Positions 1 to 64,000 of a DNA stretch of 64,000 nt are shown here, in pieces. The position numbers were made by a program, and so were the translations under genes. This DNA comes from Amblyornis subalaris (Eukaryota; Chordata; Aves; Passeriformes; Ptilonorhynchidae). The stretch is from the NCBI GenBank assembly GCA_018881555.1, contig JACAXG010000012.1, forward strand, positions 8,288,980 through 8,352,979, written 5' to 3'. The notes below the pieces were generated by a model. It was not told where the DNA came from. It searched no databases and saw only the letters and a list, made by a program, of their open reading frames with translations. Position 1 is the stretch's first letter. Each line of letters opens with the position of its first letter.

Positions 1-719
1 CAGAATCAGATGAGTCAGGCTGTGGGACTGTCAGGTTTATCACCAGGTGCTGGAATGCTGCTTCCAGGTAAGAGATCCTATCTGGTGGGACCTGGTGTGT
101 GCCTACACACCTAACTAGATAGCAGAGTCCTGCACCATTAGTCACCACGGAGCCAGCCTTAACCCCTTGCTGTCCCTCCTAAAGTGCTCCTCCCAACAGG
201 AGAGGTCGCACAGCAGATGGCAACACGGCCACCCAAATGGGCCGGCATGCAGCATCCTGCTTGGCTAAGAGCTGTCATCTGCTTGGGCTGAAGAGTATGA
301 AAGGGCAGCTTTTCTGGGCCTGATCTCAGCGCGGGGCGGGGGACACACACTGTGCAAACTGCAGAACGCCAATAAAAGTTGATTGTTAACCCTCTTTTAG
401 CAGCGAAGTGTGACCTTGGCCTGCCAGGGGAACACGCTGTCAGCGAGGTCATGGGCACAGCCAGCACGGAACCCAGCTCAGGGCAGAGCCTGGCTGCACC
501 ATGCAGCCTGGGCACGCCGGCGCTGAGTGCACAGATGTGTGACATCCTCCGTGCCAAGGGCAGCTCTGCGTGGGGTTCGGGCACATGGAACATGCTATTC
601 CTGTGCCACACAAGTGTAGTTGTCTCACCAGTTCCCCACGATGCCCAGTGATAAGAGCCCTGCAGGGCCCTCCAGCACATGCCTCCCCACCCCCGCACAC
701 AGTTAAGTTTTTAAGGTAA
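1..719. other. Intergenic stretch, no gene recognised
   Basis: I see no convincing coding exon here. A plus-strand AATAAA lies at 371-376. In mammals the plus-strand gene CCNYL1 lies on this side of FZD5, so the stretch could be the tail of a CCNYL1 3' UTR converging on FZD5, but nothing in the sequence proves this. The open frames present are short, overlap on both strands and resemble no family I know. Confidence 0.4.
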
Positions 720-3497
720 TCAATATTCTAAGAGAAACAGAAAAAAACAACACACACTATTTTTTTGTCCTCATAAATAACTAATCTTGATACTTCTCTT
801 TGAATAAAATTTCTTCAGCTTTTCACAAAATATAGTACAGTTATTTAAGCAACATTGAACAACATTGGTAACGGAAGAGGCAAAAACCAACATGTAAATT
901 GGCTACAGCAGACAGGGCACACGGCAACGGCTCCTTCCCCCTCCTGCCACTTGTTGCTGAGAAGCCAGGCTCAAACACGAGTTGATTGTATTACCCTACC
1001 GTTAGATCAAAGCTGAAAATGCTCTTGCATTTTTCAATAGGCAACAGTTTGTAGCTAATCTTGGATTTCGTTACACAGTCAGTTGCACTTTGGAAAAAAA
1101 CAAAAACAGCAAAATACCACCTTTGACATGGTTTTGTTCATTGTATTGCATGATGTCTGTTTAGCTGTATCTATAAAAGGCACTATAGAGAAGAGTCCAG
1201 CAAGGTGTGGACTGGAGCAGGCTGGAATCATTTAATGCCCTGGATTACAACACGAGACTACTCACAACATCTCTGCGCCTGACCTGCCTCACTGNTGAGA
1301 ACACACCTGTCCCTAACCAGTATCAAAGGTCACTACAGTTTCTGTATGTACAAACTGGGCTATAATACAACTATTTACAGTTTGTAACACAGCATGGTGC
1401 AATTCTGTCCACAATACAGTACTCCAGCATGCTGGAGGGAGCAAGCCCTATCGCAAGAGTGCAGATGGGTGCAGCTGAACAGTCCCTGTTGAGCCCTCTG
1501 TCCCTGCACCTCTGTCTGCTCTATCCAGGACACCCCAGAGACACTCCATTTTCAGGAGATGTGCCACTTGAGTGTCCCCTCACTTCCCAGGCTTTGGTTT
1601 CAAAATGAGGTGGAGATCTTTTTGACCGAAGTGGTCCAAAGGTGTTGAGAACAACCTCAGATCCTTGCAGTCCTGCAGGAGCAAAGCTAGCAGTTGTTCT
1701 CCAGTGCTTGAGCAGCTGGGTCACAGTGCCATGCCTGAAGCAGGGCAAAAAGGACTCAAGTGATGGCTGGGTGGTTACATACGTGATCACTGCTTAGGGC
1801 AGGAAAAAAAAATAAATTAAAACCCAGGTGCTTTCCCAAGTGGCCTGAAGCCAGAGGCAGCCACCTCTTGCCAGCTGTGCCTCATCCTCTGCCACAGCAG
1901 GAGCCCCTTCTCCTGGCTGCATTTAGTGACGTTGACAACAGGGCCCCTCGCCATTATTCTACTTATTGAAACCCAGCTGTCACCACTGCTTAATGCCAGG
2001 CAATGGTTCTGTCCGTGCTCAGCTGCTGTCTGATCCAGGGAAGTGAAAGGCTTCGGAAGTTGGAGGAAAAGAAGTACGAACACTCTGCTAAGTTTTCCTA
2101 AATTAACTGCTCACTCTCAAATTGTCTCTGGCAGACGCACAGCTTTGAAAAAAGCAGCAACGAGTATTGAAGCCGACTGGAAAATCCAGCTGCTGCTGCA
2201 GAGAGACAGCCCGCTGCCCGTCTCAGACACCCCTGTGCAGACTCTGCTCACTGCAGGGGTTGGTTGTGCCAGGCTCAGCTGCTGTGCCACATGCCACAGC
2301 TGGTGGGCAGGGCACTGGGCCTGCCTCCTTCGTCCTCATGGCGGTAACCCTCACTGCACAAGGGAAATGCAAGGAACTCAGCCTGCTGTGGAGGCAAGAG
2401 GCGTGGAGGAGCACCGACTCCTTCCCAGGGCACACGGCAGCTCAAGAGAGCCCTGTTCTCGGTGTCAGAGCCAGCGGTGCCAGGGGTCCTTGCAAACCGC
2501 GTTCGGGAAGGGCAGCGCCATCACCCGCGCAGCCCCTCGGCTCTCCGGGGTGAGTGGCTCCATGGGTGTGGAGCTGGCTGCCCACGCAGAGCAGGGAGTC
2601 GGTGCCACTCAGATGAGCCCACTGGAACCAGCTCCTGCCTGGTCCTCAGCCTCCTGTCTGGAAGGGAGCCGGCTGTGCTTGCCCGGGGCAGAAGGGACTG
2701 CAGGGGGTCACCCGGTCCCCGCCTGCGCTGCAGACAGCTGGGACCCTGTCCCTGCCTTTCCTGAGGGCCAGGTGGCAGATCCTCTCCATGGCCCCTTCCT
2801 CCTGCACCGCCACCACCCGTGAAAGCCCCGGCCCGAGCAGCTGCTTTCCTCCTGCTCAGCGTGCTGCTGCCCGAGCAGGGGAGCAGCCTCATGCCAGGAG
2901 ACCCCAGCCCTTTCCTCCTCAATAGGTAGCTGTGCCTGGGGGCTCTGGGGGCACTGAGCCCACTGCCCTGCCCTGCCCAGGGGGCCCAGGAGGGCAACCC
3001 CCACTGCCAGCTCTCCCTAACCCACTCCCACCTTCTGGGCTCTAGTGCCTGGCTCAGTGGCAGTGCCAGCCCTCACCCGGGGTTGGGGGCCACCATCTGC
3101 CCTGCCTGCTGCAGCTCTGCCCTTCACCCCAGCATCAAAAGCCCTGCCCAGAGGCTTGCTGTGGGACACAAATCAGTGCTCGATGGCTACCTGCCACTCA
3201 GGCAACAGCACCCCAGGACGCCAGTGGGGATGTGGGACCCCAAATGGGGCACACACGGCAGTGCCAGGCTCCAGTGCTCCTCCCTGTCCCTCTGCCCCCA
3301 CATAGCTGGCAGCACCTCTCCCTGCCCTGCCTGCAGGTGCTCCATGTCCCGTGGGCACACACGCTCGGTCCCAGGCAGCACCATCACGGTGGGGCTGAGG
3401 ATGCCAGGGGTGGCCCAGCTGTCACACCCTCTTCTGTGGCCCAGGGTCTTTGCAACCCTCTCCTTCCTGTGGCTGGGGTCACCGAGGCTCCCTCTGG
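720..3497 (-). other. FZD5: Probable FZD5 3' UTR
   Basis: This stretch directly follows the FZD5 stop codon on the minus strand. FZD5 transcripts in other vertebrates carry a long 3' UTR. The part nearest the gene (about 1.8-3.5 kb) is GC-rich. The part from about 720 to 1450 is AT-rich with ATTTA-like elements, as expected of a distal UTR. No perfect minus-strand AATAAA was found; a minus-strand ATTAAA lies at about 1229-1234. The 3' limit is therefore uncertain and could be near 1.2 kb or near 0.7 kb. A plus-strand AATAAA at about 803 would fit a convergent neighbour equally well. Long open frames in the GC-rich part appear to be chance, since they overlap on both strands and match nothing I know. 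Confidence 0.4.
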
Positions 3498-5228
3498 TCA
3501 CACACGGGACAGCGGGACCTGCTTGTGGTAGGAGGCCATGCTGGGCAGCACCGTCCTGCCTGCCAGTGCCGGGCTGGCCTCACCATACACAGAGGCGCCC
3601 GCAGGTTTCCTGGCCCGGCAGCAGCGGGTGGTGAAGCGCCTCCAGGACTCGAGTGTCTTGCCAGACCAGATCCAAACGCCGGAGGTGATCCCCACCACAA
3701 GGCACATGAAATACTTTAGCATGAAGACAGCATAGTCGGGCTTGGGGCGGTGAGGGTCCCCCGGGCAGGAGCAGTTCTGTGTCTGCTCCCAGGCCTCCCG
3801 GTTGTGCTGCTCGTAGATGTAGCAGGCAATGACAATGGTGGCAGGCACAGTGTAAAGCACGGTGAAGATGCCGATGCGGATCATCAGCTTCTCCAGCTTG
3901 TCAGTTTTGGTGCCGCCCTGCTTGATCACGCTGCGGATGCGAAAGAGTGAGACGAAGCCAGCCAGCAGGAAGAGGCTGCCGGTGAAGAGATAAACCACTA
4001 GTGGTGCCAGCACAAAGCCCCGCAGATTCTCCAGGCTCTGGTTGCCCACATAGCAAACCCCAGCCACTGGGTCACCATCCACGGAGCTGAGTGCCAGTAC
4101 AGCAATGGATTTGGCACTGGGGATGAGCCAGGCAGCTAGGTGGAAGTACTGCGAGTAGCTAGCAATAGCCTCATTGCCCCACTTCATGCCAGCAGCCAGG
4201 AACCAGGTGAGGGACAGGATGACCCACCAGATGGAGCTGGCCATGCCAAAGAAGTAGAGGAGAAGGAAAACCACGGTGCAGAGGGCAGGGCCTGTGGTCT
4301 CATAATGGATGTGGTGGTGCTCTGGGTTGCAAGCCACATTGGCATGACCTGCCACCAGGCGCACAATGTAGCCCATGGAGACGAAGAGGTAGCAAGCAGA
4401 GAGGAAGATGATGGGGCGCTCAGGGTACTTGAAGCGCTCCATGTCAATGAGGAAGGTGGCCACGGTGGTGGAGGTGGAGAGGAAGCAGAGGATGGACCAG
4501 AGGCCGATCCAGAAGCTGGCGAAGGTCTTCTCATCCTGGGTAAAGTAGGGCTGGTAGCAGGGGATGGCGCAGTTGAGTACCTTCCCAGTCCTGATGCGGT
4601 TGTACAGCGGATGGGACTCCTTGGAGATGGGGATCAGGGGCGCTTTGCACTTGCAAGTCTGACCACAGTCCAGCCCTGAGGGGCGCTGCCCATCGAGCGG
4701 CGTCAGGTTTTTGGCCACGTCCTTGGCGGGGCGCGTGGGCTTCCCAAAGAAAGGCGGCAGGGTGGTGGCTTCCGTGTGGTTGTATCCCATGCAGAGCACC
4801 TCGGTGTCCCCCAGCACCGGCAGGCTGTCGCAGCTCATCCTCTCGGGCCAGGCAAAGCCGTACTGCTGCATGATGGGCGAGCAGCCGGCCTTGGCCCGCT
4901 CGCAGACGGAGCGGCAGGGGGGCAGCGGCTTGGTGTAGTCCGACAAGCAGATGGGGGTGTACATGCTGCAGAGGAAGAAGCGCAGGTCCGGGGAGCACTG
5001 GATCTCCACCAGAGGCCAGAACTGGTGCACCTCCAGCCCGGCCTCGTCCTGCGTGTCGTGGTTGAACTGGTTGGGCATGTAGGTGAGGTTGTAGCCGATG
5101 CCCTTGCACATCGGCACCGTGATCTCCTGGCACACCAGCGCCTTGGAGGCGGCGCGCCCCGCCGCCGGCAGCCCCAGCAGCAGCGGCAGCCCCAGCAGCA
5201 GCGGCACCGGCAGCCCCCGGCCGCCCAT
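3498..5228 (-). CDS. FZD5: Frizzled-5, Wnt receptor (complete, single coding exon)
   Basis: This is a seven-pass plasma-membrane receptor that binds Wnt ligands and signals through Dishevelled, mainly in the beta-catenin pathway. The 576-residue product is close to the mammalian length (about 585). A leucine-rich signal peptide covers about residues 1-27. The cysteine-rich Wnt-binding domain has all ten cysteines (33, 41, 78, 87, 94, 105, 109, 116, 133, 146) and an N-glycosylation site at Asn47. Seven membrane segments follow, at about 237-257, 271-291, 316-340, 360-380, 404-426, 450-470 and 500-521. The Dishevelled-binding KTxxxW motif is at 524-529, and the tail ends in a class I PDZ ligand, Ser-Arg-Val. 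The tail ending YHKQVPLSRV and the short CRD-TM1 linker fit FZD5; its closest paralogue FZD8 ends differently and has Gly-rich insertions. The ATG at 5226-5228 was chosen because the signal peptide starts there and the context is good (G at -3 and +4). The frame stays open upstream to 5636, but that part is GC-rich leader. Confidence 0.97.
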   Translation of the reverse strand: MGGRGLPVPLLLGLPLLLGLPAAGRAASKALVCQEITVPMCKGIGYNLTYMPNQFNHDTQDEAGLEVHQFWPLVEIQCSPDLRFFLCSMYTPICLSDYTKPLPPCRSVCERAKAGCSPIMQQYGFAWPERMSCDSLPVLGDTEVLCMGYNHTEATTLPPFFGKPTRPAKDVAKNLTPLDGQRPSGLDCGQTCKCKAPLIPISKESHPLYNRIRTGKVLNCAIPCYQPYFTQDEKTFASFWIGLWSILCFLSTSTTVATFLIDMERFKYPERPIIFLSACYLFVSMGYIVRLVAGHANVACNPEHHHIHYETTGPALCTVVFLLLYFFGMASSIWWVILSLTWFLAAGMKWGNEAIASYSQYFHLAAWLIPSAKSIAVLALSSVDGDPVAGVCYVGNQSLENLRGFVLAPLVVYLFTGSLFLLAGFVSLFRIRSVIKQGGTKTDKLEKLMIRIGIFTVLYTVPATIVIACYIYEQHNREAWEQTQNCSCPGDPHRPKPDYAVFMLKYFMCLVVGITSGVWIWSGKTLESWRRFTTRCCRARKPAGASVYGEASPALAGRTVLPSMASYHKQVPLSRV

Positions 5229-6350
5229 CGCCGCCGCGCGTCCTACCGCCGCCGCATGTCCCGGGCACCTGCTGCCGCCGCCGTGCCGGCCCCGCCGGGA
5301 GCGAGAGCGGAATCGGGACAGCCGCCGCCGCCGCCACCACCTGCGCTCTGGGGCGGGCGTGCGCCCCCGCTCCGCGCCGCGCCCGCGCCCCGCCCTGCGC
5401 CCCGCCCCGGGACCGCCCCCGCCGCTGACCCCGCCCCGCCGGGGCTCCCCGGGGCCGCCCCCACCCGGGACGCTGAGTCCCGCGGTGGCGAAACATGGCG
5501 AGGACGCGGCGCTGTCCCGGCCCCGCCACGCCCCGCCTGCTGGAGGCGTCCCGCCGGTCCCCGGGCGCCGGCGCTCGGAGTCCCGCGGCGGCCCGGGGGC
5601 GGGCGGCGAAGTGAGAAGATGGTGCTGCCAAACCACTGACTGCCCCGCATCTGTGCAGGCATCCTAACTCCTTCCCCTCTTGCCCGCCGGGCCCCTCCGC
5701 CCGCCCCAGGACCGGGGCGGCCCGGCTCGGCGCGAAGAGCCAGGCGGGCCGGGGACGGCGGCTGGAGGAGGAGGGCATGTGGTGCCCGCGGTGCTGCTGT
5801 CCCTTCGCCCCTTCCTCCTCGGGCCCTTCAGCCCCTCTTCGCGGGAAGGGACCGGGGCCTCGCCCCGCCCTAANGGGATTTGGACGAACGGGGGGAAACC
5901 CTGGGTAGGGCAAAGGAAGACGTGCAGAGCTGCTGCCCGGATTTGCCTTGCTCCGGCAATGGCACCAGAGCCCGGGTACAAGGGGCTCGGCAACATCTAC
6001 CGCCGCTGCCTCCCGGCGCTGCCCGCTCCCAGCTGCCCGACTCCCGGAGGCAGCGCTCCCGACTGCCGAAAAGCTGAGCCTCGGCGGGAAGGGAAACCGT
6101 CCCCGCCCGGGTGCAGGGAGCTGCGCTACCGCATTCCTGGCCCGGATTCCGTAGCCCTCCACTCTGCCTCGGAGGCGCGGGAGCCGCTTCCCCTGCTTCC
6201 CTCCCAGGCGGGTGGCAGGAGCTGGAGCGCAGCGCGAACGAACGAGACCGTGCCGGGGCAGAGGTCCCTGCCCAGCACNCTGGGGACCGCGGGCTCCTGC
6301 CAGGGCCACCGCCGTGGTCACGCTCAGCTGCCAGGAATTCCAGCCCTCCA
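5229..6350 (-). promoter_or_regulatory. FZD5: CpG island with FZD5 5' UTR and promoter
   Basis: The sequence is extremely GC- and CpG-rich. The island begins inside the coding exon and fades at about 6.35 kb. Several GC boxes (CCCCGCCC-type, Sp1-like) cluster at about 5385-5440, and no TATA box is evident, as is usual for a CpG-island promoter. A short run of CCG repeats lies at about 5322-5337. Transcription of FZD5 on the minus strand probably starts in this interval. The exact start, and whether a 5' UTR intron exists as in some mammalian annotations, cannot be read from the sequence. Long open frames on both strands here result from the scarcity of AT-rich stop codons. Confidence 0.7.
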
Positions 6351-8885
6351 AACCATGCATTCGCAAACACCGAAAATACCAGCCTGGTTTTCAGCCGCTT
6401 CCCTGAAAGCCCTGAAGCCCACAGCATGTTCAAGGCACACGGGAGCAGACAGCTTGCATTCAAGGCCTGGTGCTAGGGAACATCAGCACCCAAAATACCC
6501 CTAACTGCACCCAGAGCCCACAGAGCAAAGACTCAAACCATGATTTAGCTCCTGCCTTCCTCCCAGAGATAAAGTGTGGCTTGCCTATCTCTCTGTGGCC
6601 AGTGGCTGATGTACCTATGGGCAGAGCACTGACTGCTGCTACCATACACCAGAGTCATCAGGGATTTTAAGGTGAGAGACCTCATGACTAGCCCTGAAAT
6701 CCATGTCCACACAAGCCTAGGCATGCATATAACTTGGCACTGTCAACTTTGATGCTTAACAACATTTAAAAAAAGGAAAAAAAAAGTCTCACATCTCTAT
6801 ATCTCTTTGCTTTATGCTGAAAGTTTTACCTGTAACAGAGCTATACAGAAGAAAATTACAAGTCACATGTTCCTTTGGAAGACAGTGGTGTATCCTTGTA
6901 GCAGGAGTCATAACTTTTAATTCTCCCCGACAATGAGTTTCTGTGAACTAGCAGCCCAGCAGAAAGCAATCACAGACAGTTTCATTATGGCTGTCAGTTG
7001 ATTATCCAAATTATAGCCGAGAGCAGAGGGCAGCCTTTTTATTATCATCATTGCTGTACAATTAGAAAATGCTGATGAAGCTCCATAAGAGCAGAAATTC
7101 TCTTTTTTTGTTGGCATTCTTCATTTTTATAACCATTCTCTTGGGCAGTATCTTAGTTCGATTTGACACACAATGGGGAACAGGTGGGAAGGGAGAAGAT
7201 AAGGGGGAAATGGGGCAGCTTTTCATTTCAGTTAATCTATCAACTCTTGTAGCCTGGTTCAGGTTTTGCCACTCCTCCAGATGTATCTAATTCTTAGAGC
7301 CTGGCTGTAAATAATGCTGTATTTGCTACGCTGGGGACACATAAAATCCAATTAAGAGCCAGGTAGACATCTGTTGGCTTGCTCTGTGCTTCTGTTTCCT
7401 TTTTGTTTTTTATGAATATGTAGCAGAACAACCAGAACAGGATTAAATATGGTGTAAGTGCAAGTGCAGTCGATAGGTTTGTTACTCATCTCTTCAGTAC
7501 TGTATGAGAGTACAGCGCTTTATGTGCATCCAGCACTGTTAGTGACTGAAGATGTGTCTGCACAAAATTTAATGCACCAAACCCTACAGACAAAAGGAAA
7601 GTGTTTCCTTCCCCTAAGAAAATGCTTTTGTTGTTAAAAAACCCTTAAAATATTAAAAATCACCTTACCTTTTGTCCATGTGCAGAAGTACCCATGAAGC
7701 TTCATCAAGCTAGACAGGTCTGCTTGGGAGTTCAGCTAATCCCTGCTCCTGGCTCCAGCCCAGAGGATACAGGCAGGGGCTGACAATACATGTGTCCTCA
7801 CAGACATACCTTCCACCCACTGAGGCATTTTCAGCTGGGATGCAGTGGCTCCTGGTAGAAGCAGAAAGTAAAAAGGTGATAAATATTTCTGTATTTTGGT
7901 TCTTTCACTGCCCATTGTCAGTGCACACCGTTTACCTGGACAAACTGTTTTTGTGAAGGATACCATGACTTTTAAAAGACTTTAGAAAAGGACTAAGTGA
8001 GTTTCTTTTGTAAACACTGGCTCTTGCCCTTGTCCTTGTTAGAGGACTCAGCAGACTTTTGCAAAGAGCTTTTCAGCCCAGGCCTTGGGCAGGGACAAAG
8101 CCAGAGAACACTGATCTCGCTCTTGGCTTTGCCGGTACCAAAGCAGGGCAGGAACCTCCTGCCCCTCTTGTCATAGGATCAGCACACCACTCCTGGCNGT
8201 CAACCCTTCTTGCTTGAAGCAGCAAATCCTGGTTTTGTCTGCACTGCTGACAAGTCCCAGGAAGGGAGCAGTGGGGGCCCAGCGCAGGTGACTCTGGTCT
8301 CCCGGTGCCGGTGGGCAGCCTGCCAGTCACCCCAGCTGGAGGCTGTGCTGGCTCAGGCATTGCTTGAATTAGCAGTGACCCCTGATAACAAACTGCTCGA
8401 GCGAGGGGGTGCTGTGGACCACAAGGTGGTTTGCAGCAGCACAAGACTGTGCCTTACTGCCTGTCAAGAGTGCAGGGACAGACATCACATTTGGCATCAT
8501 GAAGCAGGCCCCAGCCAGCACCAGCACAGCAGACCCACTGTGTACTGTACAAAAGGATATGGATGTTTGCCCCACACAGAGGACATGGGTGCACATTGCA
8601 CCAAGGCAGGTGTGCTTCTGCTTCCACCCCTGACAAGCATCTGCCTTCCCACCTGAGAGCTGCAAGGTTGCAGCCTGCCTGTGCTGCAAACCAGCACCTG
8701 GAGCAGGGGTCTCCTAAATAAGACCAAGGTCCTTGCTGCACTGCAGGAAGGAGGGACCTGGAAGGCAGGGAGACAGAGGGGCTCTTGGCCCTTTGCAAGC
8801 AAGCAGGGCAGAGTGAGAACCACTGCCAGCATTTGCAGAGGGACCCTGGCACCCAAATCCTACCGAACCACAACAGCAGAAGGGG
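6351..8885. other. Intergenic stretch between FZD5 and an ERV
   Basis: No coding exon was found. The segment at about 6931-7075 is AT-rich and carries several transcription-factor-like motifs, listed separately. The segment from 8.1 to 8.9 kb is GC-richer, with overlapping short open frames on both strands that look like chance. No simple repeat of note was seen. Confidence 0.5.
6931..7075. promoter_or_regulatory. Candidate cis-regulatory element upstream of FZD5
   Basis: Within about 35 bases there are a GACAG motif (about 6975) and a CTGTCA motif (6991-6996), both resembling MEIS/TGIF sites, followed by GATTATCC (7000-7007), resembling an OTX/PITX-class site. Several ATTA/TTAT cores follow. 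The segment lies about 1.7 kb upstream of the FZD5 start codon, where a progenitor-cell enhancer would be plausible. The call rests only on motif content and the non-repetitive look of the sequence. Confidence 0.25.
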
Positions 8886-9463
8886 TGTTACCAAAACTGA
8901 GGGAAAAACCGAAACTCTGCAACATCATCCTTTAGAGTTCGAGAGTTAAGGCATTACTTTATTCTGGCCAGGGTGTGCAATAGAAATCATTTCATCCACA
9001 CATTGCCCGGGTTGTGCAGGGAAAATCATTCCATCACACTACTCTTTACCTGATGTTTCCCATATTTATACATACAAAACCCAAGAAATTTTAGTTCATT
9101 GGTCTTAAATTACACAATTCTTAGTATTCGGTCTCCTATTGGTTATTGATCCCTTCACCTTCAATGCTAATTTGGTTCTCATTCTTCAGTTCTCTTATCA
9201 GTCTTCGCCAGACCAGGTGTCTCTGACCACGCCAGGGCGGGTAATCCTTGAGGTCGATTTTTGTAGATGTTGGTAAATGTTTGTTAACAATCTCCTATGT
9301 ATCTTCTGGTTACTCCCAAACTATGTGGATGCTAAACTCACCAGGCCTCTCCTGGTGAAACAGAATCCTTTGAAGAGAAACTTCAATTCCCCTCTCTAGG
9401 GCAAAGGTGAACAAACCTGACTAAAGTTACAAAAAAATTTTAAAAGTTGTATTATTTCTAACA
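8886..9463 (-). repeat. 3' LTR of the ERV
   Basis: This 578-bp repeat has TG...CA ends and matches the copy at 12927-13504. On the minus strand two CCAAT-type motifs precede TATAAATA (9063-9070), and AATAAA follows (8958-8963). The distance from the polyadenylation signal to the LTR end leaves about 70 bp of downstream sequence. The polyadenylation signal in this copy would end the proviral transcript. Confidence 0.92.
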
Positions 9464-9481
9464 ATTCCCCCCTTTGGAAGT
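9464..9481 (-). other. Polypurine tract of the ERV
   Basis: On the minus strand the purine run AAAGGGGGGAA lies directly before the 3' LTR. This is the expected place and composition for the plus-strand primer of reverse transcription. Confidence 0.75.
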
Positions 9482-9706
9482 GATCTTAATTTACTTTAAG
9501 GTCACTTCCACCTAACTCATTGACTTAAACAACAGTAATTAAAATTTTTGAAGAAGAAGGAGAAGAACAGAAAAGGTGTAGACAAGCACACATAGAAATT
9601 TTAAGAGGAATGTTAATCCCCTTGGCCATCCTGGGCTTTCCCTCCCCCAGTGGGATTTTTGGTCACTTGTTTCTCAGGAGCTGGGTATGAGAGAATGGAG
9701 TACTGA

Positions 9707-9830
9707 CTGTGCTGTGCCCATGACTGGCACCACTGCAGAGCTGGGATGGAGGCTCTCTGGAGCACTGCCCCTGCTGTGCCTGTGTCTGGCACCACTGCAG
9801 GGCTGGGATGCTGGCTCTAGGGGCTGGGGT
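9707..9830. repeat. Two-copy tandem repeat, period about 62 bp
   Basis: The block containing TGGCACCACTGCAG occurs at 9725-9738 and again at 9787-9800. Flanking similarity (CTGTGC before, GCTGGGATG after) extends over most of the 62-bp period. It lies inside the ERV, near its 3' end in sense orientation. Confidence 0.6.
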
Positions 9831-11470
9831 GAGGAGCAGTTCACTGTCTCACCTGCAGGGCAAGGCCCAACCTGCCCCCTCCCCCCCCCCCATGCATCCC
9901 AAAATGTCTCAGAGACATCCATCTTTCCAGTTTTTGACAACTACCCCATGGCTCAAGATACTGACCAGATTTACGGTAATGTTACCTTTCCCCTTGTGGT
10001 CTAATCAGGGTACCTTTCTCCCCTTTAAGTGGGATTTCTAGCAAACAGAGTAGAAAGGAAAGAAGAAGAAAGCACACTGGAACTCACATAAAGGGCACTT
10101 ATTATTCCAACAACCAGAGCACAAATCTAGTTAATATCCCTCTATACAGTTCATTGTGCCGCCCCACTCTGCGAGTCTAAGGCGCAATGCAAATTAGGAT
10201 TCAGGGGGAGAGTTCATTGATTAGTCTTCTAGCTGCAGTGCTAGAGTCCAGCAGTTTGGTTGCAATTTTCTCTGCTTTCTTCAAGACAGCACTTGTAACA
10301 TTCTCAAATGTTAGGCAAACAAATATACATGTCCCAGGTTACTACTCATCCGTCTCACCGACTAGGTTTCAGGAGGATTCCAGAACTCATTGCGATCTCC
10401 TCAGCATATCATTTCCAGGGTCCTGATTTCAGACTAAATCCTTCTCAGTTTAACCAAACCCTTCAGTGGTTATCCAACTTAAAATCCCTCTTTTAGTCAC
10501 TTCTACAGCTGGAGAAAAACTTTCCAGCTGCCACTTCTTCTGCATAATTGCACATTTCTTACCATTACTACATGTGCTTCCCTTGGTAATTTTATGCTTT
10601 GTCCTGAGGAGATAAGAGGTACACAGATTAGTTTCTATGACTATGAGCTCCCAAAACTAAATTGAGGGAAGAACCTTTTCCACCCACTGTGGCAGCCAAA
10701 ATGAAAAATATATAAACTTATATAAACATACACAAATGTAAACATAGTAACAACAGTCAGAAATGTGACAATCATTAATAAGACTTACTCGGTCTTAGCA
10801 CTTTGAGTTAGAGTAGCCAGCCACCCTTTTGAAACCTTTTCATTCTTAAGATACAAATGGTTTTTGTCTGATTTACATATTTTGTTATATCCAATTTAGC
10901 AAATTTAGATTTAAGTCCATAAGCCAATTATTAATGTAGCATTTGTTTTATGTGTGTGTTCGAGTGGTCCTTAGTGGAAAGGACACAGTTTTTTTTCTTT
11001 CTACTTACCCTTCTGGCATCTGAAGCTATACTTGGAATTAGAATTATTATAAGGTCTCTGCTGGGATAGCTGACTAGTCCAGGAACAACACTGTTGTAAC
11101 ACTGTTCTGGAAATACAAAAAGATAAACCATTTAATGCATTTCATTTTAGAATTTCACATTTTGTTACAGTTTTTAACAAATTTACTGTTTACTGTATTG
11201 TCCAATGCAGATCCTCTGTGTTCCTCTTTGTCCAGAGCTGACTTTATTCACTTAACAGGAGCCTCTGGCTGCATGTCTCACAGCCGTGTAGGCAGTCAGC
11301 CGTTCTTTCTGCTTCTGCGGCTTCAGTGGTTCCTTGTCTCACGTCTGGATATACACCTTTTATCTGATGAGGATACACTTGAACAATCAGAGTTATTAAT
11401 GAGACTAAAACAAACTTGCACAACGATACCACAGGTTGGAGTGGGGAGAGGGATGAGTTCTCCCCCTCCT

Positions 11471-11486
11471 CCCCCCCTTTGGAAGT
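11471..11486 (-). other. Second polypurine-tract-like site inside the ERV
   Basis: Fifteen bases (CCCCCCTTTGGAAGT on the plus strand) are identical to the polypurine tract next to the 3' LTR at 9467-9481, but no LTR sequence follows here. It could be a central polypurine tract, or a relic of an internal rearrangement. Confidence 0.4.
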
Positions 11487-12175
11487 TTTTACAATATGCT
11501 CTGCCTGCTAGATTGATTTTGCAACGTAGCCAATTCCGTTGCAGAATGAGATATCATCAGTATCGGCTTGGCCTTTTGGCATGTAAATTCTGTCTTTGCA
11601 AGCAGGCAGACGTTGGGGTTGAGGGGCAGAGCGAGGGGGCCCAATTCTTCCCATAGGCAAGAAGACCCCGGTACATCGTTCACGCCTCCCTCGGCAGCGT
11701 TAATTTGCATTTCTAAAGCTCCTTCCTGGTTGCTTGGGACCGTGCCTTAGCCACCGGAGAACTCACACGTGGCTCTCCCCAAAGCCGCTTCCCCCCCCCC
11801 CCCTTTTTTTCGAACTGTTTACCAGTTAAAGGGTCACCTTTAAATTTCTCGTTTTGCAAAATGCAACCTAAAGGTGAACTTCGTAAAAAGCCATACCAAA
11901 ATTTTGCAATCACTGACAGCCACGCACACAAAACCCAAAGCAATACTTGATAGCACGCACTAAAACCAAAGACACTCAAATTTACGTTTCAACACTCCTT
12001 CAGCAAACAAGCTTTTATATAACAGGTGTCCCCCTTTTAATTTTTACATGCCGGCAAGACTCACCACACACAACCTAATCTTATACATACACGTACCCAC
12101 ACACTCTTAAGAAACAAACTCACAGTATACCCTGAAACACTTAAACTTGCAATTATTTTCTTTCTTTACCTATAG

Positions 12176-12534
12176 TTGAGACTTGAACTCAAAGCTTCCA
12201 CAAAACAGCACAAGGGACTGAATCCCATTAGATAGCACAGAGATGACTGGAACCCCTCGAGGCAGCAAGTGCCATACTCAATGCAGGACTTAAAACCTGC
12301 TATTCCAAAGGCACAGGGGGGACAGAACCCCACAAGACCACAGCTGCAAACTTCACTGCAGGACTCAAACTTGCTATTTCTGGTTTTCCACAACAAACCA
12401 CGCAAAAGGCACAGGAGGACTTGAACGTCACAAGACTTCAGCTGCAAAACTCACTGCAGGACTCAAACCTGCTATAGACTACTGCGACCCCTTGGGGACT
12501 TAAACCCTACATATGGAGAGGACTCGAACCTCTC
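12176..12534 (-). repeat. Array of about ten tRNA T-arm-like hairpins in the ERV leader
   Basis: Read on the minus strand (the ERV sense), sequences close to the tRNA B-box/T-loop consensus GGTTCRANTCC recur about every 38 bp. Centres are near 12184, 12220, 12249, 12291, 12325, 12366, 12422, 12464, 12501 and 12525. Several form a true T-arm shape, with a five- or six-base-pair stem and a seven-base loop. The best are 12516-12534 (stem GAGAGG/CCTCTC, loop TTCGAGT), 12456-12472 (GCAGG/CCTGC, loop TTTGAGT), 12358-12374, and 12176-12192 (loop TTCAAGT). Others have shorter stems or loops of 5, 6 or 8. A weaker member lies outside, at 12669-12677. The spacing is too short for complete tRNAs. In one frame (12447-12166) the same repeats would encode a recurring Gly/Lys-Phe-x-Ser-type peptide, so a degenerate coding repeat is an alternative. 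I know of no named family with this array. Confidence 0.7.
12236..12477 (-). repeat. Three degenerate tandem units of about 70-100 bp
   Basis: On the plus strand each unit starts GCACAGRGR, continues through a GAACCCC-like core, and ends TGCAGGACTYAAACYTGCTAT. Units begin at about 12235, 12311 and 12409. They differ by indels: the middle unit carries an extra stretch of about 30 bp after GCTAT. Each unit holds two of the T-arm-like hairpins, so part of the hairpin array arose by tandem duplication. Confidence 0.65.
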
Positions 12535-12804
12535 AATTGGCACAGAAAAACTGTTTCTACAACAATAATCTTGTTTTAGCTTCTGCAAGCAAAACCAAAC
12601 TGTTGTGTACACCAAAGACTTTAGAATTTACCATGCAATTGCATTTTATACTTTTAACCAGGTGCCGAGACTTAAACCTGCTTTTGTCACTTATATAACT
12701 TTGCACATGTATTTAATAGAGGATAGTCAATTATACCATCAATATTATATTTCCCCCAAAGTAATGCCTTAAAAAAAACCCAAACACAGGGATTTGGCTT
12801 TGAA

Positions 12805-12811
12805 CTCACCG
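12805..12811 (-). other. Candidate splice donor in the ERV leader
   Basis: On the minus strand CCG|GTGAGT lies about 115 bases downstream of the 5' LTR. This is a usual place for a retroviral major splice donor. The match is good but short. Confidence 0.35.
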
Positions 12812-12904
12812 GACTCAGGGAACACGAGATCTCCCTGGTTGATATTTTCCATGTGCACATGGAGCTCCTCAAGATCCCAGAATTCATAGAGCATCAAAAG
12901 CACT

Positions 12905-12922
12905 GTCCCTTTGTGGTTGCCA
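12905..12922 (-). other. Degenerate primer-binding site, lysine-tRNA-like
   Basis: Four bases after the 5' LTR, the minus strand reads TGGC..CC..A.AGGGAC. This agrees at 13 of 18 positions with the primer-binding site used for lysine tRNA-3. The position and the leading TGG fit; five mismatches make the tRNA assignment tentative. Confidence 0.4.
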
Positions 12923-12926
12923 AAAC

Positions 12927-13504
12927 TGTTACCAAAACTGAGGGAAAAACCGAAACTCTGCAACAACATCTTTTAGAGTTCGAGAGTTAAGGCATTACTT
13001 TATTCTGGCCAGGNTGTGCAATAGAAATCATTTCATCCACACATTGCCCGGGTTGTGCAGGGAAAATCATTCCATCACACGACTCTTTACCTGATGTTTC
13101 CCATATTTATACATACAAAACCCAAGAAATTTTAGTTCATTGGTCTTAAATTACACAATTCTTAGTATTCAGTCTCCTATCGGTTATCGATCCCTTCACC
13201 TTCAATGCTAATTTGGTTCTCATTCTTCAGTTCTCTTATCAGTCTTCGCCAGACCAGGTGTCTCTGACCACGCCAGGGCGGGTAATCCTTGAGGTCGATT
13301 TTTGTAGATGTTGGTAAATGTTTGTTAACAATCTCCTATGTATCTTCTGGTTACTTCCAACCTGTGTGGATGCTAAACTCACCAGGCCTCTCCTGGTGAA
13401 ACAGAATCCTTTGAAGAGAAACTTCAATTCCCCTCCCTAGGGCAAAGGTGAACAAACCTGACTAAAGTTACAAAAAAATTTTAAAAGTTGTATTATTTCT
13501 AACA
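12927..13504 (-). repeat. 5' LTR of the ERV
   Basis: This 578-bp partner of the LTR at 8886-9463 has the same TGTTA/TAACA ends, a TATAAATA box at 13104-13111 and AATAAA at 12999-13004 on the minus strand. It would promote transcription toward lower coordinates, that is, toward FZD5 and in the same direction as FZD5. One N is present. Confidence 0.92.
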
Positions 13505-16500
13505 GAGGTGCCCAGATGAATTAAAGGCTGTGGCTGGGGACAAGAATTCAGATTTAAATCACTTGAATGCTTTTCACCATGCCTTATTGAAATTCCCTTA
13601 AAAATCCTAGCTTACATCAATACAATTTGGTTTTATATACACCTGTGCAATTACATACCTTAACATATTGCAGGAAAACAAAGCCATGCCAAACTGTAGT
13701 CATAGCCAAAAAATTAGATGGAACTAGAAAACTTCTGAGTCAATTAATCAAAAACTTGATTTCTAACAGTGACACAGACTTTAGCAACACCTGACACAAG
13801 TGCTGCAGTTTGTAAAATGCCACCTGAAGTTCAAGTAAGACCAAAGTAAAATCAGGAAGAGTAGCTGCGTTTAAAACTAATCTTGGCAGACTCATTACTT
13901 AACAACACTTGTACATATAAGTGCATATAAAATGTGTGTAATAAGTTTTCTTTGGTCTCCTCAAGCACTAAGACCCCTTTCTCTGAGCCACGATTGGAAT
14001 ACTGAAGGGATATTCCTGTCCTGAGGTGCCACTACCACAGAATGCAGAGGCAGGATCAGGTCCCCGGCCCAAAGGTGCAGGAGGGCTGGAGGGGAGGACG
14101 GGTCTCTGCCAGGCCACAGCCATGGCTGATCTTCAAATCTCTTGCTGTGATTCACACAATGCTGAGATAAGGAGGAGGCAGTGAAGTTCCTTACATTTTA
14201 TTTTCTTGGAGGCTGTAGTGCAGCCTGAAACATCTGAAACTTTTCAGATATGCAGTTTTTGAAACACATCACGTTATGCTTTTTTCTTTTCTTTTCCTTT
14301 TTTTCTCATGGTCCCTTGAAAAGAAAACAGTCCCCATAGTCAAGTTGACATGATAAATTAGTATGTCTCTGGCAAAGCCCCCACTCTTCATTGGGCAAAT
14401 ACTTATTTATGGACTTTCAAATTGTGGCTTATGTAACAACAGGGTGAGTGACTTTCAAAAAACCTCTGCCATGTATTGACCTGATAGAGCCTAATGGGTC
14501 CTTCAGAGCAATTAGGATTTATTGTGTTAGCATCTATTGTGTATAGAGACCATTTTAAAAACATGTGTTATTTACCCAGAAAGCAGTAATGACTGTTTAA
14601 ATACAGTGAGATTGTTTCTTAAACTCTTGCTGCTCTATATGTTGCAAAGGAGTTACTCCAAGTATTTTTCAGAGTTAAATACTTCGCTCCACTGGGATTT
14701 CCAAGCAGGGTTATTGTATGGCACATATATTTGTATGCTTGTAGCTGTAAGTGAACTGAGCTCTCAGGAAAGCTGCAAAATGAGCAGCCTTGAAACATGG
14801 AATCTGAGGGGGTTTTTTCTCAATCAAGGGGCCAGTGCTTGCCACTTTAGTGGTCTGAGCAGCTCAGGCCTTTTCCTAGCTGAGAGAGCAGGGCATTTCC
14901 CACGAACCACACGAGTTTTGCCCTGTCTGATCTGAAAGTCCAGCAAAAGTGACCTTAAGAGTTGTGAAGCTGTGGTTTGCACCATGGCACATCTAACCCT
15001 CTACGTGCACATGACTTGGGACTATCACCACTTCCCAGTAACCTACTGGGGGCCAGCATGCAAAAACACAAGTGTTGGCTTCTGAAGACTATTGCAGGTG
15101 AGAAGCCTAACCCCTGGCAGGCTCCTTGGATGGCATGAAGGAGCACAGCTTTGCAGCCCAGCAAAGATCAGCACTAGCTTACTCCAGCTCTGACCAACCA
15201 CACCAGTAAAACAAACCCCCAACACATACATGGGAGCCATCAAGTGCCTCTATGAAATAATAATATAGACTACTTACTGCTTGATTTATCTTCAGACCAA
15301 TGCTGTTTTGATCAATGCTATTTCAAAAATAGGTATTTCCTTTTCTGCCCTTTTCCCGCCCTCTCCTTTGCTGTGGGAGATCTTCAGAGCGAAACTGCTC
15401 AAAGCAGTTCTGCTTTGGCAAAATGCTTTCCCTGCCCTGCTTCAGGTCACAACCTTTGGAAACTTGTTTCACACCAAAATTAAAACATTATCTGTTACAG
15501 TCGCAGAGACAGAAGTACTAAGTACTTTTCTATTCTAGCGAAAAGAGGGACAGGTTAGAGGAACCTCTGGCTGAAAAATTTGTGGCAAGTATTTCGGAGT
15601 TAAATGCAAGTTTATAATGGCCAATCCTCTGGAGAACAGTCAGGCAGCCTGGACTGAAGCTAGCTGTAACTTGCAACTTCTGTTTTGTGGAAAATTCCAA
15701 CATTAAAAAACAACGTAAAATACACCAGTTTGTTCCAAACAGGGCAAGCTGCCGATACTTCTGAGAAATCCTGCAGCATCAGAAAAAGCTAGATGGTTTC
15801 CTGTCACAACATGGAGAAGTCCTAGAAGCCCCTTGCCCAGGAAGGCCTTGTGAGCACAGGATTGGGGAGGACCTGGAGTGACGGATCTTGCTGGGAAACC
15901 AGACAGTCTTCATGCAGGAATCTGTCTGGTGAGCATTTGTGTCTTAGGTCCTGCCTGACTTTCAGAGAAAGTTGGTCAGTCAAAACAGAAATGTTTCCAA
16001 GAAACTTTCAGTCTCCACTGAACTGACACTTCACAAAGAAACTGCTCTCTGTATGAATATCTGTGGTTATGGGTGGTCTCTCCTGGCCTTAAAATTCTAT
16101 GAATTGGTGCAAAACATATGATAACAACTGTTCCTGTTAAAAGCAACTTCAGTCTGTGTTCAGAATAGTTCAAGTTCAGTCTGGCTTTTCCTGAAAATAC
16201 AAGAGTTTCATATAATCAAAATAGGTTTCAAACACATAAGCCAGTTTGACTGCATTTCTTCACTAACCTCTCAAGATGCTGTGATCAAGATTTTCCAGAT
16301 GCCGTGATTCTGGACTCTCTTGAGGCAACCTGAAGGGGTCTTTATTTCCAGAAATTGGACTCCTTTACAATACGCCACATTGCTCAGTCAAGATCAGAAG
16401 CAATCAAAAATCACGCATTTGAAAGCTTTATTCTGTATGTGTACTTATCTATATTAACCTAGAAGTAGAACGTTCATATACAATACACACATGCTGTGTT

Positions 16501-16941
16501 GTCATGTTTCCATGAACCAGAGACCTCCTGAAACAATGTCCTCTACCTGACCTTTAGGCATTCTTGCTAAGATCAGGCACTTCAGATTTTCCCTATCTGC
16601 TTTTGACATCCTTGAAATGCTTGACACAGAGCTACAGGAATATTTGGAACTAAGATGTAGTGAGTCATGTCACTCACATCACACAAATGAAACTGTTGAA
16701 ATACAGATTTAAATCCCTGCATAATCAATATTTATTGGACACAATAAAAAGAGCCAGAAACAAATGAAAAGGCAATTAACTCTAGCTGGAACTATACACA
16801 TTTTGATTACTTCCTTCTGCAACTCATTCATGGGATAATGTAATACACAGGTCAAAGTGATTTTGGAAAGGATGTTGCAAGTAACCTTCACATTCAGGTA
16901 TCAGTCAGATGTGAAGGATTAACACGTGCAAGTGACCCTTA
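13505..16941. other. Intergenic stretch
   Basis: No gene was found. A pyrimidine-rich run lies at about 14278-14308. A likely CR1 relic lies at about 16072-16105. The segment at about 14380-14530 is AT-rich with several CAATTA/TTATTG cores and could be regulatory, but I have no firm evidence. Confidence 0.5.
16072..16105 (+). mobile_element. Short CR1 3'-end relic
   Basis: The stretch TCCTGGCCTTAAAATTCTATGAAT resembles the end of a CR1 LINE in plus orientation, where a CTTCTGGCCTTAAA-type segment leads to an ATTCTATGA tail. It is only about 34 bp long, so the call is weak. Confidence 0.35.
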
Positions 16942-17902
16942 TGTGCTCTAGTGGAACGGAAACAGGGAGCAGCGTCTGCAGCAGGAGCCAGCACGGCCTT
17001 TTTCCAGCTCAAGGCTGAGTGGTTGATTTCCCAGCTCTCTGTGGCCATAAGGGCGAGGACTACTACTAACAGAATTGGAGCACATCAAGAGATTTGCTGG
17101 GCAAAAGAAGGAATCCATTCTCTAATCCTGTACCTCACTGCCATGTGCAGCAACAACAAGCAAACTATGACGTTACCCTGCTTGGGATATGTCCTGGTGA
17201 TGCAAGAAAGTGCTTCAAAATATTCCACAAGTGCTAGCATAGCATTGCCAAAAATATTGATGACAAGGTTGTGCAGTCCTCTTACAGGCTTTTTTTTTTA
17301 CCAAAATGATACAATCAAACTGATTTTCTATAAGCAACAAGTTGACAAAAAAAGGTAGGACAACTGCTGCAAAGATGGGGCTCACATAGGCCAACAACTT
17401 CCTTATGGCATGAAAATGCTGAAGTAGCTTGGTTCAGCTTTTTGCTCAGAAAAGTCTGTCCCGCTGCAGGAGAATTCATGCTGTATATGTATTTCTCTTA
17501 TGCTGGTGAAATAACTGTCCCACTATTTGGGACAAAGGAGCAGCTGAGTCCTTTTCCATATCTCCCACAGATTGGCACTGCCAGACCCCCAGCCAGTACA
17601 CCACCATGACACAGACATGATTCTGTTGGATGCACTCAGAGAAATCCCTGTGCAAGCTTCCACCTGTGCCAGGTGCTGAATATACTGCAGTTCAAACTGT
17701 TCTTGGGCTCAGCAGAGAGGGAATACAAAAAATGGGAGAAAGGACAGGTGATTCTCCTTGTTTTTGCAGACAAAAAAGTTCTGTGATTTGCCTTTATGGC
17801 CAGAGAGAGCTGGGAAATCAACCCCTCAGTCATAAGCTGGAAAAACACCATTCTGGCTCCTGCTGCAGATGCTGCTCCCCGTCTCTGTCTCACTAGAGCA
17901 CA
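16942..17902. mobile_element. Unclassified 961-bp element with long inverted ends
   Basis: The left end (16942 to about 17060) and the reverse complement of the right end (about 17786 to 17902) match at roughly 80% over about 115 bp, both starting TGTGCTCTAGTG. Weaker, gapped similarity continues to about 17120 and back to about 17750. The match stops sharply at both outer edges. This architecture suits a non-autonomous DNA transposon with long terminal inverted repeats. Two fragments of one dispersed repeat inserted head-to-head would look similar. No target-site duplication is obvious and the interior encodes nothing I recognise. Confidence 0.55.
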
Positions 17903-20004
17903 CGAGACTGACAACCTCTAGCACTCTGCTGTGGGGAGGCAAGGCTGCACCTCCCTTCAGCCAGGGCCAGACTCATTGTCCTGAAGACAAAATCCTCTTC
18001 CTGGTAGACAGGCAGTCAGGAGGGAAACAAGGCAGATTGCATACCTGGGCCAGCCAGGCTGCATCCGGACAGGACTAAACATCCCTATTTGGGGGAGGAA
18101 AGGATAGAGCAAGGTGAGAACACAGTGTAATCCCTTCAGCTGAAACTCTGCCAGGGATGTTGCTAATTAGCAGAGAGAGGATGTACTGTGGCTGCTGAGA
18201 GACAGACACGTTCTGTGTTGCGAGACAGTGCCTTCAACCAGTTCTGTGAGACACATATACTGTGAGCTCCCTGATTGTGTTTGTATAGTGGGAGCCATCC
18301 CAGCAGCACCAGCTGAGCCCTTGATGCCCGCTGTGCTGCCTCACATGAAACCTGTGATGGGATTCCAGACACACAAAAAGTCTTGGTTCTGAATCTTATT
18401 TTCGCTGGTCTAACACAAACAAACCTGTTTTGTATAGACACACAGAGTGGCTCTGACTTCCAGGTCATGGAAAAAGACTGGTACTTGAGCAGCATCTGCA
18501 TTTCCTAAGTTTGCACAGCTATCTAGGAGATAGGAGAGTGTTGTACTTGTAGCTAACAGAGGAAACAAGGAGGTATTTTCAGCCTCTACCAGAAGCAAGA
18601 TAGTAGTCCAGAACTGTGTGTGTATCTCACACACTGCAGTTTGGAAACATTTCCAGCTGAGACTACTACATTTGGTCAGTTGGTGTCTGCTCTAACCACA
18701 GTGTCTAACCACTGAGCTTAATCTGCAAAAGCCCCAGTTTAAATTTGTGGGATTGTGTGTGGTTGTGCTTGAGAGGAGCACCTGTTTCAGCAGCCCTGTA
18801 TTCAAGGATAGTTGAAACACACATCCGTTAGCTGAGAAGAGCCAAAAAACTAACCCCCAGACCCCACAGCTTTCTTTCATAGGTTTTATTTAGATTCCCT
18901 GACAACTTAAAAAGAATTATTCTTAATTTTGTGCCTCTGTGTACTTACCATTTGGGCTAAAATGCCTTGAATTTCTCCTCAATACTTAAGCACGTTTAGG
19001 TAAGGTCAAACTTGCTTTATGGCTCTTTTAGTGTGGCATTTTACCGAGACAACAGCTAACTCTGTTGGACACATAGGCTCCCTACAGTACAAGAAGTTCA
19101 GGAAATGAGCTGAGACTGATAAGAGCAACAACCTGATCTCTACAGAAGCACGGATTAAACATATTCACCTGCACACTAATGCAGCTACCTAAGACAATCC
19201 CAAGGTGTGCTAGGCCAAAATGCGCTTTAAGAACTTCTGTATGTACCAACGAAGGCATTAGTGTGCCTGAGAGCTGGCACAGATATGAGGGGAGAGAGGT
19301 GGAGGCAAGTGTTGTTTGCACTGTGCAGACTTTCGTGGGGAAGGATGAGNAAAGTTTGGTCTTCAGCCTGAGCAGATTCCTCACCTTTACTAAGCTGACC
19401 AAGGTGTTATCAGGCCTTTCCCTAAATAGATCATAAAAACCTGTGCAGGTGATTATTTTATGAGCAAAGGGGGAAACAACAGAAGCAGAACAACAGCAGT
19501 GACCTCCAAGTCTCTGCTGGGAGACGAGGGACAGGCCACAGACAAACACAGCTCAGCCTCAAGGTGTGTCGTGCCAGGCTGCAAAAAGGGACAGGGCTGC
19601 CTTAAAGGTCCTTGACACGGGCACGGTGCTGACTCTGAAACCATACCCCTGCCCTGGCTGCAAAGTATCTCCTGTAATCGGCTACGACCTTTAGAGAATG
19701 AAATCCAATTTACCTGCCACAAAGAAGAGCAGGGTGAGGCCTCCCTAGAGCCGGTGGGTAAAGGAGGGCTGCCAGTTCCCACCCCCGAGCTGTTCCCCTC
19801 CCAGCCAGACCGGAGGGAAGGGGGAAGGGGCAGCCATGGCAGTAAGTGCAGGAACAATTCACTGGAGAGCCACGGTGCTCTTTGCAGTTTGCCCACTAAT
19901 TACTATTAAGCCCTGGTTCCTTTTTGTGTTCCAAGGGGCGTCTTCAATGTGGCACTGCTTCTTGGGCCTTTCATGCGGCTGGGCTAACTCCTGAATAGCG
20001 GGCT

Positions 20005-20005
<1 letters not shown>
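17903..20005. other. Intergenic stretch
   Basis: No coding exon or named repeat was recognised. Open frames are short and overlap on both strands. Confidence 0.5.

Positions 20006-20036
<31 letters not shown>
20006..20036. repeat. Homopolymer run of 31 C
   Basis: Thirty-one consecutive C residues are followed by GCTGCC. On the minus strand this is a 31-G run able to form G-quadruplexes. The true length may differ, since such runs are prone to assembly and sequencing error. Confidence 0.9.
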
Positions 20037-20037
<1 letters not shown>

Positions 20038-20109
20038 CTGCCTCTCCCTTTTTCTTTCCCCCTTTTGCTTTTCTGATAGTATTTTCTGTCCATGTTGTGT
20101 AAGGCCCTA

Positions 20110-20240
20110 AATGAATCTTGACTGCCCCTACAGCCGACTGGAGACGCACAAAAGCGGCCCATTCCAGTGGCCACAGCGCCATTGTGTGCCCTAACAATGC
20201 ACTAATTGGCGGTGACAATTGTGCGGCTGGGGAAGAAGAG
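20110..20240. promoter_or_regulatory. Candidate enhancer with clustered SOX and homeodomain motifs
   Basis: Within about 45 bp lie CCATTGTG (20179-20186), AACAATGC (20193-20200), CTAATTGG (20202-20209) and GACAATTGTG (20214-20223). These are three SOX-like cores around one homeodomain-like core. The surrounding sequence is unique-looking and more GC-rich than its neighbourhood. It is about 15 kb upstream of FZD5. The motif reading is direct; the enhancer role is inference. Confidence 0.3.
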
Positions 20241-22887
20241 AGGGCCGGGTGGGGGGGTGGGGGTGGAACACGGGACATGGGTCCTTTCCAATCACTGAGG
20301 CGGGTCAATAAAAAAAGAAAAGTGTGAGGAGCGAGAAACACGCTCTGCTCCGCGTCTCTCCCGCAGGCACGTCCCTGCCCGTCCCAAGTTTGCTCCAAGG
20401 GCCCCCCCGAATTCCTACAGGGAAGGGTAAAGCGAATAATTTTAATGTGTGGCTATGCAGAGCAAGAGATGTGCAATCGAAAAGAGTCATCTCAATCTCC
20501 CAGGCTGTCTCACCATCCCAGAGGGATGAAGAGTTCATGTGATGAGGACGCCACTGAGATATTCATGGGAAAAGGTCACACACAAAGCCAAGAAGATGCT
20601 GATGCTGTGGCACTCTGCTCTGGGTACACATGGGAGAGAGTGCTCACCTCTTACTGAACTGAGCTTAACATATCCTTATTTTGCACCAGGACAGTGGAAT
20701 GCAAGGACAGGGTGTCAGGGTGTCCTACAGCACTCTGCTGGGGTTGGTGGTGGTCTCGTGGAGTAGGAGCCTGTGGTGCTGTTGGGAGTAGGGGAATGAA
20801 TCTGGGCCACATCTCTAGCACCAGTGAAGCTGAAGACTGGAGGAATGAAAGGCACAACAGGTGCCACGGGACTGAGGCTGTTTATTGCCACTGAGACACC
20901 ACCCAGGATTCAGGAGGGACCAACACAGTCTCAAACTGAAATGTGGCAGGAGTGAGCCCACGGACTCTGAAAGNTGTTCCAGTATGAAGCTAGCTCTAGA
21001 GTTTAAAAGGATGTATCTGACAAATGAGGGACAGATTTCAGCTCTATTCATTAGCTTTTAAGATAAAATCTGGGACAGGAAATGGCAAGGACAATGCTTT
21101 TGAGAAAGAAGTATAGAAGGCTCATCCAGTTGTCTTGGCTCAAAATTAATTCAGACAGTTGACAAACATGGGGTCACATGCTGAAGTGCTCAACACCTGC
21201 CCATCTGTTTTCCAAACAGCTCCTATCAGCTTCCTCAGAGAACAGTGAAGACCAGCAGGTGTGGAGCACTCTGGTTCCGGACAGAGCCAGCAAGGCAAGC
21301 CAGGCCACCAGCAATGCCCAAGTTTACGAAGGGCTCTGAAATGTCCCTTCTTGACAAAGATGCTTCTCTTATTTGAAGCTGACTGATCTTTGAGAAGCAT
21401 TGTTCAGAGCAGGGTCAAGAAGCAGGTAATTCTCCTACCCCTTGCAAGACAGCTGTGGGACTGCTGTGGTGGAGAGACTTCTGCTAAATGTTTTGATGAA
21501 AAAGAATTACCTCCTGCATCTGAAAAGAAGCAAGAAAACACCTTCCCATACAGTGGCGTCTAACCAGGGAACAACTACACAGGAACCACCTCTAGTGGAA
21601 GAGCGATACTTTTCTGCAGCAAGACTAATAAGTCCCATGTATCAGCATGGCTTGGAGAAGAAATCTTGCCATAACTTCATGAAGAGCAGACACAATGAGC
21701 AGGGAGGACAAACTGGAACTACAGACTCAAGGATAGGCAGGCACCATGCCCGGATCTAAACTCCCTGGTGCTCTGACTGATTGGGACTGGCATTTGAGTT
21801 TGGTCCACTACATATAAACACTGAGCTCAGCTGAGAAGTCTGTTCCTGAAGCCAAAATGCTGAGGGGGAGCCTACTGTGAGCCCAGTATGAGAAGCAGAG
21901 TTGCAACAGCCTAGAGCTGGAAGTCTGCAGAGCCCAGGGTATGCTGTGTAGAAACCCTGGGACACTGGACTCTTGCCCTTTTCACCTCATCGCCACCCTG
22001 AGAACAGTATTTCTCAGATTTTATGGGTCCTTGTCAGCATTTCTGTGAAACACCACAGGACATCCCTGCTGCCAAGAGGAACCCTCATCTCTCTCCACTC
22101 ATTGCAAGGTGGACTTATCAGCTGTGTTAGTCTCCTAGAATTTGGTGGTGGCAATATCCTCCCCGAGACAAAATCACCTGCTCTAAGCATAGTAAATGTG
22201 CTTCTGCTTGCCTTCCTTTAGCAGGCCTCCACAAAACTCCTGCCGACAGCTATGGAAACATTCCCATGGATTACCACAGATGCAGGAGGAGGGCCTTATA
22301 TAGTGAGACTTCTCTGCCTCCCCTTTGCCCTAAGCCCTTCACAGAAGTACTTTATTGTTTTATGACAGCGCAGTTAACACTTGACATAAATCTCTAAGCA
22401 CAGCTAACAATGTCGATGCTGTGTAAATACCTACAGCAGAGACCTGTATTTTATTATGCTTTTGCCTTCTTTTACCTGTTATCACCCAGGGTTAACTCTG
22501 TGTTAGATACACATGTATTTCACAAGGAATATGCCAATTTTATACACTGCTACAGCTCATGTCTTTAAACACTGAGAGCCCAGCTCTGGTTCTTCCACGA
22601 ACTACAGCTTTCATTGAAAACAGCAGAGCTTGGATCTGCTTAGAAGATTGAACATGCTATTAAATCAGAGACAAGTGCTCTTCAGAAGTGCAGAGTCCAA
22701 GCCAGAACAGGACATTTTGCAATATGTACACAACAAACTATCCACCTGTGTCACAAGCAATTGTGTCAATGTCTGATGACAGAATGGTGCTGGGGTCTGT
22801 TTTTCCACCCTGACCTTGCTCTCATGGGCATTTGTACGCCCTGCTCTCAGGAATCAGTGCAGGGGAAGGTATAGATCAGTGGAGAGA
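20241..22887. other. Intergenic stretch
   Basis: No gene or recognisable repeat was found. The first 200 bp are GC-rich with a G-rich run at about 20250-20262. Confidence 0.5.
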
Positions 22888-23390
22888 CACAGAATCACAG
22901 AATAAGCTGAGCTGGAAGGAACCCACAAGGATCATTGAGTCCACCTCCTGGCCCTGCACAGCACCATCCCCAAGAATCCCACCATGTGCCTGAGAGCATT
23001 GTCCAGACACTTCTTGAGCTCTGTCAGGCTTAGTATTGTGATCACTTCCTTGGGGAGCCTGTTCCAGTGCCCAATCACCCTCTGGATGAAGAACCCTTTT
23101 CTAATATCCAACGTAAACCTTCCCTGACACAACTCCAGGCCATTCCCTGGGGTCCGGTCGCAGAGAAGAGATCAGTGCCTGCCCCTCCTCTTCCCCTCAC
23201 AAAGAAGTTCTAGACTGCAATGAGGTCTCCCCTCAGCCTCCTCTTCTCCTGGCTGAACAGACCAAGTGATCTCCTCATGTGGCTTCCCCTCAAGGCCTTT
23301 CACCATCTTTATTGCCCTCCGTTGGACACTCTCTAATAGCTTTATGTCTTTCTTATATTGTGGTGACCAAAATGGCACAATCCTTGTGTT
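22888..23390 (-). mobile_element. CR1 LINE, 5'-truncated 3' part
   Basis: The minus strand ends in the ATTCTGTGATTCTGTG tail typical of avian CR1, at about 22888. Upstream of it, minus-strand frames at 22932-23132 and 23172-23378 encode fragments typical of the C-terminal part of the CR1 reverse-transcriptase ORF: a [19 protein letters not shown] block, and a GFFIQRVIGHWNRLPKEV-type block. The frames are broken by stops and shifts, so the copy is dead. The match fades at about 23390. The 5' truncation is usual for this family. Confidence 0.9.
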
Positions 23391-25544
23391 TCATGACTTA
23401 GTTGCTGCACTTCAGATATTTGCCTGGTGTGTCAGTCAGAAATGAGATTAATTTATAATCTTCAGTGCTAGGAAAGCACTTTGGACTGAACTGCTCCATG
23501 TACACTGATTACATCTGTTACTTTCTTACACTGATTCAGTAATTTGCACTTATTTTTAAACAATACCTAACTTTACTAATAATTCTGTCTTATTCACCTT
23601 TAAATACATCATCTTGTACCTACATGATAAACACCTGGGAACTTTCAAGTCAATGAACATTCAGCCCTTAACACAAGCTCTTATCTGACTTCTCTTGCTT
23701 TCCAGATGAGCCTTACAACTTCATTTTTAAAATCTAAATGAATGCTAATGCCTTGAACTCAATTATAGAAAATCCAAAGTCACTTACTATGAACAACAGA
23801 CTGACTTTTTAGCATGTTTACAGCCTAAATGACAAGTTTTATACTTGTCTGTGCTTAAAATGGATGGAATTTACTCCTGCTTGCCTTGGAGACTTTGGTT
23901 TTAATTGTGACAGTTAATTATCTGACATGCTTTCACCACCTTCTCACAGTGGTAATACTCAGGCCTCTATACGGGACCACTACGTTGGAGATTATTTAGT
24001 TAAACACTTTTAACAAGACAGTCCAGAGCTATGTACACACAGTCCCAGAATATTTTCATTTGCCCTTGGTGTGCTTTCACTGAAAAGGTATGGTAAGCCT
24101 CAGACCCGGAAGGTCCCTCTCAGTCCCTAAGGAAAGAAGAAGGATGCTAGCTCCATTTGGGTTATCCTGTTACTGTATTGTAATCAGGATTGTATCATAC
24201 ACGGATACAGGCATGATGTCAGAGAAAAGGTTAAAGCAAAAAAAATAAATTGTTTCTTTGAGCCTGGAGCTTTTACCATTTCATTTATTTTAGACAGTGT
24301 TCTCAGGACTTCTTAAACTTGTTGCTACTGTCACTTATTCCCAAAAGAAGAGCTGCATTTCAGTTTCACTGCCTTTTAGAAAACCAGTCAACTTCACATA
24401 TTAAACAAATACTGTTAATTTTGGTCTAAGAGCTAGAAGAGTAGCTTTTTAAAAATGAACTGTCCTGACCTTTAAAAGAAAAGCTAGAGCTTGGAGTGGC
24501 ATGCTCTTCCCAGAGCTCCCTAGACCCCATGGTCTCTGTTCTGTGTGGATGCTTTTTCTCACAATCTCTTATAGGGTGAAGTGAGGAGGGAAGGTGGCAA
24601 TGAAAGGGGAAGGAGATGTTGTAACAGAATTTGCTCACCTTGTAAAGCAAATAAGGAGAAAGAGAAGGTCTTGCACATGGTTTCCTTGTGCAGCTTGTGT
24701 GGTCCTGGTCAAACATTAACTCCTTGCTTGTAGCTAATTTCATCACAGCGATGAAGTCCAAAGGTTCCTGCAGGAGAGAGGATTGACATTCCTCATGGAC
24801 TTCTGGTCTTTCTGAGGAGGTGCAGGGGGACATTGAGGGAGGGGATAAATCCTTCTCTTTGAAAGCTGCCAGAGCACAGAGCTGGGTATGGAACGCTCTG
24901 TGGGGGTCTCAGGGGGTTTAGGCCCATGACCTCCACTATAGCTCAGCACTGCAATCCTTAGTCATCAAATCCACATATTCAAGGAGCTGCAGAAGCTCCT
25001 TAGCTGGTGCACTGGAAGAAATAACCCAAAGAGCAGGAATCATGCCTTCTCCTACATCCATCAGTGGGAGAAACGTTACAATATGGGCAAAATCCTGCCC
25101 TTCCAGCCCCTCAGTGGTCACCTCAGTCCACCTGGGAGACACCTCCCTTGCTTAGGATTCAAGGCCCTGACCTTGGACCCTTCTGGCAGAGGTCCATGTG
25201 ACAGCCACACAGTAGGGACCTGCCTCCTGGCAAGCCTTCCAGGAGCTCTGTATCCAAAGGTGCCTGAAAGCCACAGCTCCCAATAAGCTCCCCTGGGAGC
25301 TTTTGGCAGGGGTCACCACCATTAAAAATCTAGGAATTTGTGGCTTTCCACCCACAGAGCCTGATGAAGACATCGACAGTAGTTCCAGAGACCCTCCTGG
25401 CTGAGACCCAGGAACAGTATAATCATTTTCTTAGATCTGGAAGACTTTAACCGCAGAGAAGCATTTTTAAGAAAACTGTTACTCTTTCAAAGCTTGCCCT
25501 TCCCATAATACAGTACCCACCAGAAGGCAAATTAAAAAGTATGA
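23391..25544. other. Intergenic stretch downstream of PLEKHM3
   Basis: No gene was recognised. The segment from 24.4 to 25.4 kb contains several short open frames on both strands with no family resemblance. Nothing else of note was seen. Confidence 0.5.
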
Positions 25545-25561
25545 GTAACTTTTTTTTAGTG

Positions 25562-25567
25562 TTTATT
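25562..25567 (-). terminator. PLEKHM3: Candidate distal PLEKHM3 polyadenylation signal
   Basis: On the minus strand AATAAA sits in the context CTCAATAAACACTAAAAAAAA. A downstream GU-rich segment (TTCTGGTGGGTACTGT) follows within about 50 bases. This combination fits a working cleavage site near 25545. Confidence 0.45.
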
Positions 25568-28500
25568 GAGAGTTGCCTTTATACAGGAGGGACTGGTGCT
25601 CTGATGCCGTCGCAAGTGAACCCAAATAAACCCTGCTCAAGTGTCAACAAGCAATTCAACTCACTGAATTTAAATTATAACATCATTACACATCAATAAT
25701 AAATTAAGATTATTGCCCATTAGGTGCAGATAATTTAAAAAAAAATCTTTGTCAAAAGTAAAAAAAACCCAAAACAATGTAAACACAAGAACAATGAAAC
25801 ACATGTAACAATGTTGCAAATAAGTTAACAGAGTAGCACACACACAAAATGGTTTTCCAAAAACTCGGGGTGCACTGCCAGCAATGCTAAAAATTCACTG
25901 CAAGTGCTGCAGGTGAGCTGGTGCTCTGGCAGGAAGGAAAGCCCAGGCAGCCAGGGACCACATCAGCCATTGTGCTCTGCTGCTCACACCTGGCTTTCCC
26001 TGGCTTTTAACTGCATCGACTGAACTGAAGTTGATTTGGAAGCTGCCTTTATCACTTAATACCCGTCGAACACACATTTTGCTAATGAATGCTTATTTTT
26101 GGTAACCTCAAGTATAGCAGGGACTGGTATAAGCTAACTTGGTATCACAAGTATTGATCAAAAATCAGCCTGAAAGCACAGTTTAGGCTAAGCAAAATCA
26201 ACCTGGTAGACAAGTATATAAGCAAAACCAAAACAAATCCTTTTTCCACCAAAATGATGCCGTGTATTCAAGGATTTACACTGTTTTAACATGTGGATTT
26301 GACAGGAATAAATAAATAACTGAGCCACTGACACTTGTGCACAAAGTCTAATACACTTTGGTCCTAGATAGCTGATAGCTCTCCAGGCCTAGATATCTCT
26401 GATGCTGACCACAAGTGGCATCTTTGCAATTTGGATTAATGGCCACCCTAAGGAATTTGGGTGAAATTGGCATTTTAATATATAACTTGAGCACATCAGG
26501 GCTTTCAAGTAGAAAAGGACTTCGGACATTATTATTCAAGCTGTCTCCTCACTGTACTGCTAAAATGCAGTGACAGCACTGCCACTGTCAAAAGGAATTC
26601 CTGCTACTGGTGTCAAATGTGGACTTACAATATCACAGTCAGTATGGACACGTGCCCCAGGCTCACACATGCCACATACTTTAGCAAATAATGCTCAAAT
26701 TTCAACAGGTTAACCCTCTCTCTAAGGTAAGGCTGACCAAACCCTCACTCAGTTAGCCTTCATGGAGCCAGGCTGCATTAAAATTGAGCTTTGAGGAAAT
26801 GTCTTCACTCCCACAGCACAGAACCCAGCTGTGCATGAGAACAGGGAGTGCCAGATGGCAATCCCTCAACACATGGTGTGGACTGGCCAGGGGTTCCAGG
26901 AGGGGCAAAACTGCATGTGATCTGAACCTGTTTTAATTCCCAGTATTTGCCATTATTATATACACACTGCTTCTGCAGGTCTTGCACAAGCACAGCTGCA
27001 TCTCAGGCTAAGAAGCCCAGCTAGTCTCAAAAATACAGATAGTAAATACCATCTCCATGCTATCCTCTCTCATATTGCCCTCACAAAGCACAGATAGTAA
27101 ACAAATTTTATGGTTACCATTCCTAGCAAGATAGAAACTGTCACGAGCAAGGGTTTCAAGTTCCAATGCCAAACATGTTGCATCATGGCAGAGCATTTCT
27201 AAAAAAATTATTCACTTTTGAAAATTTAAGGCATCAAAATAAGCAAAAGTGAGGAGTTCCCACACAGCCTGGTGTCTTCAGAGCTGGTATATGCAGCCTG
27301 TAGAGCTCATTTCATGAGGGCAGAACAAGCAAACTGATTTACTCAGCTGCCCCTGCAAAAGAGCAGGCACAGCCACAGGAGAGTTTCAGTTTAAGTCTAC
27401 AAGTTAATCAAACAGCAAATGCAATCAGGAAATCTAAAACAGGAAGAGAGATGCTAATATACAGTACTGTAAGGCACTCCTACTGGGAAGGGAAAATTGG
27501 AAGGCAAATTATGAAGGAGAGAATGATTGGACTTAACTGGTTCAAAAGCAAAACAATGAGCTATGAAGTTCCAAGTCTGGCTATAGGCTCAGTACTGTGA
27601 GTAAGGACAGGGACAGAGACAGTGAGAGAGAGAGGGGAGACTGGCTTGCAGCTGAGCAGCATCAAAAAAAAAGAGAAGATTATGATGATTATTTGATCAA
27701 TTTCTTTTATACAGATCAACAGTCAGCTGCAATCCAGGCACCGACCTTGGGAAGCCTGGGAAACTCAGTGGCTTCTGTTGCTACAGGGAAAAAGCAAAAG
27801 TCAACTGTACAGCTTCCCCATTTCATTGTAAACAGACATCCTCTGCTTTTTAAAAAAATCTTTCAGGACATTATCATCAATCCATTATAATACACACAGT
27901 ATCCCGATAATAAGACAAGCCTTGACAAGAGGAGCCCTAGAGGCACCCTGATGATTCACTCCTAACAGGGCCATCAGAGCCTGTGGAGTACTGTGAAAAA
28001 CTCAAGTTCCTCACCAAAAAGTATCTTCCCCCACAACTGCCAATTCCTATCAATCCCAGCAGTGAGCTCATATTGGTATGTGCCAGCCAGGACAGCTTGT
28101 CATATCAGAAACCCATCATTTTCCACCACCTAAGACAGATCAAAATAAAGCAATAGAAAGATTTCTACACAAGAAATACAAATTTCTCTTTTTATAAGTT
28201 GAAAATACAAAAAGAGCTGCAGTTTGCACCCCTTAGGTAGGTCCATCTTCCNGTTAAATGAAAGGTAGATGGTCAAGGTAGAGAGGAAAAGAGACTTCAA
28301 TAAGGATCTCTATAGTGCCCTAGATTAAAAAAGTCTCAGACTAACAAATATAAGTACCTGTAGAGGGTGCAGCTATAGTACACTGCAGTGAAGCATCCTA
28401 TTTCTACACTGGTAACAAGTTCTGTACAAAGCAAAAACACTAANTGGATTACAGATCAATTCCTCCTCAGTCAGCTATGAAAGCATCTTCTCTTTGAAGG

Positions 28501-30750
28501 AGACAAACAGCATATTTCATTCTTGATTCACAATGAAATGGCATTGTTCAAATTTATTTCATGCATGGGTAGGACACGACTAGAAGTANCAATACATAAT
28601 TCTACCTGGGGGAGGGAAGTGGACAGAGTTGTGCAATCTGCAAAGATCCCAAGTACTTTTCCAGCTGATGCTCATTCAGAAGTCTGCAGAGCAGAACCAC
28701 GTGCAGGCTCTGGGCTGCAGAATGTGCCAAGAGTAGCAGTGAGGACCAGCACACAGCACTGTTAATACAGCAGAGAAAACCATGCAAGGGTACAGCGCCG
28801 TCTGAAACACAAACCACCTGCAGAACACCAGGCTGAGGCTACTGCTTGCAGATGGCTCTAGCAAAAAAAACCTTCTGAGGGCAGGATTAAGTCTTTGATT
28901 ATGCTTACAAAAAGTGGTGACAGAAGACTTTATCTTACCCATTCATATGGAATAACTATTTTTGGAAAAGAGCTAGGCATCCCTGAGAGGACAGCATCTT
29001 CCACATTACAATCTGCTCCGATAGCTACTGTAAGATCTATCATTTTTCCAAAGTAGAAATGAATGTGTATTCATTTTAGGAACTAGCTGGCTTGCAACAA
29101 CATTGGATTTTAAAGCAAATAATATGATCTATATTGTACAGTATCCTTTTATGTAAAGCTCTGGGCACTGACAGAATATCATGACAACANGCTTTTGCTC
29201 TTTGTCACTGGTAATGGCAGTGGTTTCAGATCCATGACCAGTTCCAGCAGTTTTGCCAACATCATACTCGTTTTTTACTGTAAATCTCTGTTAGTAATCA
29301 TTTTCTAATACCTGTACAAACCCAGAGCAACTCCAGTGCTGTCTGTGTTGTTAGTCCAGAATTCAGTTTCAATATCTAACCATCCACATGACTGCTACGT
29401 TAGAGACAGGACACCTGTCGAAGTACCTAACAGTTTGCAATGCCTGAATCTTGATTCCTTAACTCCATATGGTTTTTGACAGTGCACACAAGCAGCCTTC
29501 TCTAAATTGAGCTGAACATGAACCAGCACTGTAAGTTATCTTAAATACCATAGCATGAAAATATGAAAAACACCACCATTTTTATTTTAATGACCTAACA
29601 TTACTTCTACAGATAATTTGCAAAATAGTACCTGCCAGATTCTGGCAGTTTCAGGGCTACTGGCTGTGCAACAGGACTAGTTGTAGTGACACAAACTGAA
29701 AAACATGGGAGCGTACTGTTTATTCAGCCAGTACCAGTGCAGTTCCTGTTTGCCTGACTAATTCCACAATACTTCCCCAGTGTTTGCATTTCTGAACACA
29801 CAGGGAATTCTTCGTGTGGGAATGGATTTACAAGGAACATTATACCTTTAAGGGTGATGGCCAAAAGCAACTAATTTCTCATGAGGAATAGTGAGCTGAG
29901 ACAGAGACACTGCTGTGTAGGGGAAGTATTACTTTTAGTGACAAAGGTGCATGATTCACCAGGTTTATTAAGTATGGGAATCCTTACAGCACTTTGCCAA
30001 GAACATGGAAAAACCCTCACTTCCTTCTAAAGAATCCCACTGAGAGAAGGATTTCTGGAAAAGAAAGGCATTGGCTGTCTAATGTATACAGATATAAACA
30101 TGCTTCTATACAGCAGTTGCACTTAAATTTGAGAAAGCTCAGATTCAGTTACTTTTTCTCGGACTGGAGGCTGGAAAAGGTAACCACTTATATTCCAGTA
30201 CAAGGCAACTCATTGTAGCATTTTACCTTTTACTGTAAGCATAATGTACCCTGTTCTTTTATTTAAAATACTTCAGCAATTAATGAGATGCTTCGACGAT
30301 CAAGACTGCCTTCTGCCTTGAATACAACAGCCTGCAGATTATATAGGAAGCTAAAATCAGTATTCACATTTTCACAAACTTGTGTGAGAGGAGAAGAAAA
30401 ATACACATGCAACTGGCTTTATTGTCCTGAAACCGTATTTACTTTCTGTATACAGATGTATGTGTGCGTATATATATGTGAATACTTTCATATGTAGGTA
30501 ATACACAGATCACTGCAGGTTGCGGAGAAGAGTTAAGAATGTGGACTGGGAGGAAGACAATCTAATTGCTCATTGNAGGTGAACTCACAACGAATTAAAC
30601 ACACTGCAAGTGATGACACACACCTCCCCAGTTAAATCCATCATGTACTTTCCTTTACAAAGTAATTCACTGCATTTAATACTTCCCTGTGTTCCAGGTC
30701 TGTGGAGCAGAATCATACCTTGAGGAACTTCACTCTTCACCACGAAGTCA

Positions 30751-30792
30751 TTACAGAATTATAAAATGCCTTGGAGCTTAAAGAGAATGCAG
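30751..30792 (-). mobile_element. Possible CR1 tail relic
   Basis: The sequence ACAGAATTATAAAATGCCTTGG resembles the reversed CR1 3' end (ACAGAATCATAGAATGGCTTGG) with about three changes. It is short, so it could be chance. Confidence 0.3.
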
Positions 30793-31815
30793 GACACAAG
30801 TTGCATATGAAAACAGCAAACTATTGTTGCACAATTTTGGAGGTATTTTCTAACGAAAATGGGCAAGATCACTTTCCTGACTATCAGTTTAGCAGGTTCA
30901 GGTTAGAAAAACATTTAGAGTAAACTCCATGAAATAAAAAGAAAACCATTGTGAACACTTTAAATACCTTAAAGTGTGAGACTAGAAGGAAGAGAACCAA
31001 CATCATGTTACTAGAGATGAGGATGTGGCCTCCCATAAATCAAGAGTAACCAGCATAAATCTCAATGGACTTCAGTGACAGAGCTTAACTGACATACCCA
31101 GCCTGAAAAAAAGAGTAGCAAGTCCCATGCTTATCTGAATATGGATTAGTTCACTGGGATGGTTATAAATATAACTGAAGGAATTTTTCTGCATCTTACG
31201 TTTGTAAGCACCCCAAATAAGGTTTGATGGGAGATCCTCTTCTTTCCTTGTCAAGGAGATCCTCTAAAATGTAAATGCACTGATCCTTTAAAATAGTTCT
31301 CTGAAACCATGAGGAAATGGAACCACATGTCCATATCAGAAGGAAACNGTGGATTTAAAATAATTCCTGCTCTATTGGGTTCTGTGAAACACCTCACCAG
31401 AACCCCTGCCAAGACTACTAATAAATAAATAATACACATAAATAAGTAGATGATTCATCAATTCTATATGAACAACATAAAAAATAATGTGGTCATGGCA
31501 GCAAATATTTTCTGCCTTGAGACAGTCTTCTCCAGAGGTGAAAAAGAAACTTGAGTGCTTAGTTAGCTAGAGCTAAAGCATTTCAAGCAAAACCCACATT
31601 TTGTATGAGAGATAACAGCTGGACTTCAATGCAATTTGGCCATTGGTATTTCAAAGCCAAGAAGGCTTTATGAGCACTTTGGCAGCTCTTTTTCACAGAT
31701 GAAGAAGGTCAGGTTATATCTTTCAGAACAATTTCTGCCTGTCTAAGCCGAGAATTTGCTTGAGCTGGCAGCTGGGAAAGGGATTCTCTTCAGGCTGGCC
31801 AATGCCTTAAGGAAC

Positions 31816-31993
31816 TCATGTGTTCTGATATGACAATTCAAACATGTTGCAAGACTCTTCAAAGTTCTCGTCCATATTCAGTTGCCTCCAGAAGGATTTC
31901 TGCTTCTTCTGCAATTCTTTACGCACACACCTGGGGCATGGTACAGCCTTCACTTTGCACTCAGAGTGGAAGACAGCACCACAGCTTTCACAC
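31816..31993 (-). CDS. PLEKHM3: PLEKHM3, last coding exon
   Basis: PLEKHM3 is a PH-domain protein with a C-terminal Rubicon-type zinc domain, reported as a scaffold linked to AKT signalling and muscle-cell differentiation. This exon encodes its final 58 residues, starting CESCGAVF and ending FELSYQNT before a TGA at 31816-31818. It supplies zinc ligands CxxC (CESC), HxxxC (HSEC) and CxxC (CPRC), then a basic, Lys/Gln-rich segment. The acceptor on the minus strand is TTTGTGTTTGCAG|GTGTG. The first G completes an Arg codon begun by the previous exon, so the reading frame joins exactly. The sequence closely matches the mammalian C terminus as I remember it. Confidence 0.95.
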
Positions 31994-34900
31994 CTGCAAA
32001 CACAAATTAGTGTCAAAATTGAATCACAAAATAGGACCAGAGCATGCAACGGGCTTGACGTGGACTGTGGGCAGTAGGTATTCCTTGACACCATTCTGGG
32101 AGCTCAAAGAGCATTATGTTTCAAAAGAGTGGCATTGTAAAAGACACTGGCATGCCCACACCTCTGCTGGTGTAAAGCTGCTCAAGACCACCAAAATAAG
32201 TTGACTTGCATCCATTTTGCAGAAGAATCTGCCCCAGCACTTCTGCTCCACAGAAATTTTTAGAAGGATTAATATTTATCTTCTTAGTAACAAGTATTCG
32301 GGTCTATCACAGAATAAATATTACCTTTGTTTTATGAAAGACAAGCTTGTTGTTTTGGTTTGTAAATGAAGAGTAACAATATTGTTTTCCAATAAGATAT
32401 ATTTCAGCATTTCCAGAAACAGATTCTGTGATTTGCAACAGCCATAATACGACATTTTCCTCATTGAAGCTCCAGTGGTCAGCTGTTCTGGCAACAGTAC
32501 AGAACAGTCCACTTCAAGAGCAGGAGACGTTGTCATTTCACAAAGTAAAAAATGAAACAGAGGGAGGTGATATTGTCTGCTCTGGGTCCTGTGGAGGATT
32601 GGGCTAGATCAACACAATAACAGCTTCTGGCATTCAAAGCTGTGTTTTTCTGTTCTCAAATGTGACATTAAGAACTTCAAACAAATCAACTGCTCAAACA
32701 AGATGACTGGTTTACTTTTGGGGCACTGTGAGGCAATGGACTTGATGTCACAGCAGATCAAGCCCCAGTTCTAGACAGCTGTAGAGCAATGAAACATCTG
32801 GTGATCATGAGGGGGCTACAACTAAACAGCTGGACATTCTCAGCCTTTCAATGCAAATGACTATCTCTAGTGACGAGTTAAGTTGCTATAGCTTTGTAAC
32901 CAAAGGAAAAAGTAAAAGGATGACTGTCAGAGGTAAAAAGTCTTATATTTCAGTTGGATAATCAAATAATAAAAGCAACAAAACATCAAACTTTAGAGCA
33001 ATCTTGAAACACAAATGAGGGGTGCTGGTCACCCTGGTGATTCTGTGGAACATCTTGAAATGCCTTGCACTTTTTTCCTTTCTCATAGCTATTGTAGTCA
33101 AATGACTATATGAGAGTCCAAGTGTCCATCGTTACAACTTTAGTGGGGGTTTTTGTTGGTTTGCTTTGAATTTCTTTTCATAGAAATAAGGTTCTTATCT
33201 TCAAGACTGTAAAGAAAAATTGAAAACATGAAGAAAGAAACCCCAAAAAGTGAGAAGCCATAAGGCAAACCACAGTATTTGGCATGTGGTCTGACAATAC
33301 TGAGAGAAGCCCATAAGCTACCAGAACCTGTTAGCTATATTGGCTGCATCTCACCTGTAACTTTAAAAAAACTGTTCCTCGTCTCACTGCACTTGAAGTT
33401 TTATGCATGGGTCCAAACATGGCTTAAATTTTAGTAACTGCAGAGTTTTGAGAAGGTTTTACAGAGATTTAAAGAGGCACATTTGTAGCTAGCATAAACT
33501 CATAAAACTCAAGTATTACTTAAGTAAGAAAAGAAAGGTGAAAGAGGCTAAGTATAAAGCAGTATATCTACTAGCTTCCATGCTCTCTTGCAGTAAAATT
33601 TGACTTTTATTTCTGAGTCCAGCTATGGAGTCTAAATCTGGTTTTGAACCAAGAAACCGGCTCACACAGAGATATTTACAGTTTCTGTGCTCAGAGTGTG
33701 TGTTATTGCCCTGATCCACTGAAGCACATAAACACATGCTTAGGATTTATATCCCAGTGACTTCGTTGGGATTACTGATCTGCCTCCCATTAAATGTGGT
33801 TACTGTGCTTTGCTGGGTTGGGATCTCCACAAACAGACACACTAACGTTTGTTAAAGAATAGACACAAGACAGCAGTGTCTTTAAAACTTTACACCACTC
33901 TCAAATGACACTAATGGTGATTTTATCAAGCTAATTCTCCCTTGTTAGTCAGCAATTTACACTGCCCTGGAAGTTGCTAGAGGGTAATGATTGATGAGCA
34001 GTGTAATTTTGTGCTCTCACGTCGCCACTCCCTATGCTAGCCCAATATTTCTCTACCGCACACATGGAAATGACAAAACCTATCAGAAATTGCTACTGAA
34101 ATGCATTGAGCAGGATGAGAGAGGAGCCAGCACACCTGCTCTCTCAAGTCAAAGGCCATCAGCAGAGCAAAGACTGATGGTGTTTAAATTAATATGAACT
34201 CATTTTTCAGAAACAAGCTCAGTGGAAAAGATTAACAAACTCCTTTCCCATCACTCAGAATCAAAACAGAGAGAAAAACTGTGCTGTTATTCATTAGAGC
34301 TGGTGCAGTAGCTGAAGCTCTGCCTAGGACCCCAAGNCATCAGGCACTAAGCAGAGGCAGAGCAAACAGCCATCTCCGATCTCACAGTCACTGCACTGGC
34401 ACCCACTGCTGCCATCCTCGATCCACTCTAGTGCCCCCACCCCTGACTGCCACTCTGACGACCTATTTTCTGCTTTCTCTGGTGAAGGTTGGCATACTCC
34501 CAGCCCCAACCAAGGGGTGCAGATAACAACAAAGCAGCAGCCTGTAGGAAGAGTGCTCTGAGTTGGAGAACGAAGCTGCCTCTAGCTCTCCACAGGAATA
34601 AGTAGAGAGGATACCTGTATCAGTCTTCCCTGCATGCTTGTATCCCCCTCACTGACAAAGACAGTCAGTCGCCAGGGTAGAGGGGCAATGCTGCTCTTGC
34701 CCTGCCTTTGTGCAAATGGCAAGTTACTCCCTTTAAAGCTATACTATAAAGTAGAGCTATACTACCCCAAGCCACCTACAGCTTTGCTTTTCATCNTATC
34801 AAATACAGTCAGTTTTAACTGCCCCTGGAATGTCAACTGGTTGACCATTTCTAATCTCACTGCAAGAAATTCTCCAGTGAAACCAAAAACTCCACCAAAG

Positions 34901-37900
34901 TTATATTCCTTCTTAGAATGTTACAAACAAATTACTGCCTAGTTAATCTTGAGATCTAATTTTATCTCCACATGTGAATTTCACAGGCTCTTTTATTGTT
35001 GTTTTCTAGCCTCAGTATTCCAAAATGATTTTTATTTATCTGGAGAAATAAAATATATTTTGTAGTCTATAAAAGGCTCACTTAATAGTTCACTACACTT
35101 ACTTACCTTTCCCTTAACCCTTGTTGTTGTCATAGGTAATTCACAGTTCAGGTGCTATTTCTGAATCCTGACTTATTCTTTGTCTAGAGGCCAAAAAGTC
35201 CCTATATCCTTTGTGAGAATGCTATACACCACTGATAATAAGCTGATGAGCCCATAGCCATTCAGGCCTTTCATGTTTCCTTCTTTAATGAATGATATTG
35301 TGATGCTGCACATTAACAGCATCTTCCTATTTTTCAAACAGTATTTGAAGACTTAGTGAACACTGCATGTTGTTTTCACACAGACTTGCAGCCTCCTAAG
35401 AAGGCAGCTAAAATTGCTTCCTCTCTATTTTTGTGTTTTCTCTTTTTTTTCCTCTTTTCTGACCTAACTCAATTTCTGTTGAGACTATAGGGGGTGTTTT
35501 ATGTTTTGAGGATGTTTTATTTGCACAGAGTAACAAAAACGCAGAGAATTATTCAATACTCTAAATAATTTCTATTGCACTGGTAAGTGTAAGAGAAAGG
35601 GCAAAGCTCTCCACAGCCAGACAGGCATAATAATGCTCTTCTCATTACTAGTTACAAAAGAAAAGCCTTTCTACATTAAAAGCGTATAATCATTCCTTGT
35701 ATGCTGAGGAAATGCCGATGTTAGTANCTCCCATTAAGTCTGGGCATTTGAAACATATCAATATTTGGTAAATTGTAAATTCTGCCATGTTCTTTTCATG
35801 CTTCCCATCTATTTTTCACAGGATTATGGCTCAAGTAATTCTAGATGCTGCACAACCAACTGATTATACTCATATTTCTCCTCCGTACTGCACCAGCATT
35901 AAATGCCCATGAGCAGATCAGGTGCCTGAAGTGGAGCATGCAACACAAAGAAGCCTCAAAGACCTTTCACCTTAAACAGACAAAATAAAGCAGGAATGAT
36001 CAGCAGGTGACCCAGGACATCATCNGAAAGACAGGGTTTTTGTCTCCTAGGAACCTTACCAGTTGACAGACTGACCAAAGTGACTGTGTTGGGATGAAGC
36101 TGCTGGAACTAATGAGGTTTATTAGGATACCTTCAGTACCATGCACATGGGCTATACCTGACTGGCTGTACCAGATATACCACCACTCCCACCTCACAAA
36201 GAGGAAGTGAGGAGTGAACTGGTTTGCTCAAGGTCAGCCAGGAGCTCTTAGCAGAGCTGAGAAGGGCAAAGAGCTCCTGTCTCACTGCAGTGCCATATTC
36301 ACCCACCACCCTTTCTTTTGTAATTTTATACATTAGCTTTCATTTTTTCATTTAAAAAACCCACTTCCTCTGTGCCAGACCTTGCTCACATTTGGTCAAG
36401 TGAGTAATCCCTTGAAACAAATTTTAGCAAGGATTTGATTTAGGGCCGAACTCTTCACTGACTAAACTCTTCAGTTTCTTCTTTCCCTCCATGCAGAGTA
36501 AAAGCAAGAAAAAAAAATGTTTTCCTTAGATGACTCTAAACATTCACCAAGCATCCAAAACACTAAACCACCTGTAACTTGGCTATTAAAAAACCCCAAA
36601 GAGCAAACCACACTAGCTGAAGTGAGCCTTGCCTGGGTATTCCAGCATGATCACCATTCCACACTATGGACATGTGCCTGACTGCAAGTATATCTGAATT
36701 GCTCAGCTGTGCATATCACAGACACCCTTCAAAACTCTCAGAGCCTTTAGCAGAACACAAAGAGAAGGAAAAAGGACTAGCCAGTGTTCACTTACAACAC
36801 AAAAAAAGCCCCAAAGGCAATCAATGCCTGACACACACATACAGCAATATTATTCCAGTTGCCTAGGAACCAATGCAAGAAGCCTGCCTAGGGAGGGATG
36901 CCCACGTAGTAAATAAATGGAAGAAAGNTGGCACTAATACAACATTGATTTGTCCCTATAAGGAGTATGTTAAGGTAATGCCTTGTATGACAGACACATG
37001 GTCTTTAATATAGAGTTGCGGGGTTTTTTTTGTATACTGTGCTTAAAAACTGTTAACACTTCAGACTTTGTTTTGAAAACTTTGCCTCTGAAGAGGAAAA
37101 AAAGAAAGAGCCCACTACCCAGTCCCCCAAGTTATTATATATCTGAAATTCACTCTAAATGATTCATTCAGTGTTCAGGGAAACAGCAGTGATTCAAAGC
37201 ACAATCATAGTTTTCCTTTCCAGACAGCCGCTCATCAGAAAGGGGTTACCCTTGATAAGCCAGCAGAGCCTGAAGACACTCCTCATTTATAATGGCATGA
37301 CAGGGTCCTGGGCTGGCCCCGGAGGATACAGAAACAACAGAAAGCAGCTCATGTGCTGGAGGCCCCCATGCAGAGGAGTGAGCTGGACAGAGAGGGCAGC
37401 CAGCAAGGGGTACACTGCGACCATCAGCCTGCACTGATGAGACTCCTCAAGTCCAGCACTCTTGGCTTGCACCTCCAGAATAGCTGCAGGTAACAGCCTA
37501 AACACAGCCTGATGTGGTGTCTGAACAACACTACCCCTGCTGCTCTAGTAATGCCACCCCAGGATGGCTGAGCCACACACTACCAGGTGTCCTTGCAGGA
37601 AAATTGCTGGACCAAGGTCTGTTCCCTTTTACCCAGCATGGGCTAGACTGAGATGCTGGAGAAACACTCCAGGCAACAGGGAGGATGAGTGATTAATCTC
37701 CTATCCTGGCTCACCCATCTGTGTCATCCCATGCCCCTCATCCTGTCAGGCCAGCACCCACTGCCAAGGCCAACTGCATTCAACCAAGGTGCAAAGCNCT
37801 CAGAGATATTAAAGCCTCACAAATGAGGGGGAAAGTGGGCAGCTCACCAGAGGGGAGGGAAAACCACCAGTGCTGCACCAGTGGAGGGGAGCTTTAGTGT

Positions 37901-40900
37901 CAGCTCTTCCATTGCTATATCCAGAGAACTTGCAGAGCAGGCCTTCGTTTTGGGTGCACACAGAACAACTTGCTATGGGCCAGGGCTGAACAAGAACAGC
38001 TTGATTTAACCACCTGCTCTCCTCCCCTGACAGTGGTGTACACAGGCTGAGATACTGCACTGGACACAGCAGCAGGGTCAAGCAGGAGCAATGGGATCCT
38101 GCAGCTCCCAGACCTNTCTTTGCAGAGCTGTGTCACTCCTGATTAAGGACTGAAGCATGTCCTCAGCTTCTTCCCAGCTGAGGCTTCGGGGATTTATGCC
38201 ATACTTATCTACATATATTTCCATACTTGCGTCCAAGCAGGAGAACTAAGGACTGACTGTTGACCTCAGTACTGTGCTTTGCGAGTTGTTTAAACTCAGA
38301 GATCCCAAGCCAAGTAATGTGGTCTGTAAACAGCAGTCCCTAAGAAATGAGTAAAGGGACACTAAAATCAACATTAAAACTTTTAATTTGAAATTCATGA
38401 GATCACACATTAGTCAGTGGAGCTGAGTTACCTTCGAAAAGGGAAAAGCCCTGCATATGACAGATCCATTATCTGCAAAGCACTGGGGAGGCTGAAATGC
38501 CACAGTGATTCAGGTGTTTACTCAGGCACATATCCTCTGCCTCTGTTAGCTGCCACACCACAAACTGGACTTCACCCCTCTACCTCTCCTACTATTAATG
38601 AACTGTAGTCACGAAGTGGGGGCTGAAGATCTAAAAGCAGAGAGTTCAGCAATACTATTAACAGCAATATTAACATATTGCCCTCAACTATTATAATTTG
38701 ACTGCATGATCATATTACTCTGCATTTTTCTGTAAGTCTCAAGTCTAAAAATCCTGTGACTAAGCCAGGAGTTTGCTCTTAATAGAAGAAAAAGTCAAAG
38801 GCAACCGGACTTCTCAACTCTGCATTAAGGTTGAAGACATGCCTACCTGGATCCAAAATGGAAAAAAGAAACTTAACATCTAAAGAAATAAAGTAAATAT
38901 ATAAACAACAAAATCCTAAGGTAATCTTAGAATTTCTGAGCATTTAAGAATTGACAGTGTTGGCTCTCATGGGCTAAAAAGCAACTGAAAAGCTACAAAG
39001 AACCGTATTTGGGAGACGGAGAAGTCTATCTAGCATGAAAAAGGAGGAGAAAGAATTAGGAGGTCTTGATTGGCAAGTTGGAAATACCTAGAGTGAGGAA
39101 GAAAGCACAGCAAGGAAGCTGCAAAATAGAAACTGTAAGCAAGATGGTTGCCATGTCCANCCAGCAGGGAAGAGCACAAGGCAGCACTGCAGACCTTCCT
39201 ACTTGAAATAAGTATCTGCCTTTAGGCTGAATGTTCTAGTTAAAACCACTCTGACGTGAGGCAAGTAAAACCAACATCTAAAGCTAATTCAGTTGCAAAA
39301 TGCAATACTTGATGAAAAAGCCAGTTTATTTTATTGTTTTCTTTTTACATACTCCAGATAATATTACTGTGCTATCCTGCACAAAAAAAAATCCCCAACA
39401 ATCTGGCCCAGAAGATTTTGACCACTTTTGACAGATTCAGGTGAAATTAAATTACCAAGAGAACTTAACATTTACTTACTTAGGTGTCTGTGTTTCCTTA
39501 AAGAAAGTGCTGAGCAGATCACTTCAGAGTGCTTTGAACCAACTATCAACATCTGATAAGCCAAGCTCTTTCAAAAATTAGGTACTGAACTACTAGCACA
39601 ATTCAGATGAGCTGGGCTTGGGGAAAGGCTTTCTAGCAGAACACAAACTAATCAAAGCAAGAGGGAAGACGATGTACTTTGAGTAATGCCTTTGACTTGT
39701 GCCAAGGTATTTCCTCCAAATGCTGTATACTACATATTTAGGTCTCTCCACCTAATATGTATCTTTAACATTCTCCCAAATGCCCAAAGTTGCTTTCGTC
39801 CAGTAACACAGCACCCATAACACAGTAAGCTGGAACCTTGCAAAGACTTTGGCATGCACAGCTGCAGAGCCTTTAGCAAGACTTGTCGCTATGTGCAAAG
39901 TACATTCATAGGTCTTATCAGGATGGTGGCCAAAGATTGTAGAGGCATCCAAGCTGGTTGATTTAGTCAAGCCTGTTCTGTGGCACGTCTATTTTAAACT
40001 TGGGTCTTCTGGTTTCTGTCTTAAAAGGTCTACATGTCTTAACTGATCTGCAGAACAAATCAACTTAGCAAAGTGAAAACAGTTTAGCATTGATAAATGA
40101 ACATGAGCACAAAAGAGCCACTCTCCATGGTTCACATCCACCTACAGTCAGTGCATAAAAGGCAAGGAATGGACTAAATTGTTCTTAACCAAGCAAGTAA
40201 CTTTAACCNCAAAACACAATGAATTGCCTGTGAAAGTAGTCACTACAATGACGACACTCAGGCAAAACCAAAACTTTATTAACTGGATAACATAAAATAA
40301 TCTTAATCATAACCATAATTGCTTAATTATCTGATGGGACAGAAAACACGTTTTAACAAATTCTATTCTCATTCCAAAGGTAATTTTCTCAGCATTCTTT
40401 AAGATTTAAAACTTGTTAAAAATTGTTCTAAGTTATAAAACAAATGCAGCCACTACTGTAGACAACAGTGCTACTACACAGACATTGTCTTTTCACTTCT
40501 GTTGTTTGGGTTTTTTTTTAATTTTAGGAGAAAGAAACAAGAACTTTTCCTCACATTAGTGAAGAACAAGCAATATCACAGCAACCTAAGGGGAAGTACC
40601 TGCTTGCTAACTAATAGGCAAGGATAGCTCTAACAAGCCAATTTATAGCCAAGGATATTTAAAGTCATTTCACAATACTTGTAAATATAAAAGAAATTAT
40701 ATAATATGATAATTTTATATGTTTCCTCACTAAATTTAAGCCCAGGGCAAATAAAATATGAGGTAGACTCTCAGTTCATTTAAGTTGCGAGGGCTCTACC
40801 AAAAGCACACCTGTGAGAGTTTACATTAGCCGGCAATTTGATCCATGAAATGTGCAATTAACTCAAGAGGTTTTAAATATAGTTCTCATGATTTAAAGGC

Positions 40901-41149
40901 CTTCAAAAAGATGGTGAAATTGTGAAATTTTGAAAGAACCCTGATTAAGTATTATATAAATGTGGGTAAGACAGAAAAGAGGGAAATGAGGGACAGAAGA
41001 CTGAAACTGACTGAAAGAGACATCAAAAGGATGGGACAATTTTTAAGAAATTGTTTAACTACTGAATCACAGCTTTCATTAAGATCTGTGGAGAATGGCT
41101 ACCTCCCAAGAAAAGCCAGAGAAAGGACATATCATTAGAAAGCTTATGA

Positions 41150-41340
41150 CTTTGTGAGCCCACCCTTACATTCAAGGCAGCAAACTGTTGCGCTGTATTG
41201 TTGAGCAGGATGTAAAGAGCCTGCCAAGCACAGCCCACAGACCCACTAATTAAGTGAACNGATTGTGTTTGTTTTGGAACCGTTTGCCAACAAAGGAATG
41301 TGTCACGCTGATTAGTGAGAGAAGGGTATGCAATATATGT
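41150..41340. promoter_or_regulatory. Candidate intronic regulatory element
   Basis: The segment is unique-looking. It contains a TAATTA homeodomain core (41247-41252) and AACAAAGGAATG (41289-41300), which joins a SOX/TCF-like AACAAAGG to a TEAD-like GGAATG, with GATTAG just after. The motifs are direct observations; function is inference. Confidence 0.25.
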
Positions 41341-43710
41341 GTATTCAAACCCTGAGGAGTGCATAACCCAGGTATTCACTCTGTTTGCCCAAGGACTGAC
41401 AAAAATGACTCTCAAGCAAATAACCAGACCAAAGAGAAACTCCAGCCCTCAAGAGGGGCCCTCTTTTTCTCTCAGCTGTACCTATCTAAAGACCACCCAT
41501 CCTTCATAAATTCCTGCTGAAGACTGCACAGAAACTGCTGAGAATATTTTGGAGAGAAATAATCTCTTCACCTCAAAGCTGACCTAAGAGACCATGAGGA
41601 TGGAAAGTTAACAGCCAACTGAGAACCACCTTGGAATTGTAACGGCCACTCTGACAGCTGTCACTCTTCTCTCCAAAGAGCAAGAAAGGTCAGGGAGGTA
41701 GCCAAAAAAAACAAATGACAGCTCAACCCACACACANGAGCAGGCTTCACTTTTCAAACATGCAATAAAGAGCTGAAGTCTACAGAAGCTGTCATGCACC
41801 CACTTTTGAATATTTCTAACCTAAAAACCCAGTTTGCTGGTAGAGTTAATAGCATGCTCTAAAGCGAATGAACATCATTCAAANGCAAAAAGAAAAATGT
41901 GGTCTTGAGAGTTCAGCAGCTCTTCCCTCCTTAACTCAGCAGCTTCAGCCAGGGTAGTATTGGCAGTCTAGTATTGTGTACAAAATATGAACACTATGCT
42001 GTAGACAGCAATTCCAGAAAACCAGGATGGAGAAAAAGGAGTTGTAGCCAATTCTCACTGTACACTGTGGACTCAGAATAGTACAACTTAATCACAAATC
42101 TAAGCTGTTTACTCAGAGCTCTGTATGACACTTAATTGACAAGGAAAGCTGAACACATCATCAGAATTTTCAGGTATAATTGCAAGTCTTCACATGAAGC
42201 TTGTAGGACTTGCCATTCCATTTGCCACAGGTTACATCTACCAATTTGTAACTAGCCTCCTCACCTTACACATGTCTTCGTAGTGGTCAGCAGACCTACC
42301 TCAGAAACCTCTCATCTTCAAGAGATGGAAAAAACACAAAACCACTCCATCTGGCCTTCTCCCTCAATACTTTGGAGCTGATGGAGCTGCACAGTAAAAC
42401 CTACAAGCTCCTTTGTTGGCGTAACTTGCCTCCAGAGCAAAAATAAGGAACTGAAATAATCTGGTTAGTTCCACATAGGTGTATGTGTAGTAATGAGATG
42501 AGAAAACTAACTAAGAAGGGAAATGGTAAATGCTGGGTATAAAAACAAGGCTTAGTGATAAGGAATACAAAAGGAATAAGCAGAANGACCTTCGACAAAA
42601 TAAGAAAGGGAAATATCGGAGAACCTTTCATGCTGATTGTGTTTTAATTAAAATCATTAAAAAAGACCGCTGTCTTTGGCATGACATCAACCACAACTTC
42701 ACATTTGTGAAACATGAACAAAAGTCCTTTCTGGCTTCTAATTCGCATAAAAACACGAGCTAGAGCAGCTTCTGTTGGCTTGAACTGCTGACAAATTCTA
42801 TCTGATTCCAGANGGTTTTAAACTCTGTAATTGCAAGGTATGTCTGACCTCAGCTGAAGGGCAGGGAAATAATATACACCCAACAATGTTTTTGTGATCA
42901 AAAATCCCCCAGACAAATCAGATTTTAAAGTAAACCCATCTTCTGAAACGTACTTACACGTTCTCAACAATCTTTCGGGAATATCTTCAATTGCCTTCTA
43001 TGCAGTCTCAACAGACATCTTATGTTTTCTGCCATCATTAAGTCTTTCTTTTTAACTCAGCCTATCTCACCATGCACCCTAGATACATTGGTTCTTAAAA
43101 ATTGTTTATAGAGCTCAGCTGCACACTTTCTTTAGCTTTTATCCACTGCTTTGTCAATACACTTTTTAGACTAAGACTCTGGAAAAACAATGTGCAAACA
43201 GTCTTTGAAACTCAGATCAGACTGAAAATCCCTTAAGAGTAGTCCTTGGTTACTGGTCATTTAACATCTTTGTGCATGCAAGGGAATCAGATTCTTAACA
43301 AACCATTTTAACAGGCTGGTCCTGATTGTTTCCAAAGGTGGCTCCTCGATTTTTTCCTCCCTTTCAAATGAACACTTTGGAGAACAAATTACAATGACTG
43401 TATTTGAAACAGCCAAAAAAATACTTATCTATGGAGGAATGCTGTGCTGTTAGATATACTGTCTTTCTGTTTAGAGTGGAAAAAAATTTATCTCCTTTAT
43501 TCAAAATCCAAGACACTATTGAAAAAGAGTAGTACCCACTGCTGTGTTGCCAAGTCTGCTTTGGTTTCCTGCNTTTTGCTTCTAGGTTTTCCACGTGACT
43601 CCTGTCCCTGACCTGGCATCCAGCACTTTACATGATGTGAAATAAAGTTTTGTTTAGTTTAGGACTGGCATACACTTATACTTCCTTTGTAGCCACCTGA
43701 AAAATAGCAA

Positions 43711-44568
43711 TGTGTCCTGGAGTGGTTTATTTATAGTCTCTTCCATGATCCTCTGCTTATGCCCAAAAATGGTTCCTGTACCTTTAAAACCGGAGACCAG
43801 AGGTGTACNGGGCCAGGGTGGGGGGAGAGGCTTCTCCCTTTGCTGCATGGGCAATTTGAAGCCTCGCTGCCCAGGCTTTCTGTGGCGCTGTGCAAGGTGG
43901 GGTTTTTTTCTGCTTGGCTGACTTGTTTTTTTGGCCCAGGCAAGAAAAACTTTTTTTCCCTTCTCTGGCTTGGAGAAACTGGAGTAGCAACCTTTGGCTG
44001 CCTTGAGGTGAACTGAATGAGCTGCTGCTCCAAGACTGGAGAAGCGGGACCAGTGGGAGTGGGGTTGTTCCATTTCAGCCCCAAGCCCCAGGAAGTCAAG
44101 CNGGGGAGAGAAAGCACACCAAAAAGCTCCATCCCAGCTATTTCGTCTGCCGTGACTGCTNTCGGAGAAGAGGTCAACACCAGGTAGCCACTGGGTGTTC
44201 CTTTGCTGCTGGAACTCCTCCATGGAAGTCCTACTTCCCTAAGTGTGAAAGCCGGCGCCATCTCGCACCACGTGTTGGGAAGGGGTATTCCTCCAACACT
44301 GGCCCCATTCTCCGGACATTTTTNGGGTCTTCGTTCCTCTGGGGGGAGGTGTGAGTTAGTTCTGACGGTTTACCGTTTAACAGTTATTTACCTTTTTCCC
44401 TTGCCTTGTGGGTAGGAATTCTGTTGTTAATAAACTGTTGGGTTTTTTTTTTTCACTTTCCTTTATTGCTATTCATTTTCTATCGGTAGAGCAGGATCAT
44501 TGAAACCCCTCAGAGGAAACTACTCAATCCAGAGTGTCCTCTCTTGAATTTGTCTTAAAACTGAGACA
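43711..44568 (+). mobile_element. Probable solo LTR, antisense to PLEKHM3
   Basis: This GC-richer island of about 858 bp stands out in the AT-rich intron. It starts TGTGTCCTGG and ends near ACTGAGACA (TG...CA). AATAAA at 44429-44434 is followed by a T-rich stretch and then about 130 bp before the end, as in an LTR. The terminal part (GTGTCCTCTCTTGAATTTG) resembles avian ERV LTR ends as I remember them. I found no matching second LTR, no internal region and no clear target-site duplication, so the 5' limit is approximate. Open frames inside it on both strands look like chance. Confidence 0.5.
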
Positions 44569-45084
44569 AAATTTCATTAAAAAAAATAAATCTTGCATAC
44601 ACAGGCACAGAGCAGTAAGCAGAGCAGAGAGCAGAGCACTAACCATAACATTTCAGGGGGAAAACACTTCAGAATAGACGGTCACTGTTATATAATAGAT
44701 GACCCCAGTACATTATGGCCCCAGTGATACCAGAGAACAGAAAGATGTCTGTGATCACTCCAAAGAAGCCATTTGGCTTTTCAGGACACTTTGCAAACTC
44801 AGAAGAGCTTTGAATAAATCATACTGTGTGATTATAGTGGGGACTCTTCCTTTTTTGAACAGCAATTCTAAGACTTACAGGGCTTTGGGGAGTAGCTCTT
44901 CTCATTTGTTTCCACGTTTGCTCACGGTGGCCTCCCCGGACCACTGATCTACCATTGCTGCCCAAAAATGTGCATTACTGAAATCCAGTCCCTGAGTACT
45001 TAAATAAAAGGTCACAAGGCTAAGAATCCTGAAGGCTATGACACTCAAATCAAATGTATGACTGAGATTACCACATTAGAGTAC

Positions 45085-45242
45085 CTGCTTGTAGAAATGT
45101 CCTCAAAGGGATAAAGGATTTCTCCATTGTTGCAAATCTCACAGATGAAACCTTTTTGGCTACAAAGGCTGCAGCTGTACACATGAGAGGTGGCAAACTT
45201 GATCACCTTCCCCAAGAAAGGAGCCAGCTTTCCTTCAATAAC
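45085..45242 (-). CDS. PLEKHM3: PLEKHM3, penultimate coding exon (zinc-finger part)
   Basis: This 158-bp exon encodes 52 residues plus two bases of the next codon. It starts [13 protein letters not shown] and contains two CxxC pairs, CSLC and CEIC, that begin the zinc-binding cluster finished in the last exon. The acceptor on the minus strand is GTCTTCTCGTTCCAG|GTT and the donor is AGCAG|GTACTC. The phase at both ends agrees with the neighbouring exons. The region belongs to the Rubicon-homology type domain that PLEKHM-family proteins use in endolysosomal and autophagy-related contacts; for PLEKHM3 that role is less established. Conservation with mammals appears very high. Confidence 0.95.
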
Positions 45243-48200
45243 CTGGAACGAGAAGACAATATTGAATGACCCCCCCTGAATTGACCAGAATGCACTGAAG
45301 GACTGAGACAATATTTATTATCACAGAAATGCAGCTACATGCTGCTGGTTAAAACAATAGAAAAGTTACTTCTCAACAATTACAGCTCCATGAAATCACA
45401 CATGATAACAGTAGTCAATGAACTGGCAATGATCTGAACATAAAAACCAACTTACTATCTCTTTTTAAGTCTCTACATGGCAATAACATAAAATATTAGT
45501 AGTCATTTTAAGTACAACAATGCATTCATACAGTAAGGCACAAAGAGGTAAATAGGAAAAGCGTTTAAGGCTTCCACAGTATCTCTGATGGCTATGAATA
45601 CTGCCATATAATTTTCACTTCTTTTTACTTTTTATGCACATATCAGAGTTTTGGTTTTGTTTCTTTTCCTCCAAAGTACATGTTTTTTGCATTTATTTAA
45701 TGAACAGAGTCCTGGTTTTCCTTCTTTAGTAGGACTGTTTCCCATTGAAAACCATTCAAATATTACGTTCTGCTCCTTGCCAAAATGAATAAATTCTTAG
45801 CTGAAGTCTGGAAGAGGAACTGGAGCTTTTGTCCTTTCAATGTCCAGGTCTCAAATCAAGAAGTCCCAGACAATCCTGCTAGACGTTTAGAAGTGATTAG
45901 CACTACTCGTGTTGGTGTGCAAAAAATGGCCAAGCCATATAGACTGAACTGCTAACCACAACACTCATCTAAATATGCGACTTGGTGACAATGCCTCAAT
46001 AAGAGTGCTATTCAGGCAAAATACTTTCCATTCAGATCAAACATCTAGAGACTTTAAGGAATTCTGCTGCTNTAGGGAATAATGAAGATGGAATAATGCC
46101 CTAAGTGTATATTCTTCTCTTGTGGGCTTCCNGTGGTCTGAATGGCAGCTTGCCAGATTAATGATAGAAATGTGTCACAGGATTTGATAGCAACCTCCTG
46201 TAAAAAGCAAAAAGAATGCAATAATTGCTGACCAAAGACTTGCACAGGGCTGTGCCTTGAAATCTAAGAGTGGGGAGTTTTACACTTAAATGAGTGCCAG
46301 ACTTAGTTCAAGCACCCCTTCCCTAAATACTGCAACACACTATTTGTAGTTTGGGTTTAGNGTAAACCAATTTAGAGAAAGCAAAGACATCAAGGCAGAG
46401 AAGAACAACAGAGAGTCTGGAAGCAAATGCAAGGTAGTAAGGAACTAAATTTATGTTCCGTGGCAACTTCCTGCCCACTAGACAAGAAAGCCACTACTAA
46501 AGAGTACACCTGGAAAAAGAGGTGCATAGGGAGTGCTGGTGTTGATGGCATCATGAATGGCATGGGCTGAAATGTGCACCCTCTTNGCCTTCAGCTCCAG
46601 CCTGCTAACAACACCTGCAACAACAGGAAGCAGCAATGTTATTGCTAGCACTGCAGATAGGACATCTGCTCATGTCAGAGGAAAAATGACGTTCCTATTG
46701 CATCCTGGTATAGGAAGATCCCCTTCAACCACAATATAAACAATGCAGAGAAGCTGCTGCGTGAAATACAAAAATGAAGCCATAGTTCAAGGTAGTGATA
46801 CTACTAACCTTCTAACAGATGGTCAGAAGCTAATTTAGCTCCCCTAAGCTGGGGTTTGTTTTTCATTTTGAAGGAAGAAATATTTTGCTTGCAGACTCCA
46901 CAGTTACAGAGGGTCTGAAAGCCAAACAAGCTGGGAGTAGGGGAAAGGCACGAAAGCTGACAATATTCAATAAACAGAAAGAAAGAAACAGTGAAGCCAC
47001 CCAGCTAGTGACGAAGCTACACTCACTCTCTAGAAACCCATTTAGGCACTAATAGATGAAATACACATACAAAGATAATAAATAAATCACAATGCATACA
47101 TATTTTCCAAAGAATTTTCATGCTATAGCAGCCACCTCAGGCCACAAGTGCTCAGCTTGAAATGCCAGGCTGAAAACACAGCTGCAAACAAACTCTCTAA
47201 GCCTAAACTAATGTCAGTGTCAGCAAGGATTTAAAAGCTAAATCTCTGAACTGAAATAATATTTTATATAATGTAATAAAAACAATTAACATAATCTATT
47301 ACCTTCCTAAGCACTGGGGGTGAATTTAAGACTGTAGCAGGCATAAAAATGTTCCCGTGCTGAAGAGTTCACAACCTAAGCAAGACATTGAGTGGGCAGC
47401 AATCTTTGAGGAGCTGGTGTTATTTGTCCCCGCTTATTTATTTATATGGCTGCTTGTAGCACTGTAGTGGGTGGGCTTGTGACAGCAGACATACAACAAA
47501 GATGGTATCTTCAAAGAGCCATGCAAGCCAATTTTGCAATGTGAATTACAGGACATTTTACTGTATTATAGAAGGAAGACAAAATGCAGCATCAAACTGA
47601 TCCTATCACTGCTTTNAGCATCTGTGAATCTTGTGTTATTTTGTTTCATCAGAGTCCTCAAGGCTGTGCACAGGATATGACTTCTCCTTGCAGCCTTCTC
47701 TCATTCTTGTTTGCAGTTAATAAGAATAAAATCCTTATCTCCTTTTACGCTAGGCAAGCAGAAAGGAAGATTTCTACTTGCTGTCCCAAGTCTACTTGCT
47801 GTCTACCCATTGTTTCNTGGTAACAGCTTCCCAGTGAGTGTTTTATGGCTTGGGAAAAGGAGCATAGGACATGTAATCAAAGATGTCAGAACTTCTCCCG
47901 TGACCAATACTCTCCTGTGACAGCCAGAGGTCCAGGGTTGGTCAGTTTAGACATCCCAGAACCACGATGGAAGAGTCTCAGGATGTTCTCCCAGTTAATG
48001 CTGGAATCTGANGAGTTTTAAGGAAACACAAGAGATTAAAGAATAGAACTGTGATAGTCAAATGTAATGCATTATCCAGATATCATAAAAATTACGAGAG
48101 GGGAAAAAAAAGACCTCAAGAGGTTGTCTTGGCAGAGCCACTAATATCTCTGTCATTCTTTACAGCTGTATCTGTTCCTAAAGCCTTTCAGTGACAGAGA

Positions 48201-51200
48201 CTTCACAGCTCCCATGCAGTCTAATCCAGCACATCTGTTCTCACTGCTGGAGTCACTCCTAAGCTTTGACCTGAACCTCTTGACCTTCCCAAGAACATTT
48301 CAGTTTACAAAATAAATTTACAAAATAGAGAAACTGTGAAATCACACACTACAACCTGCAGAAGAGTACATCACATTTCAGAAGAAATGTGGCGATTTAG
48401 CACAAAGCTAAGTGTATGCCAAAGGAACAAAACCCCAAAATTTCACCATTGACTTCTCCCCGTAATATAAGAGATGCCTGAGCATGTACGTGGCAAAGGC
48501 TTAAAAATATATTCCTGTCTCTTAAATAAAAAAGNATCGAGCTTAAAACAAATTAAAATTTTGCTGAGTTCAGATTCTCTTCTACCTACAGCACACATGA
48601 AAAGCAAGGTCTGTTTTCTAATTCAAACTCTTTGTAGAGCAAGCAATTGTTTAATTAGCCAAAATTACGGGTGAGAAGGAATTGATGATGGCATCCCAGT
48701 CATCAGTTGCCAGAGGGTACAACACAGCTTCTTCTTCTCTAACTGGTCAAGGAATCCATCCCAACATAATCTTGGACAGAGGGCCATGCTTATCACTGCT
48801 GTACCTGGAATATATTGGGGTACACTACTTGGTGACAACAGAAGGAAAACAGTTTTGTCCAGAGGTCCAAAGCAAGTTGTGTCTCTGAATAGCCCCAGTG
48901 TCACATCAGNATCATTGTTCATCTCTCTGGATCAGGAAAAACACTTCTCTAAGCTTCCACAAGACAGAAAGCCATGGCTTTGCACACAGCAGCTCCTGTG
49001 TGTGTCACATTAAGAATTGTATAAAAATACACACCCACATGTACATACATAAAAGCCAGGCCCTGCCCTCAAAGCACTTACAATTCAAACCAACAAAGCA
49101 AACAGTGCCTTTTACAGTAACTGCCACCTGTCTCCCACCTTAAATTGGACAAGCTGTGTTTTGCAGGAGCCTCCCATACAGGCTCCCTGTCCACACTGCA
49201 GACAGCATCCCTGTGGCCAGAGTTTGGCTGCAGGTGCCAGGGCTGCCAAGGAAGGGAGAGGAGAAATCAGGAAATCCAGCAGGAGCAGCTACCTGCCCCA
49301 CTGCCCAGTCTCCTGGACCCAGCTTGGGAAAGCTCAGGTTGTATTGGAGACCAAGAGGGGAAGGCAGAGACTTGTCTGCAGGAGTGGGACAAACAAAAGG
49401 GGTACACAGTATCNGAACACATGCCAAAGGGACGGCAGCACAATTATTTTAGACGATTTCTGGAACAGAGGCTTTTCATACAAATCAAAGTTATGAATAA
49501 AAGTAAATCAAACTTACTTCTTGGTATATCTTTGTGCTACTGTTCAGTTGGGGAGCAGTGTAATTCTGAAGAAACAATTGCTCTGAATGAGTGAGGTGAC
49601 GGGGAAATACAGGGAGTGCTGAACACCAGCAGACAAACCAATGTTAGCAAAGGCTGTGAGTCTTACGCAGTGGGAAGACAGGACATGCACTGGGTTATGT
49701 TTTTCCTGATTCAGCAGGAAGNCAGAGGAGATAAAAGGCAGCAGAGGCTATGTTTCAAGTTGAAATCCCTTTGGATACATCACATTAATATCATTATGAG
49801 GGCAATATCTGATCAGTCAAAGTTTAACTATTTGTCAGGAGGGCTGCTGGCCCNCAGAGGTTTCGTGATCCTTCCAAAGACTGAAAGTTCATAGTTCTCT
49901 TGGTCTATTAAGGTGATGTTTTCACAAACAAGCAGGCAGCCAGCTGTCTCCAGAGAATAAGAACTGCAAAGGCCATAGAACCACAGCATCCTCCAAGCCA
50001 GAGAAATCCTCCTCAATGGCCCGGTATGTGCACAACAGGGCTGCTGTTCACAGACAACTTTCAGAAGCAGCAGATGTTGCCCAGGGGCCTCTGACTAGTG
50101 TCCCTGTGTCCTACCTTCACAACACATTTCTGAGCCCACAACACTGCCCTGCACTGGAGGAGAGGCAGTCCCTTCATCTCTGACACATGCTGAGTTATAG
50201 CTCTGTCCTGACTCCATCCCTCATCCCAGCTCTCCGGGCAAAGCACAAGCATTTGCCTCTGAATGCCTCCACTGCCCAGCCCCAGCCTTGCTACTTATGC
50301 AGCACAAACCCCAGCCCATTATACACAGCAGAGAAGTCAAGTCACTTTGTCTTCCCTTTTCAGTCAAAAAAGACTCCTCGTATGATGTCTCTGTTTTGAG
50401 ACAAATTTAGGAGAGAAACTCTTTGGACTGAGTCTTTCTCTCGGAAGGGTTCCAAAAACCCTCTTTCCACCCAGCATGAAGGAGGGTTGCACAGACCAGT
50501 CCCATGGGAGAGCAGTGTAGTGAACACGGTGTTGCAATGTATGTTTTCATATTAAAAACCGAACTAGAAAAGTGGCCAAGGGAACAGTGGCAGAACTTTT
50601 CAAGTCTGTTTAGGGTTTTAATCTAGAGAGATGGTAACCTAAACTCATGGCTTGTAATAACTGAGCAAGACTGAAAACCAGGCATGAAAAAGCCCTATTA
50701 CAGAATCAGAGTTTGTTCCAGTTCCCGAGAGTTGTTCAAATTAAGAAACACATTAATAGAAGCCTCTGACTGGGTCTAACCAAAAAGCAATCAAATATTG
50801 ACTAGACAAGGTAAGCATGCAAGATCCCTCCAAACTTGGACTGTGTCATTTCCAAAGACATAATATCCCAACAACTTTAGGGGGAACTAGAGGAGAGATG
50901 TATAGAAATAGAAGGACAAATGAGTTAGCTGTAAAACACTGTTGCTTCAAGTAACACCTCCACAGCCTTCCACCCAGGTCCACAGAAATACCCAACGTTT
51001 GCATCATGGCCACATAAATGACTACTAAAGTCTATCANATGTAATGAACTTTCTGGACAGGAGAGAAAAAACGGTACAGTTTTCAGACATTTCTGAGGGC
51101 AGTGAGTGTTTGTTTTGAGGGCAGGGCTCCTGTCAGCAATGCTAGCTAAGAAGAAAAAGAAAGGTACTGAGTAAGACCTCCATCCCTGCAGGAGTCTATG

Positions 51201-54200
51201 TTGTGAATTTGAGAGTCAGCAAATCTCCTATTCTTGTCTGTGCATTTTTACCAACTCCTAAAGTGCAGTAGATGTTTACATAGCATGGAGATCATAAATA
51301 CCTTTGATCACCTACATTAGGACTGTCAGAACAGACAGTAAAGGGAATATAGCTTGCTGAGCTTTTAGATACACTGTTCTGCTCAATGGTAGAAACTGCC
51401 AAGGTTAAGAAGTACAGATTTTGAGCAATGTCATGGTATATTAAAACCACATAAAGCATTTCTGGATTAAAATAATTTTTAAATTAAATCTGCTAGTCTG
51501 AGTAATTTCTATTATATGATAATGAAAGTAAAAGCTGACAGAGTTAAAAAAAAAATCCTTGTATTAACATCCAAGACAATGAGAATCAACAGATGAAGGA
51601 TATTTTAACAAAAGCTATCCAGAATTTAAGAGAAGGAAGATAAATCTACCCACATCTGTGGGGAGATATTCTGCCAGCTCTGGCACAAGGGGCAATCAAC
51701 CAGAGGCATCATGTCACAGTGTGTCTGGGAACACTGTCACTTCTCTACGGCTAAGTGATCAGAGAATAAACACTGAGACAGGAACTTGTGAAATGTCCCC
51801 AGCACTCCTGAATCCTCAGATCGAGACCCGCAATTTCCTCATGTATCAGAAGCACTGGGTGAAACCCTGGTTATTATCCTCATAAAGCACCACCTGCTGC
51901 TACTGCTCTGCTTAAGAGCCTGACCACCAGGGTTAAGTATTCCAGGCAAAGTGGTTAAAATGCTGTCAAACTCAGGTTCTGTATTACTGCCACTGTGAGA
52001 CAAGCTAAATTTGCCAAATGGCTTTGTGACCCCACCCCTGTAAATCAGCTTGTTAATCATTATCGTCATAGCGGCGATAAAGTTGTTTTATGAGCCAACA
52101 CTGAAGCAGTAATATTAACTACTTATGCAGGGGCTGGTGTATTTCTCTGCAGATAACATTTATTAGAAGGCACTCTCTTTAAAGAGACAGGTTTGCTTCA
52201 TACCCTTCCTTTGGAGCACTGAGCAACCTGTTCCTCTTATTCCTCCAGTCTGATCTACATGTCAAACACAAGTGACGCCTGGAGGGTATGGGTTAAGTGA
52301 TATGAAATCCCTAAAACACCTTGAACTACAGGTTCAAATCTCAACTAGACTGTCCTGGCCTCTCCTGACAGAAAAATTTATGATTATTTCTCAAGGCCAG
52401 ATGCAGACTTGGCTCTATCTGAGAGACAGACACAGACAGAATTTGCCAGGAGGCACTGACGCAATGCAGAAGAGACATGAAAAGGCCAAGAGGCACTGAG
52501 AAAACAGAAGGGGTGGTAGACACGAAACTCATTCATGATCCCAAATCACGTAAATTGAAGAGATAGAAAGTACTTTAATTATCAGGAATAATGTCACAAG
52601 CATGTCTGGCAGAAGGAAGCTACCTGAAGGAGCAGTCAACAATTGTGCACAGCTTTCCACCATCCTCTAAAGACAAGGTTTCTGCCTCAATTGGTTGTTT
52701 TCTTTCTACCTCTCCAGAAACAGCTAGTTTGAATCAGGCCTTCTCCTAAAAAATTCAGAGGTAAGCTTCAGCTTCACCTAGACTTCAAGCACCACAGAGA
52801 ATATGTTTCCTGGACTGAATGCAAGGGCAAATAAAATATCCTGAACAGATTGCCTTAGATTCACCACTTGGACGCTGACTACCCTCCAAATGCCACTGGA
52901 GGAAAATTTGTGGAAGAGGACTAAACAAATCAATAATATTTCTTCACCTCCAGGACAGATGAGAAATATGCTTTTAAAAGAACTACCAATGATCCAAGTA
53001 AATAATGCTAGAAAAAACACCTTTAGAAACCTGCAGTTTGTTCCTCACTGTGCAGCACAACCAAGAGATTACTGTCTGACTTGCTTAAAAACTTCTCACC
53101 AGAGAGATCCTGCAACAGTCCAGTGCTCAGAACAACTGGGAAGTTGCTCCTAATGCCTGCCTTGGATCTCTTTTGCTACAGTCAGCTATCTTCATTTTAC
53201 ACTCTACCTCCTATCCTTACATGGCACCATCTCTTTCAGAAACCATTTCCTGACAAATTCTCTTGTCTGTCACAGGTGATTTCTGTCACAGCCAGGAAGA
53301 ACCAAAGCAGATTGGGGGTGCAGGAAAGATACAATGGTTGCCTTTACCTATTTGTTACCTGAAGAACAAGCAGGTATTTTCTGCATTCATTAAACACGGA
53401 AGTTGGGCTTTAAAGCTCAAAGGGTAAATGGAATCTCTGACCCNCAACAGATTTCAACAAGGTCAGTGTTTCTGTGATGCAAACACAGACTTGAAGACAA
53501 GCATGCTACAATATGCTTAGCTAAGGATAATGGAAGTTGCAGAGAAAATAAAGGGAAAATATTCCCCGGCTGGGAAGTTCCTAGTAATTTATATCCAGGG
53601 AACAGACAATGCTTGTGGACTGCTAATTTCCTTGAGGATTTTTTCTCTTCCGTTGGCCAGATTCTTAACACCACAAATTCTTGTTATGATTTCAATACAC
53701 AATTAATCTTTAGCTCAGAGGAAAGGGAAATGGAAGGAGGAAGGATGATCATGAGGTAAAAGTCCCACAGAGGCAGATATCAGATCTTGGGTCTGCCTCA
53801 TCTTTCGTACAATATACTAGTCATCAGCTTCCCTTGTTCCATTTTGACTCCCAGTCATGTCTTTCAGATTGCCTGTCTTGTTTGTTTAAATTGCAAGTGA
53901 TTTAAGGGAAGAATGATCTCTTATTAATTGTGTGCAAGCACACTATAATCAATCACTGTGCACTGCTATAAAACAAATTTTAAAAAGAATACAGCAGTAA
54001 CTTTAGAAGAGCCCCATCCTCTACTGCAACAGGCATGCTACAGGCCACAATCCCAGCTCTCAAGAGCAAGGGTGATATCACCCCACTCTCTCCCTCCTCT
54101 TCCCTCTACAGCCTCCGCAGGTCCTTTGCTGTCTCAAAAGCCTGTTCAGCCTGTGGCACAGGTGACAGCCGGGTGGGCAGGAGCAGGAGAGGCCAGGGAC

Positions 54201-56402
54201 TCCATTCATCCTCTGCTGACACCAGCACAAGGTGCTGGCTCTGACACATGACACCACTTTGCCATCGCTGGCCTTGGCACAGACCAAGCAACATTGCGTA
54301 GCCACACGTTGTGCTGTGCTAACTCATCACACACCCAGGGCAGAGGAGCAACCCAAAAGGAAACCTTGGGATAAACACTGTGAAGAACAAAAAGAACGCC
54401 ACAAACCCAATGCCAAATCAATCAAACTAAAGCAGGAATGAGTGAGAATGTGAATAAACAGAAATCAGAAGCCCCCTTTGACTTGTTTGCACCAGGCAGT
54501 TTGCACTGATGGCAGAGCCATTTGCTGTTCATGGTCTCTACAGAGTAAACCCCTCAACATGTTGCACTTTAGTTTGGGATTAAACAGATATTCCACATAT
54601 TAGCCCCTAACTAAAATAGGCACTAGGAAGAGGAAGAAAAGCAAGGTCAACAGCAAATGCTGCTAATCTGTGACAAGCACACATAGACAGGGGGCAAGGT
54701 GAAGACAGAGTTTTACATTGGCTGCGGGAGAGGAAAAACAAACCGGTGACAGTTCAAGTGAATTTATAGCAGGAGGCAGAAAGGATGACAAGGTTCCTCC
54801 AAGCTCTCCCTGACTTTTCTCATTGAAAGGAAGAAATGCCAGAAATTTCAGCAGGTCTCTGGATGCAAGCTGACACAAGTGAGGAGGAGATGGAATTGTC
54901 TCAGTATAAACAACACGCCTGGAAATNACCTGTGCCAGCTCCCCAGCCAGCTCTGCAACAAGACTCACACTCNCTGTGTTTCAATTGTCTTTCCTCCTTT
55001 CTCCTTTCCTCAAGGTTTCCAGGCAGCTACATGTCAATTTTGTCACACCCCAAGTTCTCCTGATCTTCTTGCAGGGATGAATTATAGGTCGTTTTAAGAA
55101 AAAGGTATNCAAGCAAAGGTTAAAGGCTGTTTTAATCAAACAAGGTTGAAAGAGTACCAGGAATTTGGCTGGCAGAGAACAGAAAGCACTTTACTTAGCT
55201 TAAAACATAGGCGACTCTAAATACACAAGCAAATACGCATTCAGGCAGAGAGTATATATATGCTCTTTTTCTAAGATTCAGCAGGCCATTGCATGTAGAG
55301 ATATTAACTGACTCTACATGCCCACTGAGTAAGATGTTATTTCATGAGTGATAGCACAAAATTAGAAACTTTCCTGCCTTGCCTAGGACTGGATCAGGGA
55401 GGAGTCCTCTGGAGGATTTTAGAACAAGAAAGCAACATACCAAGAAAATGGCTAGGGCTACTCTGAAAAAAACCCCTCTGTGAGTACAAAGTGTACTTTA
55501 AAAAAAAAATCTAAAAAAAAATCTAAACAAAATGTTCTTCTCTCATCCAAGCAGGTAGCCCTGAGACACTATTTTATTTCTTGGGAAATTTGGTTTCTCA
55601 GGATGTTAATCCCGAACACCCAGCTGGCTCTCCTGAATCATCATTTTATGTGAAGTAGAGCAATGACTTTAGAGCCCAATCTTTTACACTGCTAACCCTC
55701 TTCTCCAGTACTGGGCTTTTCATTCTGCACAGCAGAAAATAACAGAAGAAACCCGTTTAGCACAAAGCACTAGAAAAGGGGCAGCTTATATTACTGCTGC
55801 CGCTTCTACAGGCTGAAAAAAATTAAAATATCTCTGGAGATCTCAAATCCAAAGCTCCTGTGAACCACTGGCACCACTACTGGGTCTTTTTAAACAGTTT
55901 CATTCTAAAAAGCCACATTTACCCCAAGTGGCATAGATTACATATTCACACGGAAAAGGACCACAAGTATTTAACAGACCCTGTTGAAAATTCTGGTTTC
56001 ACGCAGTGCAGAAACTAGTCCTATTATTAAAAATATCTACTAACAATCTTGCTAGAGCTCTAGACTTTGCCTGCAATACCTAATTCAGATGACTTGTCTT
56101 CCTGACAAAAATTCTCCTGGCCAGCTCTTCACCACCAAGCCTGGCTGGCTCTGCCATGCTCTGTGCCTGACCATGAGCCACTCTGAATGACAGCAACTCC
56201 CTTCCCCAGCAAAGCTGAGGTAAAAACTAAATGCCACTAAGATCATTGCCATTACCACTAATTGTAACCAGAGCTGTCAGCACTTCGGGGAATTACACAC
56301 ACACCAGGAATATCAGCTAACCTGACGTTTCCTGTTCTGCTGAAAGGCAGCTCCATGCTGGCAAACTCCAGGGAGTGACAGAAATAAGTGACGCCCCAAG
56401 TG

Positions 56403-56490
56403 CTCTAGGATGACCCTGCTTGAGCAGGGATGTTGAACTAGATGACACACTGTGGTGCCTTCCAACCTCACCCATTCTGTGATTCTGTGA
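56403..56490 (+). mobile_element. CR1 LINE 3' end
   Basis: The segment reads as a CR1 end in plus orientation: CCTGCTTGAGCAGGGATGTTGAACTAGATGA, then TGGTGCCTTCCAACC, then the tail ATTCTGTGATTCTGTGA. Only about 90 bp remain. It is antisense to PLEKHM3. Confidence 0.85.
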
Positions 56491-58837
56491 TAAAGGAGCC
56501 ACAGCCANAGGAAAGCAGAGAAGCTGTTTTAACTGTTGCTTTGCTATCAGATCTTTTAATATTTATCAAGATGTATACTGTGTGTTTTTCTCATCCTAGG
56601 ACTATTTTCATATTCCTCTGCTAACATAGTTACAACTGTCAATCAGGCACAGGGCATAAAGGAGGGACACAAAGACGGCTATTAACATTATGTCATTGTG
56701 GTCCAAGATGCATCTTTATGTAGTTTGTGTACAGAATTATCTGGTACTATTACACTGGTAGTAACACACTGCAGGACTTGCATCTCTGTCACACATGCTG
56801 TGTCAATNTTTGCTTGGGAGGCTGGGGATGTGAATCAATGTTTTCACAACAGTGCTGAACTCTGAACTGTGGCAGATATGGCACAGATGCGCCTAGCATT
56901 TTGCTGCCCTTGTTGAGCACAGTGAATTCCCACCGAGAACTGTGACAGACAAATCTTCACTCAGCACAGCCAGGCCTGCCCAAAACCTAGTTCTCCTTCT
57001 CATTTGCCACCTCCCACCCCTCAAGCAAAAAAAGGGATGCCCTAAAATGAAAAGGATCTACTGGTACTGCTACATGGGTAAACCTCTTTGGGAAATAAAA
57101 GTTTAAAACTATACAGCTTATATTGGATCACTGAACGAAACAAACGACAGCAACAGACTTTCTCATTCATATAACTGAATTTGCACTAATGCTTTCANAG
57201 GCACAGCTACATCCACTGAGAGTAGGGGGGTGTTTGTCACGTACCTAACCCAGTAAAGCTTCTAAAACTAGAGCAAGCCTAAAGTATATTAGCCGAACCT
57301 CATTTTTTTCCATCAATACAGCCACACGCATAGGCATGTGGGTTAGATGCTACATCCCATCCTTTTTATGTATGAATAAAAAGGAACTGCTGGGCAAGGA
57401 CACCACCAGTGATGGGCTTGGAATTCATCAGGCTATACGTTACAAATCTAAACTGAGCATTTAGCAGTAATATGAGGACTGAGTTATCAGAAAAGAGATT
57501 TTACTTCTAAAAAACCAGCAAGTAAAAGGCAAAAAAAAGTCCACATCTTGCATTCTTTGCTCTTGTTGGAACTGATGAAACAACTTGTCTAAATCAACCT
57601 AGCACTTTGCATATACAAAAACACTAGAAAGAGCATCTCCAGTCTCCTCCTTCACTTCTGTCTAGGAGGTGTGATGAAAGTACAGCATGGGTTAAAAGCC
57701 TGGAGAAGCGAAGGAGACCTAACAATTCCTTTGCTCTTCTAAGGCTTTCTAATCCTGATCTAACAATATATTAGGCTCAAGTTAGGTAGAACTTTTGTTT
57801 CATTGAAGTTCATTTTTATTCCCCACATTTTTGCTAGGGAACTTTATATGCACAAAAGCTTGACCAGAAACATTAAGATTTCCCAGTAAGGAATGCTTCT
57901 GGGAGACCAAAAGTTCACCAAGCCCAAAATGCTACCAGAGGCTGTAATCAGTGCTGTATGTAATCCGTGCTACAAACGTCAGAGGAAGATGAAATCATTG
58001 ATCTGTCTGTCAATAGGGGAGACATCCTCCTAATCCCTTCAGTACAGTATGTCTATTCTGAAATCTTATAATCCCTTTATCTCATGTAGTGTAACTGTGG
58101 ATATTCTCATTATGGATACTTAATCCTCTCAAAGATGATACACTTCTGGCCTCAGTGACATTATTTTGGCATTAAGTTTCTCATGCTCGCTGTGTTCTGC
58201 AAAAAAGCGTTTCCATTAAGGATTTTTATGTGTACCTCATACTCAGTGTACGACCTGTGCCATATTATTGTGAGAACAGGGCTCTCCTGTTCATCCTTTC
58301 TCTGCACTGTTGTTCACACTATTTGTAGGTTCAGGTTCATCTACAAGTAGTCAGGAAAGCTGATCAGAAGTCAATAATGTTTTAATTAAATTTTAATGGA
58401 TTAGTTTATCTACAATGTCAAAACGGATAAATTATACTACATTAAATCCCTGCATGGACATACACATTCCGAATGAAAATGGCCTTAATACAATTTATGT
58501 CACTTTGCTTCCAAAGTAAATGGAGATAAACCAAATGAAAACCACTTATATTTTGAATAATAGCATTTACACAGTGATTCAATGTAATTCAACTCATCTT
58601 TTTAAATTCCCGTATTTTGTCACTTCATTCTTTTTCCCTGAGTGTTCCTGTGTAAATAAGTCTTCAAATTATCATCTTTTTAAATCTCCCTTCTCGTTCA
58701 CAATTTCCATCCTTGACATCCAGTAATTTTTGCCCTTATGCGGATCCTTTTCATTTTACTGTATCTTTTAGAGTTGGTATAAGCAGGATGAAATAATTGC
58801 CATGANTAAGAGAGTTTCTACAGTAAAGACCTTAACA

Positions 58838-59065
58838 GAATTGGTAAGGCTGGAAGGGACCACAGTGGGTCATCTGGTCCAACCTCCCTGCTCAAGCAGG
58901 ATTATCCCAAAGTATGTGGCACAGTATTGTGGCCAGGCAGTTCCTGAATATCTCCAGAGAGGGAAAACTCCACAACCTCTGGGCAATCTGTTCCTGTGCA
59001 TGGTCACTGCACAGTAAAGAAGTTCTTCCTCATATTCAGGTGGAACTTCCTGTGCATCACAGCAA
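58838..59065 (-). mobile_element. CR1 LINE 3' fragment
   Basis: The segment matches the reversed CR1 3' region closely. Recognisable blocks are GGAAGGGACCACAGTGGGTC, CTGGTCCAACCTCCCTGCTC, TCCACAACCTCTGGGCAATC and AAGAAGTTCTTCCTCATATT. The terminal microsatellite is degraded to CAGAATTGGTAAGG. It is 5'-truncated at about 59065. Confidence 0.9.
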
Positions 59066-60212
59066 TAATCTTCGTACACTTGTATATCTTACTATTTAAC
59101 ATAAAAAAGAGGCAAGACATTAGTTAACTGTCTGTGGAGGAACCATCTGAATTTGGAAATGACAATAGCCACTTCTAATCTTATACTTCAAAAGCTCCCA
59201 TTAACATGTTGTGTAGTGTAAGTAGCAAGAATTACTTTTCATAAGAAATACAAGACTCTTGTCTGAGTCAGCTTCTGCCCAAACCAATGTTTAACAATGT
59301 CAAAACTGTCCGTTTCAACAAGAGCAGCCCCATACTCACATCTGTTAAATCTGAATGGATAGTTTTTAACTCCTGGTTGCACAAATTCTGTCCACACATG
59401 CACAAAACCAGTGATACTCCACTAGTAATGTCAGCAGAGAACAGAGTTCACACCTTCAGCACGTTTAGGATGAAACTACACTGGACTGTAACAACACATC
59501 ATGGTCTATACTGCACATAAGAGTAATCCACTTTTCAGTGTATCATGTCTGCTAAAACCAGCAAATTCAGGAGTGAATACTTGCTTCCTAACAAGTGGAA
59601 ATCTCCCTCTTGAAAGCTTTAATTGACTGGAATAGCCCTGGATAAACTGCCTAACAGAGATGCAGAGGTGTTATGGGTGATGCAGGGCAGATGACACCAG
59701 CAAGGGCTGGAAAGAAAAGCAAGTGTAGCCAATGAGTCAGAACAGGCAAGCTGTGGTGTTTCTGCCTGTTAAATCTGAACACACCTAATTAGTTATCTCA
59801 TCTGCTAACACCTCCAATGACACCAGGATTCTAAGAACATGTATCCCATAGGAATGCCCACAGANAGACTTCTGAAAACTTTAATGCAGTCTCTAGGGCC
59901 TTGGTCTGCAGTGAAACCTTCTGGAGTACAGGCATGCATTTGTGTGTACATACAAATAAAGGCCATCACTTGCTGCCTCTTCGGTTAATAGTCAGGCTTA
60001 CTCACATCTGCACTACAAGAATTTTTTAATGACCCAAGTACTAGCAAAACCGCTACCTCACCAGGATTTGGGAAGTTTCCAAAATTAAGGCCATTTTGTT
60101 TCAATTTTTTTTTACTCTGCTTTTAACATCACAGTTAGTCTTCCCCACTAGAGCCCTACCCAAATGGATCCATCCCCAGACCACCAGATGGGCCAAGCAT
60201 ATACTCTACTAG

Positions 60213-60258
60213 ATTCATAGTATCTATGTTCTGTTAAGGTTGGAAAGAGATTTAAATC
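60213..60258 (-). mobile_element. Degraded CR1 3' tail
   Basis: ATTCATAGTATCTATGTTCTG followed by TTAAGGTTGGAAAGAGATTTAAA resembles the reversed CR1 end (ATCATAGAATCATAGAATGG, then TTGGAAGAGACCTTAAA). It is about 46 bp long with several changes. Confidence 0.5.
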
Positions 60259-61891
60259 GGATTTCATTTTAGAATAGTATTATAAGCTGCTTCATCTACT
60301 GACAAACAGGCATCTCAACCTTTTTGCAACTAAGACCCTTAAACCACATTTTTGAAACTCAGCTGCTTGGTAGGAAACAACCATGTTTTCTAGGATCTTT
60401 AAAGGGAACTTTGCTAGGAAACAAATCAGAATTGAGCTGGGACTAACCAGGGTAAAGGTTGCTTATATCTGCAGATTACCCCTCTCTGCTTTTCTAATTC
60501 ACTCACCATGCCTTATCTTTCCATTAATCTTTAATAAACCTTTTAGTTAATTCCCCAAACACATGCAATCTACATGACAGCAGGATACAGCGCAAAAGCA
60601 GTCCATGGATTTGAGGAAATAGGCAGCAGAGGAATCAAAAGGAGGGAAAACTTTTAGGATTAAAAGTACCCAGACTGCAGGTCAGTGGAAAATGATGAGC
60701 AACTGGGAGAAAGCAGCAGTAAGGGGCAAAGCAGAGAGGAAGGAGGGGCTGTTAAGGGTATTAGTATTTATCTGACCATCGGATTCACTTTCTCAATGGG
60801 GCCCATCTCTCTTTTCCACTCTGGTTCCACTTTGAAAAAAACAGGCAANCCGATTTCAAACTCAGAGCCTCTGAAACGTGGAAAACCCTCTCCATGCTGA
60901 CAGTAAGGATATAGCTAGATTAAAAGGTAAATGCAATTTAACCCACTCCAGCAGAAATGGTAATCAAATTGCATTNCCTATGATACATTACATATGATAA
61001 GCTTGGGACTGAGGGCCTCNGGGGAAGAGAAGGTGTCTTGCAAACACAAACACAAAGAAACATGTTAAAGGAAACTGTTAAATCAATGCACGAATTATGA
61101 CTTCTACCCTCCTTCTCTCCCCCAGGGTGCTTGATAAGCTGCTGATTGCTTCTAAAATATCTACTACCAACGTTAGGAACTGATTAAGCAGCTTACAAAG
61201 CACTGGGGCCTAATAGACAGGCCCACCCGGGAGACTGCAGCTCTGGAGTTAAGTAGTTTGCTTTTTCATGGCTTGATTATTAAAGATGAGATAGCAGAAC
61301 ATGCTGAAAAGATGTGGAAACAGTTTTAGACCTCAGGCGACTGGCCTTTTTATTTTATATATCATTTCTACCCCGTGACTTTACCAGCCAACAAAAGCCA
61401 TGTTTCCTGTTGTTCTGTAGTTTCCAGCTCTGAGGGGCATCTGAACTACCTCAATTTTATGTGTCAACTGAACATCCAGAACTGACTATGGTACCCTTAT
61501 TCTGCAGAAAAGCCACCACTAGAGAAGGGAAACATAAGTGAAAGAAGCTTATATTGTTTTACGTGTCACTGGCAACAGCATTAGAGTGTGAACACAGAGG
61601 TGCCCAGGTCAGCCAGCACATCTCACCTCACTGCTTCCTCCACCGCGCATCTGAGCGCTGCAAAACATTCACCTTAGATTCCCTATCCTCTCTTTTCAGC
61701 TCGTTTTCCCAAATTCTTCTTGTTTANTCTGTTACGTAATAAAATTCTGCCATCCAGCTAGACGCATTGCAAGATGCTTGCTTAGTTGAGTCTGTATCAA
61801 TGCAAAGACACATTTTGTTTTTCTGTGGTCACATCTGTCATGGTAACNCTGCGTGGCTCAGCTTTGTGTAGCAGGCTTGCCGAGGGTTGGA

Positions 61892-61917
61892 GGGGGGGGC
61901 TGGGGGTTTTTTCCCCC
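61892..61917. repeat. G-tract/C-tract hairpin
   Basis: Eight G, then CT, five G (61902-61906), six T (61907-61912) and six C (61913-61918). The GGGGG/CCCCC arms can pair around a T6 loop, and the two G runs could also contribute to a quadruplex. It lies within the 17.1-kb PLEKHM3 intron. Confidence 0.6.
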
Positions 61918-62351
61918 CTTCTTGTGGCAACGTTCAGCAGACTTTGTAAATAATCATGTTGCACTAGGGACTTTACAAACTTAAAAATTTCTGAATAACT
62001 ACTCTTTCAAGCAAAGAAATAAATACTACTTGTAACCTGTATGCTGAGATTTTAATGAGAATTTATTGAGCAGATGAAAAATTTCTCACAGCAAAGTTCT
62101 CTTTGCAGACTACAGTTTTCTTTCACAGTGTCTTTCCATCCCCATTTGAACACTGATGCTCTAGGCTTTCTGTCTCTCATCCCTAATCAATGTCCCTGTT
62201 AACCCATTTTTATACTAAACTATAAACCACAGAGACAACTTGGAAGTACAGCTATTTATGCAGTGAATAGCTAGAAGGGAAACGTACAATTAGCACTGAA
62301 GCAGAGAACAAGCTTGACGTGTAACAGGTAAAATTAATTGAAGATGTTTAC

Positions 62352-62415
62352 CTGCTGAAGGTCTGCAAGAGAATAAAGATGGATTTGCTGGAGAAGATAC
62401 TCTCTGGGAAAGATC
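62352..62415 (-). CDS. PLEKHM3: PLEKHM3, internal 64-bp coding exon
   Basis: The exon carries one base of a split codon, then 21 codons reading [21 protein letters not shown]. This joins in frame to VIEGKLAPF of the next exon. The minus-strand acceptor CTCTTTTTCTCTTTTCAG|G has a strong pyrimidine tract, and the donor is CAG|GTAAAC. It precedes the zinc cluster in the C-terminal Rubicon-like domain. The upstream exons, with the two PH domains, lie beyond the right edge of the window, so the gene is partial here. Confidence 0.93.
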
Positions 62416-64000
62416 CTGAAAAGAGAAAAAGAGATTTGTGTCACACCTTTTCGACCAGGAAACTCAAGTTTCCTCTCCCCACCAAATAACTGCAGAACAT
62501 TGATGTTAAAGAGAGAAATTGGAATTTTATCACCCTCTAAGCACCAGCTATTTTTACAGCTTTCTGCATGAGCACAACAGTTCCACAATAAGAATGAATG
62601 CTGTGCCAGTGTCATTCTCCAACTGTCAGGTCATGTATTAAGACATTTACAGCTGTTGAAAGCTCTTCCTGAACACAGATGATGTTTCTTTAAACAATTA
62701 ACCCAGTAATAAAAACAAATAAATCAAACTACACATTAGAAGTATTTCTTATGGATTTAGTACAAGATTCNTGGTCTGCTACAAAGCTGTAACAGTTAGT
62801 TTCAGATATGATTTATGGTTTTGTAACTGAAATAACTATATTGGGAAAAAGGTCATGCAGATACTGTTCTTCCAACCTAAAGCTGATTGATAGCAATTCC
62901 CCTTTGCATACAGAAATATATGTATTGGTATAGAGTCTATAATGACTTATTTAAGAAAGCAGTATTTACCTTATGTAAGCCAAGGTTTCAGGCAAGACCA
63001 TTGCTTATGTACTGACAGACCTGCTCAGTAAAGCTAAATTACAGGAAACTGAACAGAGAAGAGATGCCTTAAGTAGAGTTACTGGCAGTCAAATGAAAAA
63101 CTGGGTTCAAATAACATCACAGAGAAAAAAAGGACATGGCAAAGTTAAGTGGACATTAGCTAAAAAAGTTTAAGAAAACCTNTGTATCTGCCATAAAGAT
63201 GTCAAGAAGAGAAAAGTACATCTATTTTTGTGTGCACACATAGAAACAACCACCTGACCAGCTTTATTTTCCATCCATACAGAATAAATACATCACCACG
63301 CTAAGGTATCCTGGGGAGTGGAGAGTCACATTACTCCTGCAAGAAAAGCAACCAAGTATCTTACGAGGTGACACTATTTCGTACTACATGCTCTCTTTCC
63401 GAGAAGAAATTGTAAATTCAGTTCCTACATCACAATCACGCAGTTTCTAATGCAATACAGAAATGAAACTCTTGATATTATTAAAGGCATGACAAAGGTC
63501 TGGCAAAGACTGGTTTGTAATGGTACAACCATTTGCAGTGAACGCAAAGACCACTGGACATGTTCAAAAAANCACCAAAGATAGTGAAAGACTGGTATGT
63601 ACTTACACGATCCTGATATGAGACTAATGACAAAGCACACAGTAACTCAAAGGAGAGATTTTTAGAACCTGCAACAACATAACCAGCTAAACCACAGATC
63701 AACACTCCCAACTGCAATCTTTCCACAGAGCACTGAATCTAAGAAATAATGAAAGCACCTCCGTTCTTTGTACTCCATTAGTTGACTTAAACAACGGTGT
63801 TACACTGACACTTTCAAAGCTGTCTCAAAGGGACTGGGACTTCTCACTGGTGCTAAGGTGTGTGGTACAAAGTCTCGTAACTTCTTTTGTACTTTTGAAA
63901 AAAATTTACGCTTTATTGGGGTGGGAAGACAAGTTTTGCAAGCAAGGCACTGACAACTGGGCACTGCCCATCTTATGGCAGTCTTCTGCACCTGGACGGT
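62416..64000 (-). other. PLEKHM3: PLEKHM3 intron, cut by the window edge
   Basis: No further exon of the gene was recognised up to the end. The sequence is AT-rich and I see no named repeat. Confidence 0.75.

Follow-up and report, generated by a model that had tools for sequence, protein, structure and literature searches.

The window, as we call the whole 64,000-nucleotide stretch of Amblyornis subalaris DNA that was analysed, is part of a 1.08-Gb genome and carries an LTR element on its minus strand. Two other pieces of the window stand out: a long open frame at 3498-5636 (minus strand), which we take to be a Frizzled receptor, probably FZD2, and an open piece at 31819-32103 (minus strand) that presumably represents the C-terminal zinc region of PLEKHM1. 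The element comprises the following features:

8886 to 9463, minus strand: 3' LTR of 578 bp, with TATAAA and AATAAA in the minus sense
9464 to 9477, minus strand: polypurine tract, which adjoins the 3' LTR and sets the orientation of the element
11806 to 11892, minus strand: broken piece similar to the beginning of Gag matrix (SSPLGCIL...GDPLT), from sequence comparison with locus L100
12176 to 12533, minus strand: array of T-arm-like hairpins
12905 to 12922, minus strand: PBS-like stretch TGGCAACCACAAAGGGAC, a few nucleotides past the 5' LTR, with a similar stretch in copies L089 and L090
12927 to 13504, minus strand: 5' LTR of 578 bp, 98.1% identical to 8886-9463

Because the 11806-11892 piece is similar to the beginning of a Gag matrix frame (15 of 30 residues identical to the Gag_MA-matching frame of L100), the element looks, by its sequence, like a broken gammaretrovirus-like endogenous retrovirus (ERV), with the array flanked by the PBS-like site on one side and the gag remnant on the other. 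This remnant has no Pfam match in its own right, and ten internal pieces of the element returned no Pfam family, save one weak irrelevant match. Near the 3' end of the element is a 62-bp tandem duplication (9696-9818). Of 577 sites that can be compared between the two LTRs, 10 differ, which, at an avian substitution rate that we assume to apply, suggests insertion a few million years ago. Other full-length or near full-length LTR rows in the genome are 78-91% identical; this search scored 40 out of 144 first-look candidates and yielded at least 42 rows, including the window's own two and a few pieces, some rows being pieces of one place. The leader is absent from the 1 kb downstream of each of 36 other LTR copies (longest match 16 nt), so these are solo or 3' LTRs that serve only as a negative control and cannot test the array; their flanks hold one isolated T-arm-like match in the sense orientation and none in antisense. 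The PBS-like stretch looks tRNA-Arg-like, a tentative identity. The tRNA-Arg 3' end assumed for it has no exact match in the genome and, with two mismatches allowed, 17 scattered matches against 77 for the reversed control; no tRNA gene matching the PBS came out of this search of the genome.

About ten T-arm-like hairpins, confirmed and well supported, occupy minus-strand positions 12176-12533 in the leader of the element. The unit consists of a 5-bp stem with a G-C closing pair and a 7-nt loop of the form TTNNAGT. Between 12100 and 12720, TTNNAGTC loops occur nine times on the minus strand and never on the plus strand, and two further variants have a displaced loop (12316-12332 and 12212-12228). 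The proposal of the initial annotation that a real array lies in a retroviral leader, in the sense of the ERV, is upheld. The units, with E values from the T-arm covariance model described below, are:

12517 to 12533, minus strand: T-arm hairpin AGAGG TTCGAGT CCTCT, E 0.0009
12493 to 12509, minus strand: T-arm hairpin TAGGG TTTAAGT CCCCA, 4/5 pairs, E 2
12456 to 12472, minus strand: T-arm hairpin GCAGG TTTGAGT CCTGC, E 0.0038
12414 to 12430, minus strand: weak unit TGACG TTCAAGT CCTCC, 3/5 pairs
12358 to 12374, minus strand: T-arm hairpin GCAAG TTTGAGT CCTGC, 4/5 pairs, E 1.6
12316 to 12332, minus strand: variant unit TGGGG TTCTGTC CCCCC
12283 to 12300, minus strand: T-arm-like hairpin GCAGG TTTTAAGT CCTGC, perfect stem and 8-nt loop, E 1.8
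12241 to 12257, minus strand: weak unit AGGGG TTCCAGT CATCT, which pairs better in copies L087 and L090
12212 to 12228, minus strand: variant unit with loop ATTCAGT
12176 to 12192, minus strand: T-arm hairpin TTGAG TTCAAGT CTCAA, E 0.019

Five of the nine TTNNAGTC units pair at four or more of their five stem positions, and a perfect 5-bp stem with a 7-nt loop is present at 12517-12533, 12456-12472 and 12176-12192. The nine units are separated by 148, 24, 37, 42, 56, 75, 42 and 65 nt, and the spacing of about 38 bp noted earlier does not hold: intervals range from 24 to 148 nt and have no steady period. Under strict T-arm criteria drawn from tRNA knowledge (five pairs, at least five of six loop positions and a G-C closing pair), both strands of the 64 kb contain three matches only, all of them in the array. 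None of 5000 dinucleotide shuffles of the region attained the observed count at any of four criteria settings, and in none of 200 shuffles of the whole window was the largest cluster as large as the observed one, in agreement with the earlier judgement that chance is unlikely.

The T-arm geometry claimed for the units also stood up to a covariance model for which 37 T-arms of phage tRNAs were used (38 were extracted and one, mis-registered, was dropped). Run on the 64 kb, this model ranks array units first, second and fourth (E 0.0009, 0.0038 and 0.019), and four more array units appear at E 1.6 to 8.2, among chance matches. The third rank (E 0.0062) belongs to an isolated T-arm-like hairpin outside the element, at 43397-43413 on the minus strand. 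At TTNNAGTC sites elsewhere in the window, a stem of at least four pairs is found in 2 of 38 cases. A model of anticodon arms (33 of 38 arms) produced no cluster in the array and a single unit at E 4.8, and we rejected anticodon arms as a reading. When arms were swapped among six window units of fixed register, the observed pairing was reached in 4 of 720 arrangements (the true one among them), and other choices of units and pairs gave p values of 0.0012 to 0.016; in one pairing analysis the loops of units 7, 8 and 10 had been delimited to suit the stem, and the swap test omits these. Over its full length the array region shows no better folding than its shuffles (z +0.61), and the signal is therefore one of local hairpins.

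Complete tRNAs, already doubted in the initial annotation, are indeed lacking: ARAGORN reads none in the window and Rfam has no match in 12100-12720, whereas the positive control, phage locus L012, gave 15 tRNA genes, and a tRNA gene cluster was rejected accordingly. L012 was found by the same hairpin scanner and, among 77 IMG/VR loci drawn from short patterns (tRNAs were sought in 40 of them), is the only one with more than one T-arm match per 600 nt per strand. No relatives of the array were found in IMG/VR, GTDB contigs, phages, plasmids or a protein database. A degenerate coding repeat, also suggested initially, was discarded: no frame of the window core is open throughout, each being interrupted by stops, and the loops fall in all three phases. 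A 94-codon open stretch (12169-12450) overlaps part of the array and has no Pfam or protein match; copies L089 and L092 each have a stop-free frame through the array core, but their loops do not share a phase.

Searching the genome with the leader returned 17 matches at nine loci, namely the window and eight further copies (L087 to L094), and these other copies do carry the array: next to nine units in the window they hold 1, 3, 6, 6, 1, 5, 5 and 5 in the ERV sense, for a total of 41 sense units and no antisense unit. Number and order of units vary strongly from copy to copy. One array, that of L093 (G000:C336), is split, with 896 nt of apparently unrelated insert between two loops. Across the 41 units, standard pairs fill 90.2% of cells, and cells with a double change number 58, as against 19.8±5.2 after shuffling (reached by 0 of 500 shuffles), a signal that is lost when the register is shifted; the stems thus covary between units, a point that the initial annotation had singled out for checking. 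From pair 6 onward, pairing is at the level of swapped arms, which leaves pairs 6-8 unsupported and ends the stem at pair 5. The same geometry emerges when loop sequence is ignored: among perfect 5-bp stems with loops of 3-15 nt, the largest excess falls at 7 nt (24 hairpins, 17 of them distinct, vs 3.2±1.9 expected), with smaller excesses at 8 nt (9 vs 3.3) and 9 nt (12 vs 3.2) and a slight one at 4 nt (7 vs 3.2). Likewise, 36 distinct sense hairpins chosen without regard to the loop (stem at least 4.5 of 5, background hairpins included) yield the loop consensus T T N N A G T, with U54, U55 and A58 present in 26, 23 and 24 of the 36. Local folding exceeds a probability of 0.5 in 20 of 42 units and hardly separates the strands (mean 0.45 in sense, 0.41 in antisense).

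Units that could be matched between copies by their flanks diverge by 0.112 per site in stems and 0.137 in flanks. Their 53 changed pairs, a count in which a single mutation may enter several times and which includes a neighbouring site at 12134 that is not a T-arm, divide into 39 one-sided changes with at least one unpaired state, 11 changes to or from G-U, 2 compensatory changes and 1 double change without pairing; L092:843 against L094:1236 is the cleaner compensatory case. Because every genomic copy has decayed since its insertion, this pattern is compatible with selection in the living virus as well as with its absence. The pairs themselves indicate the molecule: at pairs 2-5 of distinct units, G-U pairs in the sense orientation outnumber A-C mismatches 34 to 14 (p 0.0055, a generous value given that the units are related), which favours selection on sense RNA rather than on DNA or antisense RNA.

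Arrays of this kind are not confined to copies of the window's leader. A spaced three-loop pattern, in which some loop positions and the two innermost stem pairs are specified so that pairing is tested freely only at pairs 3-5, retrieved 40 rows genome-wide, as against 17 for the reversed control. Of these, 29 lie in window-type copies or in sixteen further places, which were fetched with about 1 kb per side, and 11 were judged from the match sequence to be non-arrays: nine in an interspersed repeat, plus C266:34513 and C610. Two of the non-array rows were fetched (L115 and L116) and show a stem in none of seven loops. The interspersed repeat, AGTCC..TTAAG..GTGGTTGCAGTCCTG, fits the loop pattern and occurs in contigs C91, C157, C204, C276, C288, C302, C623, C640 and C651 of G000; L115, one copy of it, has a stem at none of its four loops.

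The sixteen places form five groups by their units, as assigned by eye, and their stems are partly unlike those of the window (AAGGG/CCCTT, GTGGG/CCCAC, TGGGG/CCCCA and GGGGG/CCCCC). BLAST clustering at a total length of at least 200 merges nearly all loci into one set; the groups hence share other sequence and are not to be taken as unrelated viruses. Loop matches number 80 in sense and 9 in antisense. Swapping the arms of the 55 distinct arm pairs, some of which lack any stem, gave a mean of 143.4 of 275 against the observed 190.0, which none of 20000 shuffles passed. Pair 4 is clearest, being Watson-Crick in 37 of 55 (14.3 by swapping), followed by pair 5 (26 vs 14.4); pair 3 reaches only 28 vs 25.4. 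Perfect 5-bp stems are in excess here at several loop lengths (7 nt, 38 vs 5.8; 9 nt, 32 vs 5.7; 6 nt, 23 vs 6.2; 10 nt, 23 vs 6.1), and these sequences are therefore hairpin-rich in general. One group consists of near-regular units of 24-26 bp. The position upstream of a gag-like frame is seen among the sixteen places in L100 and L102: frames that match Gag_MA (at 21.2 and 29.6 bits, E 0.00027 and 7e-07; the Pfam cut-off is 30) start 68 and 43 nt, respectively, downstream of the first base of the final unit's loop. Their fellow group member L107 is preceded, at a distance of about 0.75 kb and in the same orientation, by the 3' portion of a window-type LTR (84%), and the window-type copies L092 and L094 combine units of the window kind and of the further places in one array. 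That similar rows with different stems recur at other sites of the genome points to a common functional part, perhaps one in viral RNA packaging.

Could such rows have no function and derive from a leader repeat that is prone to form hairpins and was spread when reverse transcription switched templates? The strong differences in unit number and order between copies are what a passive minisatellite would leave, as are matched-unit stems that diverge nearly like their flanks, the near-regular units of one group and the excess of other loop lengths in the sixteen places. Nevertheless, the same 5-bp/7-nt geometry and loop recur across different stems, sense G-U pairs exceed A-C mismatches and strand bias is strict in window-type copies, and on balance we regard a functionless repeat as rather unlikely.

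A role at the level of DNA, as an array of TFIIIC/Pol III B-boxes, fares far worse. Three exact B-box matches had been reported; one of them stands (GGTTCRANNCC at 12520-12530), and the other two have T at tRNA position 56. This strict motif occurs once in the array and once elsewhere in the window, and several near matches accompany it. However, C56, which is needed both for D-loop docking and by the B-box, is kept in only 16 of 42 units and in 6 of the 55 distinct sites of the sixteen places, and both the covariation of the outer stem pairs and the excess of sense G-U over A-C speak against a DNA element. We rejected the B-box array as a candidate, and the binding of Pol III factors, one of the roles first considered, is very improbable.

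Some of the arrays are accompanied by a second type of hairpin. GACG-tetraloop hairpins with the stem GGTGGT/ACCACC or longer adjoin T-arm units in 6 of 25 array loci scanned (L092, L094, L101, L103, L109 and L113) and in L161, which was found later; L087 has a GACG hairpin of different sequence, and the scan of the 25 loci found none in the window's own leader. The exact 16-mer GGTGGTGACGACCACC occurs nine times in the genome (reversed control, 6), always beside T-arm units: eight copies are in known array loci and one is in L161, with a single unit directly after it. These nine loci are related to one another and do not count as independent events. UCUG, the NC site of MLV, shows no clear enrichment (19 vs 13.7 expected, with seven copies counted). 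Two papers describe GACG tetraloops as contributing to the dimerisation and packaging region of gammaretroviral RNA, and packaging of spleen necrosis virus as involving two hairpins (PMC5874298; PMC5086612). Like the packaging regions of gammaretroviruses (SL-C and SL-D of MLV, and those of RD-114 and spleen necrosis virus), the array lies upstream of gag and is made up of several small hairpins. It differs from them in that its repeated unit is a T-loop-like hairpin of 5 bp and 7 nt, and in that unit number and order vary. GACG hairpins of one sequence type are present in some array loci, and the window copy has none.

Of the roles initially put forward, RNA packaging is the best supported, by the position upstream of gag and the GACG hairpins in some copies. 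We tentatively read the array as a cis-acting RNA hairpin element, most likely in the Psi region of the leaders of gammaretrovirus-like bird ERVs, a reading that we hold at somewhat less than even confidence. The row would be situated in the packaging and dimerisation (Psi) region, between PBS and gag, and would consist of autonomous hairpins whose 5-bp stem, G-C closing pair and 7-nt loop TTNRAGT could adopt a T-loop fold; multiple small hairpins might then serve as a multivalent platform to which Gag or a partner genome binds or docks. The T-loop fold, the binding partner and the packaging function are all putative. Because U54, U55, A58, the G-C closing pair and the 5-bp stem are kept and C56 is not, we favour a free-standing T-loop hairpin as the repeated RNA module of the packaging region. 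The units share with the tRNA T-arm a 5-bp stem, a 7-nt loop, G53-C61, U54, U55, A58 and mostly R57; unlike it, they lack a kept C56, a D-arm, an anticodon arm and an acceptor stem, and their G59-U60 is nearly constant, in part since units were picked by that motif.

That the array is a cluster of sites for the T-loop modifying enzymes TRUB1 and TRMT6/61A seems to us highly improbable: the motifs of these enzymes, GUUCNANNC and GUUCRA, require C56, which is absent from most units, and m1A blocks reverse transcription. Pointing towards such sites are GTTCRA in some units and the presence, according to PMC11549392, of mammalian mRNA m1A in tRNA T-loop-like sequences.

The boldest version of the packaging-module reading is mimicry of the tRNA elbow, in which the T-loops would imitate or bind the elbow and so recruit to the leader, for example, Gag matrix or the primer tRNA. 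It would fit the choice of the array by the T-arm model and not by the anticodon-arm model, and the retention of U54, U55, A58 and mostly R57, rather than C56, would suit a T-loop without a D-loop partner. There are precedents in the literature: in three classes of RNA the tRNA elbow is bound by T-loops that interdigitate (PMC4810234), and PMC8473020 and PMC11181671 have HIV-1 matrix binding the elbow and a tRNA-like element of the HIV-1 leader, in the PBS segment, mimicking the anticodon arm of the primer. The array is akin to that HIV-1 element as a retroviral leader RNA imitating part of a tRNA but resembles the T-arm and is repeated. More than one T-loop stands close together here, as in T-box stem I, RNase P and the L1 stalk, whose T-loops interdigitate; the array shows no sign of such a paired T-loop architecture. 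Against mimicry are the absence of a D-arm or acceptor partner, the empty Rfam and ARAGORN results and the failure to find the primer tRNA in the genome, and elbow binding is putative. We think it unlikely that the array is a multivalent mimic or binder of the tRNA elbow, coupling primer tRNA or Gag matrix to packaging and dimerisation; if it were, the device would be present in several groups of gammaretrovirus-like bird ERVs and, within the open-licence literature searched, undescribed for any retrovirus. In the titles and abstract openings of that literature, no array of T-arm-like hairpins in a retroviral leader is described, which is weak evidence of novelty because the papers covered were openly licensed ones.

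If the arrays do act in packaging, one small tRNA-like fold would have been reused across retroviral leaders with the sequence of its stem left free. This would be a clear case of structural, not sequence, conservation in a retroviral leader, and it would provide a testable link between the recognition of tRNA by Gag and the selection of the viral genome.
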